A stretch of DNA of 64,000 bases, from NCBI GenBank assembly GCA_017512175.1, contig JAFWHA010000017.1, forward strand, positions 62,001 through 126,000, in the 5' to 3' direction. The notes beneath the pieces are model-generated. The model had not been told where the DNA came from and searched no databases. It saw only the letters and a list, made by a program, of their open reading frames with translations. The position numbers and the translations under genes were made by a program. Shown here piece by piece: positions 1 to 64,000 of the stretch (positions are counted from its first letter, which is position 1; every line of letters starts with the position of its first letter). The stretch is from Candidatus Saccharimonadota bacterium. Its GTDB lineage: Bacteria; Patescibacteriota; Saccharimonadia; Saccharimonadales; Saccharimonadaceae.

Positions 1-22
1 GCCTACAAGAGTTTTTTAATAA

Positions 23-451
23 TTAATTAGTGCCACCAGAAGAGAATATTCCGCCCAAGACAAAGTTTACGATAGCGAAAGCTAAAACAGCGATAACTAG
101 ACCTATCAGAGAATAGATAATCATATTCCTAGCGGCTTGAATCTTGCCAGGATCGCCATTACTGACGATGTATCTCTGGCCAGCTACTACAATCATGCCT
201 ATAGCAATAATGCCAACGATTGAAATTACGACATTAATTAAGATTTGGATAACTTCTGGAGCTTGTTTGCTTTGGTTACAACCAAGAGCGGCTTTTTCTT
301 GCTCGTCAGCATTAGCACAGGCTTCTCTGGTTAAGGCGTTTTCTGCAAAAGTGGGTTGGATAGAAAATACGTTTAGGAAGGAGCCAATGAGCAAAGCTGG
401 GACGAACAACATTGCCGTAAATAGTTTTGCGAATTTGTTTACTGTTATCAT
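23..451 (-). CDS. Type IV secretion pilin-like protein (VirB2/TrbC-like), copy 1
   Basis: A 142-residue protein with an N-terminal signal sequence (hydrophobic to about residue 35, Ala-rich end before ENALT) and two hydrophobic helices at about 68-92 and 108-135. A short polar loop containing GQRYIVSNGDPGK separates them. This two-helix plan with a G-x-x-Y-x-x-x-x-G-x-P-x-K loop matches the T4SS pilin families (VirB2/TrbC; Pfam T4SS_pilin). The next two genes on this strand share the loop, so the three are paralogues. Its start overlaps the stop of the upstream gene by 4 bases (ATGA), indicating translational coupling. Probable role: pilus or surface subunit of the secretion system encoded to the right. 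Whether it forms a pilus is inference. Confidence 0.75.
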   Translation of the reverse strand: MITVNKFAKLFTAMLFVPALLIGSFLNVFSIQPTFAENALTREACANADEQEKAALGCNQSKQAPEVIQILINVVISIVGIIAIGMIVVAGQRYIVSNGDPGKIQAARNMIIYSLIGLVIAVLAFAIVNFVLGGIFSSGGTN

Positions 452-750
452 TTTGTTGCTTCTCCTATTGCTCCAAAGACAAAGTTTACGATAGCGAAAG
501 CTAGAGCGACAATCACTAACCCAATAATAGCATAGGCGATAATCTGGCTGGCTTGTTTAGTTTTGTCAGGCTGGCCTTGAGAAGTAAGATACTTAACAGC
601 ACCATAAACTATCACGCCAACTGCAACAATACCGCCAGCGGCGAGTACCCAATTGATAATGTTGGTAAGACCGGTGGAAGTAGTGTCGCCTTTTGGTAAT
701 TTGTCTAGGGCGGTAAGTTCGCCGGCTGCAAGTATTTCTAATATTTTCAT
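448..750 (-). CDS. Type IV secretion pilin-like protein (VirB2/TrbC-like), copy 2
   Basis: A 100-residue protein with two hydrophobic helices (about 32-52 and 68-95) around the loop YLTSQGQPDKTKQA, the same plan as its neighbours. The second helix ends ALAFAIVNFVFG, nearly identical to copy 1 (VLAFAIVNFVLG), so these two are close paralogues. Unlike the other two copies it has no long hydrophobic signal sequence; the short N-terminus (MKILEILAAGELTALDK) is only weakly hydrophobic. It lies between the other two copies with a 4-base overlap downstream and 7 bases upstream, so the three are one leftward operon. Confidence 0.72.
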   Translation of the reverse strand: MKILEILAAGELTALDKLPKGDTTSTGLTNIINWVLAAGGIVAVGVIVYGAVKYLTSQGQPDKTKQASQIIAYAIIGLVIVALAFAIVNFVFGAIGEATK

Positions 751-757
751 CCGTCTC

Positions 758-1195
758 CTAACTTATTGATAATACTGACGATATTGTGTTCATAATTACT
801 CCGGCAAGAACGGCAATTAAGAGGCCTACTATCGCAGCGATAAGGGTCTTCTTGCCTTTTTCTGCACGGTCTGGTTGTCCTCTAGAAAACATATAAAGAT
901 ACCCGCCCCAAGCGACCATAGCTACAGCAACGTAGCCGATTAATACGGAAATATCAAAGAGAATATTTAGGACTATCTTCCAAATCCAAGTGGCAAGTCC
1001 ACTGCCATCTTCTCCAACATCTGCAGGTTTGAGTTGGCCACCTTCACACATACCATGATACCAAGCTCTGAGGCCGAAGAATGAGCCCTCGCCACAATCA
1101 TCGGCGTATGCTGCTTGTGGCTTTGCGAGACTTAGGCTAGTAAGTCCGGCAAGCATCGTAATGATTATCAAAAGGTTTGCAAAAAACTTCTTCAT
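758..1195 (-). CDS. Type IV secretion pilin-like protein (VirB2/TrbC-like), copy 3
   Basis: A 145-residue first gene of the leftward pilin operon. It has a signal sequence (about 1-31, ending PQAAYA before DDCGEG), an exported segment with cysteines (DDCGEGSFFG...MCEGG), then two helices at about 76-100 and 115-140 around YMFSRGQPDRAEKGKK. It is the most divergent of the three paralogues. The two cysteines after the signal sequence could form a disulfide outside the membrane. It is transcribed away from the VirB6-like gene, so the 220-bp gap carries two divergent promoters. Confidence 0.7.
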   Translation of the reverse strand: MKKFFANLLIIITMLAGLTSLSLAKPQAAYADDCGEGSFFGLRAWYHGMCEGGQLKPADVGEDGSGLATWIWKIVLNILFDISVLIGYVAVAMVAWGGYLYMFSRGQPDRAEKGKKTLIAAIVGLLIAVLAGVIMNTISSVLSIS

Positions 1196-1200
1196 ACTTC

Positions 1201-1212
1201 TATGATATCATA
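1201..1212 (-). promoter_or_regulatory. Candidate promoter of the pilin operon, within a 12-bp palindrome
   Basis: TATGATATCATA is a perfect palindrome. Its leftward half reads TATGAT (1207-1212) 11 bases before the pilin start. A weak -35 (TTGCTA) lies 17-18 bases upstream at 1230-1235. The palindrome could also be an operator. Confidence 0.4.
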
Positions 1213-1336
1213 TTTTAAATTTTTTTGGCTAGCAAAGCTTAGCTTGAACTAAGCCGTTCCGAAGCTGGGCTATGCATGACATATTTTTAAACGTTAGCAT
1301 AATTTGGACGTTTTGGCAAAAATATAGTTGTTGTTA

Positions 1337-1365
1337 TTGACTATTTTGCTTATGTGTGCTATAAT
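1337..1365 (+). promoter_or_regulatory. Promoter of the VirB6-like secretion operon
   Basis: TTGACT (1337-1342), a 17-base spacer and TATAAT (1360-1365) preceded by TGC: close to the sigma-70 consensus with an extended -10. The start codon is 50 bases downstream. The leader contains a TTGTAC/GTACAA hairpin (1383-1398, 4-base loop). Confidence 0.75.
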
Positions 1366-1415
1366 TAGAAGGTGAAGTACTCTTGTACGTGGGTACAAAA
1401 ACAGGTTAAATCATT

Positions 1416-4400
1416 ATGAGTTTATTTAAGTCGCTAAGAAAACGCTTAAAAACGCCTCTTTTTGGGGTAATTTTGGTAGCTTTCATGGCGATTTTTTCTA
1501 TATTTTCTACCCCTGTTATGACCGCCAATGTTTATGCTGAGCCAGCAGAAGCCGTGGCAACATCTGACGAAACCTGTTATGATCAAGTCGGAGCAATTGG
1601 CTGGTTAATCTGTCCAACTACAGGGGTGCTAGGGAAGGCTATTGACTCGATTTATGGTATTATTGAAGATTTAATTACCGTACAGCCAATGATAAACAAC
1701 GAATCTTCACCAATTTATCAAGTGTGGCAGATTATGAGAGACGTTACGAACATTGTGTTCGTAATCGTGCTGCTCGTGATTATTTATTCGCAAATTACAG
1801 GGATAGGGATTGCTAATTACGGAATCAAAAAGGCTCTGCCGAAGCTGATTATTTCTGCAGTATTAGTAAACTTGTCCTTCGTGATTTGTGCAATAGCAGT
1901 AGATGCAAGCAACATTATCGGTGCTAACCTCAGAGGAATTTTTGAGGGGATTGAGACTAACGCGGTAAATAGCGGTGGACTGGGTAGCGCTGCACAAGTG
2001 ACCTGGACGGATTTGGCTTCGGCCTTAATCGGCGGAGGAACAGTAGCTGGCATCTCAATTGGAGTTGCTGGGGGACTGGGTGCATTCTTGTGGCCAGTGC
2101 TTGCAGCGATGATCTGTGGCGTTTTGTCTGTATTGGTAGGCCTCGTAACAATTGGGCTTCGCCAAGCGTTAGTGGCAATGTTAGTAATGATTGCACCACT
2201 CGCTTTCGTGGCATACCTTCTACCAAATACTGAACAATATTTCAAGAAGTGGAAGGATGTGCTAACTTCAATGCTGATTTTCTACCCAATGTTTTCACTA
2301 CTCTTTGGTGCGGCGCAACTGGCAGGTTGGGCGATTATTGCGTCTTCTGGCGGAGCAGGAAATTTAGGACCATTTTTCGTAGTACTAGGTATGGCAGTGC
2401 AAGTATTTCCGCTGTTCTTGTCTGTATCTCTACTTAAGATGAGCAGTACTATACTTGGCACAGTCAGCAGCAAGCTTGACAGCCTATTAAACAGGCCCAA
2501 GACCGGTATCAGGGGCCTTGCCGATCAACAGAGACAACTTGCCGCTAATCGTAGAATTAACAACTCGCCAATGCCAAGTGCAAGGCTGAGACGTTATCTT
2601 GATGGACGTAAGCGCAAGAATGATATTGACCTTGCAAATACTGAAAAAATTAGAAAGGGGAATGCCGAAATCTGGGCTCAACGCAAGATTGCCAGTATGT
2701 CTAATTATGACCCTGCTGATTACGAAGAGTATAAAGCTGGTAGAAAAGCACTTAAATCTACCGCTTCTACCAGGGATGCCAAGCTTGCTGGTAATATTGA
2801 GATGGATGTTAAAACTGCCCAAGATGATGCCAAACATCTGATTGCTGGAGCTTATAGTGATGTCTATCGCAAGACCAAGGAAAATGAAGCTCTCGCCAAA
2901 CACGGCGCTAAGAGTTTTATAGAGATGAATCGTGCTGCCTACACGCTTGTTAACGATGATGAGTTTGATTTCAACTATCTAACTGAAGAGTATTTAAAAG
3001 CCGCTAATGCTGGGACTGATAGTTATCAATATAAACATTTTATTGGCTCGGCTGGTGGTGGTCTCGGCGTTAAAGGCTCTACATCTGTCCTTGGGCAGCT
3101 TATTGCAAAAACAGCTGCCAATGAGTCCCGTCATCGTCATGACTTTAGTATATTAGCTAATAAATTTAACATTGATAAGCGTGCTTTTAGGAATATGGCA
3201 ACTGCATATTATGTTAATGATGATGGTCTTGCTACCTTTGCTCCAGATAAATATGGCAAGCAAGAATTAGCCTACTATACCGACAAGAGTGGCAAGCACA
3301 TAACAGAAAAATATCCGGGCGAGTTTCTCACTTATCATCCTGAAGCGCTACATCCGTATGATGTCCGTGATGAACATGGTGCCTATTTTGAGATGAAAGA
3401 TTTGAAAGGTAAACACATTACTAGGATTTATAGGAATGACACTCCCGCAATGAAAGAAATCATTCAGAATTTTGACACTGTTATACAAGATCCTATTGAT
3501 GGCCTCTATGGTATACTCGGTGGAATTAATCCTGGCGACTATGGAATATACCATGCCGAAGACGGAAGAACTATTGACCTTTCGGATGTTGGCCTTGGTA
3601 AATTCCGTACTACTATTGGTCGCTCAATTCAAGGAGCTAATTTTAAGGATAAAGCCGCCTTTGCTGGGCCAATGTATACCACCGCCGTCGCTCGTGGCTA
3701 CATCAAGAACTTCGTAGACAATAATATTCACCGCCTAGATGGCATCATCAAGGCTGTCAAATCTGGCAATTTCAATACTCAAGACCAATTCGAGTTAACT
3801 CTCCTTGCTGATTTAATGGATCCAAGTATGTTCCTCGGAAATGAAGAGCGCTTTAAATACCTCTTTCCAGAAAACGAGCTGCGCGAAGTCAAAGATGTTA
3901 ATGGTAAAGCCCTTGAAGGCACTATCTTCAATGATGATGGTGTCAAAGTTGGCACTGTTAAACATGATGAGGCTACGTATGAGCAACTCCTTAACACTGT
4001 CAAAGAGAAGTATATCTATCCTGCCGCCAAGGCTATTGCCTATATGCAATCTCGTGCCACTACTCCAAATGTGGTCGATGCTCAGAAATCTGGCGCCGCT
4101 GAGGCATGGGGTAAACTTGCTAAATCTATAGATAAGTGGACTCTGCCAGAAATCGCTGAAGCTGCCCATCTACCAAACCCGTATCAACGCGAGAATGATG
4201 TCAATAGCCAAGCTCAGAAGATTAAGGATAAAATCCGTGCTAGCTCCGCTCCAGTCAAGGATAAGGATGCTTACAGCGATAACAATCCAGCTTCTTCCGA
4301 TAATATCATCCGCAACCACGAAACTAGTCCTCAACCTGACGATGAGGATGATGAAATCACGAGAAAAGCTCGTGAATACATGTCTAAAATCGACAGCCTA

Positions 4401-4583
4401 AGATATACTTATCTCTACGACCCGTGGAATTTTGGACAGATGGTTTTGCAAATGGTCGGCGACGATTCGGAGTTCCAAGATGTCTACTTTGAATTTTCAA
4501 ATTATATTGACTTCAACCCCGATGCCACCACTGATGACCTTTATGAAGCCATCCGTGAAAGTTTTGCTCGTTTTGATTATTAA
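1416..4583 (+). CDS. VirB6/TrbL-like polytopic membrane protein with long soluble C-terminus
   Basis: 1055 residues. An N-terminal hydrophobic signal or helix (about 15-38) is followed by a polytopic region to about residue 345. It includes helices near 104-125 and 135-160, a Gly/Ala-rich group at about 200-275 and two more near 283-345. This resembles the channel core of VirB6/TrbL proteins. The remaining ~700 residues are soluble, charged and rich in Asp, Lys and Tyr; I recognise no domain there. The last ~100 residues are acidic and low in complexity (PQPDDEDDE). It is the first gene of the rightward secretion operon, and its position before PrgI and VirB4 genes supports a T4SS inner-membrane channel. 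The function of the C-terminal half is unknown. Confidence 0.7.
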   Translation: MSLFKSLRKRLKTPLFGVILVAFMAIFSIFSTPVMTANVYAEPAEAVATSDETCYDQVGAIGWLICPTTGVLGKAIDSIYGIIEDLITVQPMINNESSPIYQVWQIMRDVTNIVFVIVLLVIIYSQITGIGIANYGIKKALPKLIISAVLVNLSFVICAIAVDASNIIGANLRGIFEGIETNAVNSGGLGSAAQVTWTDLASALIGGGTVAGISIGVAGGLGAFLWPVLAAMICGVLSVLVGLVTIGLRQALVAMLVMIAPLAFVAYLLPNTEQYFKKWKDVLTSMLIFYPMFSLLFGAAQLAGWAIIASSGGAGNLGPFFVVLGMAVQVFPLFLSVSLLKMSSTILGTVSSKLDSLLNRPKTGIRGLADQQRQLAANRRINNSPMPSARLRRYLDGRKRKNDIDLANTEKIRKGNAEIWAQRKIASMSNYDPADYEEYKAGRKALKSTASTRDAKLAGNIEMDVKTAQDDAKHLIAGAYSDVYRKTKENEALAKHGAKSFIEMNRAAYTLVNDDEFDFNYLTEEYLKAANAGTDSYQYKHFIGSAGGGLGVKGSTSVLGQLIAKTAANESRHRHDFSILANKFNIDKRAFRNMATAYYVNDDGLATFAPDKYGKQELAYYTDKSGKHITEKYPGEFLTYHPEALHPYDVRDEHGAYFEMKDLKGKHITRIYRNDTPAMKEIIQNFDTVIQDPIDGLYGILGGINPGDYGIYHAEDGRTIDLSDVGLGKFRTTIGRSIQGANFKDKAAFAGPMYTTAVARGYIKNFVDNNIHRLDGIIKAVKSGNFNTQDQFELTLLADLMDPSMFLGNEERFKYLFPENELREVKDVNGKALEGTIFNDDGVKVGTVKHDEATYEQLLNTVKEKYIYPAAKAIAYMQSRATTPNVVDAQKSGAAEAWGKLAKSIDKWTLPEIAEAAHLPNPYQRENDVNSQAQKIKDKIRASSAPVKDKDAYSDNNPASSDNIIRNHETSPQPDDEDDEITRKAREYMSKIDSLRYTYLYDPWNFGQMVLQMVGDDSEFQDVYFEFSNYIDFNPDATTDDLYEAIRESFARFDY

Positions 4584-4644
4584 ATTATTCCTAATGCTTT
4601 CCAAGAACTCACTATTTCTGCTTCCCATTACAAGCTTTTTATGG

Positions 4645-4650
4645 TAATAT
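4645..4650 (+). promoter_or_regulatory. Weak candidate -10 box before the PrgI gene
   Basis: TAATAT ends 9 bases before the start at 4660, with a poor -35 (TTCCCA, 4622-4627). The 76-bp gap after the VirB6-like gene is very AT-rich and has no clear ribosome-binding site, so a leaderless start is possible. I see no terminator in the gap. Confidence 0.35.
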
Positions 4651-4659
4651 ATATTATAT

Positions 4660-5601
4660 ATGGCGCAATATAAGGTCCCACAAGACGTTGAGGCCGACGA
4701 TAAATTGCTCGGTCCATTTACCTTCCGCCAATTTGTCTATCTGATGATTATGGGTGGATTTGTTGGTCTTGCTTTTGCGCTTTTTCAAATCTTTCCACTG
4801 TTAGCACTTTTGGCTGTGCCATTTGTAATATTCTTTGCAGTGCTGGCTTTACCATTACGTAAAGATCAGCCGATGGAGACTTACCTTGCAGCAGTAGTAT
4901 CTTTTCATTTGAAGCCAAATAAACGTTTTTGGAATCCTGGTCAACGTGAGTCCACCGTAGAAATTACCGCGCCAAAGAAAGTGGAGCAGCCGCGCGCTCG
5001 TGATATTTCTGAAGAAGAGGCAGGAAATCGGTTATCGTTCCTGGCGAACGTAATAGATACAGAAGGTTATGCCGTGCGTGGAGATTTGAATAATGCGCCA
5101 CTGCATGCGCAAATCTTAGAAGAAGCAGATGCTACACCAGACGTACTTGATGCGAGCGCTTCTCCGGTAATTAATCAAATGCTAGCAAAACAGCAAGATA
5201 CTAGGCACCAAGAACTAGTTAATCAGATGCGCGAAGCAATTAATCGAGTAGAGTCTAGCAATGCTGGTGTGCCGACGAATTATACTGGTGGTGGGCAAGT
5301 GATTAATCCGATATCTACTGCACAGGTAGTGAATCCGGCGGCCATGCCAAGTTCTCAGCCCGTAATGCAGGCAAGTCAGCCGATGATGCAGACGGGGACG
5401 ACAATGCAAGCTGGTAATATGGCGAGTTATGGAATGGGCCCTCAGGCAATGACGTCGCCGAATGTTGCTCCGTCACCAGCAGTAATGGCTGGACTTCAGA
5501 ATCTAGCAAATAATACTGAATATTCCGTAGAGACTATTAGCAAAGAGGCGGCTCGCATTGAGAAGCAAGGGAATAACGAAGTAACGGTATCGTTACGTTA
5601 A
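4660..5601 (+). CDS. PrgI family type IV secretion membrane protein
   Basis: 313 residues. The first ~110 match the PrgI family of Gram-positive T4SS loci: a start MAQYKVPQDVEADDK, then LLGPFTFRQFVYL, then two adjacent membrane helices (about 27-68), then LRKDQPMETYLAAVVSFHLKPNKRFW. The remaining ~200 residues are a low-complexity tail rich in Met, Gln, Pro and Asn, predicted disordered, with repeated S-Q-P-M-M-Q type units at about residues 228-250. PrgI genes usually sit beside VirB4, as here. The long tail is unusual for this normally short family and may be a binding region for partners. Confidence 0.8.
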   Translation: MAQYKVPQDVEADDKLLGPFTFRQFVYLMIMGGFVGLAFALFQIFPLLALLAVPFVIFFAVLALPLRKDQPMETYLAAVVSFHLKPNKRFWNPGQRESTVEITAPKKVEQPRARDISEEEAGNRLSFLANVIDTEGYAVRGDLNNAPLHAQILEEADATPDVLDASASPVINQMLAKQQDTRHQELVNQMREAINRVESSNAGVPTNYTGGGQVINPISTAQVVNPAAMPSSQPVMQASQPMMQTGTTMQAGNMASYGMGPQAMTSPNVAPSPAVMAGLQNLANNTEYSVETISKEAARIEKQGNNEVTVSLR

Positions 5602-5619
5602 GGAGAAAAAGGAGAAACG

Positions 5620-6564
5620 ATGAATCCACAAGCACAACAACCGGCGCAAGCGTATAATCCGTACACTGGAACTGGTCCGCAACCGGGAGTAAATATAGCT
5701 GGAGCACCAGCGCCAGCTGCACCGCAGCCTGTTACTCAACCAGCGGCTCAACCTACTGCTCCGGTTACCCCTGCTGCGCCCCAAGCTACTCAGCCGCAAC
5801 AAGCTATTGGTAGTGCTACTCCCGCACCGAATCCAAATATGCCAAAAAATCCGAGAGATAATGTTACTCCGGATAACCCGTTGTCCACACAATCAACACT
5901 TCAGATATCTGAGCTTCGTGATGGGTTAGTAATCATGAAAGATGGTTCTTTTAGGGCGGTGATTGCTTGTCAATCTATTAACTTCGACTTAATGTCTGAA
6001 ACTGAACGTGAAGCAGTGGAGTATTCTTATCAGAATTTCTTAAACTCTTTGAATTTTACGACACAGATTTTAATTCGCTCACAGCGCGTAGATATTGGAC
6101 CATATCTTGAGCGTTTGACTGAGATTCGGAAAAATAATGATAATATGTTGCTCGGGGTGTTAATGGATGACTATATTAACTTCATTGATATCTTGTCTCA
6201 AGAGGCTAACATTATGGACAAAAGTTTCTTCATTGTGATTCCATATTACGTGTCTGCAGAAGCGGAAAAAGTGATGACCCAAACGCGAAATTTCTTCTCG
6301 ACTTTTACCAAGTCTAAACAAGTAGAAATTACTAAAATTGATCGTCCAACTTATGACAAGGCAATTACGGAAATTAACAACCGTGTAGAGTCTGTGGTTT
6401 CTGGACTTTTCCAGATTGGAATCCATTCCGTACGCCTTAATACGCGCGAGCTAGGTGCGCTTTACTATAACTTTAATAATCCTGATACCGCAGTAAGAGA
6501 GCCTCTGGTGGACTTTACTAAACTCGCCACTACCTACGTTAAGAAAGGAGACAAAAATGAGTAG
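5620..6564 (+). CDS. VirB4/TraC N-terminal-domain-like protein, separately encoded
   Basis: 314 residues. About 1-80 is a Pro/Ala/Gln-rich disordered lead (QPAAQPTAPVTPAAPQATQP). About 90-310 is an alpha/beta domain beginning STLQISELRDGLVIMKDG, with R-A-V-I-A-C-Q-S-I-N-F-D-L, like the non-ATPase N-terminal part of VirB4/TraC proteins. It has no Walker motifs. It has a good ribosome-binding site (AGGAG) and overlaps the ATPase gene by 8 bases, so the two products are probably made in fixed ratio and work together on the inner face of the membrane. Sure of the secretion context, less of the exact domain. Confidence 0.65.
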   Translation: MNPQAQQPAQAYNPYTGTGPQPGVNIAGAPAPAAPQPVTQPAAQPTAPVTPAAPQATQPQQAIGSATPAPNPNMPKNPRDNVTPDNPLSTQSTLQISELRDGLVIMKDGSFRAVIACQSINFDLMSETEREAVEYSYQNFLNSLNFTTQILIRSQRVDIGPYLERLTEIRKNNDNMLLGVLMDDYINFIDILSQEANIMDKSFFIVIPYYVSAEAEKVMTQTRNFFSTFTKSKQVEITKIDRPTYDKAITEINNRVESVVSGLFQIGIHSVRLNTRELGALYYNFNNPDTAVREPLVDFTKLATTYVKKGDKNE

Positions 6565-8440
6565 AAAAGATAAGAAAAAGCAGAAAGAGCAGCTTTCTGC
6601 CGCACAAATCGCCGCTCAAGCTCAAGCAATGGAAGAAGCAGAAATCCAGAAGGCTTTTGAGCAGGGTATTACTACGCTGCGTGATCTCATCTCTCCTTCT
6701 AGTATTGAAATCCATTCAGATTACTTCCGACTAGGGACAAAATATGGGCGCACTCTATATGTGTACGGTTATCCACGTTCACTCTATACTGGTTGGCTTT
6801 CGCCGCTGATTAATATCGACGAAGTCCTAGATATTTCTATGTTTATTTACCCAGTGGATACGACCGTAGTCATGAAAAACTTGCAGAAAAAAGTAACCCA
6901 ACTAGAAGCATCTATTGCGGTAAATTCAGAAAAGGGTAAAATTCGTGATCCTGAGCTAGAAGCGGCTATCGGTGACGCAGAGGAACTTCGTGACCAGCTA
7001 CAAGTCGGCGCGGAGAAGTTTTTCCGTTTCGGCTTGTACGTTACGCTTTGGGCAGATTCTTTGGATGAATTAGGATTCGTACAAAGAAAGATTGAGACTT
7101 TGTTCGGTCAGCAGATGGTGTTTTCTAAAGTGGCCTCTTCACAAATGGAGCAGGGCATGAACAGTTGTATGCCGCAGTGCACTGACCAACTTCTCATCCG
7201 TCGAAACATGAATACCGGTGCGATATCGACATCATTTCCATTTACTTCTGCCGATCTTACCCAAGAGAAGGGAATTTTGTATGGAATTAATATGCATAAT
7301 AATGGTTTGGTGATTTTTGACCGTTTCTCTCTGGAAAACGCTAATATGGTAGTATTCGCAAAGTCTGGCTCTGGTAAATCGTTCACTGTGAAATTGGAAG
7401 CTTTGCGCTCGATGATGGTAGGGACAGAAGTCCTGATTATCGACCCAGAAAATGAGTATCAACGTCTGTGTGATGCGGTGGGTGGCTCTTATATTCGCCT
7501 TTCGCTCAACTCGGATGTGCGTATTAATCCATTCGATTTGCCAAAAGTGGTCGATGCAGAAGATGCTAATGATGCTTTGCGTGCTAACCTAGTGACACTA
7601 CATGGACTATTCCGCTTGATGCTTTCTAGTAGCGTAAATAATAAGTCCTCTGCCGGAGCACAACAAGCACCGGCACTAACTCCTAACGAGGAGGCTGACC
7701 TAGACCAAGCCCTAATCGACACTTATGCACGTGCTGGAATTACGTCTGACCCGTTAACACACCAGTCGACTCCTCCTACGATCTTTAATCTATACGATAC
7801 ATTACTACACATGGGCGGAACTGGTCCAAACCTTGCACAAAGACTTCGCAAGTACACGACTGGTACTTTTGCGGGTATTTTCTCGCAACAATCTAACATT
7901 GACATCAATAATCAGATGGTGGTATTCAACATCCGCGATCTTGAAGATGAACTTAGACCAGTGGCAATGTATATCGTGCTTTCCCACATCTGGAATATCG
8001 TGCGTGCGCAGCAAAAACGCCGCATGCTAATCGTAGATGAGGCTTGGCAGTTGATGGAGTATGAAGATTCGGCAAACTTCTTGTTCTCGCTCGCAAAACG
8101 TGCTCGTAAATATTATCTTGGGCTTACTACTATTACTCAGGATGTGGAGGACTTTATGTCTTCAAAAATGGGACGTGCTATTGTGGCTAACTCCTCCATG
8201 CAGATTCTCTTGAAGCAGTCTAGCTCTGCGGTTGACGTGCTTTCTGACGTATTTAAGCTGACTGAGGAGGAGAAAAAGCGTCTTTCTAATTTCCCGGTAG
8301 GACAAGGTTTGTTCTTTGCGGGGCAAAATCACGTGCACATCCAAGTGATTGCCTCGGAGACTGAGGAGAGTTTGATTACCACTAATCCCGTACAGCAACA
8401 GGCGCAACAGCAAGCACAGCAGCAAGCGCAACAGAGATAG
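6557..8440 (+). CDS. virB4: VirB4/TraC-type T4SS ATPase
   Basis: 627 residues. The N-terminal ~30 are basic and Ala/Gln-rich, followed by a VirB4 N-domain and a RecA-like P-loop domain from about residue 240. Walker A is SGSGKS with Lys274. Walker B is MLIVDEAWQLM with Asp494 and Glu495. A region R-R-N-M-N-T-G-A and VFNIRDLED match VirB4/TraG-type conjugation ATPases. The protein powers pilus assembly and substrate transfer at the cytoplasmic membrane. It ends in a low-complexity Gln/Ala tail made of repeated QQQA units. The ribosome-binding site AAAGGAG lies just before the start, inside the preceding gene. Confidence 0.9.
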   Translation: MSRKDKKKQKEQLSAAQIAAQAQAMEEAEIQKAFEQGITTLRDLISPSSIEIHSDYFRLGTKYGRTLYVYGYPRSLYTGWLSPLINIDEVLDISMFIYPVDTTVVMKNLQKKVTQLEASIAVNSEKGKIRDPELEAAIGDAEELRDQLQVGAEKFFRFGLYVTLWADSLDELGFVQRKIETLFGQQMVFSKVASSQMEQGMNSCMPQCTDQLLIRRNMNTGAISTSFPFTSADLTQEKGILYGINMHNNGLVIFDRFSLENANMVVFAKSGSGKSFTVKLEALRSMMVGTEVLIIDPENEYQRLCDAVGGSYIRLSLNSDVRINPFDLPKVVDAEDANDALRANLVTLHGLFRLMLSSSVNNKSSAGAQQAPALTPNEEADLDQALIDTYARAGITSDPLTHQSTPPTIFNLYDTLLHMGGTGPNLAQRLRKYTTGTFAGIFSQQSNIDINNQMVVFNIRDLEDELRPVAMYIVLSHIWNIVRAQQKRRMLIVDEAWQLMEYEDSANFLFSLAKRARKYYLGLTTITQDVEDFMSSKMGRAIVANSSMQILLKQSSSAVDVLSDVFKLTEEEKKRLSNFPVGQGLFFAGQNHVHIQVIASETEESLITTNPVQQQAQQQAQQQAQQR

Positions 8441-8464
8441 ATACTTTCTATTTAGAAGTTTTTG

Positions 8465-8473
8465 TGTTATAAT
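8465..8473 (+). promoter_or_regulatory. Extended -10 promoter, leaderless start at 8483
   Basis: TGTTATAAT ends 9 bases before ATG at 8483. No Shine-Dalgarno sequence fits between. This decides the start: an in-frame alternative start at 8462 would place the -10 inside the coding region. Confidence 0.65.
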
Positions 8474-8482
8474 ATAGGTATT

Positions 8483-11155
8483 ATGGCAGGTCGAGAAAAA
8501 TATTTTGGCAAGAACAATTTGAGGCCAGGCTTTTTGAAGCCAGAAGCGACAAAGAGCCCTGCTGATCCTACTGCTATCGATACTGCTAAAAATAATCTAA
8601 AAAATCTGGAAAAATCTGCTGCGAATAAAAAAACCGATATTACTAGTCCTACTACGCAGCATGGCAAAATAGCTCAGGAGCTAGAGAGGATAAGCGAGCC
8701 ATCTGGTACGCTTTATACCCATACGGATATAAAGCCTAAAAAACGAAGCAATAAATCTTCCAAGATGTTTCTTAAAATGTCTCCAGCTTTACTTATTCTT
8801 TTCGTATTGGGAATAGGGCTATTTTTAATCTTCGGTTCACAATCTTTTTTGGGGCCACATATCGAGGCAATGTTTACTGAAGCTACAGATACAGCTTATA
8901 CTGGCTATAACCTTCGCGCACAGCATATGGCAGAGGAAATGCTTGAAGGGAAAGTACGTATGACTGACTATATGCGAAATCGCTTGGAGGGCGAGGGAAT
9001 TACCGTTGCTTCTGCAAATGAGCTACAGTTTAACGGAAAATCCATTACGGCTAGTAATTTCAAGAGCATGTACAATGGAGATGCGTTGTTTAGAGAAGCT
9101 TATGACAATGCTATTCAGGGGCGTGGAGCAAATTTCTTAGATAATGCTGCGCAAAATTTTGCAAAGAAACTAGGGCTATCTAGAAACGTTTTTGCTAGTT
9201 ATCAAACTACTGGGAACAATGTAGCTGATGCCGCAGAATATAATAATCTCTTAACAAATTATTTCAAGGATAGTGCAGATGCAACTTTAGACTCCGCTGA
9301 GGAAAGAGAGGAAACTGATGATGAGGGAAATACATTTTGGGATATTTTTCGCGTAGGAGATGAGCCTGTATATTCTAACGAAATGAGTGGAGATTCCGAC
9401 GAAAAAGCCAAAGAATATCTACGCGGAATTGGAGAAAAGGTCGCAGAGGAGACTGCAGGGTGTACAACACTGAAAATTGGTGATATCGTATCAACAGCCG
9501 TTTCCTCCAACCGTTTTTATCAAGCTATACATGAGTTTATGACTAAGATGGAAACCATCAGTAAAGCTAAAGCTGGATATAGTGATAGTACGGCGGTAAA
9601 TACTGTCTTAAATTGGTTTACGACGCCGGCGACTACGACAGTTTATGATCCTGTCACAGAAGAAGACTATACCATTACTGGCTCACCGCTCGAATCAGAA
9701 GGGGCTAGAGTAGTGCTTGGCGGTCTAGCCGCTGACTACTCTAAGACTCCAAAGTACTCACTGGAAAGAAGTTATACCGCAACGGACAAAGTAGCATACC
9801 CAATGGGTATTGGCGATACTTGCACGGTAAAACGAGCTGGGGGAGTAGTGCTTAGCATTCTTGCAGCTGGAGTACCGGGAGCTAATCTGATTCATGCGAC
9901 TGTGGGGGTTTTGCTTAGTACAGCGTTTGAGCTAGGCGTTAAAGTAGCAGCAGAAGCAGTATTAAGTCTGCTCGTGCCAACAATTGCAAAAATAATGTAT
10001 GAAAATCCTTTCACTAATGCGGTTGGAATTGCTGGTGGAGAAGGATTTACTATGGGGGCGGCGAATGTCAATATGTTGCTAGGGCGACAGACTTCTGGCG
10101 CGTCAACCGCTTCTAAAGGACAAGTGTTAAGTTATAACCAAGAGACTGAGGAGCTAATTGCACGAGATGCGGAAGTTGACCGTCTGCATCATAGTCCGTT
10201 CGATATTAATTCCAAGAATACTTTTCTAGGCTCGATTGCGAACTCTTTACTGCCACTTTCGAGCTCAACTTCCAGCTTATATTCTACCGTTTCCACCTTA
10301 TCTTCCGTAACAAACAGTGCTATTTCTAGCCTAGATTCGACTTATGCTGCTTCTGAAAATTCTTCACTCATGACTAGCTTTGGGGATTGCGACAAAACTG
10401 AAGAGATAGGCGCGGCTGGGAACTTCTATTGTAGCGCTATTTCTACTATGGATTTATCTATCATAGATACCGCTACGGACGATGAAGAATATCAAGAAGT
10501 GATTTCCGAAAGTGTAGAAGTGGGAGAAAATAGAGAAGAGACCGTAATTGATGGCTCACCGCTGGCACATTTTATCGCGTACCACATGGGACGATATTCT
10601 GCGCCTGGAATAAGAGATGCCAATATCGCAAAAGCTTGCAAAGAAGAAACTAGGTCGCTTCCACATCTTACAAATATTAAAGACATGGTAAAGGCTTTTG
10701 ATTCTGAATATTGCGAATCGGTGGCTGATGGCTCTAGATATGTGAACTCACCAGATAATCCTTACTGGGAGACCGAGAAATGGCATCAGCTTTGGGTGCT
10801 AACTTGGCGAGTAAAGTGCCATATGGGACTTTGCACAAATGATGGTGGCCCAGTAGTAGCATATCAAGAGAAATATGAGGCTGAGCATCCGTTTGATAAT
10901 TCGGATTCTGGTATCCTAGCAAGGATTTCTGGGCTCGACAAAGAGGAAGCCGAAACAGTGATTGCAGTGATGAATTATTTAGATAAAGTTGATAATTATT
11001 CACCTGAGTTAGCTTATGATTTTATTGGGAATAAAAAACCTGTTGATAATAGTTATAAAATTGAGACCGATGAAGAGCTAGATGTGTCGAGCTACACAAT
11101 TCTGCCTAGTGAGAGTCAGTATGCCAGAAAAGAGGAAGTATGGGCAATGGCGTAA
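8483..11155 (+). CDS. Large membrane-anchored protein of the secretion locus
   Basis: 890 residues from ATG 8483. About 95 basic, polar residues come first, then one membrane helix near 97-120 (ALLILFVLGIGLFLIF), then a large extracytoplasmic region. A second hydrophobic stretch at about 452-504 (GVVLSILAAGVPGANLIHATVGV and onward) could be one or two helices. Ser/Thr-rich segments and scattered cysteines fit an exported protein. I recognise no family. It sits between the VirB4 gene and the two wall-hydrolase genes, with its end overlapping the first hydrolase by 16 bases. A structural part of the secretion apparatus is the natural inference. Confidence 0.6.
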   Translation: MAGREKYFGKNNLRPGFLKPEATKSPADPTAIDTAKNNLKNLEKSAANKKTDITSPTTQHGKIAQELERISEPSGTLYTHTDIKPKKRSNKSSKMFLKMSPALLILFVLGIGLFLIFGSQSFLGPHIEAMFTEATDTAYTGYNLRAQHMAEEMLEGKVRMTDYMRNRLEGEGITVASANELQFNGKSITASNFKSMYNGDALFREAYDNAIQGRGANFLDNAAQNFAKKLGLSRNVFASYQTTGNNVADAAEYNNLLTNYFKDSADATLDSAEEREETDDEGNTFWDIFRVGDEPVYSNEMSGDSDEKAKEYLRGIGEKVAEETAGCTTLKIGDIVSTAVSSNRFYQAIHEFMTKMETISKAKAGYSDSTAVNTVLNWFTTPATTTVYDPVTEEDYTITGSPLESEGARVVLGGLAADYSKTPKYSLERSYTATDKVAYPMGIGDTCTVKRAGGVVLSILAAGVPGANLIHATVGVLLSTAFELGVKVAAEAVLSLLVPTIAKIMYENPFTNAVGIAGGEGFTMGAANVNMLLGRQTSGASTASKGQVLSYNQETEELIARDAEVDRLHHSPFDINSKNTFLGSIANSLLPLSSSTSSLYSTVSTLSSVTNSAISSLDSTYAASENSSLMTSFGDCDKTEEIGAAGNFYCSAISTMDLSIIDTATDDEEYQEVISESVEVGENREETVIDGSPLAHFIAYHMGRYSAPGIRDANIAKACKEETRSLPHLTNIKDMVKAFDSEYCESVADGSRYVNSPDNPYWETEKWHQLWVLTWRVKCHMGLCTNDGGPVVAYQEKYEAEHPFDNSDSGILARISGLDKEEAETVIAVMNYLDKVDNYSPELAYDFIGNKKPVDNSYKIETDEELDVSSYTILPSESQYARKEEVWAMA

Positions 11156-12291
11156 AAAGATTAGTTACTGGACTGTTAATATTGGTGCTTACACTTGTGC
11201 CAGTTGACACCTTTGCAGTGTCTGCAAGTTTCTTAGATTTCATGGCAAGAAATAACATCTTCTACTTTTTACCTTCTGATTATTATGAAAATAACTGTTT
11301 ACCAGGAGTAGGGAATTATGATGGAATTGCATCCGCGGGACTTTCTGGACAGCGTTCGGCGTTTGTTGATAAGTATCATGATATAGCTGCAGAACTTGGC
11401 AGTCAATATGGAATCCCCTGGGAAGCGGTGATGGCACAAGGGATTCTGGAGTCGGTATCTGGGACAAGTCGTTTTGCAGTAGAAAGAAATAACTTCTTTG
11501 GAATTGGGGCAGTAGATAGTAACCCAAATAATGCACATACTTTTAGTTCTGCAGCGGAGGGGTGGAAAGGATATTTTGAATTTATTAGCAATAATCCAAG
11601 ATATAGAAAAAACGGGGCATTTGACCATGCCGGTGATCCGATTGGATATATTGAATCTATTAAGGCAGCCGGTTATGCTACAGATAGTAATTACGTAACC
11701 AAGCTCGTACCGATAATTAAAGCCATCCAGAATAGAGCCGAAGAAAAAGGCTGGGCGCTTTCTTCTGACTCAGTCCAAGATGTGTCTTATGCTGGGCTGT
11801 CTTCTTATGAAGTTTGCTCTAGTACAACTGGTGGAAATGGAGATTTGAATGCTACAGCATTAGCCTTATCTTGGGCAGATAGAGGACATGGTATAAATGA
11901 TCCAAACAGTGCCTACCGTGAAGCGTTAGCAGCTGTGGGGCTTAATAGCCATAGTGATAAGTATGTACAAATGGGGGCTAGCTGTGATGCTTTCGTAGCT
12001 ACGGTTCTAAGATATTCTGGAGTAGATCCTGATGTTCCATGTTGTGGTGCATCTAATATGCTAAATTATTTTGCTTCACACCCAGAAAAATACCAAGAAA
12101 TTCCTAACATCGGAAACTCTTCAAATATGCAACCTGGTGATATTCGTGCCTCGGCTTCACATGTGGAAATGTATGTGTCTGACGAGAGTGGTGTTGGGCG
12201 TATCGCCTCTGCTTCGCATGGCGATCGTACCGCTGATCATTCTAGGGGATATTATGCTAATGATGGTATGAGAATATTTAGGGCAATATAG
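11140..12291 (+). CDS. Secreted two-domain peptidoglycan hydrolase: glucosaminidase + Cys/His peptidase-like
   Basis: 383 residues. Signal sequence about 1-28. A FlgJ/GH73-type glucosaminidase-like domain at about 70-195 contains YGIPWEAVMAQGILES with the probable catalytic Glu. A C-terminal CHAP/NlpC-like domain at about 238-383 has the nucleophile context ASCDAFVATVL and a histidine in ASHVEMYVSD. Such two-headed enzymes open the wall for secretion systems (a VirB1-like role). The gene 13018-14379 is a clear paralogue. The start overlaps the preceding gene and has AGAGGAAG just upstream. Confidence 0.8.
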   Translation: MGNGVKRLVTGLLILVLTLVPVDTFAVSASFLDFMARNNIFYFLPSDYYENNCLPGVGNYDGIASAGLSGQRSAFVDKYHDIAAELGSQYGIPWEAVMAQGILESVSGTSRFAVERNNFFGIGAVDSNPNNAHTFSSAAEGWKGYFEFISNNPRYRKNGAFDHAGDPIGYIESIKAAGYATDSNYVTKLVPIIKAIQNRAEEKGWALSSDSVQDVSYAGLSSYEVCSSTTGGNGDLNATALALSWADRGHGINDPNSAYREALAAVGLNSHSDKYVQMGASCDAFVATVLRYSGVDPDVPCCGASNMLNYFASHPEKYQEIPNIGNSSNMQPGDIRASASHVEMYVSDESGVGRIASASHGDRTADHSRGYYANDGMRIFRAI

Positions 12292-12299
12292 GAGGAGAA

Positions 12300-12953
12300 G
12301 TGTTTCAGAAAATTAAAAAAATTATCGCTAAATATCCAATCCCAGCTGTGATAATTGTATCGCTGGTTTTTTTCGCACTAGTCTTAATGCTTACAGCGAT
12401 TGGTATGAATCCGAAAGCGAAAGTGGAAGTTCTAGTCGCACCAGCTTCTGCAAATATAACAATTAATGGAAAATCTTATAAAAACGGAACTTATGATTTA
12501 CCAAAAGGTGAAGTCTACGTAAAGATAGAAAAAGGCGGTTTTAATACTAAGGAATACAAGTTTAATACAGCGCAAAATGACAAGCTTTATGATTATTTAC
12601 TACAAAAAGATGGAACATGGAGTTGGTATTTAGAGCATCAAGATGATGCACTGATTTTGAATAGCATCGGAGACCATGAAGCGGAGGAAATGTCTAGTTC
12701 TTATTTGGCTAAATACCCAATTTTGGAGAAGTTGCCAATAATTGTGTCTGAGTATAATGATGATGACAATTATGTAGAGTTTAGGATTGATGGTGGAAAA
12801 GATGAGAATTGTGATGAAGATTTTTGCCTGATTGTCACTGATTCTACTGGTGATAATCTTGATTATGCCAAAGAAAAGATTAGGGAGATAGGGTTTAATC
12901 CTTCAAATTATCAGATAGTCTATACTTATACGCCAATAGCTCCGCTGGAATAA
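12300..12953 (+). CDS. PEGA-domain membrane protein, copy 1
   Basis: 217 residues, GTG start with GGAGGAG just before it. One membrane helix (about 10-33) is followed by a PEGA-type beta domain: VEVLVAPASANITINGK, then YDLPKGEVYVKIEKGGF. A C-terminal alpha/beta region follows with WYLEHQDDALIL and DFCLIVTDSTG. PEGA domains occur in surface and wall-associated proteins. It follows the wall hydrolase by 8 bases, and the same pair recurs immediately downstream. The C-terminal region resembles its paralogue but is not otherwise recognised. Confidence 0.7.
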   Translation: MFQKIKKIIAKYPIPAVIIVSLVFFALVLMLTAIGMNPKAKVEVLVAPASANITINGKSYKNGTYDLPKGEVYVKIEKGGFNTKEYKFNTAQNDKLYDYLLQKDGTWSWYLEHQDDALILNSIGDHEAEEMSSSYLAKYPILEKLPIIVSEYNDDDNYVEFRIDGGKDENCDEDFCLIVTDSTGDNLDYAKEKIREIGFNPSNYQIVYTYTPIAPLE

Positions 12954-13000
12954 AACGGGCGTGAAGGTCTAGTCAAATACTGGAATAAGCACGAGAATTT

Positions 13001-13009
13001 TGTTATAAT
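13001..13009 (+). promoter_or_regulatory. Extended -10 promoter, leaderless start at 13018
   Basis: TGTTATAAT ends 8 bases before ATG 13018. An in-frame TTG at 13009 lies in the -10 box itself and is not a credible start. This promoter makes the second hydrolase/PEGA pair a separate transcription unit. Confidence 0.65.
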
Positions 13010-13017
13010 TGTGGTGT

Positions 13018-14379
13018 ATGAGGGTTAGATTTGGGAGAAGTAAGAGAGGCTTAGTTGGTTATTTTTGTATCTTTCTAGCTATATTAATGATTATGCTTCC
13101 GGTCTTTCCAGCTAATGCTCTAGATAGCCCAATCGAAAGTCTCAGAAAAGATAGGACTCTTTATACAATTTTTAAAGAGAGCAACACTATGTTTTGGAAT
13201 CCGTTTGAGAATCTTAATATTCAGCTTTGTCAACCAGTTTACGACTCGGAAAGCTCCGATTCTAACTCTAGTTCTGATGACCCATCTGTAAATATTAGCA
13301 GCTCTGGCTATGGTCGTCTAAAATGGGCCGTTGAACAGTATGGAGAGTACGCAATGGAAATGCAGCGCGAATATGGTGTTCCTTGGGAAGTGGTTTTTGC
13401 GCAGATGCAGCACGAGTCTAGCATGGGAACTGCCGGCATAGCTAAAAATGCTACAAATAACTGGCTTGGTATAACTAAATCTGGTGATGCCGGTAGTTGG
13501 ACGTCAAGTAGCGGTCGCCAATGGGCGGTATTTAGTAGCATAGAGGCATCTATTAAGGCCTGGGCTGGTTCTAGAGTTTTAAGGAATGGATATTATGATG
13601 ATGCGTTCCCATATCTAGATCCAGATAATTATGACTTGAAGGGGTTTCTTACAGAAATGATTCACCATTACGCTCCATCAAGCGACGGTAATGATGAAAG
13701 CAATTATGTGTCTACTGTTTTAGGATTAATTGATGGACCTATTGCTGAGGTAAGGGATAGGCTAGGGTGGAAATCTTCCGAAGAGCTAGCCAAATCTGAA
13801 AATATCCAACCTGGTGGCAATAATTCGATTGGTGGTAAAATTCCAACTGACTCTACAATAAAAACTACAAACTCTGAAAATAAATCTATTATTTGTAATG
13901 ATGAAGGTGAAGAAGTAACAAACTATAACGGAAGTTCAATAGCGGAAGTTGGTAAAAGTCTAGCATGGGGCGACGAACAGCATTATGATGAGGTCAATCC
14001 CGCCTTTGCGGAGGCGGCTAGAGCGCTTGGATTAAATCCTACACTTGGTTGGTCTCAAGATTGTGGTCATTTCGCTTCTGTTGTTATTAGGTCAACTGGT
14101 ATAGATTCGTCATTTCCAGTTAGCGGATCTAGTAGTATGAAATCATACCTAGAAAGTTCTTCTAGCTGGACTCAAATAGAAAACTTAGGAAACACATCAA
14201 ATCTTGAATCTGGCGATGTTTTTGTAGCTAATGGGCATATTATGATTTATACTGGTGGAACTGGAAAGTATAATGCAGTGTCAGCATCTCAAGGTGATTA
14301 TACTGGTAAAGTATCCTCAATATATTTTACGCACACTAAGAGTGGTCAGCCGTTTTCGATTTTTAGGCATAATGGATAA
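13018..14379 (+). CDS. Secreted two-domain peptidoglycan hydrolase, paralogue of 11140-12291
   Basis: 453 residues from ATG 13018. Signal sequence about 8-36 ending PANA. A glucosaminidase-like domain at about 98-235 contains YGVPWEVVFAQMQHESSMG with the probable catalytic Glu. After a Ser/Asn-rich linker, a C-terminal CHAP/NlpC-like domain (about 315-453) has SQDCGHFASVVI for the nucleophile and ANGHIMIYTGG for the histidine. The order and spacing of both domains match the paralogue, including a shared motif before the Cys (LAWGDEQH here, LSWADRGH there). Probable role: local wall opening for the secretion machine. Confidence 0.8.
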   Translation: MRVRFGRSKRGLVGYFCIFLAILMIMLPVFPANALDSPIESLRKDRTLYTIFKESNTMFWNPFENLNIQLCQPVYDSESSDSNSSSDDPSVNISSSGYGRLKWAVEQYGEYAMEMQREYGVPWEVVFAQMQHESSMGTAGIAKNATNNWLGITKSGDAGSWTSSSGRQWAVFSSIEASIKAWAGSRVLRNGYYDDAFPYLDPDNYDLKGFLTEMIHHYAPSSDGNDESNYVSTVLGLIDGPIAEVRDRLGWKSSEELAKSENIQPGGNNSIGGKIPTDSTIKTTNSENKSIICNDEGEEVTNYNGSSIAEVGKSLAWGDEQHYDEVNPAFAEAARALGLNPTLGWSQDCGHFASVVIRSTGIDSSFPVSGSSSMKSYLESSSSWTQIENLGNTSNLESGDVFVANGHIMIYTGGTGKYNAVSASQGDYTGKVSSIYFTHTKSGQPFSIFRHNG

Positions 14380-14382
14380 GGT

Positions 14383-15303
14383 ATGAAAGATTTTTTTACT
14401 AAATATATTAAACAAATAATTGTAATCATCATAGCCACATTGATGATACTTATTATCATAATTACAATTCATCTTCTGGTAAATAGTAGCACCATATATG
14501 TTTTAGTTGCTCCACAATCTTCCACCGTACATATAGATAATCATTCTGTAAAAAATGGCTATATCAAAGTCACTCCTGGTAAACATACAGTTAAAGCAGA
14601 GAAAAATGGATTCGAAACGCAAACTTTGGAGTTAGATACGAAGTCTGGTGAAACTTCCAATGCTTTTATCGTCTTAGATTCAAATTCCGAAGATACCGCT
14701 AACTGGTATAGCGAGCATCAAGATGATGCTTTACTCCGCGAAAAAATTTCCGGTGCAGAATATAATGCAACAAGTATAGAATACGAAAAAGATTTTCCTA
14801 TTATAACTATGCTTCCATATGAAACAATGAATTATACGATTGACTACGGCGAATGTGAATATTCTAATTTTTGTATATTTATTGATGCTCCGGCAGCGGC
14901 AAGGGACATAGCGCTAAGAGTTGCTTCACAATTTGATAGTGAGCTAGGGAGATATTATTATATTTTTAGTGATTATACTAATCCATTCTCAAAATATTCT
15001 AGTATAAGTGATATCGAAGCGGAAGATATCATACCACAGGATACCGACTTAGTAGTAAAAGATATAGATACTATTTTTAAAAATTCTAAGTATAAAATTA
15101 AAAATATACAAGTAGTTGATAATTATATTATTACTGCAGTATCATATATTATCGATGATTATGGTGATACGAATGTTTATAGATTGATTTTTCAAAAGGA
15201 GAAAGGAAAGTTTATTCTTTTAAACACGCCGGAATTAATATTAACTTATGAAAAATATCCAAATATACCTCGTGATATTATCAAATCCGCCAATAACCTT
15301 TAG
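14383..15303 (+). CDS. PEGA-domain membrane protein, copy 2, with C-terminal extension
   Basis: 306 residues. Membrane helix about 10-33, PEGA domain (YVLVAPQSSTVHIDNHS, then VTPGKHTVKAEKNGF), then NWYSEHQDDALL and NFCIFIDAPAAA aligning with copy 1. About 90 extra residues at the C-terminus form a small alpha/beta unit absent from copy 1. It starts 3 bases after its hydrolase partner. The stop codon overlaps the convergent recF stop by three bases. Confidence 0.7.
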   Translation: MKDFFTKYIKQIIVIIIATLMILIIIITIHLLVNSSTIYVLVAPQSSTVHIDNHSVKNGYIKVTPGKHTVKAEKNGFETQTLELDTKSGETSNAFIVLDSNSEDTANWYSEHQDDALLREKISGAEYNATSIEYEKDFPIITMLPYETMNYTIDYGECEYSNFCIFIDAPAAARDIALRVASQFDSELGRYYYIFSDYTNPFSKYSSISDIEAEDIIPQDTDLVVKDIDTIFKNSKYKIKNIQVVDNYIITAVSYIIDDYGDTNVYRLIFQKEKGKFILLNTPELILTYEKYPNIPRDIIKSANNL

Positions 15304-16307
15304 ACTTCATCAACACTCGTTAAAATCACTTGATGATTGGAAAAATTTGAAGTAAGGCTTTTTTGGCGGGTTTTATCTAACTCGGAAAAAACATCATCAA
15401 GCAAGACTACTGGTCGTTTTTGTAATTTTTCTTCTATGATTTTAGCTTCAATAAACTTAAGACTTAAGACTATACTTCTAACTTCTCCACGCGAAGCGCT
15501 ACCATCAGCATTCTTACCATTAAATAAAAAGATAAAATCATCTTTATGGATGCCGAAATTAGTATGGCCGACTAATGAATCTCTCTCAAAGTCCATATGT
15601 AGTAGCCTTAAATAATTACTCTCATCAACATTTTCTGTATAGCTATCATATCGTATCTTGGTAACATCTTGATTCTTTGCAATTTCATCATAAGTGTTAG
15701 TAATATCTTTATTAATTAAATTAATTATATCTGAACGATTCTTTCTAATTTCTACACCGTATTTTGCAAGCATAATATCCCAAGAAAAAGTGTCTTCTAA
15801 TGTAACCGATTCTTGTTTTAATAATTCATTCCTCTGCTTCAAAGCTTTATTATATCTAGCTAGCGCCCTAGAATGGTTATCGTTTATTTGACTAATAATA
15901 TTATCAAAGTAATCTCGTCTTTTAAGTGGAGAGGTGGCAACTATATGTAGGTCTTCTGGTAGAAAGAGTACTACTGGATATTTAGCTTCTTTTGGTAATC
16001 TCGTAGTTTTTTTATCCTTACTTAAGAATTTTTTACCATTATCTTCTTGATATAGTACTATAGTTTTTTCTCCACTACTAAATTCTAGTTCTATTCTATA
16101 GAAGTTAGAGTCATGCTTAACAATCTCTTTGTCAGTTGCACGAAAAGATTTACCTTGCATAGCGATATAAATAGCTTCTAGAACGGAAGTTTTTCCGGAA
16201 CCATTCTTGCCAAGAATTAGGGTTGGGTTATCTTTTAGCCTTAAACTATATTTTTCGTGTGAACGGAAATTATTCAGACTAATTTTCTTAATTACATTGC
16301 TATCCAT
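15300..16307 (-). CDS. recF: DNA replication and repair protein RecF
   Basis: 335 residues, close to the usual RecF length. It is an SMC-like ATPase that binds DNA at gaps and helps load RecA. Walker A is LILGKNGSGKTS near residue 35. The signature region is SASRGEVRSIVLSLKF and Walker B is PVVLLDDVFSELD near residue 310. It starts adjacent to the dnaN stop, giving the conserved dnaA-dnaN-recF order on this strand. Confidence 0.93.
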   Translation of the reverse strand: MDSNVIKKISLNNFRSHEKYSLRLKDNPTLILGKNGSGKTSVLEAIYIAMQGKSFRATDKEIVKHDSNFYRIELEFSSGEKTIVLYQEDNGKKFLSKDKKTTRLPKEAKYPVVLFLPEDLHIVATSPLKRRDYFDNIISQINDNHSRALARYNKALKQRNELLKQESVTLEDTFSWDIMLAKYGVEIRKNRSDIINLINKDITNTYDEIAKNQDVTKIRYDSYTENVDESNYLRLLHMDFERDSLVGHTNFGIHKDDFIFLFNGKNADGSASRGEVRSIVLSLKFIEAKIIEEKLQKRPVVLLDDVFSELDKTRQKSLTSNFSNHQVILTSVDEV

Positions 16308-17413
16308 TAATTATCTAGAGGCATAATGATATGCCTATATTTATCATCTTTTTCATTCTTAATAAGGACTGGCGTAGCTTTCTTAGCAAATCCAAAAATT
16401 AGATTTTCCTCATCTAGGGCATTAAGTGCTTCTATTAGGAATCTGGAATCCATTCTAATACTAGCATCTTCAGATACCTCAGCATCGATTTCCGACTTAT
16501 TTTCACCTACTTCATTAGAGATTGACGAAACGATGAATTTGCCGTTTTTGCTATCAGTTGCACAGCAAATAGCACCGTTAGATTCTCTAGCAAAAAGTGA
16601 AGCAATCTTAGCATTCCTAATAAGTTCAGCACGATTAAGAGTCACCTGAATTTCACTTTCACCTGGGAATAATCTCCTATAATCTGGGAAAGTTCCGTCG
16701 ATAAGTTTAGAAGTAATTTCCAATTCACCAATTCTAAATCTAACTTGAGTATCATCAAATAGAAATTCTATAGTGTCAACATCTTCTGGAATAGAACGAA
16801 GCACTTCTTGGAGAGATGATGTAGGAACTATAGCGGCAACTTCACTTTTAACTTTATCGATAAATTTCTTTTCCGCTAATCTATAACCATCAGTGGCAGC
16901 TAGGTAAAGAGCGCCTTTATCCGTGTTGAAATAGATGCCTGTAAGTGCTGGTCTAGTAGTATCTCCAGATGCAGCGATGACAACCTCGGAAGCACCTGCT
17001 TTGAATTCGTCAACACTCATAGAGAAGGCAACAGATTTACTTTCGTCTATTCCTGGAAGTTCTGGAAAATCATCAGCTGGAGCACCATTAATTACAGATG
17101 AGTATTTGGATGCAGTGATTTTTACTTTAGTGCCATCATTTACAATTTTTACCTTTTCTCCTTTTGGAAGATTTTGAACGAATTCAGCTAGAAGTCTAGC
17201 TGGAACTGTAATAATTCCATCTTTTGCGTTTACAACTGGTACGTAGTCTACTACTGCCATGTCGAGATTAGTTGCCGTGAGTGAAACCTTATTATTATCT
17301 GCTTTAATTAATACATTAGATAAAATAGGCAATGTAGATTTTGCGCCTACTGCAACTCTACTTATTACTCCTAGTGCTCTGGCTAGCTTCTCCTGTAAAA
17401 CTTCTATTTCCAT
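16307..17413 (-). CDS. dnaN: DNA polymerase III beta subunit (sliding clamp)
   Basis: 368 residues from ATG 17413. It forms the ring clamp that tethers the replicative polymerase. The N-terminus MEIEVLQEKLARALGVISRVA and the segment LPILSNVLIKADNNKVSLTATNLDMAV are typical, and the C-terminus ends MPLDN. The start is set by AGGAG (17422-17426 on this strand) 8 bases upstream. An in-frame GTG at 17422 overlaps that ribosome-binding site and is less likely. It lies downstream of dnaA across a DnaA-box-rich gap. Confidence 0.93.
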   Translation of the reverse strand: MEIEVLQEKLARALGVISRVAVGAKSTLPILSNVLIKADNNKVSLTATNLDMAVVDYVPVVNAKDGIITVPARLLAEFVQNLPKGEKVKIVNDGTKVKITASKYSSVINGAPADDFPELPGIDESKSVAFSMSVDEFKAGASEVVIAASGDTTRPALTGIYFNTDKGALYLAATDGYRLAEKKFIDKVKSEVAAIVPTSSLQEVLRSIPEDVDTIEFLFDDTQVRFRIGELEITSKLIDGTFPDYRRLFPGESEIQVTLNRAELIRNAKIASLFARESNGAICCATDSKNGKFIVSSISNEVGENKSEIDAEVSEDASIRMDSRFLIEALNALDEENLIFGFAKKATPVLIKNEKDDKYRHIIMPLDN

Positions 17414-17738
17414 GTTGTACACTCCTTTTCTTGGTTAATATTATATATCACTAAAAATTCTTAGTCTATGAACCTTATTATTAATATTAATTATTAAATT
17501 ATTTAATAATAGTAATAATAAGCTATGTGGAAAGTGTGGAAAAAGATCGCTTTTAAGAGATGATTTAGTAGAAATGGACGTGGAAAAAATGTTGGAAAAG
17601 TTGTGTAAGAAAAAGTGGAAAAGCGGAGTTTTACACAAAAACGTTACGAACGAGTAAAAAATGGTTGGTATGGTGGAAAAGATTCCACTGGATTTCCACG
17701 AACTTTTACGCATAGTTTTTCGCAGAGTTTTACACAAG
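17414..17738. other. Probable oriC, dnaA-dnaN side: DnaA-box-like cluster and AT-rich element
   Basis: A 325-bp gene-free gap. The stretch 17436-17520 is almost pure A/T and could be the unwinding element. From 17526 to 17736 there is a run of DnaA-box-like 9-mers: TGTGGAAAG (17526) directly followed by TGTGGAAAA (17535), then CGTGGAAAA (17579), AGTGGAAAA (17614), TTTTACACA (17629), GGTGGAAAA (17672), ATTTCCACG (17692) and TTTTACACA (17728). The canonical TTATCCACA is absent; the preferred form seems to be TTTTCCACA/TGTGGAAAA. Gene order dnaA-dnaN-recF / rpmH-rnpA-yidC is the classical origin context. Confidence 0.75.
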
Positions 17739-19103
17739 TTAAGCATAAATACTCTCCCGAATTGAAGAAATTTGCTCGCGCAAAGCGAAGTCTAGTTTCA
17801 GATCAGCATCAATCTTCTTAATCCCATGCATGACGGTAGTATGGTCTTTTACGCCAACTTCCAGAGCGATCTTAGTGGTGCTCATATTGAGTTCTTTTGA
17901 TAATAGATACATAGCTACTTGTCTAGCAGTTTTAATATGTGCGACCCTGCTTTTACTACACATTTCAGCGACTTTAAGATTATAGAATTTTGCGACGGTT
18001 TCTACGATTTGTTTTGTGCTGATAAGAGAGTGGTTTTTATTGGAGGTTGAATTGGAATAACCATCACTTATTACTTCTAGAGGGGAAATATTTCTAACTT
18101 CTGCCCATGTCATGACTGTTCTATATTCCCGCTCTAAATCACGAATGTTAGTTTTAACACTGTTAGCGATATATTCTATAGCTTCATCTTCGATATCGAT
18201 ATTATCAAATTCCGCCTTCGCTTTTAGAATTGCACATTTATCCTCGAAACTCGGCAGTTGTAAATCATATGCTCCAGCCCAAGCCAATCTAGTAGATAAA
18301 CGTTCATCTAGGGTTTTAATTTCTTCTGGGAGGCGATCTGATGTGACGATGATTTGTTTGTTTTGTTGATAAAGGTCATTAAAGATATTAAAGAAGGCTT
18401 CTTGACTAGCGTCTTTACCCATAATCATTTGAAAATCATCAATAATTAGAACATCTGCTTTTTGATATTTTTTAGAGAACTCCTCACCCTTTTGCTTCTT
18501 GATTAAGTCGATGAATTCGGAAAAGAAATGATTAGTGGAAGTGTATAAAATATTTAGTTCAGGGTTGTTCTTTAAGAGTTCATTACCTATAGCTTGAACA
18601 AGGTGTGTTTTACCAAGACCTGGGCCACCATAAAGGAAGAACGGGTTATATTTCCTGTCACCAGGTTTATTAATTACAGCCTTAGCTACGGCTACGGCGA
18701 GATTATTGTTGGATCCAACAATAAAGTTATCCATAGTATATTCTGGACTAAGACCAGTAACAAAGCTTTTCGCAGCTTGTTTTAGGCTTGGTGTAGTCTT
18801 TTTTACTGTCTTTTTGTTGATTTCATCAACGGATATTTCTCTTGACCTTGGGCGGATACGAGAGGTATTAGATACAATGTATAAAACATCATTAAAATCT
18901 ATGTTGTTATGGGTAAAAGCTTTTCGAATGAGGGAATCATATTTTTTTCTAATTTGGGTTTCCTTGAAGACATTTGGGACTTCAATGGTTATAGTACCAT
19001 TATCTATAGAAATTAACTTTACGTCTGTAAACCAGGTTTGATATTGGTCATGCGGAATAGCTTGTTCTATTTCTGATAAAACATTTTTCCACACATCAAA
19101 CAT
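17739..19103 (-). CDS. dnaA: Chromosomal replication initiator DnaA
   Basis: 454 residues. An N-terminal domain I (WKNVLSEIEQAIPHDQYQTWF) is followed by a linker and the AAA+ domain with Walker A GGPGLGKTHL and Walker B VLIIDDFQMI. The C-terminal DNA-binding domain carries the signature VKDHTTVMHGIKKI. The usual GGRDHTTVLHA is altered to GVKDHTTVMHG, and the usual RPRQ before the recognition helices reads KTARQ. Both changes are in the part that reads the DnaA box, in step with the non-canonical boxes nearby. The ribosome-binding site AAGGAGG lies 10 bases upstream of ATG 19103. Confidence 0.95.
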   Translation of the reverse strand: MFDVWKNVLSEIEQAIPHDQYQTWFTDVKLISIDNGTITIEVPNVFKETQIRKKYDSLIRKAFTHNNIDFNDVLYIVSNTSRIRPRSREISVDEINKKTVKKTTPSLKQAAKSFVTGLSPEYTMDNFIVGSNNNLAVAVAKAVINKPGDRKYNPFFLYGGPGLGKTHLVQAIGNELLKNNPELNILYTSTNHFFSEFIDLIKKQKGEEFSKKYQKADVLIIDDFQMIMGKDASQEAFFNIFNDLYQQNKQIIVTSDRLPEEIKTLDERLSTRLAWAGAYDLQLPSFEDKCAILKAKAEFDNIDIEDEAIEYIANSVKTNIRDLEREYRTVMTWAEVRNISPLEVISDGYSNSTSNKNHSLISTKQIVETVAKFYNLKVAEMCSKSRVAHIKTARQVAMYLLSKELNMSTTKIALEVGVKDHTTVMHGIKKIDADLKLDFALREQISSIRESIYA

Positions 19104-19149
19104 AATGGTATTACCTCCTTATGACCCACCGAAATTTTATCTTATAAGT

Positions 19150-19155
19150 ATTATA
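19150..19155 (-). promoter_or_regulatory. Candidate -10 box of dnaA, with a DnaA box in its -35 region
   Basis: TATAAT on the minus strand. The -35 position (about 19173-19178) falls inside the DnaA-box-like site 19172-19180, so DnaA binding would block this promoter. That would be autoregulation, as known for dnaA elsewhere; here it is inferred from position only. Confidence 0.45.
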
Positions 19156-19165
19156 TATTAAAAAG

Positions 19166-19260
19166 TTAGACTTTTCCACAGCTTTTCGTGAAAATATGAA
19201 ATGTTTTATAATATTTTTTTGAAAAAACAGGGGTATAGTTTTCCACAGGGAAAAGTCTAA
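19166..19260. repeat. 12-bp perfect inverted repeat embracing DnaA boxes
   Basis: TTAGACTTTTCC (19166-19177) and its exact reverse complement GGAAAAGTCTAA (19249-19260), separated by 71 bp. The left arm runs into the DnaA-box-like site at 19172; the right arm lies just after the one at 19239. Confidence 0.6.
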
Positions 19261-19284
19261 ATCTAATAAAATGTGGAAAACTTC

Positions 19285-19313
19285 TTGGCTTTTGTGTAAA
19301 AAAGTGATATACT
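19285..19313 (+). promoter_or_regulatory. Promoter of rpmH
   Basis: TTGGCT (19285-19290), 17-base spacer, TATACT (19308-19313). The start codon is 43 bases downstream. A DnaA-box-like site (19272-19280) sits just upstream and another (19294-19302) is in the spacer. Confidence 0.65.
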
Positions 19314-19356
19314 ATAAAAAGATTTTAAAGATATTAAAACTAATAGGAATGATTTT

Positions 19357-19494
19357 ATGCCAAAACGCACATATCAGCCACATAAGCGTCAACGTAAGGT
19401 TGAGCATGGTTTCATGAAGAGAAATGCGACTAAGAATGGTCGTAAAGTTTTGAAGCGCCGCCGCATTAAAGGACGCGCAAGATTAACTGCTTAG
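19357..19494 (+). CDS. rpmH: 50S ribosomal protein L34
   Basis: 45 residues beginning [19 protein letters not shown], with the family core [17 protein letters not shown] and end RLTA. This is the expected L34 length and pattern, with one extra residue after Met compared with the common MKRTYQPS start. L34 is a small, very basic protein of the large ribosomal subunit. It is next to dnaA, as in most bacteria, but an ABC transporter pair separates it from rnpA. Confidence 0.95.
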
Positions 19495-19503
19495 TACAAC
19501 TGT

Positions 19504-19572
19504 AAATACCTCTTAATATGGTATAATAGTGTTAATGCTTAAAGAGCTACACCATTATATTAAGAGGTATTT
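19504..19572. repeat. 16-bp perfect inverted repeat flanking the ABC-exporter promoter and start
   Basis: AAATACCTCTTAATAT (19504-19519) and its exact reverse complement ATATTAAGAGGTATTT (19557-19572). The 37-bp centre contains the -10 box and the start codon. The pairing can extend inward by two G-T pairs and one T-A pair. The centres of the arms are 53 bp apart, about five helical turns. No T-tract follows, so it is not a terminator. A repressor site pair or an RNA stem in the 5' end of the message are both possible. Confidence 0.6.
19519..19527 (+). promoter_or_regulatory. Extended -10 promoter, leaderless start at 19535
   Basis: TGGTATAAT ends 7 bases before ATG 19535. An in-frame GTG at 19529 is only 1 base after the -10 and so is upstream of the expected transcription start. 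Confidence 0.65.
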
Positions 19573-21268
19573 TAAGATTGCGGAGATAAACCCTTGGCTT
19601 TTTGCTCTAAATCTGATTACGGCTATTCTTTACAAGGGGACAATGGTAGCCCGTAAATTTATTGCGGCGTTAATTATTAAGGCTTTGACTGAGCAAAATT
19701 CGGAGGAAACATGGTTTTTCGTCTGGATTTATGCCATTATTTACATTGTGCATAAGATTAGTTTGTATTTCAACTACCGAGCGTATAGCTGGAATGTAAG
19801 TTATAGTTATCGTGCACTACAGACGAAGGTGTTCAAAAAATTGATTTCAGTCGACAGTGATTTTACAAGAAAAATCGACAAGGGAAGACTGATGAATACT
19901 ATTAATAATGATATTTTGGAAATTGGGGAGATGAATGATGAGATTTCTGAGTACATTACGACATTTTTTCAAATAGCTGCTATTTATGTAATAGTAGTTA
20001 TTTATAGTCCATTAGCAGGGCTGATTTTATTCGTATCTTCAATGTGCTACACCTCAATTAGAACTGGTATGGATAGGAGGTTTAATCATTATTGGTGGAA
20101 ATCGCAAATTCAGAATGATAAGTATAGCAACTTTTTAGGACAAGTTGTGTCTGGTTTACAGGAAGTAAAAACCTTTAATATGTTATCTCCGTTAAAGAAA
20201 CGACTTAATATAATACAAAATGCGTATGACAAGAGTTATTTTAAGCAGAGACATTATTTAACCATTCGAGACAATGATGTAAAATATAGTTTTTATATTT
20301 TTCATGCTTTCTTGTTTGCATTTTTAATTTTTATGATGGCGATTGGCCAGATGGAGATAGATATTTTAGTTCTAATAATCTCGTACCATGAAGCAATTAT
20401 TGGATATACGAAAGATTTAACTGATGCAACCGTAGATATTCGTTTAACTAGTGCGGCAATGCGACGTGTGGAGAGTATTTTAAACTATAAACCTGGAGAG
20501 AAACTTGAGTTCGGAAATTTGAGCCTTGACCGCCTTAGTGGGGCGATTAATTTTAAGAATGTTTCGTTATCACTAAATAAACATCAGATATTACAAAATT
20601 TGAATTTTAAAATTAAGCCGCATGAATTTGTAGCGATTGTAGGCTATCCTGGATCGGGGAAGACTAAAATATTTGATTTGATTTTGCGATTAAATAAGCC
20701 AACAAAAGGTAAGATTTTACTTGACGGAATAAATATAAATGAGTTTTCTCGCGAAGTGTACACTTCGAATGTTTCTGTAGCTAATCAGGTACCGTTCATA
20801 TTTAATACGAGTATTAGGAGAAATTTAAATTTTGTCGATAGCGATATTAAGCATCAAATTGAGGCTTGTAAAATTGCTGGAATCCATGATTTTATAGAGA
20901 CTTTGCCGCAGGGTTATAATACGATTTTGAGAGAAAATGCTACGAATATTTCTGGCGGTCAAAGGCAAATGATATCAATTGCGCGAACTATTTTGACGGA
21001 TGCAGAAGTACTACTGCTTGATGACGTGACTACGGCGCTTGATCCAGATACAGCAAAGTTAGTACCGAGATTAATTAATAGATTAAAGAGCAATCGCACT
21101 ATTATTATGATTACTAAAAAACCCGATTTAATGAAATCTGCTGATAGGATTATTGTTCTAGATCATGGCAAAATAGCTGATATTGGTACACACGAGAAGC
21201 TAATGGAAAGAAGCAAGCTTTATCGGGCTCTACAGGCTATTAAATCAGAAGAGGGGATTATGGTATGA
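19535..21268 (+). CDS. ABC exporter half-transporter with degenerate ATP site
   Basis: 577 residues from ATG 19535. An N-terminal six-helix exporter domain (about 20-320) is followed by an ATPase domain. Walker A is GYPGSGKTK and the signature is ISGGQRQ. Walker B is VLLLDDVTTALD, where the usual catalytic Glu is Asp. The H-loop reads MITKKP, where the usual His is Lys. These two losses mark a non-hydrolysing site. Its partner gene overlaps by 4 bases and has intact residues, so the two form a heterodimeric exporter (the TM287/288 or BmrCD type). The substrate is unknown; the pair sits between rpmH and rnpA, which is not a usual place. Confidence 0.85.
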   Translation: MLKELHHYIKRYFKIAEINPWLFALNLITAILYKGTMVARKFIAALIIKALTEQNSEETWFFVWIYAIIYIVHKISLYFNYRAYSWNVSYSYRALQTKVFKKLISVDSDFTRKIDKGRLMNTINNDILEIGEMNDEISEYITTFFQIAAIYVIVVIYSPLAGLILFVSSMCYTSIRTGMDRRFNHYWWKSQIQNDKYSNFLGQVVSGLQEVKTFNMLSPLKKRLNIIQNAYDKSYFKQRHYLTIRDNDVKYSFYIFHAFLFAFLIFMMAIGQMEIDILVLIISYHEAIIGYTKDLTDATVDIRLTSAAMRRVESILNYKPGEKLEFGNLSLDRLSGAINFKNVSLSLNKHQILQNLNFKIKPHEFVAIVGYPGSGKTKIFDLILRLNKPTKGKILLDGININEFSREVYTSNVSVANQVPFIFNTSIRRNLNFVDSDIKHQIEACKIAGIHDFIETLPQGYNTILRENATNISGGQRQMISIARTILTDAEVLLLDDVTTALDPDTAKLVPRLINRLKSNRTIIMITKKPDLMKSADRIIVLDHGKIADIGTHEKLMERSKLYRALQAIKSEEGIMV

Positions 21269-22965
21269 GGTATTACATTAGATTGCTAAGAAGATTTTTT
21301 AGCTTTGGAGCTACTGACAAACGATTGCTGTTTCATTTAATTTTTTCGGCGTGTCTTCGTGAAGCGGCATTTTTAGTACTACCATTTATTACTGCACAAA
21401 TTATTGACAAAGCAACTGAAGGTGATTACACAATGGCATTGATAGATACCGGGGGATTTTTAGTAGCAGCGTTAGTATATGTTTTGTGCCATCATTATAA
21501 TTACTGGGCTTATGCTAAAAATTCTTGTTATATTCATGATTCTTTACAGCGTAAGATTTTGGATAAAGCCGTAACGCTCGACCCGGATTATACAAAGAAT
21601 ATTTCACAAGCTACGATTATCAGTACGGCTTTTGAAGATGTGACGGAGAATCAAAGAATTCCAGATTATTTGTTTGATTTTGTGACTAATATTATAAGTA
21701 TATTTATTAATGTTATTATTTTAGTTTTTGTAGACGTTTTGATTGGGGCAATTGCGCTAGGGCTTACGGTAATCTCAATGATAATTTTTGTGAAACATAT
21801 GAAAAAGAGAGACGAATATGCATTAGTGCAACGTTCCCATCAAGATGATATTTCGAGTTTATATAGTCAGATTTTGGATGGGAAGAAAGAAGTACATGCT
21901 TTCAATATGAAAGATAATCTAGAAGAATATATAGAAAATAGTAAGAAGCTTTGGAAAATATCTTACGCAAAAAAACGGTTACATAATGATTTGGCTGATG
22001 TTGGAGTATCTACGATTTTGAGTTCGGGACGAATCTTGGTTTATGTAATTACTGCGGGGTTAATATTGAAGGGTGAATACAATATTGCGACTTTGATTTT
22101 GGCGATAGGTTACTATGAAAATATTCTTGATTGTTATAGCTCGTCTACGGATACGATTTATAATCTTTCGAAATGTAATGTTGCAATTAATCGAATTCAC
22201 AAACTGCTAAACTATAAACCAAAAAGAGAAGTTAAATTTGGAGATGACGATACGGATGATATAAAGGGTAGGATAAAGTTTGAAAAAGTATCATTTACCT
22301 ATGATAGAAAACCGCTAATGCGAGATGTTTCTTTTATGATTGAGCCACATAGTTTGACTGGAATAGTGGGAAAATCTGGCTCTGGTAAATCGACTATTTT
22401 TAGGCTACTACTTAGATTGTATAAACCAACTAAAGGGAAGATCTTCTTGGATGACACGAATATCAATAAATATAGTCAGGAAATTTATGCAAGTAATGTT
22501 TCAATAGTAACTCAGAAACCGTTCGTGTTTGAGATGACGATTAGGGAAAATCTTAGCATGGTCGATCCTAATCACGAACGTCAAATTGAGGCTTGTAAAC
22601 TTGTAGGTGTACATGATGCGATTATGAGGCTAGAAAAAGGATATGATACCCTACTGATTGCTGATGGTCAAAATCTTTCTACTGGACAGAAACAGTTGCT
22701 TAGTCTCGCAAGAACCTTACTTTCTCGTTCGGAAGTGTTGCTCTTTGATGAGGTTACTTCGGCACTTGACGCTGATACTACAGAACAGATTGTCAAAGTG
22801 TTAAGAGAGCTGAAAAAGACACATACGGTATTAGTAATTACGCATAAACCAGAGGTGATGCGCAAGATGGATGAAATATTAGTGATCGAACAAGGGAAGC
22901 TAGTAGGGCGCGGCACGCCAAAGAATCTTCTACATAATAAATATTACAAACTATTACAAAAGTAG
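21265..22965 (+). CDS. ABC exporter half-transporter with intact catalytic site
   Basis: 566 residues. A six-helix exporter domain (about 20-315) is followed by an ATPase domain with Walker A GKSGSGKST, signature LSTGQKQ (the first Gly of LSGGQ is Thr), Walker B VLLFDEVTSALD with the catalytic Glu, and H-loop VITHKP. In a heterodimer the altered signature would face the degenerate Walker site of the partner, so the two sets of changes fall in the same ATP site. Start overlaps the partner's stop (ATGA). Confidence 0.85.
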   Translation: MRYYIRLLRRFFSFGATDKRLLFHLIFSACLREAAFLVLPFITAQIIDKATEGDYTMALIDTGGFLVAALVYVLCHHYNYWAYAKNSCYIHDSLQRKILDKAVTLDPDYTKNISQATIISTAFEDVTENQRIPDYLFDFVTNIISIFINVIILVFVDVLIGAIALGLTVISMIIFVKHMKKRDEYALVQRSHQDDISSLYSQILDGKKEVHAFNMKDNLEEYIENSKKLWKISYAKKRLHNDLADVGVSTILSSGRILVYVITAGLILKGEYNIATLILAIGYYENILDCYSSSTDTIYNLSKCNVAINRIHKLLNYKPKREVKFGDDDTDDIKGRIKFEKVSFTYDRKPLMRDVSFMIEPHSLTGIVGKSGSGKSTIFRLLLRLYKPTKGKIFLDDTNINKYSQEIYASNVSIVTQKPFVFEMTIRENLSMVDPNHERQIEACKLVGVHDAIMRLEKGYDTLLIADGQNLSTGQKQLLSLARTLLSRSEVLLFDEVTSALDADTTEQIVKVLRELKKTHTVLVITHKPEVMRKMDEILVIEQGKLVGRGTPKNLLHNKYYKLLQK

Positions 22966-22972
22966 ATATAAT
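22944..22972 (+). promoter_or_regulatory. Promoter of rnpA, leaderless
   Basis: TTACAA (22944-22949), 17-base spacer, TATAAT (22967-22972), then 6 bases to ATG 22979. The -35 and most of the spacer lie inside the end of the ABC transporter gene. Confidence 0.65.
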
Positions 22973-22978
22973 ATAGAT

Positions 22979-23317
22979 ATGTTATCAAAGAAATACAGAT
23001 TCCATTCGCGAGGCGGAGTGAAGTATACTTATAAGCACGGAAAGACTATTCGGACGCCAAAGATCTCATTAGTCTATAATGAGAATGCAAGAGGGCATAC
23101 TAGGTGTGCAGTGGTTGTATCGAAAAAGGTGGAAAAAACTGCGGTAGCGAGAAATCGAATTAGAAGAAGGGTCTACGAAGCGATAAGATTGGAGCTCCCT
23201 AATTTTCCAGAAAAACGCGATTATATCTTTGTGATTTATGCTAGTGAAATTATGACGATTGATTTTGATGAGCTAAGAAAGCTCATCCATTCACTTTTTG
23301 CACAGTGTATGGTATAA
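22979..23317 (+). CDS. rnpA: Ribonuclease P protein component
   Basis: 112 residues, the normal length. It is the protein cofactor for the RNA subunit that matures tRNA 5' ends. The family signature is clear: a basic helix VARNRIRRRVYEAIR (the RNR motif) after CAVVVSKKVEK. It is followed by yidC and a Jag-like gene as in most bacteria. No RNase P RNA gene was seen in the window. Confidence 0.92.
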   Translation: MLSKKYRFHSRGGVKYTYKHGKTIRTPKISLVYNENARGHTRCAVVVSKKVEKTAVARNRIRRRVYEAIRLELPNFPEKRDYIFVIYASEIMTIDFDELRKLIHSLFAQCMV

Positions 23318-23318
23318 T
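23290..23318 (+). promoter_or_regulatory. Promoter of yidC overlapping the rnpA stop codon, leaderless
   Basis: TTCACT (23290-23295), 17-base spacer, TGG then TATAAT (23313-23318), then 8 bases to ATG 23327. The TAA of the -10 box is the rnpA stop codon. Confidence 0.65.
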
Positions 23319-23326
23319 TTAAGAGT

Positions 23327-24388
23327 ATGTTTGAGTTAATTGATTTTGTTATTGTTCGTCCAATTGTAAATATCTTGTTTGTAATTTATAATTTTGTCGG
23401 TGATTTTGGACTTGCAATAATTCTGTTTACTATTTTGGTGAAGCTATTGATGTGGCCACTAGTAAAAAGGCAGCTCCATCAAACTAAGTTGATGAGAAAG
23501 ATTCAACCAGAATTAGCAGAAATTAAGAAAAATTGTAAGGGCAACAGGCAGATGGAATCTCTGCAGACGATGGACCTTTACAAGAGGTATAATGTTAAGC
23601 CGTTCAGATCATTTTTGACAATTTTGATTCAACTGCCTATTTTCATTGCGCTTTATACAGCTATTAGAGTGATGGTTATGCCAACACCAACTGATAATGT
23701 TGCCTTACGTGCATATGCACCAGTGCATGATTTGCCAAAGATTTCTGAAATCATCAATATGCAAGAGCCGTATATAGATAAATTACAACATCCAGAAAGT
23801 GTGCCTGAAGGTGAAGAAAATAAATACGAGTTTAGTCCAAAATTGTTTGGTGTAGTTGATCTTACCGCATCAGCATCAAATATTTTACGAGGACAAATTA
23901 CTCCTAGTGTTTTAGTGGTTTTGATATTCGCTCTATCTTCTGCTTTCTTGCAGTATTGGTCTTCTCGTCAGCAGCTGCCTTCTAAGAAGTCTGCAAAATC
24001 AAAGTCCTTTAGGCAATTACTTAAAGAGGCGGCAGCTGGAGATGGGACTGAGCCAGACCAAGCTGATATTAATGCATTGGCAACGAGACAGATGTCATTG
24101 ATGATGCCAATTATGATGCTGTTTATTATGTTTTATCTTCCTGGTGCACTAGTATTCTATTACCTACTGTCAAGTGCTATTAACGTAATGCAACAGAAAA
24201 TAGTTTTAGATAAGGCTGATGAAGAAATGGAAATTTCTGCCGACAAAGCCATACTAAAAGAGTTGCGCAATGTTCAAGAGGGGAAGGTAATTGAGAATAA
24301 GAAGACGGGAACAAAGATTACCCGTATTTCCGCTAAAGATGCAAAGGGTGGCAAAAAGAGTTCTAAAGATAAGAAAAGGAGAAAATAA
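23327..24388 (+). CDS. yidC: Membrane protein insertase YidC
   Basis: 353 residues. It helps proteins insert and fold in the cytoplasmic membrane. A first helix is near 10-35; the YidC core begins FGLAIILFTILVKLLMWPLVKRQLHQTKLM. Then come a cytoplasmic hairpin (IQPELAEIKKN), FLTILIQLPIFIALYTAI, and helices near 205 and 255-285 (MMPIMMLFIMFYLPGALVFYYLLSS). The positively charged residue expected in the groove of helix 1 is Lys here rather than Arg. The C-terminus is a Lys-rich tail typical of monoderm homologues that meet the ribosome. Confidence 0.92.
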   Translation: MFELIDFVIVRPIVNILFVIYNFVGDFGLAIILFTILVKLLMWPLVKRQLHQTKLMRKIQPELAEIKKNCKGNRQMESLQTMDLYKRYNVKPFRSFLTILIQLPIFIALYTAIRVMVMPTPTDNVALRAYAPVHDLPKISEIINMQEPYIDKLQHPESVPEGEENKYEFSPKLFGVVDLTASASNILRGQITPSVLVVLIFALSSAFLQYWSSRQQLPSKKSAKSKSFRQLLKEAAAGDGTEPDQADINALATRQMSLMMPIMMLFIMFYLPGALVFYYLLSSAINVMQQKIVLDKADEEMEISADKAILKELRNVQEGKVIENKKTGTKITRISAKDAKGGKKSSKDKKRRK

Positions 24389-24389
24389 T

Positions 24390-24869
24390 ATGGATAGAGA
24401 TGAATCAGTAAGATTTGCCACAAAATACCTAGAAGATTTGCTAAGCTTTTTTGGTATCAATGTAGCGGTAGATTCTACGTTGGATGATGAAGTAATACAG
24501 CTTTCCGTACCTTCTACATCTATGAACTCACTTCTGATTGGAAGGAACGCTGATAACTTGCGGGCATTACAATTCATAGTTTCACAAGCGCTTGCCGCAA
24601 GAAGCGCAGAAATTACAAGAGTAAATGTTGACGTGGCTGATTATAAGCGTCAACGAGCCGATCGTATTGCTGAGAAAGCGGAGGGGTGGATTAGAAAAGT
24701 TCGTGAAACTGGACAGCCGATGAGGTTAGATCTTTCTCCTGCTGATCGTCGAGTAGTACACAAACTTGCAGAAGATTATTATGGTATTTCTACGCATTCT
24801 GAAGGTGAAGGCAGGGAAAGGCAGCTCGTTATTGAAAAGACTGCTGACGTTGATGACGGCGCAGAATAA
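24390..24869 (+). CDS. Jag/KhpB-like RNA-binding protein (KH + R3H)
   Basis: 159 residues from ATG 24390, set by AAAGGAG 8 bases upstream (an in-frame extension back to 24291 lies within yidC and is not needed). The KH domain (about 25-95) has LLIGRNADNLRALQ in place of the classic GxxG loop. The R3H domain (about 105-150) has LSPADRRVVHKLAEDYYG. The N-terminal Jag_N domain of Firmicute homologues is missing. It sits 1 base after yidC, the usual arrangement. It probably binds RNA and affects cell-envelope gene expression, by analogy with KhpB. Confidence 0.85.
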   Translation: MDRDESVRFATKYLEDLLSFFGINVAVDSTLDDEVIQLSVPSTSMNSLLIGRNADNLRALQFIVSQALAARSAEITRVNVDVADYKRQRADRIAEKAEGWIRKVRETGQPMRLDLSPADRRVVHKLAEDYYGISTHSEGEGRERQLVIEKTADVDDGAE

Positions 24870-24951
24870 AATAAGGACTTGTAGATATTAGATAAATACG
24901 GAGGGGTATAGTTATCTTGTTGATTTTACTATCTGACAGTGGTAGTTACTC

Positions 24952-26607
24952 TTATTCTGTGGTGGCAGTTTTGCCGATGATTATTACTATATCGATTCCA
25001 CTAGTATCAATACCGGCCGGAAGCTCTTCTGCAGAGCGAACAACAGTATCGTATCGATCTGACAAAGCTTCGGCTGTGCCTGGTGTTTTGCCACTGATAT
25101 GGTAGACGATAAAGTTTTCTCCGTATTCTCCTTCTGGTGCGTCTGCGACTGTAGATACGGTATAGCCGTCGTTTGTTAGCTTAACTTTTTCTTGACTAGC
25201 TACGCCTACTTCGCCGGAGCCGTTTAATACGGCGATTGCGGCATCTTCACGGATAGCAGGGTTACTGGAGAACATTTTCTTAACATATTGTTGGATTACG
25301 GAGTAGTTGCTAATTCCGGCTGATGGAACTACGTAAGAAATACCATTCATTTCGTCTGTAGTCACATAGTAGATGTTATTATCATAATCTACGAGCGGAA
25401 CTTGGCGCATTGTTTCCAATGATAAATCTTTAGCGATAGAGAGGACGGTTTTAATTTCATCAATGGAGAAGTTCATTCTTACATTGTCACCAATAGCTTC
25501 AATTAGTCCCAGTACTTGGCCAAAATCTAAACCTTGTCCGACGACTTTATCTCTTATGGCTATAAGAATCTTTTGTTGGCTATTGCCACGAGTAAAATCT
25601 CCAGCTTCAGTACCATGTCTTGCACGAGCTAAGCCGAGCGCACGTTCGCCGTTTAGCTCTATTGGAACACCTGCTGTAATGAAGGTCTTAGTCCAATCAT
25701 CAGCGATGCTTTCGTCGAGAGTTACTGTAATACCGCCAATACCATCAACTATCCCGATGAGCGCAGCCCAGTCTAGATGTATCCAGTATTGAATTTCTAT
25801 TCCCAAAATATCGTTAATGGCGTTGGCGAGTGCAAGGGCGCCGGCTTCTTCATCTGTACCATCCATGTTGGCACACCAGAATACTTCGTTAACTTTTCCG
25901 GTGGAAGTGCAAGTTTTCCCAACGTAGAGATCGCGTGGGAGGCTAATCATTGCGGCGTCATTAGTCTCTTGATCGATGGACATTACCATAATGGAGTCTG
26001 TGAGCATTGCTCCATCATGTGCGTAATCGCCTTCTGTGCCCTCCATATCATAGCCGGAAGTTCCGAATATAAGGACATTAGTTCTGCCATTTTGATCGGT
26101 TTTTAATTTGACATTATTAGATACTGCACCGATGAAGTCAAACAATCCAGAACGGCCACCAGTAAGTTTAGCGATTAGAGTATTTCCCCAGATAGCAAAT
26201 GCGCCTACGCCTAAGGCTAAGATTACGAAAATGACAATTAGAATTTTAAGTCCAGTGCGTTTCTTCTTCATACCTTTTTTCTTATTCTTCTTAGCGTCCT
26301 TTTTATTCAAATCGCGTTTCTTTAAGCTATAATCTGGACGAAGTTCTTTTGAGGATAAATCAAAATCTAAGGTAGAGACAGGAGTTAGAAAATCTTCGTT
26401 CGCTTTGAGACGGGCTTTTTCTTTTGCCACTTGACTATCGTCTAGACCGAAATCTTGAGTAGGAGTGGTTTCTGAAGAATTTCTAATAGATGTAGATTTA
26501 ATGTGAGGTTTTGGAGACACAACATCAATACCGATTGCTCGTTGCCTTCTTTGGGTGGCTTTTTGAGCGTGCATTCCGTCGATAGTTCTCGCAGTTTGAT
26601 CCTTCAC
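24952..26607 (-). CDS. LytR-CpsA-Psr (LCP) family protein with LytR_C domain
   Basis: 551 residues, GTG start. The cytoplasmic N-terminus (about 1-120) is basic and ends in a Lys-rich run. One membrane helix at about 122-143 is followed by the LCP catalytic domain with DSIMVMSIDQETNDAAMISLPRD and RARHGTEAGDFTRGNSQQK, which holds the conserved Arg and Asp residues. The C-terminal LytR_C domain starts AAIAVLNGSGEVGVASQ. LCP enzymes transfer lipid-linked glycopolymers onto peptidoglycan outside the membrane. The large polysaccharide region downstream is the obvious source of substrate, which is inference. Confidence 0.88.
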   Translation of the reverse strand: MKDQTARTIDGMHAQKATQRRQRAIGIDVVSPKPHIKSTSIRNSSETTPTQDFGLDDSQVAKEKARLKANEDFLTPVSTLDFDLSSKELRPDYSLKKRDLNKKDAKKNKKKGMKKKRTGLKILIVIFVILALGVGAFAIWGNTLIAKLTGGRSGLFDFIGAVSNNVKLKTDQNGRTNVLIFGTSGYDMEGTEGDYAHDGAMLTDSIMVMSIDQETNDAAMISLPRDLYVGKTCTSTGKVNEVFWCANMDGTDEEAGALALANAINDILGIEIQYWIHLDWAALIGIVDGIGGITVTLDESIADDWTKTFITAGVPIELNGERALGLARARHGTEAGDFTRGNSQQKILIAIRDKVVGQGLDFGQVLGLIEAIGDNVRMNFSIDEIKTVLSIAKDLSLETMRQVPLVDYDNNIYYVTTDEMNGISYVVPSAGISNYSVIQQYVKKMFSSNPAIREDAAIAVLNGSGEVGVASQEKVKLTNDGYTVSTVADAPEGEYGENFIVYHISGKTPGTAEALSDRYDTVVRSAEELPAGIDTSGIDIVIIIGKTATTE

Positions 26608-26616
26608 TATTTATCT

Positions 26617-26625
26617 ATTATATCA
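26617..26625 (-). promoter_or_regulatory. Extended -10 promoter of the LCP gene, leaderless GTG
   Basis: Minus strand TGATATAAT ends 9 bases before GTG 26607. It is paired back-to-back with the lexA-like promoter in a 49-bp gap. Confidence 0.6.
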
Positions 26626-26640
26626 TAAGCATTTCATTTG

Positions 26641-26649
26641 TGCTATAAT
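26641..26649 (+). promoter_or_regulatory. Extended -10 promoter of the LexA-like gene, leaderless
   Basis: TGCTATAAT ends 7 bases before ATG 26657. No Shine-Dalgarno sequence is present. Confidence 0.65.
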
Positions 26650-26656
26650 TTATTTA

Positions 26657-26986
26657 ATGATTAAATTGACGAAAAAGCAAACTTTGGTATACAACTTTAT
26701 TGCTGATTTTATAGATGTACATGGATATTCACCGTCCTATAGAGATGTTTGTGCTGGACTAGGGCTCTCTTCCGTTTCGGCAGTAGCAGAACATATAGAC
26801 AATTTGGTAAAATTAGGAGCATTGAAAAAAGTTTCGGGTAGTGCGAGATCTTTAGAAGTAGTAGATTTTACCTATCCAGAAACAACAGCATTATTTAGAG
26901 AAAAAATGCAAACTGCAACAGAGGAAGAACTTGACATTTTACGAAAATCTGCTAGAATATTAGGAATAGATTTGACGGAGAGCTAA
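26657..26986 (+). CDS. LexA-like DNA-binding domain protein lacking the protease domain
   Basis: 109 residues. The first ~70 match the LexA winged-helix domain: LTKKQTLVYNFIADFIDVHG, then YSPSYRDVCAGLGLSSVSAVAEHIDNL and LGALKK. LexA is usually about 200 residues with a Ser/Lys self-cleaving domain; here only a short acidic helical tail (TATEEELDILRKSARILGI) follows and there is no protease. A repressor of this form could not be inactivated by RecA-stimulated self-cleavage. The downstream gene starts right after its stop codon, so the two are co-transcribed. Confidence 0.75.
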   Translation: MIKLTKKQTLVYNFIADFIDVHGYSPSYRDVCAGLGLSSVSAVAEHIDNLVKLGALKKVSGSARSLEVVDFTYPETTALFREKMQTATEEELDILRKSARILGIDLTES

Positions 26987-27955
26987 ATGAGTATTATTGA
27001 GCCGCTGATTTCGATTGTAGTTCCGATTCATAACGAGCAGGAAGTGTTGCCGGAGTTTTTGGATCATAATTTATTGCCAGAACTTGAGAAGATTGAAAAC
27101 TATAAGTTTGAAGTGATATTTGTTGATGATGGCTCTACTGATAAGTCGATTGATATTATTAAGAAATATACTGATAAATCTAATAAATATAAGCTGTTGG
27201 CGCTTTCTAGAAACTTTGGTAAAGAAGCGGCGCTTTCGGCTGGGCTTAGGTATGCTAAAGGTAAGGCAGTTTTGACTATTGATGCTGATGGACAACAGCC
27301 GCCTAGCTTAATTCCGAAATTTATTGAGAAATGGGAGCAAGGCGCAGAAGTTGTTACGGGAGTGCGTGACCATTTTACTAAGCATGGTTTCATTCAGAGA
27401 AAAGGTAGCAAATTATTTTATTGGCTGCTTCGACGAATGGGGAATAAACATACAGTTCCTGGGAGCACAGATTATCGATTAATTGATCGTGCAGTGGTGG
27501 ATGAGTTTAATCGTTTGTCCGAACACAATCGTATTACTAGAGGGTTGATAGATTGGCTAGGATTTAAGCAGGAATATATTAAATATACTTATGGTGCGAG
27601 AATTGCGGGGAAGCCGTCGTATAATTTATCAAAGCTTTTCCATCTCGCCGTAGATAGTTTTATCTCGATGTCTACTACGCCGTTGGTGATTTTTGGATAT
27701 ATTGGTGCAATTATTACAGTGCTTTCGTTTTTGCTAGGTATTTTTGTGATTGTACAACAATATATTTTAGGTGATCCGTTGGGACTATATTGGAATGGTG
27801 CAGTACAAATGGCGATTTTTATTACCTTTTTGGTGGGGTTAGTGCTAATTTCTCAAGCAATTTCGGCGCTATATATCTCGCACATTCATGCCGAGACTCA
27901 AGGACGCCCACTCTATATAGTTGATAAAAAAGCTTCCCAAAATCTGAAAGTTTAG
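26987..27955 (+). CDS. Polyprenyl-phosphate glycosyltransferase (GT2, GtrB/ArnC/DPM-like)
   Basis: 322 residues. The catalytic GT-A domain (about 8-230) begins ISIVVPIHNEQEVLPEF and has FVDDGSTDKS, ALSRNFGKEAALSAGL and DADGQQPP (the metal-binding DxD). Two C-terminal membrane helices (about 235-262 and 272-300) end SHIHAETQGRPLYIV, the usual signature of enzymes that load a sugar onto undecaprenyl phosphate on the inner leaflet. A GtrA-type flippase gene and a second enzyme of this type occur later in the window. Confidence 0.87.
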   Translation: MSIIEPLISIVVPIHNEQEVLPEFLDHNLLPELEKIENYKFEVIFVDDGSTDKSIDIIKKYTDKSNKYKLLALSRNFGKEAALSAGLRYAKGKAVLTIDADGQQPPSLIPKFIEKWEQGAEVVTGVRDHFTKHGFIQRKGSKLFYWLLRRMGNKHTVPGSTDYRLIDRAVVDEFNRLSEHNRITRGLIDWLGFKQEYIKYTYGARIAGKPSYNLSKLFHLAVDSFISMSTTPLVIFGYIGAIITVLSFLLGIFVIVQQYILGDPLGLYWNGAVQMAIFITFLVGLVLISQAISALYISHIHAETQGRPLYIVDKKASQNLKV

Positions 27956-27958
27956 TTA

Positions 27959-27964
27959 TATAAT
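27959..27964 (+). promoter_or_regulatory. -10 box before the SufS-like gene
   Basis: TATAAT 22 bases before GTG 27987. A strong ribosome-binding site GGGAGG (27975-27980) lies 6 bases before the start, so this is a conventional leader rather than a leaderless start. Confidence 0.5.
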
Positions 27965-27986
27965 AGATGGAGAAGGGAGGTCTTAA

Positions 27987-29159
27987 GTGAAAGATTTTGA
28001 CTATTTAAAAAAAGATGAAGTATATTTGGACTCTGCTTGTCAGTCGCTTCGTCCTAGACCGGTAATTGAAGCGTTGAATGAATATTACACGAGGCATAAT
28101 TCTTGTGGTGAACGCGTGAAATATGAATGGGGAGTGATAACTGATGAGAAAGTTGAGAAGACCAGAGAAAAAGTGTTGAAATACACTAAAAAGAGTAGTA
28201 GACATTATTTTGTATCTTTTACCTTAAATACTACTTATGGGCTTAATTTGATTCTATCTCAAATTGATGTGAAAAAAAGTGGGATTAAGACAATAGTTAC
28301 TTCTGATATTGAACACAACTCGCCGTTTTTATCTACGATTTCTTGTGCGAAGAAAAATAAAATACCAAGAAAAGTAGTAAAAAGAAATATTGACGGCTCG
28401 ATTAATTTGGAAGACATTCCAGAAAAAGCGTTAGTAGTGGTAAACTGTGCTTCTAATATTGACGGTAGATTATTGGTCAATATTAAGGATGTAGTAAAGA
28501 GAGTGCATAAGACTGGTGGATATATTATTATTGATGCGGCACAAACTATGGCACATTCAGTGGAAATATTATATGGAGTGGAGCCAGATGCAATTTGTTT
28601 TTCTGCACATAAGATGTATGCTCCGTCGTTAGGTGGGATGATCATTAAGAAAGATTTTGCAAAATTAATTGACACTACTTTTATTGGTGGTGGTATGGTT
28701 GATGATGTGGATAAAAATACTTATTTACTGTCGAAAGATAATAAAGAGCATCTCTATACTCAGTTTGAGGCTGGACTCCAAGCTTGGGGAGAAATCATAG
28801 GGCTTGGAGCAGCAATAGATTGGCTGGAAGGTTTAACACGAAAAGAGCATGAAGCACTTGAAAAAAATGTTGAAAGGCTTTGGCAGATAATAAAAAATAA
28901 AGAGAAGCTGCATTTAATAAATGAGCAGCCAGCGACTACGATGTCGTTTTATGTAGATAAAAAAGAAATGGGTATAGATAGTCATGTGCTCGGGGCAGCT
29001 TTGGCCGATGCGGGGATAATGGCGCGTACGGGGTACTTTTGCGTACATTATTACCTTGATCATGTTAAACATTATCCACCACTGATTAGATTCTCTCTGG
29101 GGTACCATATTACAGATGAAGATATTGACAGAGTAGAGGAAGCGCTTAAGAATTTTTAG
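27987..29159 (+). CDS. Class V aminotransferase, SufS-like cysteine desulfurase
   Basis: 390 residues, GTG start after GGGAGG. A PLP enzyme: VYLDSACQSLRP at the N-terminus, EHNSPFLS, IIDAAQTMAHS with the cofactor-binding Asp, and CFSAHKMYAP with the Schiff-base lysine Lys209. RTGYFCVHYY provides a cysteine (Cys352) at the place of the SufS catalytic Cys. The family takes sulfur from cysteine for Fe-S clusters or thiolated nucleosides. No SufU, SufE, IscU or SufBCD partner is nearby, so its sulfur acceptor is unknown. Confidence 0.8.
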   Translation: MKDFDYLKKDEVYLDSACQSLRPRPVIEALNEYYTRHNSCGERVKYEWGVITDEKVEKTREKVLKYTKKSSRHYFVSFTLNTTYGLNLILSQIDVKKSGIKTIVTSDIEHNSPFLSTISCAKKNKIPRKVVKRNIDGSINLEDIPEKALVVVNCASNIDGRLLVNIKDVVKRVHKTGGYIIIDAAQTMAHSVEILYGVEPDAICFSAHKMYAPSLGGMIIKKDFAKLIDTTFIGGGMVDDVDKNTYLLSKDNKEHLYTQFEAGLQAWGEIIGLGAAIDWLEGLTRKEHEALEKNVERLWQIIKNKEKLHLINEQPATTMSFYVDKKEMGIDSHVLGAALADAGIMARTGYFCVHYYLDHVKHYPPLIRFSLGYHITDEDIDRVEEALKNF

Positions 29160-29167
29160 ATAAAATA

Positions 29168-29176
29168 TGGTATACT
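29168..29176 (+). promoter_or_regulatory. Extended -10-like element before the thioredoxin-fold protein
   Basis: TGGTATACT ends 12 bases before ATG 29189; a purine-rich AGAGGGTAGGA lies between. Confidence 0.45.
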
Positions 29177-29188
29177 AGAGGGTAGGAT

Positions 29189-30220
29189 ATGGTCTGTATT
29201 GCAGCGTTTATAATTTTGGTTTTGATTGGGGTTTTTGTTGCCTTGATTTCGATATTTAAGAAAGATTTTGGCAAGAAATATCTAAGACTGCTTAAAAAAT
29301 CTTTTCATTGTTTTTCGAAGAAAGTGCGACTTCAAAAGTGCGATACTAATTTTTCTGATGACGTAAAAACTATATTACTCAAAAAAGTAGTAATAAATAA
29401 GCCAAAATTAGTTAAACCACTCAGCATTACGATTGAAGTTGCTAGTATTTTGCTTGTGGTGATTACGGTTTGGTCAATTATTGAGGCAGCAAAAGCGGGA
29501 CTCTCTCTCTGGGTATTTGGTACATGTAATGTTTCGCAGCCATCAAATTGTGCGCTTGGGGCAGATTCTTGTGGGCTAGATGAGGATAATTTGAACTGGT
29601 TTTCTGAATGGGGAGAGATTTTTAATAATATTCCAGATAGATTAAGAAATTGGAAGGTAAATGATTACGATTTTGAGACTTCTTTCGTAACTGGGAATAA
29701 AGAGAGCGACAATATCGCGTTGTCAATTATTGATCCGGGTTGCTCAGTATGCTTACAGTCGTATAAGAATGTTCAAAAGGACCAGAAGTTTTTGGATGGT
29801 CATCAGATTCGAGTGGTACTTTATCCGATCAAGAACACTAATGGAGAGCTTAGATTTAAGAATTCGGAGATAATTGCAAAGTATATCTTGGCTTCTAATA
29901 AACAATTTAAAACAGATGATTATTCTGCAAAAATTATTGATAGAATATTCACGCAGTATGATAAAGATGGGACTATTTACCAAGAAGTGTTTAATAATCA
30001 GTTGGATAATGCAGAGGCGGTTACGATGCTTGATTCTTGGATGAAGGAATGGGGAGTTTCGGATGGTGATGTTAAACAGATTGATTTGCTAGCAAAGAGT
30101 GATGAAATTGCGGAAATATTGCAGCGAAATGTTTCTATAGTTGAGCAGCAAATTAGACCAAAAGGGATACCAACTTTTGTATATGATGGTGGGAAGCATC
30201 TAGGGTTATTTAAACCATGA
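29189..30220 (+). CDS. Membrane-anchored thioredoxin-fold protein (DsbA-like)
   Basis: 343 residues. Hydrophobic helices near 2-25 and 82-104 enclose a basic cytoplasmic loop; the rest is extracytoplasmic. The active-site-like CSVC (Cys185, Cys188) in SIIDPGCSVCLQSYKNV and the cis-proline loop GIPTFVYDG (Pro328) place the C-terminal part in the thioredoxin/DsbA fold. Extra cysteines (CNVSQPSNC, DSCG) precede it. Probable role: forming or isomerising disulfides in exported proteins. Several proteins in this window have paired exported cysteines. It overlaps the CotH gene by 4 bases, so the two are coupled. Confidence 0.68.
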   Translation: MVCIAAFIILVLIGVFVALISIFKKDFGKKYLRLLKKSFHCFSKKVRLQKCDTNFSDDVKTILLKKVVINKPKLVKPLSITIEVASILLVVITVWSIIEAAKAGLSLWVFGTCNVSQPSNCALGADSCGLDEDNLNWFSEWGEIFNNIPDRLRNWKVNDYDFETSFVTGNKESDNIALSIIDPGCSVCLQSYKNVQKDQKFLDGHQIRVVLYPIKNTNGELRFKNSEIIAKYILASNKQFKTDDYSAKIIDRIFTQYDKDGTIYQEVFNNQLDNAEAVTMLDSWMKEWGVSDGDVKQIDLLAKSDEIAEILQRNVSIVEQQIRPKGIPTFVYDGGKHLGLFKP

Positions 30221-32160
30221 CTAAAATTCCAGTAGAGATTGGTAGAGAGAAACAGACGGAAGTTAAGATTAATTTTGGGGAAAAAGTTGAAGCTAAAATT
30301 TCTGTTCCAAAAAAGAAAACAAAGCCTAAACAAAAGAAGAAAGCGAAAAACACGAAAAACACAGATGGCGTTAAACGAGTTTCTGCTAAAAAGAGCAGCA
30401 TGAAAAAAAGGCAGCAGAAGAAAGAAAAATCCAAATCTGAATTGAAATCTAGAAAGGTAGTTGCTAGTACTAAAAAGAAGTCTTCACCAGAAAAATCTAA
30501 ATCGAAGAAAAAGAGTAAATGGTTGAAGATTCTGATTATAGGTATTGGGCTTATTATAGTGGTAACAATAGGACTTATGATTTTTTGGAATATAAGGCCT
30601 AGTGATACTAGCAAAGTTGTTTTTTCTAAAGAAACAGGTCTTTATAAAGAAGAGATAGAAGTGGAGCTTTCTTTGGATGAGCAGCGACTTCCTTTTACGG
30701 AAATAAAGTATACTCTAGATGGCGATAGTCCAATTACAAATGGCAAAGTTTATAATAGTTCTATAAAATTGGAAATGAAAGAGGCGGTGAATGTCTATCC
30801 AATCAAGGCGGTGTATTGTTATATAGGCGGCAAATGTAGTAATGTCCAGAGTGCGACTTATATTTTGGCGGAAAATCCAGAAGAAGATATTACGCTTGAT
30901 CTGATTAGTATCACGTCTGACCATAAAAATTTGTATGATTATGAAACTGGAATTATGGTAGATGGAAAGACTTATGATGACAATATAGCTAAAGGCATGA
31001 GTAGGGAAAAGGAATATGTGCCAGGAAATTACAATAATCGTGATGCGAATTGGATAAGAAATGCTGAGATAGTAAGCCTTGACGCTAAAAAGATAAAGAG
31101 TGACTTCGACTTAGAAAATGTAGTTGATTGGAACCAAAAAGTTGGAATTCAAATTTCCGGTAATACTTCAGCGGCAAATGACGTTAAGTCTTTGAAATTG
31201 GTGGCAAATGAAAAATATGGATATAAGAAGTTGGCCTATAATTTTGATGAATCTGGGAATAGCACGATAGGTCTAGTAATACCAAAAAAATATAATTCGC
31301 TTAGATTAAGGGCGGGAGGTCAAGATATCGGTACTGGCAATATCCGTTCCAGTATTGCTAGTAGGCTTGCGGAGCAGAGTGGGTTTGATGGCTATTCTGC
31401 CACTAAGAGGGCGGTGGTGTATTTGAACGGGGATTTTTATGGTATTTTTGATGTGCAACAAAATTTTTCTGATTCGTTCTTAAGGAAAAGATTTGGGCTA
31501 GAGGATGCGGATGCTATTCAGAAAATTAAAGGTACTGAAAAGGAAGCCTTTTTGGAGGCAGGGCTAATTGGGCTATTCCAAAATGATTTAAATAGTGTTG
31601 AAAATCGTGAAAAACTAGAGCAGCATGTAGATATGGAGAATTTTCTGCTATACTACGCAATAGAGCTACTTTGGAATAACACTGATTGGCCGCAAAATAG
31701 CTTTGAGATGTGGAGATATAATGGAGCAGAAATACCAGGGGTAAAGTATAGTGATGGTAGATGGCGTTTCTTAATTTATGATACGGATGTAATTTATTAT
31801 CAAGAGGATGACGTGTTAAGTTTTGTGGGAGTGGCTGGCGACCAGTTCGAAGCGATAATGGAAAGTAAATGGAGGGCGGAAGATTCTGTTTTTAGGAACG
31901 TAATAAGAGCAGATTATTATCGAGAAAAATTTATTGAAATTATGAGAGAACTTCTTGGTGGTGCGTTCGAGCGTGATAATGTCCAAGGGGTAATAAAGAA
32001 TGAGGCGGAGATAATTAGAGCCGCAGTTAAATTGTACTTCAGTGAAGGTAAATACGAAATATGGGAAGAAATGATAGAGAGATTGGTAAATGCGGCACTT
32101 AATCAAGATAAGCAAATTAAAGACGACTTGATGCGTTATTTTGGAATTAGAATTGAATAA
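30217..32160 (+). CDS. Membrane-anchored CotH-like kinase with chitobiase-type beta domain
   Basis: 647 residues. The cytoplasmic N-terminus (about 1-105) is extremely Lys-rich. One membrane helix lies at about 107-128. A beta domain of the chitobiase C-terminal/Fn3-like type (about 134-230) has EIKYTLDGDSPITNG. The CotH domain (about 330-610) has LRLRAGGQD, RAVVYLNGDFYGIFDVQQ, NNTDWPQNSFEMWR (Asp490, the likely catalytic loop) and RWRFLIYDTD (Asp522 and Asp524, likely metal-binding). CotH proteins are atypical kinases that phosphorylate exported proteins. The target here is unknown; the coupled DsbA-like protein suggests action outside the membrane. Confidence 0.78.
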   Translation: MTKIPVEIGREKQTEVKINFGEKVEAKISVPKKKTKPKQKKKAKNTKNTDGVKRVSAKKSSMKKRQQKKEKSKSELKSRKVVASTKKKSSPEKSKSKKKSKWLKILIIGIGLIIVVTIGLMIFWNIRPSDTSKVVFSKETGLYKEEIEVELSLDEQRLPFTEIKYTLDGDSPITNGKVYNSSIKLEMKEAVNVYPIKAVYCYIGGKCSNVQSATYILAENPEEDITLDLISITSDHKNLYDYETGIMVDGKTYDDNIAKGMSREKEYVPGNYNNRDANWIRNAEIVSLDAKKIKSDFDLENVVDWNQKVGIQISGNTSAANDVKSLKLVANEKYGYKKLAYNFDESGNSTIGLVIPKKYNSLRLRAGGQDIGTGNIRSSIASRLAEQSGFDGYSATKRAVVYLNGDFYGIFDVQQNFSDSFLRKRFGLEDADAIQKIKGTEKEAFLEAGLIGLFQNDLNSVENREKLEQHVDMENFLLYYAIELLWNNTDWPQNSFEMWRYNGAEIPGVKYSDGRWRFLIYDTDVIYYQEDDVLSFVGVAGDQFEAIMESKWRAEDSVFRNVIRADYYREKFIEIMRELLGGAFERDNVQGVIKNEAEIIRAAVKLYFSEGKYEIWEEMIERLVNAALNQDKQIKDDLMRYFGIRIE

Positions 32161-32162
32161 AA

Positions 32163-33092
32163 TTATTTAAAAAGCGAATGAACTTTTCGTAAAGGTTTGG
32201 TGATTTTCCAGCTGGTACTATTTTCTATAGATTGAATTTTTTGAGTCAGCTCGTTTACTTGTTTTTGCAAATCGTTTACTTTTTCTGCAGAGGAAAGGGC
32301 TGATGCGACTTTGCTGAAGTTATCAGGATATTTTACTTTAGGAACTTTGCCATTTTTTAGTTTAAGCTCGAAAATATTTTGGAGGCAGAGGATGGTGCTA
32401 CCGCATATTCTACCAATGCTTGCGCTATCAATCTTTGTGTTGTCTGCGTATGTTCTGGCGATTAGCTTAGGAAAGATTTTTGTATCGTACCTATCGTTAA
32501 TATTTGCGATGAAATCATAGAAAGAGTTTTCGGTCCAAAATCGTAAATGAGTAGTATCTAATATTCCATTTGGAGCATAGTTGAATTTCCCATCAATTAA
32601 GCCGGCAATTACATCTATATGTGCGAAATTTGGAATACTAACGAGTATTTTCCCGTTAGAATCAAGTTTTTTGGATAGGATTGCGAGTAAATTTCCTGGA
32701 TCAACAAGATGTTCTATGATGTCGCCACATATTATGCAGTCGTATTTCTTTTTGCTTTTTAAAAATTTTAGATATTCTGGATCGTTGAGATTACCAATTC
32801 CTAAATTAAGAACAGTATCGTATTTTTGACTGGCGATATTTGCGGATACTTTGTCTAATTCGATACCGGTGATATGGCATTTCTGTATCTTTTTGATGGC
32901 TTCACCAATATAGCCAACACCGCAGCCTACGTCAAGAATTCTTTTAGAGCCTAGCGCGTTTTTTGCTAAAATATTGTGCGAGTGTGCAGGAGAATTGACA
33001 TCGACGATGTGTTTACCGATAACCTGATATTTATTATTATGCTCTTTTACTGAAAGCATATTTCTTTTTGCGTTGGCAATTGTGAACTGCAT
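32163..33092 (-). CDS. SAM-dependent methyltransferase with C-terminal coiled coil
   Basis: 309 residues. Class I methyltransferase domain (about 30-210): motif I ILDVGCGVGYIGEAI, then GIELDK, and YDCIICGDIIEHLVDP. The tail (about 265-309) is a short coiled coil ending STSWKITKPLRKVHSLF, a sequence common at the ends of O-antigen and capsule glycosyltransferases. It follows the WbsX/RgpF-like gene by 1 base. It probably methylates or caps a surface glycan, by context only. Confidence 0.75.
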   Translation of the reverse strand: MQFTIANAKRNMLSVKEHNNKYQVIGKHIVDVNSPAHSHNILAKNALGSKRILDVGCGVGYIGEAIKKIQKCHITGIELDKVSANIASQKYDTVLNLGIGNLNDPEYLKFLKSKKKYDCIICGDIIEHLVDPGNLLAILSKKLDSNGKILVSIPNFAHIDVIAGLIDGKFNYAPNGILDTTHLRFWTENSFYDFIANINDRYDTKIFPKLIARTYADNTKIDSASIGRICGSTILCLQNIFELKLKNGKVPKVKYPDNFSKVASALSSAEKVNDLQKQVNELTQKIQSIENSTSWKITKPLRKVHSLFK

Positions 33093-33093
33093 A

Positions 33094-35295
33094 TTAATCC
33101 TTGTTGTAAAATCGCATTATTTTGTAACCACATTTTTCTGGAACGATACCGAATAGTCGTTCTACTGCATGGGCTGTTGTTTGGTCGATTTGGCCTTGTT
33201 CGTCTGGGAAATCGCTGTCAGATAGATTTAACTCGAAGATTTTTTGGATGGCTTTTGTTCTTGCCCAAAACATTGACGAGGCGGGAAATTTGACGGTGTC
33301 TTCGTCTCCATTGAAATCAGATAACCCCATTTTTTCTAGTAGGGAGTTGATTTGATCAAGATTTGAGCCAAGTTGCGTGAGTGGATCAATCTTATAAAAA
33401 GGAGATGGATACACGAGACCTATATTTTTTTGATTAAAGAGCGCAAATATCTTTTTAAGATGACTAGAGCCTAATAGTTGTGAAAATTGATATTTTCTCC
33501 AACTATCACCGAAGTCGTCATAGAGGCTCTTTTTTGAATGAATGTGTCCGATAATGTCATATTTTTTGTAAACTTTTTCCATCTGCTTGAGAAAAGGGAG
33601 GATGTCACGGCCTTTATTCTTATAGACTTCTATTTTGATGTGATTAGCTTTGAGATTGTATGGCCCAAGAGCTTTATCCAAGAAACGTTTTTTCTCTATT
33701 GAATCCGTTGTAATATATAAGTCGTATTCTAGCGATATTTTATTTAGTGTCGTAAAAATTTCGTCTGCTAAATCTGTATAGAAAATATGGGCTTGTAGCG
33801 CGATTTTATAATTAGGATTTTTTGTTGGTGCTGGTAAATCGTTAATAATTACAGTATCTTTGTCGTATGGTAAATTAAAGATGGCACGAGAAAGGGTGTT
33901 AATATTGGCATAGCCTAGCTTTTTATCTGGCTCTAAGTAAGTTCCTTCCGCCCATTCATTCCAAGCATTGATGAAGATAAATCTTTGGTCTGGCGGATTT
34001 ATTGCTCGAGTTTTGTCTATAACAATTTTTAGCCAATAATAAAACCATCTAGGTGAATAATTGTAGAAAGTTGCGAAGTTATTTTTTCTGCGTGATGAGT
34101 TATCCCAGCCCATTGCAACTGAGTAATAATAAGGTTTTGTCGAGAAGTGATGCTTATACGTTCCGTAATTATCTAACTGGAGCACAGCTTCTTTATAATC
34201 GTAATAGCTGCCATTTTTAGTCTTGGCATCGGAAGGGCATTTATTAATAAAACGAAAACCATTAGGGAAGAAATCGAATTCGGCATCAATATTCTCACTA
34301 GCGTATGATTCTCCAAAGGTTATATTTCTAGACCAAATTAAGATTTCACCAATGCCGATTTTTTTGGCTTCTTCTTTCATAAGTTTGAAAGCTTCTTTGG
34401 AATTGGGAATTTTATGTGGCTCGTAAATGAGCAAAATTGGCTTTCCATTAACACGAATATATCTTGGATCTAAGAGAAAATCTTTGATATCTCTAATGAA
34501 TTTTTTAGGATCGTCTTTGGTATATTGCTGACTGATAAGAACATCCTTTTCTTTGCCGTCCCATGTCCTAGTCCAGTTTTCGTTAGCCCAACATAAACAA
34601 AATGGAAAATCTAAATCTTTATTTTTTAGCCAAATATTTAGAGGCTTCTCCATTAATCTCTTGCCGGAAAACCAGTAATAATAGAATGCGAATCCATATA
34701 CACCGTGTTGCTTGGCGAGCTTAATTTGTTTTTGAAAAATATCTTTATCGGTTAGTGTGTAATAGCCAAAATCATCATGTGGAACTCGTGGCTGATTGTG
34801 GCCTTTGAAAAGTGGTTTTGCGGCTTTAACATTCGTCCATTCGGTAAAACCTTTGCCCCACCATTTATCATTTTCTGGGAAGGTATGATATTGAGGTAAA
34901 TAGAATGCTAATGGTTTGATGTCGCTACTATATTTAGAGAAGTCAACGTTATCTTCGTAGCAATTAGTGAGTTCTTTAGCTGTAATTTTTGGCTCTAAAT
35001 TTTCTAGTTCTGGAGGTGCTACTGGAGGGTATTTTTCGTAAATGTTTTCTGATTTTAGTACTCTTTTTGCTAGATTGTAAGCCCTTTGATGCGGCTTAGA
35101 CATAATTTCTTTAATTATGCGATTTTTGCGGTCGTCTTCGGCCAAAAGATACTTCTTTTCTAGATCGCAACGCTCAAGCATCTTTAACAGATGGTCACGT
35201 TCTTTTTCTAGCTCAAAATCTTTGATTAGAAGTTTTTCATAGTCGCTACGCGTTTTGTTGTATGCATTTTGAAGTTCTTCTATCTTGTGATTCAT
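33094..35295 (-). CDS. WbsX-like (GH99-type) + RgpF-like fusion, glycan synthesis
   Basis: 733 residues. N-terminal coiled coil (about 1-75). A WbsX/glycosyl hydrolase 99-like domain (about 125-475) has AFYLPQYHTFPENDKWWGKG, EWTNV, PRVPHDDFGYY, YYYWFSGKRLMEKPL and NAWNEWAEGTYLEPD. A C-terminal RgpF-type domain (about 500-720) has ILPFLKQMEKVYKKYDIIGHIHSKK and SQLLGSSHL. WbsX and rhamnan-synthesis F modules occur in O-antigen and rhamnose-polysaccharide loci. The rmlACBD genes in this window would supply rhamnose. Catalytic activity of the WbsX part is not established for the family. Confidence 0.8.
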   Translation of the reverse strand: MNHKIEELQNAYNKTRSDYEKLLIKDFELEKERDHLLKMLERCDLEKKYLLAEDDRKNRIIKEIMSKPHQRAYNLAKRVLKSENIYEKYPPVAPPELENLEPKITAKELTNCYEDNVDFSKYSSDIKPLAFYLPQYHTFPENDKWWGKGFTEWTNVKAAKPLFKGHNQPRVPHDDFGYYTLTDKDIFQKQIKLAKQHGVYGFAFYYYWFSGKRLMEKPLNIWLKNKDLDFPFCLCWANENWTRTWDGKEKDVLISQQYTKDDPKKFIRDIKDFLLDPRYIRVNGKPILLIYEPHKIPNSKEAFKLMKEEAKKIGIGEILIWSRNITFGESYASENIDAEFDFFPNGFRFINKCPSDAKTKNGSYYDYKEAVLQLDNYGTYKHHFSTKPYYYSVAMGWDNSSRRKNNFATFYNYSPRWFYYWLKIVIDKTRAINPPDQRFIFINAWNEWAEGTYLEPDKKLGYANINTLSRAIFNLPYDKDTVIINDLPAPTKNPNYKIALQAHIFYTDLADEIFTTLNKISLEYDLYITTDSIEKKRFLDKALGPYNLKANHIKIEVYKNKGRDILPFLKQMEKVYKKYDIIGHIHSKKSLYDDFGDSWRKYQFSQLLGSSHLKKIFALFNQKNIGLVYPSPFYKIDPLTQLGSNLDQINSLLEKMGLSDFNGDEDTVKFPASSMFWARTKAIQKIFELNLSDSDFPDEQGQIDQTTAHAVERLFGIVPEKCGYKIMRFYNKD

Positions 35296-35302
35296 ACCTT
35301 AT

Positions 35303-35311
35303 ATTATATCA
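35303..35311 (-). promoter_or_regulatory. Extended -10 promoter of the WbsX/RgpF gene, leaderless
   Basis: Minus strand TGATATAAT ends 7 bases before ATG 35295. It shares a 36-bp gap with the divergent promoter at 35317. Confidence 0.65.
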
Positions 35312-35316
35312 AAATA

Positions 35317-35325
35317 TGATATAAT
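35317..35325 (+). promoter_or_regulatory. Extended -10 promoter of the GT2-GT4 gene, leaderless
   Basis: TGATATAAT ends 6 bases before ATG 35332, so the A of ATG would be +1. Only 5 bp separate it from the extended -10 of the opposite strand. Confidence 0.65.
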
Positions 35326-35331
35326 TGAGAA

Positions 35332-37473
35332 ATGAAAGTTAATATCTACGCGGGTAGTCAAAAGAGACACTTGAAGCCGGATAAAAAGATTACGGCTATT
35401 ATTCCGAATTATAATTATGCTGATTTTATTGTTGAACGTATTGATTCAGTGCTTTTTCAGACTTACCCAATATCAGAATTAATAATTCTGGATGATGCTT
35501 CAACTGATAATAGTGTTGAAGTTATCGAAAAGAAAATAGAGGTCGTAAAGAAGAAGTATCCTGAAATTAAGGTTAAATTTTTGGCTAATAAGAAAAATAG
35601 CGGAGGCTGCGTTTTCTCTCAGTGGCAAAAAGGAGTGGAGAATGCTACGGGAGAGTATATCTGGATTGCGGAGGCAGATGACAGCTGCGACTGTCGTTTT
35701 CTAGAAACGGCGATGCAAAAGTTTGCTATTAATAAAAAAGTAGTACTATTTTATTCGGATTCGTATAGGATTAATCAGGATAATGTGATAAAAAGTAGGA
35801 CTTGTACTGATTGGATGGACATGTGGAAATCTGGCCGTTATAATGAAGATTTCTATAATGACGGTAAAGATGAAATAATGAATTATCTTTCAGGGACTAA
35901 TCCAATTATGAATGTGTCTTCTGTGGTATGGAAGAATATAAAGCAGTTAGATGAGATTTTTGAAGAGGCTAAAGAATATAAAGTGGCAGGAGATTGGTAT
36001 ATATATTCTAGAGTCCTAGAATATGGAGATATCGCTTATAGTGCTAAGCCACTTAATTATTATCGTAAGCATGATAAAGGCTCGGCTTCTACGGTAGTAA
36101 AACTCAATACGGAATATGGAGAAGTGGTAAAGGTGCAAGAAAGCATTAGCAGCAGGTATAAATTAAGCGAGGATAGACTAAAATGGCAACTAGTAAGGAG
36201 ACGAGGAATGGGCTTTGTAGAGAATGAGAAAAATAATGGGACTAAGGGTAATATAGCGTGGATTGTGCCATGGTTTTCTGAAGGCTCTGGTGGGCACCGT
36301 ACAATTTTTACTAATTTGAACCGTCTAGTAAAACATGGCTATAAATGCGATATGTATGTTCAGAGTCTTAAGAAAGAGTATCCTAATGAGATATACGAGC
36401 GGATTAAGGAAGGATATGGGGAATTTTATGGAGATGTCTTTTCTGGATATCAACTTGCTAAAAAATACGACATGGTGATTGCTACTGGTTGGGATACAGC
36501 AGAAACGGTGGCGAAGGCAGATTGTGATAAGAAAATGTATTTTATCCAGGACTTTGAGCCGTGGTTTTTCCCGATGAGCAGTGAATATTTGATGGCAGAG
36601 CAATCATATTCTTATGGGCTAAAAGGTATTACAATCGGAAAATGGCTTTCCTCTAAAATTGGAAGCAATTACCCTACGACTACAGCGTATTTTAATTTCT
36701 GTGCTAATCTTGATAAATATCATAAATTGGATAATATTAAAAAAGAAAGAGCGGTTTGTCTAATTTTCCAGCCAGGTAAGCCACGTCGTTGTGACAAATT
36801 GGCGCTTAAGGCTTTACAGATTGTCCAAGAAATTGACCCAAGTATTAAGATATATCTATACGGCTCAGCACGTCGTAAAGTCCATAATCTAAACGCTACG
36901 CATCTTGGCACTATCTCCGAGAATGAGTGTAACAAGCTTTATAATAAATGCATGGTTGGACTTTGTATGAGCGCATCAAATCCATCCAGGATTCCATTTG
37001 AAATGATGGCGGCGGGTCTTCCAGTAGTTGAACTCTATCATGAAAATAATTTATATGACTTGCCGGAGGATGGATGTCTTTTGGCAGAGCCGAATTCTGA
37101 AGCTATTGCAACGGCGATACTCAAGATTTTTGCTGATGAAAAACTTCAGCAAAAGATGAGTAAGGCTGGATATAAATATATGCAAGATTATCCGATTGAA
37201 AAAGGATACGAGCAGTTCGTAGAGATAATCGACAAATGTTTTGCTGGAAAGAGCGTGCCGAATATGGCAAAAGAGATTAAGAAAAGCTATAATGCTGATG
37301 CGGTTAAAGCATCAAAAGAAGCGATTTCTGCAGGTGAAATGATTAAAAAGCCAGTAACGATTAGCGAGCTCCCAGTTGCTTCTGAATACTTAAAAGCGGG
37401 ATTTTCTAGACGGGCACTTAGAAAAGCTAAACGTTTGGCGAAGAAGACTTATCACTTTATTAGGAGTGCATAG
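35332..37473 (+). CDS. Bifunctional glycosyltransferase: GT2 + GT4-like
   Basis: 713 residues. The N-terminal GT2 domain (about 18-270) has ITAIIPNYNYADFI, LDDASTDNS, FSQWQKGVENATGEYIWIAEADD and HDKGSAST. The C-terminal domain (about 300-650) is of the GT4/GT1 type, with WIVPWFSEGSGGHRT and ending in ISENECNKLYNKCMVGLCMS...PFEMMAAGLPVVEL. Two catalytic domains in one chain suggest two successive sugar transfers in the glycan. Its GT2 half is a paralogue of the next gene, and the 3' end overlaps or abuts it. Confidence 0.82.
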   Translation: MKVNIYAGSQKRHLKPDKKITAIIPNYNYADFIVERIDSVLFQTYPISELIILDDASTDNSVEVIEKKIEVVKKKYPEIKVKFLANKKNSGGCVFSQWQKGVENATGEYIWIAEADDSCDCRFLETAMQKFAINKKVVLFYSDSYRINQDNVIKSRTCTDWMDMWKSGRYNEDFYNDGKDEIMNYLSGTNPIMNVSSVVWKNIKQLDEIFEEAKEYKVAGDWYIYSRVLEYGDIAYSAKPLNYYRKHDKGSASTVVKLNTEYGEVVKVQESISSRYKLSEDRLKWQLVRRRGMGFVENEKNNGTKGNIAWIVPWFSEGSGGHRTIFTNLNRLVKHGYKCDMYVQSLKKEYPNEIYERIKEGYGEFYGDVFSGYQLAKKYDMVIATGWDTAETVAKADCDKKMYFIQDFEPWFFPMSSEYLMAEQSYSYGLKGITIGKWLSSKIGSNYPTTTAYFNFCANLDKYHKLDNIKKERAVCLIFQPGKPRRCDKLALKALQIVQEIDPSIKIYLYGSARRKVHNLNATHLGTISENECNKLYNKCMVGLCMSASNPSRIPFEMMAAGLPVVELYHENNLYDLPEDGCLLAEPNSEAIATAILKIFADEKLQQKMSKAGYKYMQDYPIEKGYEQFVEIIDKCFAGKSVPNMAKEIKKSYNADAVKASKEAISAGEMIKKPVTISELPVASEYLKAGFSRRALRKAKRLAKKTYHFIRSA

Positions 37474-37480
37474 AAAAAGA

Positions 37481-38338
37481 ATGGCTAGACATTCCGAAAA
37501 AACAGTTGCAGTAATTTTACCGAATTATAATTATGCGAATTATGTCACGAGCCGAATTAATGAAATCCTAGAGCAAACATATCGTATTGCTGAGATAATT
37601 ATTTTAGATGATGCATCAACTGATGGTAGTGTTCAAATAATACAGGAAAATGTTACTAAAATTAAAGAAAAGTATCCAGAAATAAAAGTTAAAGTTAAAA
37701 TTAACAAACAGAATTCTGGCAATGTCTTTTCTCAATGGCAAAAGGGAATTGAACTAGCTGAAGCTGAATATATTTGGATTGCAGAGATGGATGATTCTGC
37801 GAATGCGAAGTTTTTGGAAAATGTGATGAGGGGATTTGATGACTTAAGAGTAGTACTTTCATACACTAACTCTAAGCTGACGAAAGATAATGACCAATTA
37901 GCTATCAAAGATAGTTTGAGGCAAGTTAAGGACATCTTTCGTAAAAAACATTCGATGTCTGATTATGTAGTGGAAGGTGTGGAAGAGCTTAATAGGAATC
38001 TTGCAGTTTTTAATTCGATTCCGAATGTGTCCGCAGCAGTGTTCAGAAATCAGAAAGTTTTAGGTAGTATTTTAGATGAAGCGAAGAAATTTAGATTATG
38101 CGGAGATTGGTATTTCTATATTAATATAGCGATGACTGGAAAAATCTTTTATTGTCATAAAAAATTAAATACGCATAGGTTGCATAAGGAAAGCGTAACG
38201 AGTGGGGTAAGTTTGGAAGAAAGATTTAAAGAAACTCAAGCGATACATCGTTTCGTGTTGCAGAATGCTAATATTAGCGAAGATACAAAAAAGAGAATTA
38301 AAGTTCTTGAGTCTAAACTCGCTCAGAAGTGGCTATGA
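37481..38338 (+). CDS. Glycosyltransferase family 2
   Basis: 285 residues from ATG 37481. An in-frame GTG at 37466 is also possible but would sit directly on the AGGAG sequence that can serve the ATG. Single GT2 domain: VAVILPNYNYANYV, IILDDASTDGS, FSQWQKGIELAEAEYIWIAEMDD. It is closely similar to the N-terminal half of the preceding protein, so it is a tandem duplicate. Its end overlaps the convergent membrane-protein gene by 6 bases. Confidence 0.8.
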   Translation: MARHSEKTVAVILPNYNYANYVTSRINEILEQTYRIAEIIILDDASTDGSVQIIQENVTKIKEKYPEIKVKVKINKQNSGNVFSQWQKGIELAEAEYIWIAEMDDSANAKFLENVMRGFDDLRVVLSYTNSKLTKDNDQLAIKDSLRQVKDIFRKKHSMSDYVVEGVEELNRNLAVFNSIPNVSAAVFRNQKVLGSILDEAKKFRLCGDWYFYINIAMTGKIFYCHKKLNTHRLHKESVTSGVSLEERFKETQAIHRFVLQNANISEDTKKRIKVLESKLAQKWL

Positions 38339-40162
38339 GCTTTTGAGCCTGGCTGCTTCTATGCGATCTTTGAAAATCGGCTTTTGATCGGGGTAAAGGT
38401 TGTCATAGTACTGTTCTATCTCCAGATAATCTTGGTCTTTTAGCTCGGAAGTTTTGTAGTATATTTGTACTGTATAACCTTCTTGGAGAGTAAACTCTCG
38501 AGTGTCCTTCTGGTAATGACGGCCTAAGGAGGATGAACTGTCTTGAACTTTTTCGGCAAGATAACGGACGATTTCTTGCGAGCCTTCACGTAGATGAAGC
38601 CCAATAGGAGTTGTAGTCACTATAATATCCGCGTCGAAGAAAATGGATGGGAAGCCGTCACGGAGATCAACATCGTGGGTTTTAACTAGCCCGTTTACAG
38701 CATTTTCAGACGATGGCCTATCCATAACCATAAGAGTATCGGAATTGAAAACAACGCCGCTGGATAAGACGTAGATTATTTTGCCGTTTGATTTAGAGTT
38801 TAAATAATCTTTGAGAGCGTGAAGTTCGGCTGTGTCAAATCTTTTCAGAACGTTGGTATAATGTTTTTCAAAAGCTAAACTAACTGCTGAGAATTTGTTA
38901 TAGATTCTGTCAGAAATACAAAATAACGATCCGAAAATAAGTAAGACACAACAAAAGATGCTTAGGATTTTTGTCCAAGTTTTTTTAGAAATAGTGAATA
39001 AATAGTAAATCCCTATGGATAAGAGAATGAATGTTTGAACTGTGAGAGTGTAGATGTGGTGTCCGTCCATTCTTTGAACTCTGAAGAATAAAAGAGCAAT
39101 AACCGGAATGGATGCGCCAAAGAAGAAAATCATTTTTAAATGTTCTTTTTTCTTGCAAGATAAGATTATTCCTAGAATAGTAATAATAATTATAACGATG
39201 CCGAAATGAATCACGAGACCTAGTATTTTTTCGATGAAAGTGCCATCGTAGGCTGAGTACAGCACAGAATAATCTTCTTTGATAATTCTGAATACAAGTT
39301 TTGAGAAGAAGCCTAGTAAGATGATTAATGATGTGCCACCAATTGCAAGAAAGTTAAGGATAGCTTTCTTAATAAGAGGTTTGAGATTTGTTTTTGTGCG
39401 ATTTTTGAATAAACAGAAAATAGTATACATAAATAATATGATTGCATATCCCATGATGAAGAAAGCGGTATATCGGCGGAATAAGAACATAGTCACTAGC
39501 ATTAGACCGATCATGATTCCGCGAATAATTTGTTTTTTGTTTAATTCTAGAGGATTATAATCTATGGTTAATGCGAATACGAGATTGATAGGGATTAAGA
39601 CTGCCACATCTATGTATCCTTGTAAAATTGAAATTAGAGATACGGGAAGACAGATTGCTGCAAATAGTGCAATTTTCCAGATAGAAAATTTAGTGCGAGC
39701 TTTAGAGAATAATTTAACCAATATACAGATAGAAATGAATAGAGATGGAACTAAGAAGATGAGATAGTTGATGCTGACGTAGCGAAGGAAGGTGTATCCA
39801 AAGATCTTTAGAGGAAAACTAATGATAGTTGGTAATATTAGATTATAATCCGTGTCAGTGATAGAAGTGTAGAGATTTTCTAGCGCTTGGAAAGGCTGTC
39901 CATATAGAGTGTTAGTGTGTTTGTAGCTCCAAGTCCAATATCCGCTGCTGTCCCAGCAGTAGATACCTGAGTTCTGAGAAGTAAAATACAAGATTACAAC
40001 AAGGCCAATTGCGGCTACAATAGAAAAGGTTATCCAAAATTTTTTTTTGAAATGTTTTTTAATGAAGTTTTTCCCAAAGGCTATATGAAAAGTCATTTTG
40101 AACAGTAAGAAAAAACCAATAAGGAAAAAGAGGCTGGCTAATAAACCTATGACCATGTTCAT
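38333..40162 (-). CDS. Polytopic membrane protein, probable GT-C glycosyltransferase
   Basis: 609 residues. Roughly 11 or more hydrophobic helices run from residue 5 to about 435, then a soluble C-terminal region of about 170 residues. The first outer loop has SGIYCWDSSGYWTW, an acidic motif after helix 2 as expected for GT-C (GT39/ArnT/PMT-like) enzymes that use polyprenyl-linked sugars outside the membrane. No closer family assignment is possible by eye. It is alone in its unit, between the GT2 tandem and a divergent operon. Confidence 0.6.
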   Translation of the reverse strand: MNMVIGLLASLFFLIGFFLLFKMTFHIAFGKNFIKKHFKKKFWITFSIVAAIGLVVILYFTSQNSGIYCWDSSGYWTWSYKHTNTLYGQPFQALENLYTSITDTDYNLILPTIISFPLKIFGYTFLRYVSINYLIFLVPSLFISICILVKLFSKARTKFSIWKIALFAAICLPVSLISILQGYIDVAVLIPINLVFALTIDYNPLELNKKQIIRGIMIGLMLVTMFLFRRYTAFFIMGYAIILFMYTIFCLFKNRTKTNLKPLIKKAILNFLAIGGTSLIILLGFFSKLVFRIIKEDYSVLYSAYDGTFIEKILGLVIHFGIVIIIITILGIILSCKKKEHLKMIFFFGASIPVIALLFFRVQRMDGHHIYTLTVQTFILLSIGIYYLFTISKKTWTKILSIFCCVLLIFGSLFCISDRIYNKFSAVSLAFEKHYTNVLKRFDTAELHALKDYLNSKSNGKIIYVLSSGVVFNSDTLMVMDRPSSENAVNGLVKTHDVDLRDGFPSIFFDADIIVTTTPIGLHLREGSQEIVRYLAEKVQDSSSSLGRHYQKDTREFTLQEGYTVQIYYKTSELKDQDYLEIEQYYDNLYPDQKPIFKDRIEAARLKSS

Positions 40163-40168
40163 ACGATA

Positions 40169-40174
40169 ATTATA
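40169..40174 (-). promoter_or_regulatory. -10 box of the GT-C gene, leaderless
   Basis: Minus strand TATAAT ends 6 bases before ATG 40162. Confidence 0.6.
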
Positions 40175-40211
40175 TAACGATAGCTATATTTTAACAATTA
40201 AAATAAGCATC

Positions 40212-40256
40212 AGAATAGTATGAAATACTTGATATTCTAAATGTTTATGATAAAAT
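40212..40256 (+). promoter_or_regulatory. Promoter of the 40264 gene with overlapping palindromes, leaderless
   Basis: TTGATA (40229-40234), 16-base spacer, TGATAAAAT (40248-40256), then 7 bases to ATG 40264. Two inverted repeats overlap the -35: AGTAT-GAA-ATACT (40217-40229) and AGAATA/TATTCT (40212-40217 and 40233-40238). They are possible operator sites. Confidence 0.5.
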
Positions 40257-40263
40257 ATTAAGT

Positions 40264-40821
40264 ATGGAACAAAGGCCAAAATGTCGTACGATTGGAAGAC
40301 GTCGTAATTACGGCAAAATAGTGTTTGCGGTAATTGTTATTTTGGTAATTGTAATTGTAGGATTCTTTTTAATTAAGGGGATGGTTGAAGGCCAAAGTCA
40401 ACAGACGGATGATATACAATCGTCTAGTAATGAAGAAAAGCAAGAGAGTACGACGAATAATCAGGAAGAGTCGCAGAGAGAAAAAGAAAAGGGCTCGGTT
40501 GCTCAGTATGAGGGGCCTGATGTAAATACGTATGAGAATTTGACTGGCTTTATTAATTACGCGGGCGTAGTAGATAGTAATCTTGCTATACGGGCAACTA
40601 TTTCTCAGCAGGTAACGGGAACTTGTAAAATTACGTTAAAGAGCGCCGTTTCGGGGCAAACTTTAGATTATGAAGCGCAATTAGAAAGTGGGCCGTCGAC
40701 AAGTTTCTGTGTGCAAGATGTACCACTTGGAGATATTAAGACAAATGGTAAATGGACGATATCTATTGTGGTTGAAGGAAATAACAAATCTGGTATAATC
40801 ACTGGAGAGACATCAATATGA
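40264..40821 (+). CDS. Single-helix membrane protein with small exported beta domain
   Basis: 185 residues. A basic N-terminus and one helix at about 19-39 (IVFAVIVILVIVIVGFFLI) are followed by a Gln/Glu/Ser-rich disordered linker (about 45-85). The small C-terminal domain (about 95-185) has two cysteines (GTCKITLKSA and SFCVQDVPLG) that may pair. No family recognised. The 4-base ATGA overlap with the lectin gene couples the two, so it may be an assembly or display partner. Confidence 0.65.
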   Translation: MEQRPKCRTIGRRRNYGKIVFAVIVILVIVIVGFFLIKGMVEGQSQQTDDIQSSSNEEKQESTTNNQEESQREKEKGSVAQYEGPDVNTYENLTGFINYAGVVDSNLAIRATISQQVTGTCKITLKSAVSGQTLDYEAQLESGPSTSFCVQDVPLGDIKTNGKWTISIVVEGNNKSGIITGETSI

Positions 40822-43397
40822 AAAAAATAAAAAAGTTTGGATTTTTAATATTTACAATGGTATTGCTTTTTGCGTGCTATTTCGTGTTTCAGTCATCAGC
40901 TTCGGCAGTGAGCGCAGTGTACCAAGGATTTAATCCTGGTAATATTATTTCTGATGCTACGATGTCGGATTTCTCATCGATGTCGGAAAGTGCAATTTAT
41001 AATTTCTTGAAGTCTAAGAATCCTTGTAATGATACAAACATCAGTAAAGCTAGTTATTATTCTAACCATACGTATCATATAGAAAATGGGCATTTTGTGT
41101 GTATGGCGGATGAATCGTTTGATGGGGAATCAGCGGCGCATATTATTTGGCAAGCGGCGCAAGATTATCATATAAACCCTAAAGTTCTTATAGTTTTGCT
41201 TGAAAAAGAGCAAGGTTTAGTGACGGATACTTGGCCGAATTTTGATTTACAATATCGTTCCGCAACTGGGTACGGTTGTCCAGATACGGCAGCTTGTGAT
41301 TCGCAATACTATGGATTCAGAAATCAGATTAGGAACGCGGCGGAGCTGTTTCGATATATTTTAGATTATGGGTCAAGGTATTATCCGACTGGCGCTAATT
41401 ATGTACGATATAGTCCAGATGCTTCGTGTGGTGGGGCAACGATCAATATTGAGAATCGTGCGACTTCAGCATTGTATCAATATACACCATATCAACCGAA
41501 CGGAGCGGTACTGGATGCGTCACCTGGAGTAACGGTAACGTGTGGTGCTTATGGTAATATTAACTTCTATTATTATTTCAAGACATGGTTTGGCGATACG
41601 TACGGTGGAGAAATCAATGGTATTTATTTGCCAAATGGTATCTACCAGTTTAGAACAACTGACGATTTGGCACTTTCTTTTGGTGGAGAGAGTAACGGTG
41701 CATCTGCAATGATTACAAACGCTAATTATTATGATGAGATGCAGCAATTTGAATTAATACGTGATGGTAAGTACCATCGTTTTCGTAACGTAAAGACTGG
41801 GAGAATGCTGGATGTCTATAATGGGGAGACTAGTGATGGCACTAAAGTGGAATTGTGGGATGGTAATGATGGATGCTCTCAAAAATGGCTAGTACAAGAA
41901 AGTGGGAATGGCTATCAGTTAGTTTCTGCTTGTTCAAATACATCAAGCATGAAGTCACTAGACATAAACGGAGCGGCTACTGGTGCAGTGGGAACGAAAG
42001 TTCAACTTTGGACTACGAATTATTCTAATGCTCAAAGATGGAATTTGATTAATACTTCTTCTGCGGTGGTAGATGATGGCACTTATGAATCTAAATCTAC
42101 AAGTGGTAGGGTATTAACGCCATCTTCGGAATATCCTACTGATGGAAGTAACATGTTAATATGGGAAGATTCGACGTCGCTTGTTAATCGTATTAATATG
42201 TATCGAGCACCGGACGGGTATTATCATTTGAAGAATGTTAAATCGGGACTGTATTTAAGTGCCTATGATGCAAGTGGTGCGGACGGGACGGCGGTGTCTC
42301 TTAGTGTAGGTAATTTGAATGTGTGTATGCAAAAATGGCTAGTAGAAAATAATGATAATGGCTATAGAATTATGAATGCTTGTTCAGGTAAGTCTCTTGA
42401 TATTGATGGGGGAAGAGTGGGAATTAATTTAACAAAAGTGCAATTATGGAGTAGTAATTCTTCAGATGCTCAAAAGTGGTATTTGGATAGTCCAGATACG
42501 GAACAGATAATTGAGGATGGGGTTTATGCAATTGATTCTGCGCTCGGAAATGATACAAGACTAGATGTTAATGGTAGCACTGCAGCAGTTGACGGAACGA
42601 ATGTTGGGATTTGGGGAAGGAATGGGGGAGATAACCAGAAATTTAAAGTGAGTTTTGATGCTAATTCTGGGTATTATATAATAGACAGCACTTTTGCAAA
42701 TAGAAGCTTAGATGTAACTTCAAATGGTATGACTGGCGCGAATTTGCAAGTGTATGCAAGCAGTAATGGCTGTTATCAGCGATGGATGATTATTCCAGTT
42801 GAAGGACAAAATTATATAGTGTCGTCTTGTAATAGGAATGCTATGGACGTGTTCGGTGCAAATGGAAATAATGGAGCCAATGTGGGGGTGTGGTTACTCA
42901 ACGGTGGAGCTAATCAAAGGTGGATATTTAATTCTGATACTGAAGGCTTGAAGGGGCCAATTGAGGATGGTACATACATTATTCAGTCGAAATTAGATTC
43001 GAATTTGGTACTTGATATAGCTGGCGGGATGGCAGCTAACGGAGTAAATGTCGGCACTTGGTCAAAGCATAATGGGGATAACCAGTTGTTTAGGCTAGTT
43101 TCGGATCCGTCCACGGGGCTTTACTCGATTACTAACGATTCGACTAATAGGAGTTTAGATGCTACTGGTGCGGTGGCTGCAAATGGTACTAATCTAGAAA
43201 TATGGTCTAGAAATAATAGTTGCGCGCAGTCATGGAAAATCTCACAAATTGAGGAAGGATATTACCGAATATCTTCAGCGTGTAATACTAATTATTCACT
43301 TGACGTATCTGGTGCGGTAAATACGCCAGGTGCGAATGTATTGTTATGGGGGAATCATGGTAATGATAACCAAAAGTGGGTATTTAAGAAAATATGA
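40818..43397 (+). CDS. Secreted protein with lysozyme-like domain and four beta-trefoil (ricin B-type) lectin domains
   Basis: 859 residues. Signal sequence about 1-31 (ending SASAVSA). An N-terminal domain (about 32-258) with INPKVLIVLLEKEQGLV, RSATGYGCPDTAACDSQYYGF and YYYFKTWFGDT resembles the lysozyme/transglycosylase-like module found next to lectins in actinobacterial surface proteins. The rest (about 264-859) is twelve subrepeats of about 45 residues, most with Q-x-W or a variant (QKWLV, QRWNL, QKWYL, QRWMI, QKWVF). They group as four trefoils of three, each opening G-I/T/V-Y. The protein probably binds glycans on host or neighbour cells. It has no C-terminal anchor, so it is released or held non-covalently. 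Confidence 0.82.
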   Translation: MKKIKKFGFLIFTMVLLFACYFVFQSSASAVSAVYQGFNPGNIISDATMSDFSSMSESAIYNFLKSKNPCNDTNISKASYYSNHTYHIENGHFVCMADESFDGESAAHIIWQAAQDYHINPKVLIVLLEKEQGLVTDTWPNFDLQYRSATGYGCPDTAACDSQYYGFRNQIRNAAELFRYILDYGSRYYPTGANYVRYSPDASCGGATINIENRATSALYQYTPYQPNGAVLDASPGVTVTCGAYGNINFYYYFKTWFGDTYGGEINGIYLPNGIYQFRTTDDLALSFGGESNGASAMITNANYYDEMQQFELIRDGKYHRFRNVKTGRMLDVYNGETSDGTKVELWDGNDGCSQKWLVQESGNGYQLVSACSNTSSMKSLDINGAATGAVGTKVQLWTTNYSNAQRWNLINTSSAVVDDGTYESKSTSGRVLTPSSEYPTDGSNMLIWEDSTSLVNRINMYRAPDGYYHLKNVKSGLYLSAYDASGADGTAVSLSVGNLNVCMQKWLVENNDNGYRIMNACSGKSLDIDGGRVGINLTKVQLWSSNSSDAQKWYLDSPDTEQIIEDGVYAIDSALGNDTRLDVNGSTAAVDGTNVGIWGRNGGDNQKFKVSFDANSGYYIIDSTFANRSLDVTSNGMTGANLQVYASSNGCYQRWMIIPVEGQNYIVSSCNRNAMDVFGANGNNGANVGVWLLNGGANQRWIFNSDTEGLKGPIEDGTYIIQSKLDSNLVLDIAGGMAANGVNVGTWSKHNGDNQLFRLVSDPSTGLYSITNDSTNRSLDATGAVAANGTNLEIWSRNNSCAQSWKISQIEEGYYRISSACNTNYSLDVSGAVNTPGANVLLWGNHGNDNQKWVFKKI

Positions 43398-43403
43398 TAT
43401 AAT
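43395..43403 (+). promoter_or_regulatory. Extended -10 promoter overlapping the lectin stop codon, leaderless
   Basis: TGATATAAT: its TGA is the stop codon of the lectin gene. It ends 8 bases before ATG 43412. Confidence 0.65.
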
Positions 43404-43411
43404 TTAAGGGC

Positions 43412-45013
43412 ATGAATACTTTCAGAAAATATAGCTCGAAGTTTATTTCTATTCTTTTTGCGATTATGATGGTAGTGGTTTTGTTGTCTGTGATATTTGC
43501 AGATGGTGGCTATTTTTCTATGAATAATAGCAACTTGTTCTTAAGTATATGCATTGGAGTAGCATTCGCGTTGGGTGCATTTTTGCTGTATCGTAAGTTA
43601 TTCAGAAAAACTAGTGAAATTTCTCGAAAATGGGAAATTATTATTGTGGTGAGCGCGATAGCGATATTCTTGATTCTCGGAATTGTCGTTATTTTTACAT
43701 TAAGAGTTAAACCTGGCTGGGATTTTGGACAAATTTATAATGCTGCACTGAACCTAGCAAATCATGGCGATTTCGGGGAAGCATATACATACATATCTAA
43801 TTTTCCTTTCCAACTTTTCTTAGTAGGAATGTTTTCTATTGTCATTAAATTGACTTCGGGAATACTTCCAGCTAGTGACGTATTAATATATTTGAATCTA
43901 CTGTTTATTCTTATGACGATAGGTCTGTTCTACCTAATAATGCGTAAAATGTTTGATGTTAAGAAGGCAATTTTCAGTTTGTTTATGTTCATAGTTTTCT
44001 CTCCGATTATTTTGTATACACCTATTTTTTATTCAGACACAATATCTATGTTTTTCGTAATGCTATGTTTTTATTTGGCGTTGTTTTTATGTGATGAAGC
44101 AATCACGATCCGAAAAAGAATTATACTGTCACTATTGTTTGGTTTATCACTTCTTTGTGGATTTGAAATTAAAGCGACGGTGTTTATTCTAGCAATTGCG
44201 GTGTTGCTGTTTGTGCTATTCATAAAGAAAAAAGTGTCGGTTAAAAATGCAACTATTAGTATTGTCTGTGTTGCAACGGTGTTTTTGCCACTTAGCTATT
44301 TAATATCTACTAAGAGCCAGCAGTTAACGAATCGAGATATGGAAATACCTAAAACTCACTGGGTGATGATGGGGCTTAGGAACTATGGTGGTTTTAATGT
44401 GGAAGACTATAGTGAAATTACATTTAAGGCTCTAGATGAAGGACGACAGCAAGAGCTAAAGGATATACATATAGAGGAGATTAAAAATCGTTTGGGAAAT
44501 TATGGCGTGTTCGGATACTTAAATTTTCTGACTAAAAAGCTTTCTTATACTTGGGGAGATGGGACTTATTATGTGTCGGATAAGTTAAGTCGTGAGCCAT
44601 CAAATCCTGACTCGTGGATTTATAAGTTCGTAGCGAAAGACGGAGAATATTTTCAAATATATAGTACATTTATGAATGGCATGCAGTTTATGTTGCTTCT
44701 TGTAATTTGTATTGGAGCTTTGCTAACTGTGAAAGACCGTTCAGAGTTTGCAATTATCAAGCTTGCAATTATGGGGGTAATTATCTTCTTTCTACTATGG
44801 GAAGCTCGCTCACGATATTTGATAAATTATCTACCATTATTATTTGTATTGTTTGTTTATAGTTTGGATAATATTTCTATTTGTGTTCAACGATTTTCTC
44901 AATCACGTAGCGAGGGCGAGCTTTGCTCTCAGCATAAATCTTTCCAATATACTCGCCGACTAGGCCGAGCGAAGCCATCTGCAGCCCGCCCAAAATCCAA
45001 ATCGAACAAGTAG
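43412..45013 (+). CDS. Polytopic GT-C (GT39-like) glycosyltransferase with antisense-overlapping tail
   Basis: 533 residues. Hydrophobic helices run from about residue 12 to 485. The first outer loop has KPGWDFGQIYNAA with the acidic residue expected in GT39/PMT-type enzymes. Such enzymes move sugars from polyprenyl phosphate outside the membrane; the polyprenyl-phosphate GT encoded next door on the other strand would supply the donor. The last ~45 residues (VQRFSQSRSEGELCSQHKS and on) are basic and low in hydrophobicity. They are read from the antisense of the neighbouring GT2's conserved end, a 137-base convergent overlap, so the natural stop may have been lost. Confidence 0.68.
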   Translation: MNTFRKYSSKFISILFAIMMVVVLLSVIFADGGYFSMNNSNLFLSICIGVAFALGAFLLYRKLFRKTSEISRKWEIIIVVSAIAIFLILGIVVIFTLRVKPGWDFGQIYNAALNLANHGDFGEAYTYISNFPFQLFLVGMFSIVIKLTSGILPASDVLIYLNLLFILMTIGLFYLIMRKMFDVKKAIFSLFMFIVFSPIILYTPIFYSDTISMFFVMLCFYLALFLCDEAITIRKRIILSLLFGLSLLCGFEIKATVFILAIAVLLFVLFIKKKVSVKNATISIVCVATVFLPLSYLISTKSQQLTNRDMEIPKTHWVMMGLRNYGGFNVEDYSEITFKALDEGRQQELKDIHIEEIKNRLGNYGVFGYLNFLTKKLSYTWGDGTYYVSDKLSREPSNPDSWIYKFVAKDGEYFQIYSTFMNGMQFMLLLVICIGALLTVKDRSEFAIIKLAIMGVIIFFLLWEARSRYLINYLPLLFVLFVYSLDNISICVQRFSQSRSEGELCSQHKSFQYTRRLGRAKPSAARPKSKSNK

Positions 45014-45818
45014 TAAATGTCCAACCGCTAACTGCGTTTCCGGTAAGTTTTGTAATTAACGCATAAATTGTGACAATGAGGCTAATTATGAAGATGATGA
45101 TGCCGAGCCAAAGTACGAAGCGGATCGGCTTAATAGAGAAGGAAGTAATTCCGTCCCAGGCGAATTTGACCATTTTTTTGACTGGATATTTACTTTCTCC
45201 AGCAAAACGTTCTGCTCTAGGATATTCTACTTCTGCAGATTTAAGACCAATTAGTGGAACGAGCCCACGTAAGAATAGGTTTACTTCCTTGTATTGAGAT
45301 AGTTCTTCTAGTGCGCGCTTACTCATTAGACGATAGTCTGCGGAATTGTAAACTACTTCTGCGCCTAGAACATTCATTATTTTATAAAAAGCTAGGGCAG
45401 TATTACGTTTAAAGGCGGAATCGGTTTTGCGTTCACTGCGTACACCGTAAACTATTTCGTACCCGTCTTTGTATTTTTCTAACATTTTGTCTATTGCATT
45501 AATATCATCTTGAAGATCGGCATCCATAGAGATAACTATGTCGGCGTGGTCTTTAGCATACATGAGACCTGCCAAAAGAGCATTCTGATGACCGCGATTG
45601 CGGGAGAGCTTGATGCCAATAACTGGAGATTTTAAGTTTTCTATTTTTGACCAAGTTTGGTCTTTTGAGCCGTCATCTATATATACGATACGACTGTCTT
45701 TAGCGATAACCTGAGATGAGATGAGTTGCTTAAGTTTATCTAGGAGACGCTTAGTAGTTTCGTCTAGACAAGCTTCCTCATTGTAACATGGGACAACAAT
45801 GTAGAGAGTATTTTTCAT
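44877..45818 (-). CDS. Polyprenyl-phosphate glycosyltransferase (GT2, DPM/GtrB-like)
   Basis: 313 residues. GT-A domain (about 1-225): LYIVVPCYNEEACLDE, YIDDGSKDQT, KLSRNRGHQNALLAGL and SMDADLQDD. Two membrane helices (about 232-258 and 268-290) end ASLGLVGEYIGKIYAESKARPRYVIEK, the standard end of this family. It probably makes the undecaprenyl-phosphate sugar used by the facing GT-C protein. Compare the similar enzyme at 26987-27955. Confidence 0.88.
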   Translation of the reverse strand: MKNTLYIVVPCYNEEACLDETTKRLLDKLKQLISSQVIAKDSRIVYIDDGSKDQTWSKIENLKSPVIGIKLSRNRGHQNALLAGLMYAKDHADIVISMDADLQDDINAIDKMLEKYKDGYEIVYGVRSERKTDSAFKRNTALAFYKIMNVLGAEVVYNSADYRLMSKRALEELSQYKEVNLFLRGLVPLIGLKSAEVEYPRAERFAGESKYPVKKMVKFAWDGITSFSIKPIRFVLWLGIIIFIISLIVTIYALITKLTGNAVSGWTFTTCSIWILGGLQMASLGLVGEYIGKIYAESKARPRYVIEKIVEHK

Positions 45819-45825
45819 ATTTAAT

Positions 45826-45834
45826 ATTATACCA
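45826..45834 (-). promoter_or_regulatory. Extended -10 promoter of the DPM-like gene, leaderless
   Basis: Minus strand TGGTATAAT ends 7 bases before ATG 45818. Confidence 0.65.
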
Positions 45835-45836
45835 TC

Positions 45837-45865
45837 TTTAGAGAATACTGGTAATATGATATAAT
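45837..45865 (+). promoter_or_regulatory. Promoter of the rmlACBD operon
   Basis: TTTAGA (45837-45842), 17-base spacer, extended -10 TGATATAAT (45857-45865). A 25-base leader with AGGAG (45880-45884) follows, 6 bases before ATG 45891, so this key operon uses a normal ribosome-binding site. Confidence 0.65.
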
Positions 45866-45890
45866 TATAGTATAAATATAGGAGTTTTTC

Positions 45891-46775
45891 ATGAAAGGAA
45901 TTATTTTAGCGGGCGGATCTGGAACTAGGTTATATCCTTTAACTTTGGCTACGTCTAAGCAGATGTTGCCAGTCTATGATAAGCCAATGATTTATTATCC
46001 ACTTGCAACTTTAATGTTAGCAGGGATTCGTGATATCTTAATTATTTCTACTCCAGCAGATCTTCCAAATTTTGAACGATTACTTGGTGATGGCTCAAAA
46101 ATGGGCATTAATTTGACGTATAAGGTGCAGCCTTCTCCAGATGGTTTAGCGCAAGCGTTTACTTTAGGGGAAGAATTCATAAATGGTGAGCCATGCGCGA
46201 TGATTTTGGGTGATAATATTTTTTATGGGCATGGTTTCGTAAGCTCTTTGATACAGTCTGTGAAAAATGCAGAAAATGGTAGAGCGACGGTGTTCGGTTA
46301 TTATGTTAACGACCCAGAGCGATTTGGAGTGGTAGAATTTGATGAAAATTGGCATGCTATATCTATTGAGGAGAAACCAGAAAATCCAAAGAGTAATTAT
46401 GCGGTAACAGGGCTGTATTTCTATCCAGCTGGAGTATCGGAAAAGGCAAAGACAATTACTCCATCTGCACGGGGAGAATTAGAAATTACCTCATTGAATG
46501 AGATTTATCTAAGAGAGGGAAATCTTGATGTGCAAGTATTAGGGAGAGGATTTGCTTGGCTTGATACTGGTACGATGGACTCTCTAGCTGACGCTTCAGA
46601 TTATATTAGAGTTATCCAAAAGCGACAGGGAATTGAGATTTCTGCTCCTGAAGAGATTGCATTTAAAAATGGTTGGATTTCTAAAGAAGCTTTACTAGAA
46701 TCAGCAAAAAAATATGGTAAGTCAAGTTATGGCAAATATTTGGCTACTGCCGCAGAGAGAAAAATCAAAGATTAA
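45891..46775 (+). CDS. rmlA: Glucose-1-phosphate thymidylyltransferase
   Basis: 294 residues, normal length. First step of dTDP-L-rhamnose synthesis: glucose-1-phosphate + dTTP to dTDP-glucose. The nucleotide-binding start [18 protein letters not shown] is intact, followed by [24 protein letters not shown] and AWLDTGT. First of four contiguous rml genes. Confidence 0.95.
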
Positions 46776-46784
46776 AGGAGATGT

Positions 46785-47357
46785 ATGTCTAATTTTACTT
46801 TTGAAGAAACTAAAATAGAAGGCGTTTACATAATTACTCCAAAAGTTTTTGGAGATGAACGTGGATATTTCATGGAGACTTATAGCGCAAAAGATTTTAA
46901 AGAAGCTGGGCTAGATTATAATTTTGTGCAGGACAATCAATCTAGTTCGAAAAAAGGAGTTCTAAGAGGACTTCACTTCCAGAAAATTCATCCACAAGCA
47001 AAATTAGTGAGGGCATTGTCTGGAGAAGTATTCGATGTAGCTGTAGACTTAAGGGAAGGAAGTGATACCTATGGAGAATGGGTTGGTGCAAGATTGTCAG
47101 CTGAGAACAAGAAACAGTTGATGATCCCGCGTGGTTTTGCACATGGATTCTTAGTGCTGTCTGATACGGCTGAATTCGCGTATAAGTGCGATGATTTTTA
47201 TCATCCAGAAGAAGAGGGTGGGATTATGTATAATGACGAAGATGTGAATATTGAATGGCCGGAAATAGATGTGGAGTATATTTTGAGTGAAAAAGATGGT
47301 AAGCACCCAACTCTGAAAGAAGCTAATATTACATTCAAAAAGGAGGAAAATGACTAA
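46785..47357 (+). CDS. rmlC: dTDP-4-dehydrorhamnose 3,5-epimerase
   Basis: 190 residues. Third enzyme of the dTDP-L-rhamnose pathway. Cupin-type motifs: GVLRGLHFQKIHPQAKLVR with the catalytic His, DVAVDLREGS, and MIPRGFAHGFLVLS. AAAGGAG lies just before the start. Overlaps rmlB by 8 bases. Confidence 0.94.
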   Translation: MSNFTFEETKIEGVYIITPKVFGDERGYFMETYSAKDFKEAGLDYNFVQDNQSSSKKGVLRGLHFQKIHPQAKLVRALSGEVFDVAVDLREGSDTYGEWVGARLSAENKKQLMIPRGFAHGFLVLSDTAEFAYKCDDFYHPEEEGGIMYNDEDVNIEWPEIDVEYILSEKDGKHPTLKEANITFKKEEND

Positions 47358-48357
47358 GAAAACAATCGTAGTAACTGGCGGAGCGGGATTTATTGGCTCA
47401 AATTTTGTTTACTATATGTTGAATAAGTACCCTGAATATCGTATTGTCTGCGTAGATTGCTTAACTTATGCAGGAAACATCCACACTTTGAAAAAAGCAC
47501 AGGAAAACCCTAATTTTCGTTTTGCAAAAGTGAATATCTGTGATAAAGAGGCGATAAGGAAACTATTTACAGAAGAAAAGCCGGATATCGTAGTTAATTT
47601 TGCTGCAGAGAGTCATGTGGATAGATCAATTACGGGACCAGAGATATTTGTCAAAACAAATGTGGAAGGGACACAGGCATTAATGGAAATTTGCCGCGAG
47701 CTTAATATTCCACGTTATCATCAAGTTTCTACGGACGAGGTGTATGGTGATTTGCCACTGGAGCGTCCGGACTTATTCTTTACGGAGAAAACTCCACTCC
47801 ATGCAAGTAGTCCTTATAGTGCGTCGAAGGCTGGTGCAGACATGCTAGTAATGGCTTATCATCGAACTTTTAATTTTCCGGCAACGATTTCTCGCTGCTC
47901 AAATAATTATGGGCCATATCATTTTCCAGAAAAATTAATACCACTTACTATTATTAATGCATTAAACGACAAGCCTTTGCCAGTGTATGGTGATGGAAAA
48001 AACGTACGTGACTGGCTCTATGTTGAGGATCATTGTCATGCGATTGATCTTATTATTCATAATGGTAAAATAGGGCAAGTTTACAATGTGGGTGGACATA
48101 ATGAGATGGCTAATATTGATATTGTAAAACTAATTTGTAAAGAGTTAGGTAAGCCAGAAAGTCTAATTAAGTTCGTAGAGGACAGAAAAGGACACGACCG
48201 TCGTTATGCGATAGACCCAACATTTATTCATAATGAGTTAGGGTGGCTTCCAGAGACTAAATTCGAGGATGGTATCAAGAAAACTATTAAATGGTATGTA
48301 GATAACCAAGAGTGGTGGCAAGATATTTTGAATGGTACTTATAGAGAGGAGGCTTAA
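47350..48357 (+). CDS. rmlB: dTDP-glucose 4,6-dehydratase
   Basis: 335 residues. Second enzyme of the pathway. NAD-binding GGAGFIGSNFVYYML near the N-terminus, AAESHVDRSI, STDEVYGDL and the catalytic YSASKAGAD. The next gene starts immediately after its stop. Confidence 0.95.
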   Translation: MTKKTIVVTGGAGFIGSNFVYYMLNKYPEYRIVCVDCLTYAGNIHTLKKAQENPNFRFAKVNICDKEAIRKLFTEEKPDIVVNFAAESHVDRSITGPEIFVKTNVEGTQALMEICRELNIPRYHQVSTDEVYGDLPLERPDLFFTEKTPLHASSPYSASKAGADMLVMAYHRTFNFPATISRCSNNYGPYHFPEKLIPLTIINALNDKPLPVYGDGKNVRDWLYVEDHCHAIDLIIHNGKIGQVYNVGGHNEMANIDIVKLICKELGKPESLIKFVEDRKGHDRRYAIDPTFIHNELGWLPETKFEDGIKKTIKWYVDNQEWWQDILNGTYREEA

Positions 48358-49251
48358 ATGAAAGTTTTGGTAACTGGAACATCTGGACAACTTGGACATG
48401 ATACGATGTTGGAGCTTAAAAAACGTGATATTGAGTGTTTAGGGGCTGACCGACAGGGAGGGGAGAATTATGAATTCGACACAATTATGCTGGATATTAC
48501 CGATAAAGATGCTGTTGAATCAGCTATTCTTAAATATAAGCCGGATGCAGTAATCCATTGTGCAGCATGGACGAATGTAGATGCCGCAGAAGCGCCGGAG
48601 AATTTAGAGGCAGTTCGTAAAGTCAATGTTGATGGAACTGAGAATTTGGTAAAGGCTTGTAAAAAAGTTGATGCTAAGATGGTCTATATTTCTACGGATT
48701 ACGTTTTTGATGGACAAGGCACTAAACCTTGGCAGCCAGATGATAAAAATTATGCACCACTAAACGTTTACGGGCAGTCTAAATTGGATGGGGAAAAGGC
48801 GGTGACGGCTAATTTGGAAAAATATTTTATTGTACGAATTGCTTGGGTATTTGGAAAAAATGGAAAAAATTTCGTAAAGACTATGCTTGGAGTAGGGAAA
48901 TCTCACGATGAAGTGCGAGTAGTTGACGACCAGATTGGCACGCCTACTTATACGCCAGACCTATCTAAATTGCTTGTAGATATGATTTTGACAGATAAAT
49001 ATGGATTTTATCATGCTACAAATGAGGGTGGATATATTAGTTGGGCAGATTTTACTAAAGAGATTTTTAGGCAAGCTGGGATTAACTCTAAAGTTGTTCC
49101 TGTGACAACGGCAGAATACGGAGAGTCTATTGCAAAAAGACCGTTTAATTCGAGGTTGGATAAATCTAAACTAAAAGAAAATGGTTTTGAGCTTCTTCCA
49201 ACTTGGCAAGATGCACTGGCTAGATATTTGGCAGAACTTGAAGAGAATTAA
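48358..49251 (+). CDS. rmlD: dTDP-4-dehydrorhamnose reductase
   Basis: 297 residues. Last step, giving dTDP-L-rhamnose. Nucleotide-binding VTGTSGQLGHD, ISTDYVFDGQG, catalytic YGQSKLDGE and RIAWVFGKNGKNFV. A ribosome-binding site GAGGAGG precedes it. With rmlA, rmlC and rmlB it completes the pathway. Confidence 0.94.
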   Translation: MKVLVTGTSGQLGHDTMLELKKRDIECLGADRQGGENYEFDTIMLDITDKDAVESAILKYKPDAVIHCAAWTNVDAAEAPENLEAVRKVNVDGTENLVKACKKVDAKMVYISTDYVFDGQGTKPWQPDDKNYAPLNVYGQSKLDGEKAVTANLEKYFIVRIAWVFGKNGKNFVKTMLGVGKSHDEVRVVDDQIGTPTYTPDLSKLLVDMILTDKYGFYHATNEGGYISWADFTKEIFRQAGINSKVVPVTTAEYGESIAKRPFNSRLDKSKLKENGFELLPTWQDALARYLAELEEN

Positions 49252-49252
49252 A

Positions 49253-50425
49253 ATGGCGGAAGAAACACAAACAAAAATAAATGAGAAAAATTCATTGGTC
49301 GCAGAAAAGCGAGTGTCGATTTTAGTGAGGATTGATAGCCTAGACAATGACTTTTCTAGTTGCGTAAAGAGTTTAAGTAACCAAATTTTGGATGATATGG
49401 AAATACTATTCCTGGTTACGATTCCTTCAAATGAGGATGCAGAGGGTTTAAGTGAGGAAGCTTTGATTCAGTCGAAAGTGAAAGAAAAACACCGTCAGGA
49501 AAAATTGGAGTTTCTCGACGATTATGCAAAAAAGGACTCACGTATTAAGATTGTGCGAACTAAAATTTCTGATTACGGTAAAATTATGAACGCGGCTATT
49601 AAATTTTCTAAAGGCGAATATATAGGAATTATTAGGCCGACTGATTATGTCGATCCGGAGATGTACATTGAGCTTTTTGCGCTCGCCAAAAAACATGATG
49701 CGGATATCGTAAGGAGCAATTACTATGAACATCAAAACGACTCAGAACGTTTGCACGAATCGTTTTTAGCGGAAGATGCAGATAAAGTAATAAACCCAGT
49801 AGACGATACGAGTATTTTTTATCAACCACCAGTTGTGGGATGTGGGTTGTATAAGAAAGAATTTATCATGAGTAGGCATATTTTATTTATCGAAGACTTT
49901 GCTGCGGATAATCAAGATGATACTTTTAGTTTTAAAAGTTTAGCTGCCTCAGAAAGACTAGTAGTGACTAATAAAGCCTACCTCCATCATGTTGAGGTTA
50001 CTGGATTAATTGAAAAAACTAAAAAGAAAAAAGCGAAGAAGAAACGAGATGCTGATGAAGATGGACAAGAAGATAGTAGCCAAGTTTCTGATAGTGCAGC
50101 TAATGTGGATATATTTTTAATTAATAAAGAATATGCAGAGGCAGAAAAATATTTGAAGAAGTATAACGGATGGGAAACTTATGGATGTATTTTCCAAGCA
50201 GTGAAATTTGCAAGTTATTTTTATACGATGTTACATTTGGATGATAGAGATTTGGAAAAATTTATGTTGAGAGCTCGTGCAGAGTTTCATGATGCAGACG
50301 AGAATGATAAAATATCTAAAAGATATTTTCCAAAGGAACATTGGAAAACTTTGCAAGCGATTTTAAACTATCCTCCAAGAATTTTCTTAAGGACTATCAA
50401 AAAACAACGAAAAAATGCAGTTTAG
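49253..50425 (+). CDS. Glycosyltransferase family 2 with long insert
   Basis: 390 residues from ATG 49253, 1 base after rmlD; a longer frame extends back into rmlD and is not needed. A GT2 fold (about 20-240): RVSILVRIDSLDNDFSSCVKSL, DSRIKIVRT, MNAAIKFSKGEYIGIIRPTDYVDPEMY. There is a Lys-rich insert at about 258-275 (KTKKKKAKKKRDADEDG). The usual DDGS motif is not clear in the N-terminal part, where a charged helical insert (about 60-92) intrudes, so activity is uncertain. Ends 4 bases into the convergent wzt. Confidence 0.7.
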   Translation: MAEETQTKINEKNSLVAEKRVSILVRIDSLDNDFSSCVKSLSNQILDDMEILFLVTIPSNEDAEGLSEEALIQSKVKEKHRQEKLEFLDDYAKKDSRIKIVRTKISDYGKIMNAAIKFSKGEYIGIIRPTDYVDPEMYIELFALAKKHDADIVRSNYYEHQNDSERLHESFLAEDADKVINPVDDTSIFYQPPVVGCGLYKKEFIMSRHILFIEDFAADNQDDTFSFKSLAASERLVVTNKAYLHHVEVTGLIEKTKKKKAKKKRDADEDGQEDSSQVSDSAANVDIFLINKEYAEAEKYLKKYNGWETYGCIFQAVKFASYFYTMLHLDDRDLEKFMLRARAEFHDADENDKISKRYFPKEHWKTLQAILNYPPRIFLRTIKKQRKNAV

Positions 50426-51219
50426 CTCCAGAGTTTTAGATATTCTTTGGTAACTTTGCTTGGTTTACCATCACAAGCGACTTTACCGTCCTCTATTAGA
50501 ATGGCACGATCGCAGAATTTTTCGACATTTTCCATGCTGTGGGTTACTAATACTACGGTCTGATTTCCGTGTAAACTTTGAAAGTAACTGTTGCATTTTT
50601 CTTGGAATGCAGCATCACCTACGGCTAAGACTTCGTCTAGCACTAGGATATCTCCACGAGCGCGAATAGCGATTGAGAAGGCTAGACGGACTTGCATGCC
50701 GGAAGAGTAATTTTTGAGCTTTTGATTCATGAACTGATCGAGCTCTGCGAATTTTACGATTTCGTCATACATGTCGTCCATCTCGCTGTTGGAGAAACCT
50801 AATAAAGCACCATTTAGATAAACGTTTTCTTTACCGGTAAGTTCAGGATTAAACCCTACACCAAGCTCGATGAATGGCACTAAGGTTCCGTTGACTTTGA
50901 CAGAGCCTCTGTCTGGCAAATATATGCCGGAGAGAATTTTGAGTAGGGTAGATTTACCACTACCATTTCTACCGACGATTCCTAAAAATTCTCCTTTCTT
51001 GACATCGAAGTTGATGCCTTTTAATACCTCTTGCTTCTTATAGCCTTTAATGCCTTTGAGGCGGTTGAAAATAGCTTGTTTTAATCCCCATGCTCGTTCG
51101 GTAGGCAATTTGAAACTTTTGTATAAATCTTGAACGGAAATCGCGATTTTGTCATTTTCGCTTTGTTTTTCTACTTCTTCTTTCATGTCTTTTAGGTATT
51201 TATCAGAAGACCAACTCAT
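50422..51219 (-). CDS. wzt: Polysaccharide ABC exporter ATPase (Wzt/TagH-like)
   Basis: 265 residues. Energises export of a lipid-linked polysaccharide. Features: FKLPTERAWGLKQAIFNRLKG typical of the Wzt/TagH family, Walker A VGRNGSGKSTLLK, PFIELGVGFNPELTG, signature NYSSGMQVRLAF, Walker B ILVLDEVLAVGD and H-loop THSMEN. It ends soon after the ATPase core and has no C-terminal glycan-binding domain. Its partner permease ends at the same base where it starts. Confidence 0.9.
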   Translation of the reverse strand: MSWSSDKYLKDMKEEVEKQSENDKIAISVQDLYKSFKLPTERAWGLKQAIFNRLKGIKGYKKQEVLKGINFDVKKGEFLGIVGRNGSGKSTLLKILSGIYLPDRGSVKVNGTLVPFIELGVGFNPELTGKENVYLNGALLGFSNSEMDDMYDEIVKFAELDQFMNQKLKNYSSGMQVRLAFSIAIRARGDILVLDEVLAVGDAAFQEKCNSYFQSLHGNQTVVLVTHSMENVEKFCDRAILIEDGKVACDGKPSKVTKEYLKLWS

Positions 51220-52025
51220 TATATCTCCTCCGCAAAGTGTTTAGAACGTTTTCTAAAATACAGTATTGAAATAGCTAATACGATGAATACGATGGCTATG
51301 GAAATTAAACCAAACCAAAAGCCGCCAATTTGCCAACTGGTAACTGCTTGAGTAGTAATGAGGTTGTAGCGAATATCTTGAATGACTTGAGCCACAGGGT
51401 TGAGCATGATAATTTTGGCTGCGAGTACGGAAGAATTCATTACCATAGATAGTGGATAAATAATCGGAACTGCATAAAACATTGCTTGAGTGATGACTTC
51501 CCAGATGTTGCCAATATCGCGATATTTGACGTTGATGGCTCCGAGCAATAGGGAAATACCTAGTGCGAGCAGATATAGTTCAAGCAGTAAAGGAAGAATC
51601 ATGAGCCAAGATAAAGATGGAGTTACACCGTTGATTAGGGCGAATATAATTACTACGCAGATATTGATGGAAACATTAATTACGGCGGTGCTAGTGGCGC
51701 TAACTACTACAATGTATTTAGGAAAGCTGATTTTTCTGATTAAATCACCCCTCTGTTCTATAGAATGGATGCCTTGTTGAGTGCATTCAACAAAGAAGTT
51801 CCATATTACAGTGCCGATTAAGAGGTAGACTGGGTAATGAGGAATTTCATCACCGAATCTTAAGATTTTGGCGAATACGACATAGAGGATTGCAAACATT
51901 AGGAGAGGTTTGATGACGGCCCAAAGATATCCTAAAACTGAGCCTTGATAACGAAGTTTAAAATCAGTCTTAACTAATTCGCCTAGTAGGACGCGATTTT
52001 TCTTACTCAAAATAAAAAATCCCAT
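51219..52025 (-). CDS. wzm: Polysaccharide ABC exporter permease (Wzm/TagG-like)
   Basis: 268 residues with six membrane helices of the ABC-2 type. N-terminal LLGELVKTDFKLRYQGSVLG and LWAVIKPLLMFAILYVVFAKILRF are typical of Wzm/TagG. It moves polyprenyl-linked glycan across the cytoplasmic membrane with the ATPase encoded downstream. First gene of the leftward pair. Confidence 0.9.
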   Translation of the reverse strand: MGFFILSKKNRVLLGELVKTDFKLRYQGSVLGYLWAVIKPLLMFAILYVVFAKILRFGDEIPHYPVYLLIGTVIWNFFVECTQQGIHSIEQRGDLIRKISFPKYIVVVSATSTAVINVSINICVVIIFALINGVTPSLSWLMILPLLLELYLLALGISLLLGAINVKYRDIGNIWEVITQAMFYAVPIIYPLSMVMNSSVLAAKIIMLNPVAQVIQDIRYNLITTQAVTSWQIGGFWFGLISIAIVFIVLAISILYFRKRSKHFAEEI

Positions 52026-52031
52026 GGCTAT

Positions 52032-52040
52032 ATTATATCA
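52032..52040 (-). promoter_or_regulatory. Extended -10 promoter of wzm-wzt, leaderless
   Basis: Minus strand TGATATAAT ends 6 bases before ATG 52025. It shares a 36-bp gap with the divergent promoter. Confidence 0.65.
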
Positions 52041-52048
52041 TAACAATG

Positions 52049-52054
52049 TATAAT
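52049..52054 (+). promoter_or_regulatory. -10 box of the 52062 glycosyltransferase, leaderless
   Basis: TATAAT ends 7 bases before ATG 52062. A second TATAAT at 52056-52061 directly touches the ATG and is too close to be used for this start. Confidence 0.6.
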
Positions 52055-52061
52055 ATATAAT

Positions 52062-53042
52062 ATGGAAACACCTATAATATCCATCATTGTTCCGGTCTAC
52101 AATGTTAGAGAGTATTTGAATGATTGTTTAGATTCTCTGATGCGTCAAAATTATCCAAAAATAGAGATTATACTAGTGGATGATGGCTCAACAGATGGGA
52201 GTGGAGTGGACTGTGATACTATTGCAAAAAAAGATTCGCGCATAAAAGTTGTTCATCAGCAAAATCAAGGATTGTCTGCAGCTAGAAATAGGGGGATAAA
52301 AGAAGCTAGTGGAAACTATATTACCTTCGTAGACTCTGATGATGCTGTATCACCAGATTATGTACAGTATATGTTTTCTCTAATAACTAAGTATCAGGCA
52401 AAAATGGCTATTTGTGCTATTCGTGAAATAACTGTCAAAGGGAATGAGATTAATTATGGTGCAGATTATGTGGAAAAAGTGATGAGTACGGAAGAAACGC
52501 TTGGGCGCATGTTGAGGGAAGAAGGGTTTAATGTTTCTGCTTATGCTAAATTATATCGTCGAGATTTGTGGGATAATGTTGCTTTTCCGGAAGGTAGTGT
52601 ACATGAAGATTTGGGAACTACATATAAATTGGTAGAGAAGTGTCCTCGAATTGCTTATGGAGAGCAGCCGAAATATATTTATAAAAAGCGCGAGTTGTCG
52701 ATTTCTAATAGCGATTTTTCTGACAAAAAATTTGATATTATCGAGCTTACGGATAAGATGTGTGACGATATCGAAAAATTGCACCCGTATCTTAAAAATA
52801 CAACAGATTTGCGAAGAATGCACGCTAGGTTTAGCGTGCTTAGACAGATGGCTAGTAAGAAATTGACACCAATTCAAGCTGGTAAAGAACAGGAAATAGT
52901 AGAGTATTTGAAAACTAACCGAAAATTTGTCACTAAGAATCCAGTAGCAACAAAGCGAGACAAGATTGCGATGCAAATGTTGCTTGCTAATAAGGAGATG
53001 TTTAAAATCGGTTGGAAAGCCTATTCTAAATTAAGGCCATAA
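52062..53042 (+). CDS. Glycosyltransferase family 2
   Basis: 326 residues. Classic GT2 domain in the first ~220 residues: IISIIVPVYNVREYLNDCLDSLMRQ, LVDDGSTDGSG, QQNQGLSAARNRGIKEA, FVDSDD (metal-binding) and VHEDLGTTYKLVE. A helical C-terminal part follows. It is monocistronic and converges on galE; the 24-bp gap has no visible terminator. Confidence 0.85.
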   Translation: METPIISIIVPVYNVREYLNDCLDSLMRQNYPKIEIILVDDGSTDGSGVDCDTIAKKDSRIKVVHQQNQGLSAARNRGIKEASGNYITFVDSDDAVSPDYVQYMFSLITKYQAKMAICAIREITVKGNEINYGADYVEKVMSTEETLGRMLREEGFNVSAYAKLYRRDLWDNVAFPEGSVHEDLGTTYKLVEKCPRIAYGEQPKYIYKKRELSISNSDFSDKKFDIIELTDKMCDDIEKLHPYLKNTTDLRRMHARFSVLRQMASKKLTPIQAGKEQEIVEYLKTNRKFVTKNPVATKRDKIAMQMLLANKEMFKIGWKAYSKLRP

Positions 53043-53066
53043 AAATTAATTCCTAATAACATAGTA

Positions 53067-54071
53067 TTATAGAGTGTCTATATTTTCTAAGAACTTTAGA
53101 GTATCTTTCATGGCATCATTGATCGTGAGGGATGTCTTCCAGCCAAGTTCTTTTTCGGCTTTCGTTGGTACAGCGTACATTTCTGCTAGATCGCCAGGTC
53201 GTCTAGAAACAATTTTATAAGGAAGCTTTTTGCCGCTGGCTTTTTCGAAGGCGGTAATCATTTCTAATACACTAGTGCCTTTTCCTGAGCCAAGATTGTA
53301 GATTCGCACGCCTTTTTCCATGTGGTCTAGGGCGGCAAGGTGCCCTTTGGCAAGATCAACGACGTGGATATAATCTCTGATGCAGGTACCATCTGGGGTG
53401 GGATAGTCATCTCCATAAACGGACAGTTCAGAATATTCGCCTTGTGCAACTTTCATGATGATGGGCATAAGATTGTTAGGTCTACCATTAGGATTTTCTC
53501 CGAGTTTGCCAGATGGATGAGCGCCAACGGGATTAAAGTAGCGTAAGATTGTAACTTCAAAATCTGGGTTAGAGGCGGAAACGTCTTTTAGGATTTCTTC
53601 AATCATGTATTTAGTTTTGCCATAAGGATTAGTAATGCCTTGTCCGCTCGGTAGATCTTCAGTGAAGGCAGTAGTTCCAGGATCCCCATAGACTGTTGCT
53701 GAGGACGAGAAAATAATTTTATTCACTTTATAAGTTTGCATTGCTTCAAGAAGATTGAGCGTACCAATTAAATTGTTCTCATAGTACCAAAGAGGACGTT
53801 CGACACTTTCTGCTACGGCTTTAAGGCCGGCAAAATGAATTACGGCGTCGAAATTTCCGTCTTTTAATATTGCGAGTACTTTGTCTAGATCCATTAAGTT
53901 GACTAAATGCAACTTCGGATAGACTCCAGTAATTTTTTGGATTGCATCGAGCGCGCTTTCTTTAGCATTACTCATATCATCTAGGATCTCGACTTCGTGT
54001 CCAGCAGCGATAAGTTCCACTATGGTATGAGATCCAATATATCCTGCTCCACCAGTTACTAAAATCTTCAT
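53067..54071 (-). CDS. galE: UDP-glucose 4-epimerase
   Basis: 334 residues, usual GalE length. Interconverts UDP-glucose and UDP-galactose (or the N-acetyl forms), supplying galactose-type donors. VTGGAGYIGSHTIVEL at the N-terminus, VIHFAGLKAVAES, SSSATVYGDP, catalytic YGKTK, RYFNPVGAHPSG and GTCIRDYIHVVDLAKGH. Confidence 0.94.
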   Translation of the reverse strand: MKILVTGGAGYIGSHTIVELIAAGHEVEILDDMSNAKESALDAIQKITGVYPKLHLVNLMDLDKVLAILKDGNFDAVIHFAGLKAVAESVERPLWYYENNLIGTLNLLEAMQTYKVNKIIFSSSATVYGDPGTTAFTEDLPSGQGITNPYGKTKYMIEEILKDVSASNPDFEVTILRYFNPVGAHPSGKLGENPNGRPNNLMPIIMKVAQGEYSELSVYGDDYPTPDGTCIRDYIHVVDLAKGHLAALDHMEKGVRIYNLGSGKGTSVLEMITAFEKASGKKLPYKIVSRRPGDLAEMYAVPTKAEKELGWKTSLTINDAMKDTLKFLENIDTL

Positions 54072-54077
54072 GTCTTT

Positions 54078-54086
54078 ATTATAACA
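54078..54086 (-). promoter_or_regulatory. Extended -10 promoter of galE, leaderless
   Basis: Minus strand TGTTATAAT ends 6 bases before ATG 54071. Confidence 0.65.
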
Positions 54087-54094
54087 TTAAAAAA

Positions 54095-54103
54095 TGGTAT
54101 AAT
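54095..54103 (+). promoter_or_regulatory. Extended -10 promoter of the sugar-transferase operon, leaderless
   Basis: TGGTATAAT ends 9 bases before ATG 54113. Only 8 bp lie between it and the divergent galE promoter element. Confidence 0.65.
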
Positions 54104-54112
54104 TGTAAGTAT

Positions 54113-55537
54113 ATGAAAAAAGATCCTGGTTTGGTTTTTAGGATTTGTCTGATATTCGGTGATGTTTTCGCTATTATATCTGCTTTTTTGTTTGCCTATC
54201 TTTTCCGTATCCACATTGATCAGAGGCCGTACTACTTTGAGGCGGATACTAGCACTTTCGCGTCTATCATTCTTTTTTCAATACCAGCGTGGGTAGTAAT
54301 ATTGGCGATTGTTGGATTGTACAATAAAAATATTATAATGAATCGTTCGAGATTCCCAGAGCTTTTGCGCCTTTTTGCGAGTTCAATTATAGGGACAATG
54401 ACACTAATAACGTATGATTTTTTTACTGGCAAAGAGATATTTCCAACAAGGTTGGTCGCAGTTTACTCTTTGATATTGTGTTTTGTGATGTTGGCGTTGA
54501 TGAGGGGGATAATTCATCTTGTGCGTTCGTATGTCGTACGAAAAAATCATGGCACTTTGCGAGCAATAGTGATAGGGAATAGCCCAAATACTGCTAGACT
54601 ATTAGATCATTTTGCTGATTTTCCAGAAGACGGCTGGGTATTATCTGCGGTCGTTGCCAATAAGAAATATATTCCAGTAGAGTTCCAGGGCAAACGATTT
54701 TCTTCGCTGAAAGAAGCAGTAAAATGGGTAGATGCAGATGTTATTTTTCAGACAGATGAGAATCAAACGGAGTATGTATATAGCCAGTCGATAAAATGCC
54801 ATGCGTTTTACTATTTTGTACCATCTGAAGCGACGCTTTCTTCCCATGTTGGAGATTTAGAGCTCATTGGAGATACGCCAGCAATTTTCGTGAAAGTAAC
54901 ACCTTTGATTGGTGGTGCAAGATTTGTCAAAAGAGCAGTTGATCTCATAGTGGGAACAATTGCTTTTATTGTCGCGTTGATTCCAATGGCAATTATATGG
55001 TTAATTGTTAAACTATCAGACATACATTCACCAGTTTTTTATGGAGAATACCGCCTTTCTCGTTATAATAAGAAAGTTAAAATTTATAAGTTTCGTTCGA
55101 TGGATCCGGAATATTCTGGCCTTTCGCCTGAGCAAGCTTTTGCTAAGATGGGTAAGCCTGAGCTGATTGAGAAGTATCGTAAGAATGGAGATTTCCTGCC
55201 AGATGACCCGCGTATTACGAAAGTTGGGCGAGTGCTAAGAGCAACGTCTTTAGATGAATTGCCGCAATTATTCAATGTGATTAAGGGTGACATTTCTTTG
55301 GTTGGGCCACGAGCTTTAGTGCCGGGTGAGTTGAGAGATTATGGCGATAGGTCGCTGCTTCTTTCGGTGAAATCTGGTCTTACGGGCTTGGCGCAAGTAT
55401 CGGGGAGGAGAGATATATCATTTGAGGAGCGTAGGGCATTGGACTTGTACTATATCCAGAATTGGTCTCTGAAGCTTGACATTAGCATCTTGTTACGTAC
55501 GATTGGGGTGGTATTTACGAGGAAAGGTGCGAAGTAG
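54113..55537 (+). CDS. Polyprenyl-phosphate sugar-1-phosphate transferase (WbaP/WcaJ-like)
   Basis: 474 residues. Four N-terminal helices (about 10-125), a nucleotide-binding-like middle domain (about 135-255), a helix at about 275-300 and the catalytic bacterial sugar transferase domain. That domain has KVKIYKFRSMDPE, KVGRVLRATSLDELPQLFN and GDISLVGPRAL, then SGLTGLAQVSGRRD. It starts glycan synthesis by placing the first sugar phosphate on undecaprenyl phosphate at the inner membrane face. First of three co-directional genes (transferase, GT4, ligase). Confidence 0.9.
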   Translation: MKKDPGLVFRICLIFGDVFAIISAFLFAYLFRIHIDQRPYYFEADTSTFASIILFSIPAWVVILAIVGLYNKNIIMNRSRFPELLRLFASSIIGTMTLITYDFFTGKEIFPTRLVAVYSLILCFVMLALMRGIIHLVRSYVVRKNHGTLRAIVIGNSPNTARLLDHFADFPEDGWVLSAVVANKKYIPVEFQGKRFSSLKEAVKWVDADVIFQTDENQTEYVYSQSIKCHAFYYFVPSEATLSSHVGDLELIGDTPAIFVKVTPLIGGARFVKRAVDLIVGTIAFIVALIPMAIIWLIVKLSDIHSPVFYGEYRLSRYNKKVKIYKFRSMDPEYSGLSPEQAFAKMGKPELIEKYRKNGDFLPDDPRITKVGRVLRATSLDELPQLFNVIKGDISLVGPRALVPGELRDYGDRSLLLSVKSGLTGLAQVSGRRDISFEERRALDLYYIQNWSLKLDISILLRTIGVVFTRKGAK

Positions 55538-56734
55538 ATGCCAAAAAAAGATTTAAGGGTGGCGTTGGTTTGTGATTGGTTAACTAATGTAGGCGGAGCG
55601 GAGAAAGTACTTTTGGCAATTCATCAGATGTATCCGCAGGCGCCAATTTATACATCAAAATATGACAAAAAGGGAATTGACTGGTTTTTGGATGCGGATG
55701 TAAGAACTGGTTGGCTACAAATTTTTCCAAGTTTTTTAAGAAGGTTTTTAAGTCCACTGAGACAGCATTATTTTTCGCACTTGGATTTATCAGATTATGA
55801 CTTAGTAATTTCGGTAACTGGGGCGGAAGCGAAAGCTGTAAAAACACATAAAGAACAGGGTAAAACCGAACAGAAAACCGTAGATTCCGAACAAACCGAA
55901 CATCGCTCTGTTCACCTCTGTTATTGCCATGTACCAACTCAGTACTACTGGCAGTTATATGATGATTATCTTAAGAATCCGGGTTTTGGAGTATTAAACC
56001 CCTTGGCTAGGATTGCTCTTAAAATCTTTGTGAAGCCGATGCGAAAGAGAGATTACGAGTCTGCGCAGCAGCCTGATTATTTTATTACGATTTCTGATTA
56101 TGCCAAAGAACAGATTAAGAAGTATTACAATAGGGAAGCAAAGGTGATTTATCCGCCGGTGGATGTGGAAAAGTTTTCCACAGACTTATCCACAAGTATG
56201 AAAATAAAAAAGGGAAAAAGTCAAGCGAAAAAACAGCTAAATTATATCATAACTTCTAGGCAAGTCAATTGGAAGCGGATAGACCTTTGTATTAAAGCTT
56301 GTCTTAAGGCTAATCAGAAATTGACGGTAGTGGGAGATGGACCAGAACATAAAAAATTGTTGATGATGGCTGGTAATTCTCCGTTGATTACTTTTTTGCC
56401 ACAAATGTCTCAAGCTGAATTAAAGAAGCAGCTGGAAAAAGCAGATGCTTACCTTTTCCCTAGTTTGGAGCCGTTTGGGATAGCACCGATTGAAGCAATG
56501 GCAATGGGGCTTCCGGTGATTGCTTATGGCAAGGGCGGCGCGGTTGATTATGTGAAGCCCGGAGTTAATGGGTTTTTGTTTGAGCACCAAACGACAGATT
56601 CTTTGGCAGACGCTATGAAACAATTCAACATTGATGATTATTCTAGAGAAAAGATACAAAAAACAGTACTTAAGTTTGATAAAAAAGTGTTTGTAGAAAA
56701 AATGTGGGAGGAGATTAATGAAAAAGTTAAATAA
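55538..56734 (+). CDS. Glycosyltransferase family 4
   Basis: 398 residues. GT-B fold. N-terminal VALVCDWLTNVGGAEKVLLAIHQ. A charged insert at about 105-125 (KTHKEQGKTEQKTVDSEQTE) is followed by YCHVPTQYYW. C-terminal nucleotide-sugar half with SRQVNWKRIDLCI, VVGDGPE, and AYLFPSLEPFGIAPIEAMAMG carrying the EX7E motif. It starts directly after the transferase stop and overlaps the ligase-like gene by 17 bases. Probably adds the second sugar. Confidence 0.88.
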   Translation: MPKKDLRVALVCDWLTNVGGAEKVLLAIHQMYPQAPIYTSKYDKKGIDWFLDADVRTGWLQIFPSFLRRFLSPLRQHYFSHLDLSDYDLVISVTGAEAKAVKTHKEQGKTEQKTVDSEQTEHRSVHLCYCHVPTQYYWQLYDDYLKNPGFGVLNPLARIALKIFVKPMRKRDYESAQQPDYFITISDYAKEQIKKYYNREAKVIYPPVDVEKFSTDLSTSMKIKKGKSQAKKQLNYIITSRQVNWKRIDLCIKACLKANQKLTVVGDGPEHKKLLMMAGNSPLITFLPQMSQAELKKQLEKADAYLFPSLEPFGIAPIEAMAMGLPVIAYGKGGAVDYVKPGVNGFLFEHQTTDSLADAMKQFNIDDYSREKIQKTVLKFDKKVFVEKMWEEINEKVK

Positions 56735-58157
56735 GGTATTGCTCTACTTCTTGCCTGCAGTTTTATTTTTTTCTTATCATCCAGTAATCTCTCTCGGTGC
56801 AAATGAATTTATGAATTTTGATCTTTCACTTCCAGAGATATGGCTGGTGTTATTCTTTGTTGCTTCCCTCCCGACAATCCGTAGTTTTTTTAAGTTCTAT
56901 GGCTTGAAAAGAATTGCTTTGGCGTATGCAATTCCGATGTATTTTTTACTCTCTAGTTTCTGGTCTGGAAATGTGACGAGGACAATACTTACGACGGGAA
57001 TTTTGGGCCTTGTAATTTTTACAGTGATGCAACTTCTGATGATGCTAAAAGAAGATTCAAAACTTAGGGGCGACTTAATTAAGGTCTTACTATTCTCCGC
57101 CGCCTTCTTGTGTGTGGTTTGTTGGGTACAATGCGTGATGGATATTGCAGGAATAAGCAGAGAATATACTCTTCTCTGTCGAGGTTGCACGTACTCATCT
57201 TTCGGTTTCCCTCATCCGAATGGGTTTGCGATTGAGCCACAATTCATGGGAAATCTCTTGTTGGTGCCTACCCTGCTGAGCTTTTATCTGTTATTCGCTT
57301 CAGCGTATAAAAATAAAAAGCAAAAGATATCTTTAGTGATTTTAACTGGGTTTTTGACGACAACACTTTTTATAACTTTGTCTCGCGGAGCGATATTCTC
57401 TTTCGTATTAGGGCTTGTGGTGTTGTTCGTATTTAGTTGTACGAAAAAGTTTCCGTTAATTAAATATAAATCAAAAAAGGCTAGGTTTACTATAGCGATT
57501 ATGGTTGTTTGTATGATGCTTGCGCTTTTTTCTGAAGGCGTGTTTGCAGCGTTTAGTCCAACTAATGATGATTTTATTACAGGTGTAACCAAATCAATAC
57601 ATCAGATGACTCTTGGAGTAATAGATATTCGCCCAACAACAAATTTGGTGAATGATGCCGACGAATCGACGACGGAGGAGGCGATTTCTGGAGCAGAAGA
57701 TGGCTCTACAGAGATTAGCTCTAGTTTTTCGGGTTATGTCGCAGAATCTACGGATACACGTTTAAATCTTAATTCTCTGGCAATTGATACATGGGTTTCT
57801 TCTCCGAAATATTTCTTGGTCGGAACTGGAATAGGGGCGGCTGGAATTGCTATGCATGAAAAACATCCCATAGAACTTGGTCCAAAAGAAATTGTCCAAA
57901 ATGAATATGTAAGTTTGTTGCTAGAGACTGGTGTTCTTGGATGCTTGATTATATTGGCGGTATTAATATTTGCGGTAAGATTTATTCCTAAAAATCCGTT
58001 GTTTTTAGCTATTCTTGTCAGCTTTGCTTTTTCTCTGCTCTTTTTCTCGGGGCTTCCTAATGCGCTTCATGTCTATATTCTCCCCTTCCTTTTTGCTACC
58101 AAATACAATTTTTTCGTAGAAAATAAAGTTCAGCGTCATAGTGACAAGCGTCATTAA
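56718..58157 (+). CDS. O-antigen ligase/polymerase-like membrane protein
   Basis: 479 residues. About ten or more helices with a large outer loop at about 290-365, rich in Ser, Thr and acidic residues (DADESTTEEAISGAEDGSTE). The pattern matches the Wzy/WaaL/TuaE superfamily: FGFPHPNGFAIEPQFMGN, TLSRGAIFSFVLGL, and VGTGIGAAG before a helix. In a monoderm it would polymerise or attach a glycan outside the membrane. The last ~50 codons are antisense to the end of gtrA (153-base overlap). GGAGG lies upstream of the start. Confidence 0.75.
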   Translation: MKKLNKVLLYFLPAVLFFSYHPVISLGANEFMNFDLSLPEIWLVLFFVASLPTIRSFFKFYGLKRIALAYAIPMYFLLSSFWSGNVTRTILTTGILGLVIFTVMQLLMMLKEDSKLRGDLIKVLLFSAAFLCVVCWVQCVMDIAGISREYTLLCRGCTYSSFGFPHPNGFAIEPQFMGNLLLVPTLLSFYLLFASAYKNKKQKISLVILTGFLTTTLFITLSRGAIFSFVLGLVVLFVFSCTKKFPLIKYKSKKARFTIAIMVVCMMLALFSEGVFAAFSPTNDDFITGVTKSIHQMTLGVIDIRPTTNLVNDADESTTEEAISGAEDGSTEISSSFSGYVAESTDTRLNLNSLAIDTWVSSPKYFLVGTGIGAAGIAMHEKHPIELGPKEIVQNEYVSLLLETGVLGCLIILAVLIFAVRFIPKNPLFLAILVSFAFSLLFFSGLPNALHVYILPFLFATKYNFFVENKVQRHSDKRH

Positions 58158-58622
58158 TACGTAAATTGTAGTAGTTTGTACGAAATTGAATGATGAGAAC
58201 AATGGTATCCAGCCCACTACAACATAGACGAATTGGTGCACGCCTGTAAAAAGTCCGAAAAAGAACGTGAGAAACGGACGTAAAAAGACTACTACTAGGA
58301 TGTTCCAAATGAAGAATTTGATGATGCCGTATTTCCCTGGATCTCTGGTTTTCCAAGTAATGTGGCTGTGTAAAAAGTAGGCAACGAAAGTAGATGCAAT
58401 TCCAGAAATGGTTGCTGATACCCCAGTCATATCGATATTACCTTTAAAAAACAAAAGTACAATGACTTCGTAGATAGCATAGTCTATGGCTGCTGAAGTA
58501 AAACCGACACTTGCAAATTTAATGAGTTTTAGGGTGCTGATAGTTTTGTCGGCATTTGTGAGCGACTCTGTTTCGGTATCTAAAGTTGTTTTTTTAGAAT
58601 TTTTAGGATTCTGTTTTTCCAT
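58005..58622 (-). CDS. GtrA-like flippase-type protein with basic tail
   Basis: 205 residues. A polar N-terminus (about 1-32) is followed by four helices (about 33-165), the GtrA plan: LIKFASVGFTSAAIDYAIYEVIV, then GIASTFVAYFLHSHITW and MTLNFIFYEKIVFG. GtrA proteins are thought to flip polyprenyl-phosphate sugars made by GtrB-type enzymes, two of which are in this window. The conserved part ends near residue 177; the remaining ~28 residues are a Lys/Arg/Glu tail encoded opposite the ligase gene. Starts 20 bases inside the end of murC on the same strand. Confidence 0.8.
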   Translation of the reverse strand: MEKQNPKNSKKTTLDTETESLTNADKTISTLKLIKFASVGFTSAAIDYAIYEVIVLLFFKGNIDMTGVSATISGIASTFVAYFLHSHITWKTRDPGKYGIIKFFIWNILVVVFLRPFLTFFFGLFTGVHQFVYVVVGWIPLFSSFNFVQTTTIYVLMTLVTMTLNFIFYEKIVFGSKKEGENIDMKRIRKPREKEQRKSKADKNS

Positions 58623-59946
58623 TAAAAACCTTTCTAAGCCATTTATCGGCAGGACCAGCCGTCATTAATAATATAAGATAATTGTTCTTTTGATAGTCTC
58701 GTATTTTTTGAGCAAGTGTGTCATCTGGATTCGCAGGCTCTCCTATTTCGCTATTTGATAAGCTGTCAATAAAATCTTGGGGGTTTAATATTTCAAGAGA
58801 TGGATCTTCTCGGACTAGGTAAGTAGGTAGCCAATAAAGTTTAGAGATGCCAGCAAAAGCATCTTGATAGCCATCTTTAATTTCGTGTTGGCGGACATTT
58901 TGATGAGGCTCATAAATAGCAACAACACCAGATAGGTTTAGTCTTTCTGCCTCTTCTTTTGCCATTTCTATGGTAGCGGCAATTTCTTCTGGGTGATGGC
59001 CGTAATCGGAGTAAACGTGATCGGCTATTCTTTCAAATCTTCTACCAACTCCTGGAAAATCGTTCAAGATTTTGATGAGAAGTTCCTCGTTGATTTTTTG
59101 GCCAACGTAGGATTTACCGTTCGAAATTAAAGTTTCGTTGGCTACTCTTAAATCTTCTTCCTCTACCATCTCAAAAATAGCTTGTATAGCTAGGTTCGCA
59201 TCATATCTTCTGGCTTCTCCGGCTAGAGAGAATTTATTTTTTTCGTCAATTATTTCGGAGTTTTGGATTACTGCTGCCCCTTCGAGAGCGTTGCCATGAA
59301 TAACATTTTCACTTTGCCCTTCAAATTTGGAGAAGGCTCTTAGATAGTCTAACTTTGTAGGATAAATGTCGGGATGGTCGTATGAAACGGTGGTGATGAC
59401 TGATAGCCATGGAGAAAAATGTAGAAAATTGCGATCATATTCATCCGCTTCGTAAACTAAGAATGAAGAATTTGCATCATATTTTCCTGCCTCGGCAAAT
59501 GGCAATGTGGTACCAATAAGATAGGATATAGGAAGGCCAAGTGATAACGCTGTCCAAGTAATCATTGCGGTAGTAGTAGTCTTGCCATGCGTGCCGGCGA
59601 CGGCAACTAGTTTAAGTCCGAGTTTGTCGATTAAATAGGCGATTAGTTCATCACGTTTAGAAACTCTAAGACCTAGTTTTTGAGCAAGAATTAGTTCTGG
59701 ATGGTTTTCAGGTAGAGCTGAGGTGTAGACAAACCAGTCTACTTTCGATTGGTCGTACATTTCTTGTAAAAATTTTCCATCTTGGGCAGATTCGCCAATT
59801 TCTAGAGGGATATTTTTATGTCTTAGCTCATCTGTAACTGCGCCTTCGGATAAATCGGAGCCGCAAACGAAAAGACCAGCATCTTTTGCCATTAAGGCTA
59901 AAGGACCAAGCCCAGTTCCAGAGATTCCAGAAATATAGATATTCAT
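58603..59946 (-). CDS. murC: UDP-N-acetylmuramate-L-alanine ligase (MurC/Mpl-type Mur ligase)
   Basis: 447 residues. Adds L-Ala to UDP-MurNAc in peptidoglycan synthesis. N-terminal nucleotide-binding YISGISGTGLGPLALMAKDAG; ATP-binding LVAVAGTHGKTTTTAMI near residue 115; YEADEYDRNFLHFSPWL; and DYGHHPEEIAATI in the third domain. The last is found in both MurC and the recycling enzyme Mpl; without other mur genes here, MurC is the simpler choice. It is co-transcribed with gtrA. Confidence 0.85.
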   Translation of the reverse strand: MNIYISGISGTGLGPLALMAKDAGLFVCGSDLSEGAVTDELRHKNIPLEIGESAQDGKFLQEMYDQSKVDWFVYTSALPENHPELILAQKLGLRVSKRDELIAYLIDKLGLKLVAVAGTHGKTTTTAMITWTALSLGLPISYLIGTTLPFAEAGKYDANSSFLVYEADEYDRNFLHFSPWLSVITTVSYDHPDIYPTKLDYLRAFSKFEGQSENVIHGNALEGAAVIQNSEIIDEKNKFSLAGEARRYDANLAIQAIFEMVEEEDLRVANETLISNGKSYVGQKINEELLIKILNDFPGVGRRFERIADHVYSDYGHHPEEIAATIEMAKEEAERLNLSGVVAIYEPHQNVRQHEIKDGYQDAFAGISKLYWLPTYLVREDPSLEILNPQDFIDSLSNSEIGEPANPDDTLAQKIRDYQKNNYLILLMTAGPADKWLRKVFNGKTES

Positions 59947-59955
59947 TATTGGTAT

Positions 59956-59964
59956 ATTATAGCA
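59956..59964 (-). promoter_or_regulatory. Extended -10 promoter of murC, leaderless
   Basis: Minus strand TGCTATAAT ends 9 bases before ATG 59946. Confidence 0.65.
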
Positions 59965-59978
59965 TAATTTTAGGAGTG

Positions 59979-59992
59979 ACTATCTAAATAGT
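59979..59992. repeat. Palindrome between the murC and 60027 promoters
   Basis: ACTAT-CTAA-ATAGT. It covers the -35 position of both divergent promoters, so one bound protein could affect both. Candidate operator; the arms are short. Confidence 0.35.
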
Positions 59993-59997
59993 ATCTA

Positions 59998-60006
59998 TGA
60001 TATAAT
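59998..60006 (+). promoter_or_regulatory. Extended -10 promoter of the 60027 gene
   Basis: TGATATAAT 20 bases before ATG 60027. The short leader is G-rich (GGATTAGGGTGG), a weak ribosome-binding site. Confidence 0.6.
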
Positions 60007-60026
60007 GGATGTAGGATTAGGGTGGA

Positions 60027-60719
60027 ATGAAAAAAATTAATATTAAGAAGTCTCTGAAATCCTTTGGTCGAGTAAAAACTTGGCAATTGCTTTTGATTCT
60101 AGTGTTGCTTTTATTCATTTATGCGACGCTACTTAGATTTGACCATATTAAGATGACAGATTTAAGAACGGCCGTTATTACTGCTGATGAGTCTGGTAGC
60201 GACGAAGAAATTGCGAATGCATTGACGGAGCTTAAAAATTTTACTTTTTCACATACAGTGATAAATGTGGTGGAGAAGAATGGCAAGTCACTGATTACTT
60301 TTGGTACGGGGCCAATCTATTTAGAGCATCAATACGAAAGAAAAGCTGAAGAGGCGTTGAATAAGGCAGAGCAGCAGGCTAGTACTGATGAAAATCCGAA
60401 TGGTAATGTTTTTGCGAAAGCTATGGAAGTATGCAAGCCATTAGCAATTCAAAATGGTTGGGCTTGGAATAGCCAAGGATATCTAGATTGTATGACTGGA
60501 GAAATTGCAAAGTATCCAACTTCTGAGACTATTGAGGATACTTTTATGGCTACGTTACCACCTACGGGCCTTTTTAGATATGATTTCGTATCGCCAATTA
60601 TTTCCCCTACGTTGTCTGGGCTAGTAGCTATAGTGTGTTTAGTCTTGACTGTTGTAATTTTTATCCGGTTTATTACTTGGTGTGTCCTCCGTTTAGCTTT
60701 AATTTTTATAAAAAAATAG
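60027..60719 (+). CDS. Two-helix membrane protein of unknown function
   Basis: 230 residues. A basic N-terminus and a helix at about 18-34 are followed by an exported middle of ~155 residues and a long hydrophobic C-terminal segment (about 190-228, probably one or two helices). The middle contains helical, charged sequence (HQYERKAEEALNKAEQQAST) and two cysteines (MEVCKPLAIQNGW and YLDCMTG) that could pair. No family recognised. Divergent from murC; its own transcription unit. Confidence 0.6.
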   Translation: MKKINIKKSLKSFGRVKTWQLLLILVLLLFIYATLLRFDHIKMTDLRTAVITADESGSDEEIANALTELKNFTFSHTVINVVEKNGKSLITFGTGPIYLEHQYERKAEEALNKAEQQASTDENPNGNVFAKAMEVCKPLAIQNGWAWNSQGYLDCMTGEIAKYPTSETIEDTFMATLPPTGLFRYDFVSPIISPTLSGLVAIVCLVLTVVIFIRFITWCVLRLALIFIKK

Positions 60720-60729
60720 CAAAAACCTC

Positions 60730-60758
60730 TTGACATCTATGACTTGGGGTCATAAGAT
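60730..60758 (+). promoter_or_regulatory. Strong promoter with palindromic spacer, small-protein gene
   Basis: TTGACA (60730-60735, perfect), 17-base spacer, TAAGAT (60753-60758). The inverted repeat TATGAC-TTGGG-GTCATA (60738-60754) fills most of the spacer and touches the -10. This is a layout seen with regulators that bind between -35 and -10 (for example the MerR family), although those promoters usually have longer spacers. Candidate regulated promoter. Confidence 0.65.
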
Positions 60759-60785
60759 AAGAAGTACAACAACTAAGGAGGAATT

Positions 60786-60989
60786 ATGGCCTACCAACAT
60801 ACTAACAGTAAAGGCGTTACCTACTACCTACGTCAGTCAGAAGTCACTCTTCGTGGTGGTAAGAAGCAAACTATTTACTTCTTCACTAAGACTGCAGAAG
60901 GTGGCAAGGGTACCCCTATTGATCTTCCAGCAGATCGTGTCGTCAACGAAAACCCACGTAATGGTTTCTTGACCCTCAAGAAGAAATAA
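60786..60989 (+). CDS. Small basic protein of unknown function, probably highly expressed
   Basis: 67 residues, soluble. It starts MAYQHTNSKGVTYYLRQSEV and ends TLKKK, with a middle of beta-like sequence (LRGGKKQTIYFFTKTAEG) and the motif PADRVVNENPRNGFLTLKKK. Coding is supported by a consensus promoter, a perfect AAGGAGG (60775-60781) 4 bases before ATG, and a strong terminator after it. No family name that I can justify. Its control signals are the strongest in the window, so it may be abundant. Confidence 0.75.
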   Translation: MAYQHTNSKGVTYYLRQSEVTLRGGKKQTIYFFTKTAEGGKGTPIDLPADRVVNENPRNGFLTLKKK

Positions 60990-61019
60990 TCTTGAGAAGT
61001 TAAACTCAATTCTAATATA

Positions 61020-61054
61020 AAAATCTAGCCTAGGAATTCTGGGCTAGATTTTTT
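61020..61054 (+). terminator. Rho-independent terminator after the small-protein gene
   Basis: Perfect 10-bp stem AAATCTAGCC / GGCTAGATTT (61021-61030 and 61042-61051), 11-base loop, then T-tract to 61054. The stem is flanked by A's on the left, so it could work in both directions. Confidence 0.85.
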
Positions 61055-61073
61055 ATGGTATTTAAAATGTTTA

Positions 61074-61082
61074 TGTTATAAT
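61074..61082 (+). promoter_or_regulatory. Extended -10 promoter of the lipase gene
   Basis: TGTTATAAT. An ATG at 61081 overlaps this box and cannot be the start; the true start is GTG 61126, after AAAGGAGG (61114-61121). Confidence 0.65.
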
Positions 61083-61125
61083 GAAGGAAAATAGTCATAT
61101 ATTTTTAAAATACAAAGGAGGCTCT

Positions 61126-62955
61126 GTGAAATGGGCAAGAAATAAAAATATCAAAAAGTTTTTGATTTTGGGATTCGTTTTCGGATTGATAGCGAGCGGT
61201 TTGGTAACGCATAATGTCTTGGCCGTAGATGCAGAAGAAATTACAGTGACCTATCCTTACTATGGGTTTGTAGAAGATCCAGAAAACCCTTGGACGTCGG
61301 TTTATGATGCGTTGGATGAAACTGGTGAGATTCAGTATAGTGATGCGTTTTTTGACGACTTGTCCCCTGGTGACCACCCGAAACTTCGGGCTGTGTCTTA
61401 TGCTTTGGCGCTAGCTGGTTATGAAAATCAAGCAGATGGTTATCCATCTGATGATGGAGAGATTAATCCAAAATTGTACGGGATGTTAGATCAAATGGAT
61501 TTCTCTGATTATCAGAGTTGGGATATTACATCTGAGGAAGATGGGCATTCTATGGGGACGACGATTGGGCATAAAACACTTGCTAATGGGCAGGAACTTA
61601 TCGTAGTCGCACCGCGTAATTATAACTATATGACAGAATGGTTATCAAATTTTAATGTAGGAACGTCTGGCGATCATGTTGGTTTTTCGGAGTCGGCGAA
61701 TTTGATGGTCGAGAGACTTAATGATTACCTTGCGAATCGAGAAATTCCTGATAATTATAAAATTTGGGTAGTAGGATATTCGCGAGGTGGGGCTGTAGTA
61801 GATTTGTTCGCAAAAAACATTAATATGAATATAGACAATTATAAAATGTCATCAGATGATTTTTATGTTTATACTTTTGGCGCACCAAAAGCAAGCATGG
61901 TAGAAACTAATTATTCTAATATTCATGATGTGAAGGATGGGAATGATTTACTACTTGGGTATGTGTTCCCAGAAGAATGGGGTTTTTATAATACTGGAGC
62001 GTATGAAGAAATTCATCCTGCAGATATAGAAATTACGACTGCGGCGGTTGATATTTCGGACTTGGCAGACAGTTCGAAAGCGATGAATCTCTTAGCGTCT
62101 AATGTTGGCATGACAAAAGAAATAGGCACAATGAACGGTAGAGATTTTATGGATAGTTGGTTTCAGTTTGTAATTGAGAATGGGCTAACGCGTGAGTATT
62201 TTGATTCGACTGTTAAATCTCCACTTTCGGCATTGATGAAAGCCTATCAGTTGAGGACTTTAGATAAGCAAGGGGAGTTTACAGATTTTTTGAAGAGTAC
62301 TGATAAGGGGCTTGCTGGTATGGTGGCTGGTAATGCTTTTGCGGATTTGACTAGCGGAGCGTACGAGGGTAGTACCATAGAGGAACTTCTTAGCAATTAC
62401 CCGCCATATCAAGATTTGGTAAAAATTCTAAAAGGTACAGCAGTGGAAGCTGATATTGATGATTTTATATCATATCTGATAGTTTATATTGGAGAGTACT
62501 CAGACTATGAAGAAGCTTTTGGTGATTCTTTAGCGGTGACTGAAGAAGAATTTGATATCATCAAGGAGAATATTCCGAAATTAATAAAGGCTTTAGCTCC
62601 AATAATAGTCGCAGATGCGAAGTATACTCAGGCAAATTATGGCGATACTTATTCTCTGTTTTATACGTACACGCTTGCTTCTAATGCTGAAAATCTCGTT
62701 GTAGGCCATATCCCAGAGAGTATTATGCCTATTTTGAAAAGCTTGATACCTAATGAGGATGATGACGACGATGATGAGGAGGAATCTGAAGAAGAAGCAG
62801 CACCGAATATTCCAGATACTGGATATATGACTATGACCGAGACGCAAGAGAAAGGCTCGTCAGCAACATATATGCCGGTAATTGTTGTCGGCGCGGTAGT
62901 GGTAGTGATAGCTGTCTCTTGCTATGCCATAAAAAAGACTCGGCTAAAACGCTGA
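61126..62955 (+). CDS. Secreted class 3-type lipase-like hydrolase with sortase-like C-terminus
   Basis: 609 residues from GTG 61126. Signal sequence about 5-31 (LILGFVFGLIASGLVTHNVLAV). Alpha/beta-hydrolase: VVGYSRGGAVVDLF with nucleophile Ser219, VYTFGAPKAS, and DVKDGNDLLLGYVFP supplying the likely Asp, as in class 3 lipases. An acidic linker (a run of Asp and Glu near residue 548) leads to NIPDTGYMT, a helix (PVIVVGAVVVVIAVSCYAI) and the basic end KKTRLKR. This looks like an LPxTG-type wall-sorting signal with an unusually long gap (about 20 residues) between motif and helix. Probable surface enzyme acting on lipids of the host or neighbours. Confidence 0.78.
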   Translation: MKWARNKNIKKFLILGFVFGLIASGLVTHNVLAVDAEEITVTYPYYGFVEDPENPWTSVYDALDETGEIQYSDAFFDDLSPGDHPKLRAVSYALALAGYENQADGYPSDDGEINPKLYGMLDQMDFSDYQSWDITSEEDGHSMGTTIGHKTLANGQELIVVAPRNYNYMTEWLSNFNVGTSGDHVGFSESANLMVERLNDYLANREIPDNYKIWVVGYSRGGAVVDLFAKNINMNIDNYKMSSDDFYVYTFGAPKASMVETNYSNIHDVKDGNDLLLGYVFPEEWGFYNTGAYEEIHPADIEITTAAVDISDLADSSKAMNLLASNVGMTKEIGTMNGRDFMDSWFQFVIENGLTREYFDSTVKSPLSALMKAYQLRTLDKQGEFTDFLKSTDKGLAGMVAGNAFADLTSGAYEGSTIEELLSNYPPYQDLVKILKGTAVEADIDDFISYLIVYIGEYSDYEEAFGDSLAVTEEEFDIIKENIPKLIKALAPIIVADAKYTQANYGDTYSLFYTYTLASNAENLVVGHIPESIMPILKSLIPNEDDDDDDEEESEEEAAPNIPDTGYMTMTETQEKGSSATYMPVIVVGAVVVVIAVSCYAIKKTRLKR

Positions 62956-62958
62956 GTC
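62937..62958 (-). terminator. Hairpin over the lipase stop codon, terminator-like on the minus strand
   Basis: 8-bp stem GACTCGGC / GCTGAGTC with one G-T pair and loop TAAAAC. On the minus strand it is followed by a T6 tract, so it resembles a terminator for leftward transcription. On the plus strand no T-tract follows. The gap 62956-63088 beyond it otherwise holds only the next promoter. Confidence 0.45.
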
Positions 62959-63029
62959 GTATAGAATCTGGTGGGGGCGAATTGTTCAAACATTAACAAT
63001 CTACAAAGAAGATATTCGAAGACGTTTAG

Positions 63030-63057
63030 TTGAGAAATGTAGTTTTGATGTTATAAT
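63030..63057 (+). promoter_or_regulatory. Promoter of the zinc-ribbon repeat protein
   Basis: TTGAGA (63030-63035), 16-base spacer, extended -10 TGTTATAAT (63049-63057). The leader of 31 bases to ATG 63089 has no clear Shine-Dalgarno sequence. Confidence 0.6.
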
Positions 63058-63088
63058 ATAAATAATTGAGAATAACAGACAAGCCGAC

Positions 63089-64000
63089 ATGGACGAGTAT
63101 TTAAATATAATTGGTAAAGCGAGAACTTGCACAAAATGTGGCAAGACTAAGCCAGTAGAATTTTTTGGAACTCGAGTCAGGGAGAATGGGAAGGTTCAGC
63201 CCCATTCTCAATGCAAAGAATGTCGACGCATTCATCGTATGGAATGGAGAAGGGCTAAAGGTGTAAAACCTAGAGAAAGAAGAACCGAAGACCAAATTCG
63301 ACGGGGCGTTAAAGTTTGCCTAACGTGTGGAATAGAGAAGCCACTTGAAGAATTCCCTAAAGCATTCATAAAAGATAGACAAAAAATAAAGTATTTTAGC
63401 CATTGTCGAGAATGCACGAATGCAAAGAATCGCAAAGGTCCTGCAAGAATTGCAAAAGTTAGCGATGGCAAAAACACATACTTAGTTACCCGTTCAGAGA
63501 AAAAAGAAATAGAACTTAGAACTGGTTTAAAGGTTTGTAATAAATGTGGTCAGACGAAGTCGTTAGACGAGTTTTATAAATCAAAAGACTATTACCATCC
63601 TGAATGTAAAAAATGCACGAACAAAAGCCAAGCTGAGTCAAGACGAAGACGTGGGCTATACAAAGGTTATTTTGAAAACACTCTAGAAAAAGCTCTAGCT
63701 GATGGGCATAAGACCTGTAAACGTTGCAGTAAAACGAAGCCTCTTAATGAATTTAGTTTTAGAAAGGACAGCAACAATTACAATAATACTTGCAAAAAAT
63801 GCAAGGCTGAAATAGCCCATGCGGATTACCACAATAATACGGAAGCTCGTCTTGAAATGAATAGGAAATATAGATTAAAAAATATTGAGCACATTAGAAA
63901 AAATAAGAGACGATACGGCCAAGAGCATAAAGAGGAACGAAAAATATATTTAAAGAAATGGTACGAGGAAAATAAAGACACAGTTGTTAAGGAGTATCGA
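63089..64000 (+). CDS. Protein with four tandem zinc-ribbon modules and Tyr/Lys-rich helix (3' end outside window)
   Basis: An open frame of 304 codons with no stop, continuing past the right edge. Four modules of the form C-x2-C-G-x2-K-P-x-x-E-F ... C-x2-C lie at Cys14/17/42/45, 77/80/106/109, 150/153/173/176 and 210/213/235/238; each can bind one zinc. From about residue 245 to the edge the sequence is a basic helix with regularly spaced Tyr and Trp (MNRKYRLKN, NKRRYGQEH, YLKKWYEEN). Similar CxxCG-KP-F modules with such helices occur at the N-terminus of phage and bacterial HNH/endonuclease VII-like proteins, where one module is usual. A nuclease domain may follow beyond the window; that is inference. 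Confidence 0.75.
   Translation, partial: MDEYLNIIGKARTCTKCGKTKPVEFFGTRVRENGKVQPHSQCKECRRIHRMEWRRAKGVKPRERRTEDQIRRGVKVCLTCGIEKPLEEFPKAFIKDRQKIKYFSHCRECTNAKNRKGPARIAKVSDGKNTYLVTRSEKKEIELRTGLKVCNKCGQTKSLDEFYKSKDYYHPECKKCTNKSQAESRRRRGLYKGYFENTLEKALADGHKTCKRCSKTKPLNEFSFRKDSNNYNNTCKKCKAEIAHADYHNNTEARLEMNRKYRLKNIEHIRKNKRRYGQEHKEERKIYLKKWYEENKDTVVKEYR

Follow-up and report, generated by a model that had tools for sequence, protein, structure and literature searches.

The region rpmH-dnaA-dnaN of this Saccharibacteria genome is, in our assessment, very likely the chromosomal origin of replication (oriC), which is bipartite, possesses a basal unwinding system (BUS), follows the Bacillus/Helicobacter layout and uses the DnaA box that is usual for the lineage. 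Boxes and DnaA-trios, which are conserved in order, spacing and orientation, were observed directly, as was a step in strand skew. The window analyzed is a stretch of 64,000 nucleotides on contig C11 (positions 62001-126000) in a draft genome (G000) that comprises 611,729 bp in 17 contigs and is 72% complete. Among the matches listed, the nearest relatives of its DnaA were from gut 'Candidatus Saccharibacteria' metagenome genomes, many of them from ruminants. The gene order is rpmH(+), dnaA(-) and dnaN(-), which is backed by Pfam; the gene order of Bacillus is also rpmH-dnaA-dnaN. The features identified in and around the two gaps that flank dnaA are as follows (window coordinates).

16307..17422, minus strand: dnaN, sliding clamp (Pfam DNA_pol3_beta, three domains)
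17445..17525, no strand: AT-rich element adjoining the trios, 86% A+T, predicted as the likely melting site
17504..17521, plus strand: six DnaA-trios, TAA-TAA-TAG-TAA-TAA-TAA; block conserved across seven aligned loci
17522..17525, no strand: 4-bp spacer separating the proximal box from the trios (sequence and alignment)
17526..17534, minus strand: proximal DnaA box of the tandem pair, CTTTCCACA (word match and alignment)
17535..17543, minus strand: distal DnaA box of the tandem pair, TTTTCCACA (word match and alignment)
17579..17587, minus strand: box variant TTTTCCACG (word match)
17614..17622, minus strand: box variant TTTTCCACT (word match)
17629..17637, plus strand: box TTTTACACA (word match)
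17672..17680, minus strand: box variant TTTTCCACC (word match)
17728..17736, plus strand: box TTTTACACA at the stop end of dnaA (word match)
17739..19103, minus strand: dnaA, 454 aa (Pfam Bac_DnaA, Bac_DnaA_C, DnaA_N)
DnaA residues 390-395: loop IKTARQ (KTARQ, 391-395)
DnaA residues 417-427: helix 5 motif GVKDHTTVMHG (VKDHTTVMHG, 418-427)
19085..19093, plus strand: TTTTCCACA within the dnaA reading frame, Val-Trp-Lys codons; excluded from the gap recount
19150..19178, minus strand: putative dnaA promoter TGGAAA-17-TATAAT (consensus match only; partly conserved in the alignment)
19172..19180, plus strand: DnaA box TTTTCCACA, rpmH side; invariant in eight aligned loci
19239..19247, plus strand: DnaA box TTTTCCACA, rpmH side; invariant in eight aligned loci
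19272..19280, minus strand: DnaA box TTTTCCACA, rpmH side; GTGGAAAAC core invariant in eight aligned loci
19285..19313, plus strand: putative rpmH promoter TTGGCT-17-TATACT (consensus match only)
19293-19301, minus strand: box TTTTACACA within the putative rpmH promoter (word match)
19357..19494, plus strand: rpmH, ribosomal protein L34 (Pfam Ribosomal_L34)

The original prediction had described TTTTCCACA-type words on both sides of dnaA and no TTATNCACA in the gaps, and the recount agreed. Exact TTTTCCACA occurred five times inside 17414-19356, at 17535(-), 19085(+), 19172(+), 19239(+) and 19272(-), together with three copies of TTTTACACA and several one-base variants, while no TTATCCACA was present between these positions. 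Genome-wide, there were 15 copies of TTTTCCACA in the 611,729 bp, of which the five at 17535-19280 amount to a third in 0.3% of the genome. Thus, the equal density across the genome that would have spoken against the prediction was not observed. With the rate taken from outside the region, the probability of at least five copies in 1,746 bp was ~1.6e-10, and that of at least four, with the copy internal to dnaA excluded, was 2.7e-8. This internal copy, at 19085, is probably coding sequence and not a box. Because it sits in the Val-Trp-Lys codons of dnaA, the counts for the two gaps proper drop to seven TTTTNCACA, four of which are TTTTCCACA, with 0 TTATNCACA; leaving out 30 bases of dnaA coding sequence from the recount did not change the outcome. 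The 46 genome-wide matches of TTTTNCACA included eight at the dnaA region, and a reversed control pattern had nine genome-wide matches.

In a count free of any motif assumption, TGTGGAAAA was the most frequent 9-mer of the gaps and was contained in all 38 loci examined (the window, 36 other Saccharibacteria and one other Patescibacterium), which, with the clustering in this genome, supports TTTTCCACA as the working box. The explanation that AT-rich gaps hold TTTTCCACA-like words by chance has a negligible probability. Both gaps are indeed AT-rich, but TTATNCACA, which is alike in composition, was found 0 times in them vs. 13 times in the genome, the box was the top 9-mer without being sought, and the conservation of the boxes among aligned relatives already refutes chance. 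TTTTCCACA falls under TTWTNCACA, the consensus in E. coli, and is usual in cyanobacteria; sites of this general type are enriched at oriC, with the seven TTTTNCACA in the two gaps.

By its sequence, the dnaN side carries a textbook BUS at 17504-17543, in which six trios are separated by a 4-bp spacer from tandem boxes. Read along dnaA from 17543 down to 17504, the order is TTTTCCACA, CTTTCCACA, 4 bp and six TTA/CTA triplets, which are TAA/TAG on the opposite strand. The trio was defined as 5'-TA(A/G)-3' (PMC5742627, in the section drawn on). Published BUSs are described, in the available part of PMC8287927, as having tandem boxes of which the better one is distal and separated from the trios by 10-13 bp, and A as the middle base of the trios. 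At this locus, DnaA boxes lie no more than 16 bp from at least three NAN trios, as expected for a BUS, and a 30-base block at 17483 is 97% A+T. In the seven-locus alignment, the proximal box and the trios are almost constant while their surroundings drift. At least three strict trios beside a box were found in 32 of the 38 loci vs. 1.7% of shuffled controls, and at least four in 19 of the 38 vs. 0.1%.

When the survey was extended to 143 Saccharibacteria loci, 66 had at least three strict trios on the dnaN side, all 66 in a single orientation, vs. one of the 143 gaps on the rpmH side, the shuffles of this survey being a weak control since they destroyed the boxes along with the trios. The spacers between box and trios in the 66 detected loci were 4 (18 loci), 10 (4), 12 (6), 13 (35) and 14 bp (3); thus, orientation and spacing are fixed and conserved among the detected loci, as a BUS would have them. 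Under the strict rule, the remaining 77 loci, which included eight of the 50 with a derived DnaA loop, lacked three strict trios. The BUS with its six trios supports the prediction that the dnaN side is the likely melting site, and this BUS, together with the boxes clustered to either side of dnaA, does the same for the bipartite oriC.

Homology with characterized origins suggests that DnaA binding, filament growth, unwinding, looping and autoregulation take place at this locus. From the tandem boxes at 17526-17543, bound DnaA would start an ATP-DnaA filament, which would extend onto the TA(A/G) trio strand at 17504-17521 and open the AT-rich stretch toward dnaN. The remaining boxes on the dnaN side and those on the rpmH side would raise the local amount of DnaA, and the same boxes probably also regulate the promoters of dnaA and rpmH. 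The -35 element of the putative dnaA promoter overlaps the box at 19172. All promoter calls are consensus matches only, of which 12 were observed vs. 9.4 expected.

The overlap of boxes with putative promoters would also suit a purely regulatory role, in which the boxes act on dnaA and rpmH only and replication begins elsewhere, as would the raw GC skew of C11, which has no minimum at dnaA and stays above zero to the left and right of it along 186 kb. We regard such a role as very improbable, given the BUS on the dnaN side and the strand composition of this and related genomes. Skew was analyzed in four genomes with long contigs (G000, G014, G012, and G223) and, for the complete genome G079, in 20 sampled stretches. 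Raw GC skew in G012 was negative on both sides of dnaA. A skew minimum elsewhere had been named as an observation against the origin, and on its face the raw skew provided it; therefore, skew at third codon positions (GC3 skew) was computed per gene strand. In each of the four genomes, this corrected GC3 skew climbed from left to right across dnaA for plus-strand and minus-strand genes alike. In C11, the best single step was at 81,529 (range 77,303-83,265), with dnaA at ~80,400, and ranked first of 137 places. The best step of G014 was at 446,847, with dnaA at 447,500, and that of G223 was at 253,970, with dnaA at 252,900 (first of 283 places). G012 had its best step at 111,920, which is 53 kb from dnaA (165,400), with a wide range of 108,899-168,373 that takes in dnaA. 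None of 200 permutations matched the observed step fit in any of the four genomes. Moreover, the plus-strand coding fraction rises at dnaA in the four genomes, the raw skew of G223 flips sign at dnaA, and that of G079, where dnaA is at 728 kb, flips between the sampled stretches at 720 kb and 765 kb.

The switch in strand composition expected at an oriC is thus present in C11 as the corrected GC3 step and not as a raw minimum, so that the objection from skew stands for the raw values and falls for the corrected ones. Given the corrected GC3 steps and the sign changes in G223 and G079, the replication origin is very probably located at dnaA. Raw cumulative skew, which lacks the minimum at dnaA, was dropped as an origin locator for these genomes. 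Used alone, it would put the origin of some of them in the wrong place, which matters for metagenome-based estimates of replication rate.

The offset in strand composition around the origin is an odder observation than the origin itself. In C11 of G000 (1-186000), C3 of G014 (L070-L089) and C3 of G012 (L090-L108), GC3 skew is offset with the same sign to the left and right of oriC; third positions on one strand are rich in G (or C) regardless of gene strand, and the step is at dnaA. Thus, a contig-wide offset is superimposed on the origin signal in three of the four contigs. A similar disparity over whole chromosomes in some Microgenomates was read as mostly one-directional replication in the portion of PMC7143001 consulted. 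By analogy, most of the chromosome might be copied one way from this origin, with the terminus close by or replication unidirectional, which we consider rather unlikely. If true, one-directional copying would start from an otherwise normal BUS module.

The altered protein motifs noted earlier, KTARQ at 391-395 and VKDHTTVMHG at 418-427, are present in DnaA as described. They had been taken to indicate that TTTTCCACA and the altered loop and helix co-evolved, with a changed preference at the third base of the box. The E. coli protein reads the 5' TTA through Arg399, which lies in the minor groove, and TnCACA through its recognition helix (PMC5742627, in the part used here). As the third base is outside the half of the box that the recognition helix reads, VKDHTTVMHG is ill-placed for a third-base change, whereas KTARQ, which aligns with E. 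coli 398-402, is at a fitting place for it. In alignments, however, position 399 varies, being R in E. coli, F in B. subtilis, Q in M. tuberculosis and E in Aquifex. TTTTCCACA is a natural box of E. coli, R5/mioC (excerpt of PMC5835720), and the usual box of cyanobacteria (excerpt of PMC4674748). Therefore, no special reader is needed for it.

Co-evolution was assessed with the 143 Saccharibacteria loci, which are part of the listed DnaA-bearing genomes, on a tree built on DnaA domains I-III. Loci with fewer than three countable boxes were omitted from the regressions, which reduced the 143 to 128 in the first run, 125 and 115 in the repeats and 125 in the column scan. Of the 62 loci first collected as DnaA relatives, the non-Saccharibacteria L045-L067, outside the 143, were used for the loop and helix comparison across Patescibacteria and the DnaA alignment, and L068 and L069, which are partial matches, were left out. 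Third-base counts in the 143 loci were A27 T269 G4 C9 with derived (non-PR) loops vs. A111 T204 G57 C20 with PRQ loops, and the two-class phylogenetic regression gave p = 0.036, with 0.0275 and 0.0341 in the repeats. These values favor co-evolution, as does the position of the loop at the place of R399. With full Brownian signal imposed, however, the same regression gave p = 0.18. Parsimony required only five changes of loop class, one of which accounted for 43 of the 50 tips, and it is in this 43-tip clade that loop change and T-only boxes coincide. PRQ lineages inside the 62-tip clade were already T-dominant (15 loci, A14 T59), such as L238 (0:7), L247 (0:7), and L251 (1:7). Thus, the shift of the box to T seems to have preceded the loop change. 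In other Patescibacteria, too, gaps with TTTT only go along with a loop and a helix of the ordinary kind (L176, L044, and L128).

When all variable DnaA columns were tested alike with correction for kinship, the loop columns ranked 130, 169, and 245 of 393 as predictors of the third base, and columns with p below 0.05 made up 17% in domain IV vs. 28% in domains I-III. The association between loop and third base is therefore about equal to what relatedness alone yields; once shared ancestry was allowed for, reader residues did not predict the third base, the two-class test being weakly positive (p ~0.03). The proposed co-evolution is thus improbable, and the fixed T is a narrowing of the box at the level of the clade, for which no special DnaA mutation is required. 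In the related Saccharibacteria loci L241 and L251 (RDWTT) and L247 (KDWTT), whose boxes are T-dominant, the His of DHTT in helix 5 is replaced by Trp; this His contacts DNA in E. coli.

Box words were also found elsewhere. Three box-like words, two TTTTCCACA and one TTATCCACA, lie within 31 bp at 56164-56194. This second cluster was rejected as a titration site, as it is inside a glycosyltransferase gene (55538-56734) and box pairs are also present in similar genes of L296, L297, and L304; its words are probably codon-driven. Single or paired TTTTCCACA at L302:1824-1855, L303:1661-1692 and L311:1487 (G012, G013, and G001, respectively) are upstream of one type of gene, which we take from the start of the protein to be rsmH/mraW-like, making them a candidate DnaA-controlled cell-division promoter. 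A tandem TTTTCCACA pair at L300:1752-1771 (G010) is directly upstream of a gene that is presumably groEL-like. In G000, G013, and G014, TTTTCCACA is by genes for small secreted-protein-like products (L305:1522, L310:1492, L313:575 and G014:C3 183389-185752, L071), upstream of or between MSKSTKIIAALGLAAG-type genes, and the G014 copies fall within repeats GTTTTCCACAGAGAGG. Among the matches listed, three of 145 sampled Patescibacteria genomes had no DnaA match at E <= 0.001 (G015, G134, and G137), of which G137 consists of one contig and is listed as 99% complete.

Searches of the openly licensed literature gave no description of DnaA boxes or trios for Saccharibacteria; for Peribacteria, another CPR group, DnaA-box-like sequences near a skew-defined origin are mentioned (PMC4736985, in the passage available). 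Similar to the locus of this study, the epsilonproteobacterial oriC1-dnaA-oriC2 has clusters flanking dnaA and unwinding in the dnaA-dnaN gap, and the T that is fixed at position 5 of its box was tentatively tied to the N-terminus of helix 5 (PMC5043019, as far as excerpted). Different from epsilonproteobacteria, this lineage fixes T at position 3, for which no specific protein link was found. The oriCs of Synechococcus, Anabaena and Cyanothece use the same box, TTTTCCACA, which in Cyanothece was bound in vitro by domain IV of the cognate DnaA (PMC4674748, same excerpt). Cyanobacteria are, however, an unrelated lineage, and the likeness concerns the box. Finally, the published BUS has, like the one predicted at this locus, an unwinding region between dnaA and dnaN, a fixed box orientation, tandem boxes, a short spacer and 5'-TA(A/G)-3' trios on one strand, to judge from the parts of PMC6669920, PMC8287927 and PMC5742627 considered; the third base of its box is A, whereas that of this locus is T. 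Our results place and dissect the oriC of rumen Saccharibacteria and add this branch of the Patescibacteria to the lineages with a BUS plan.
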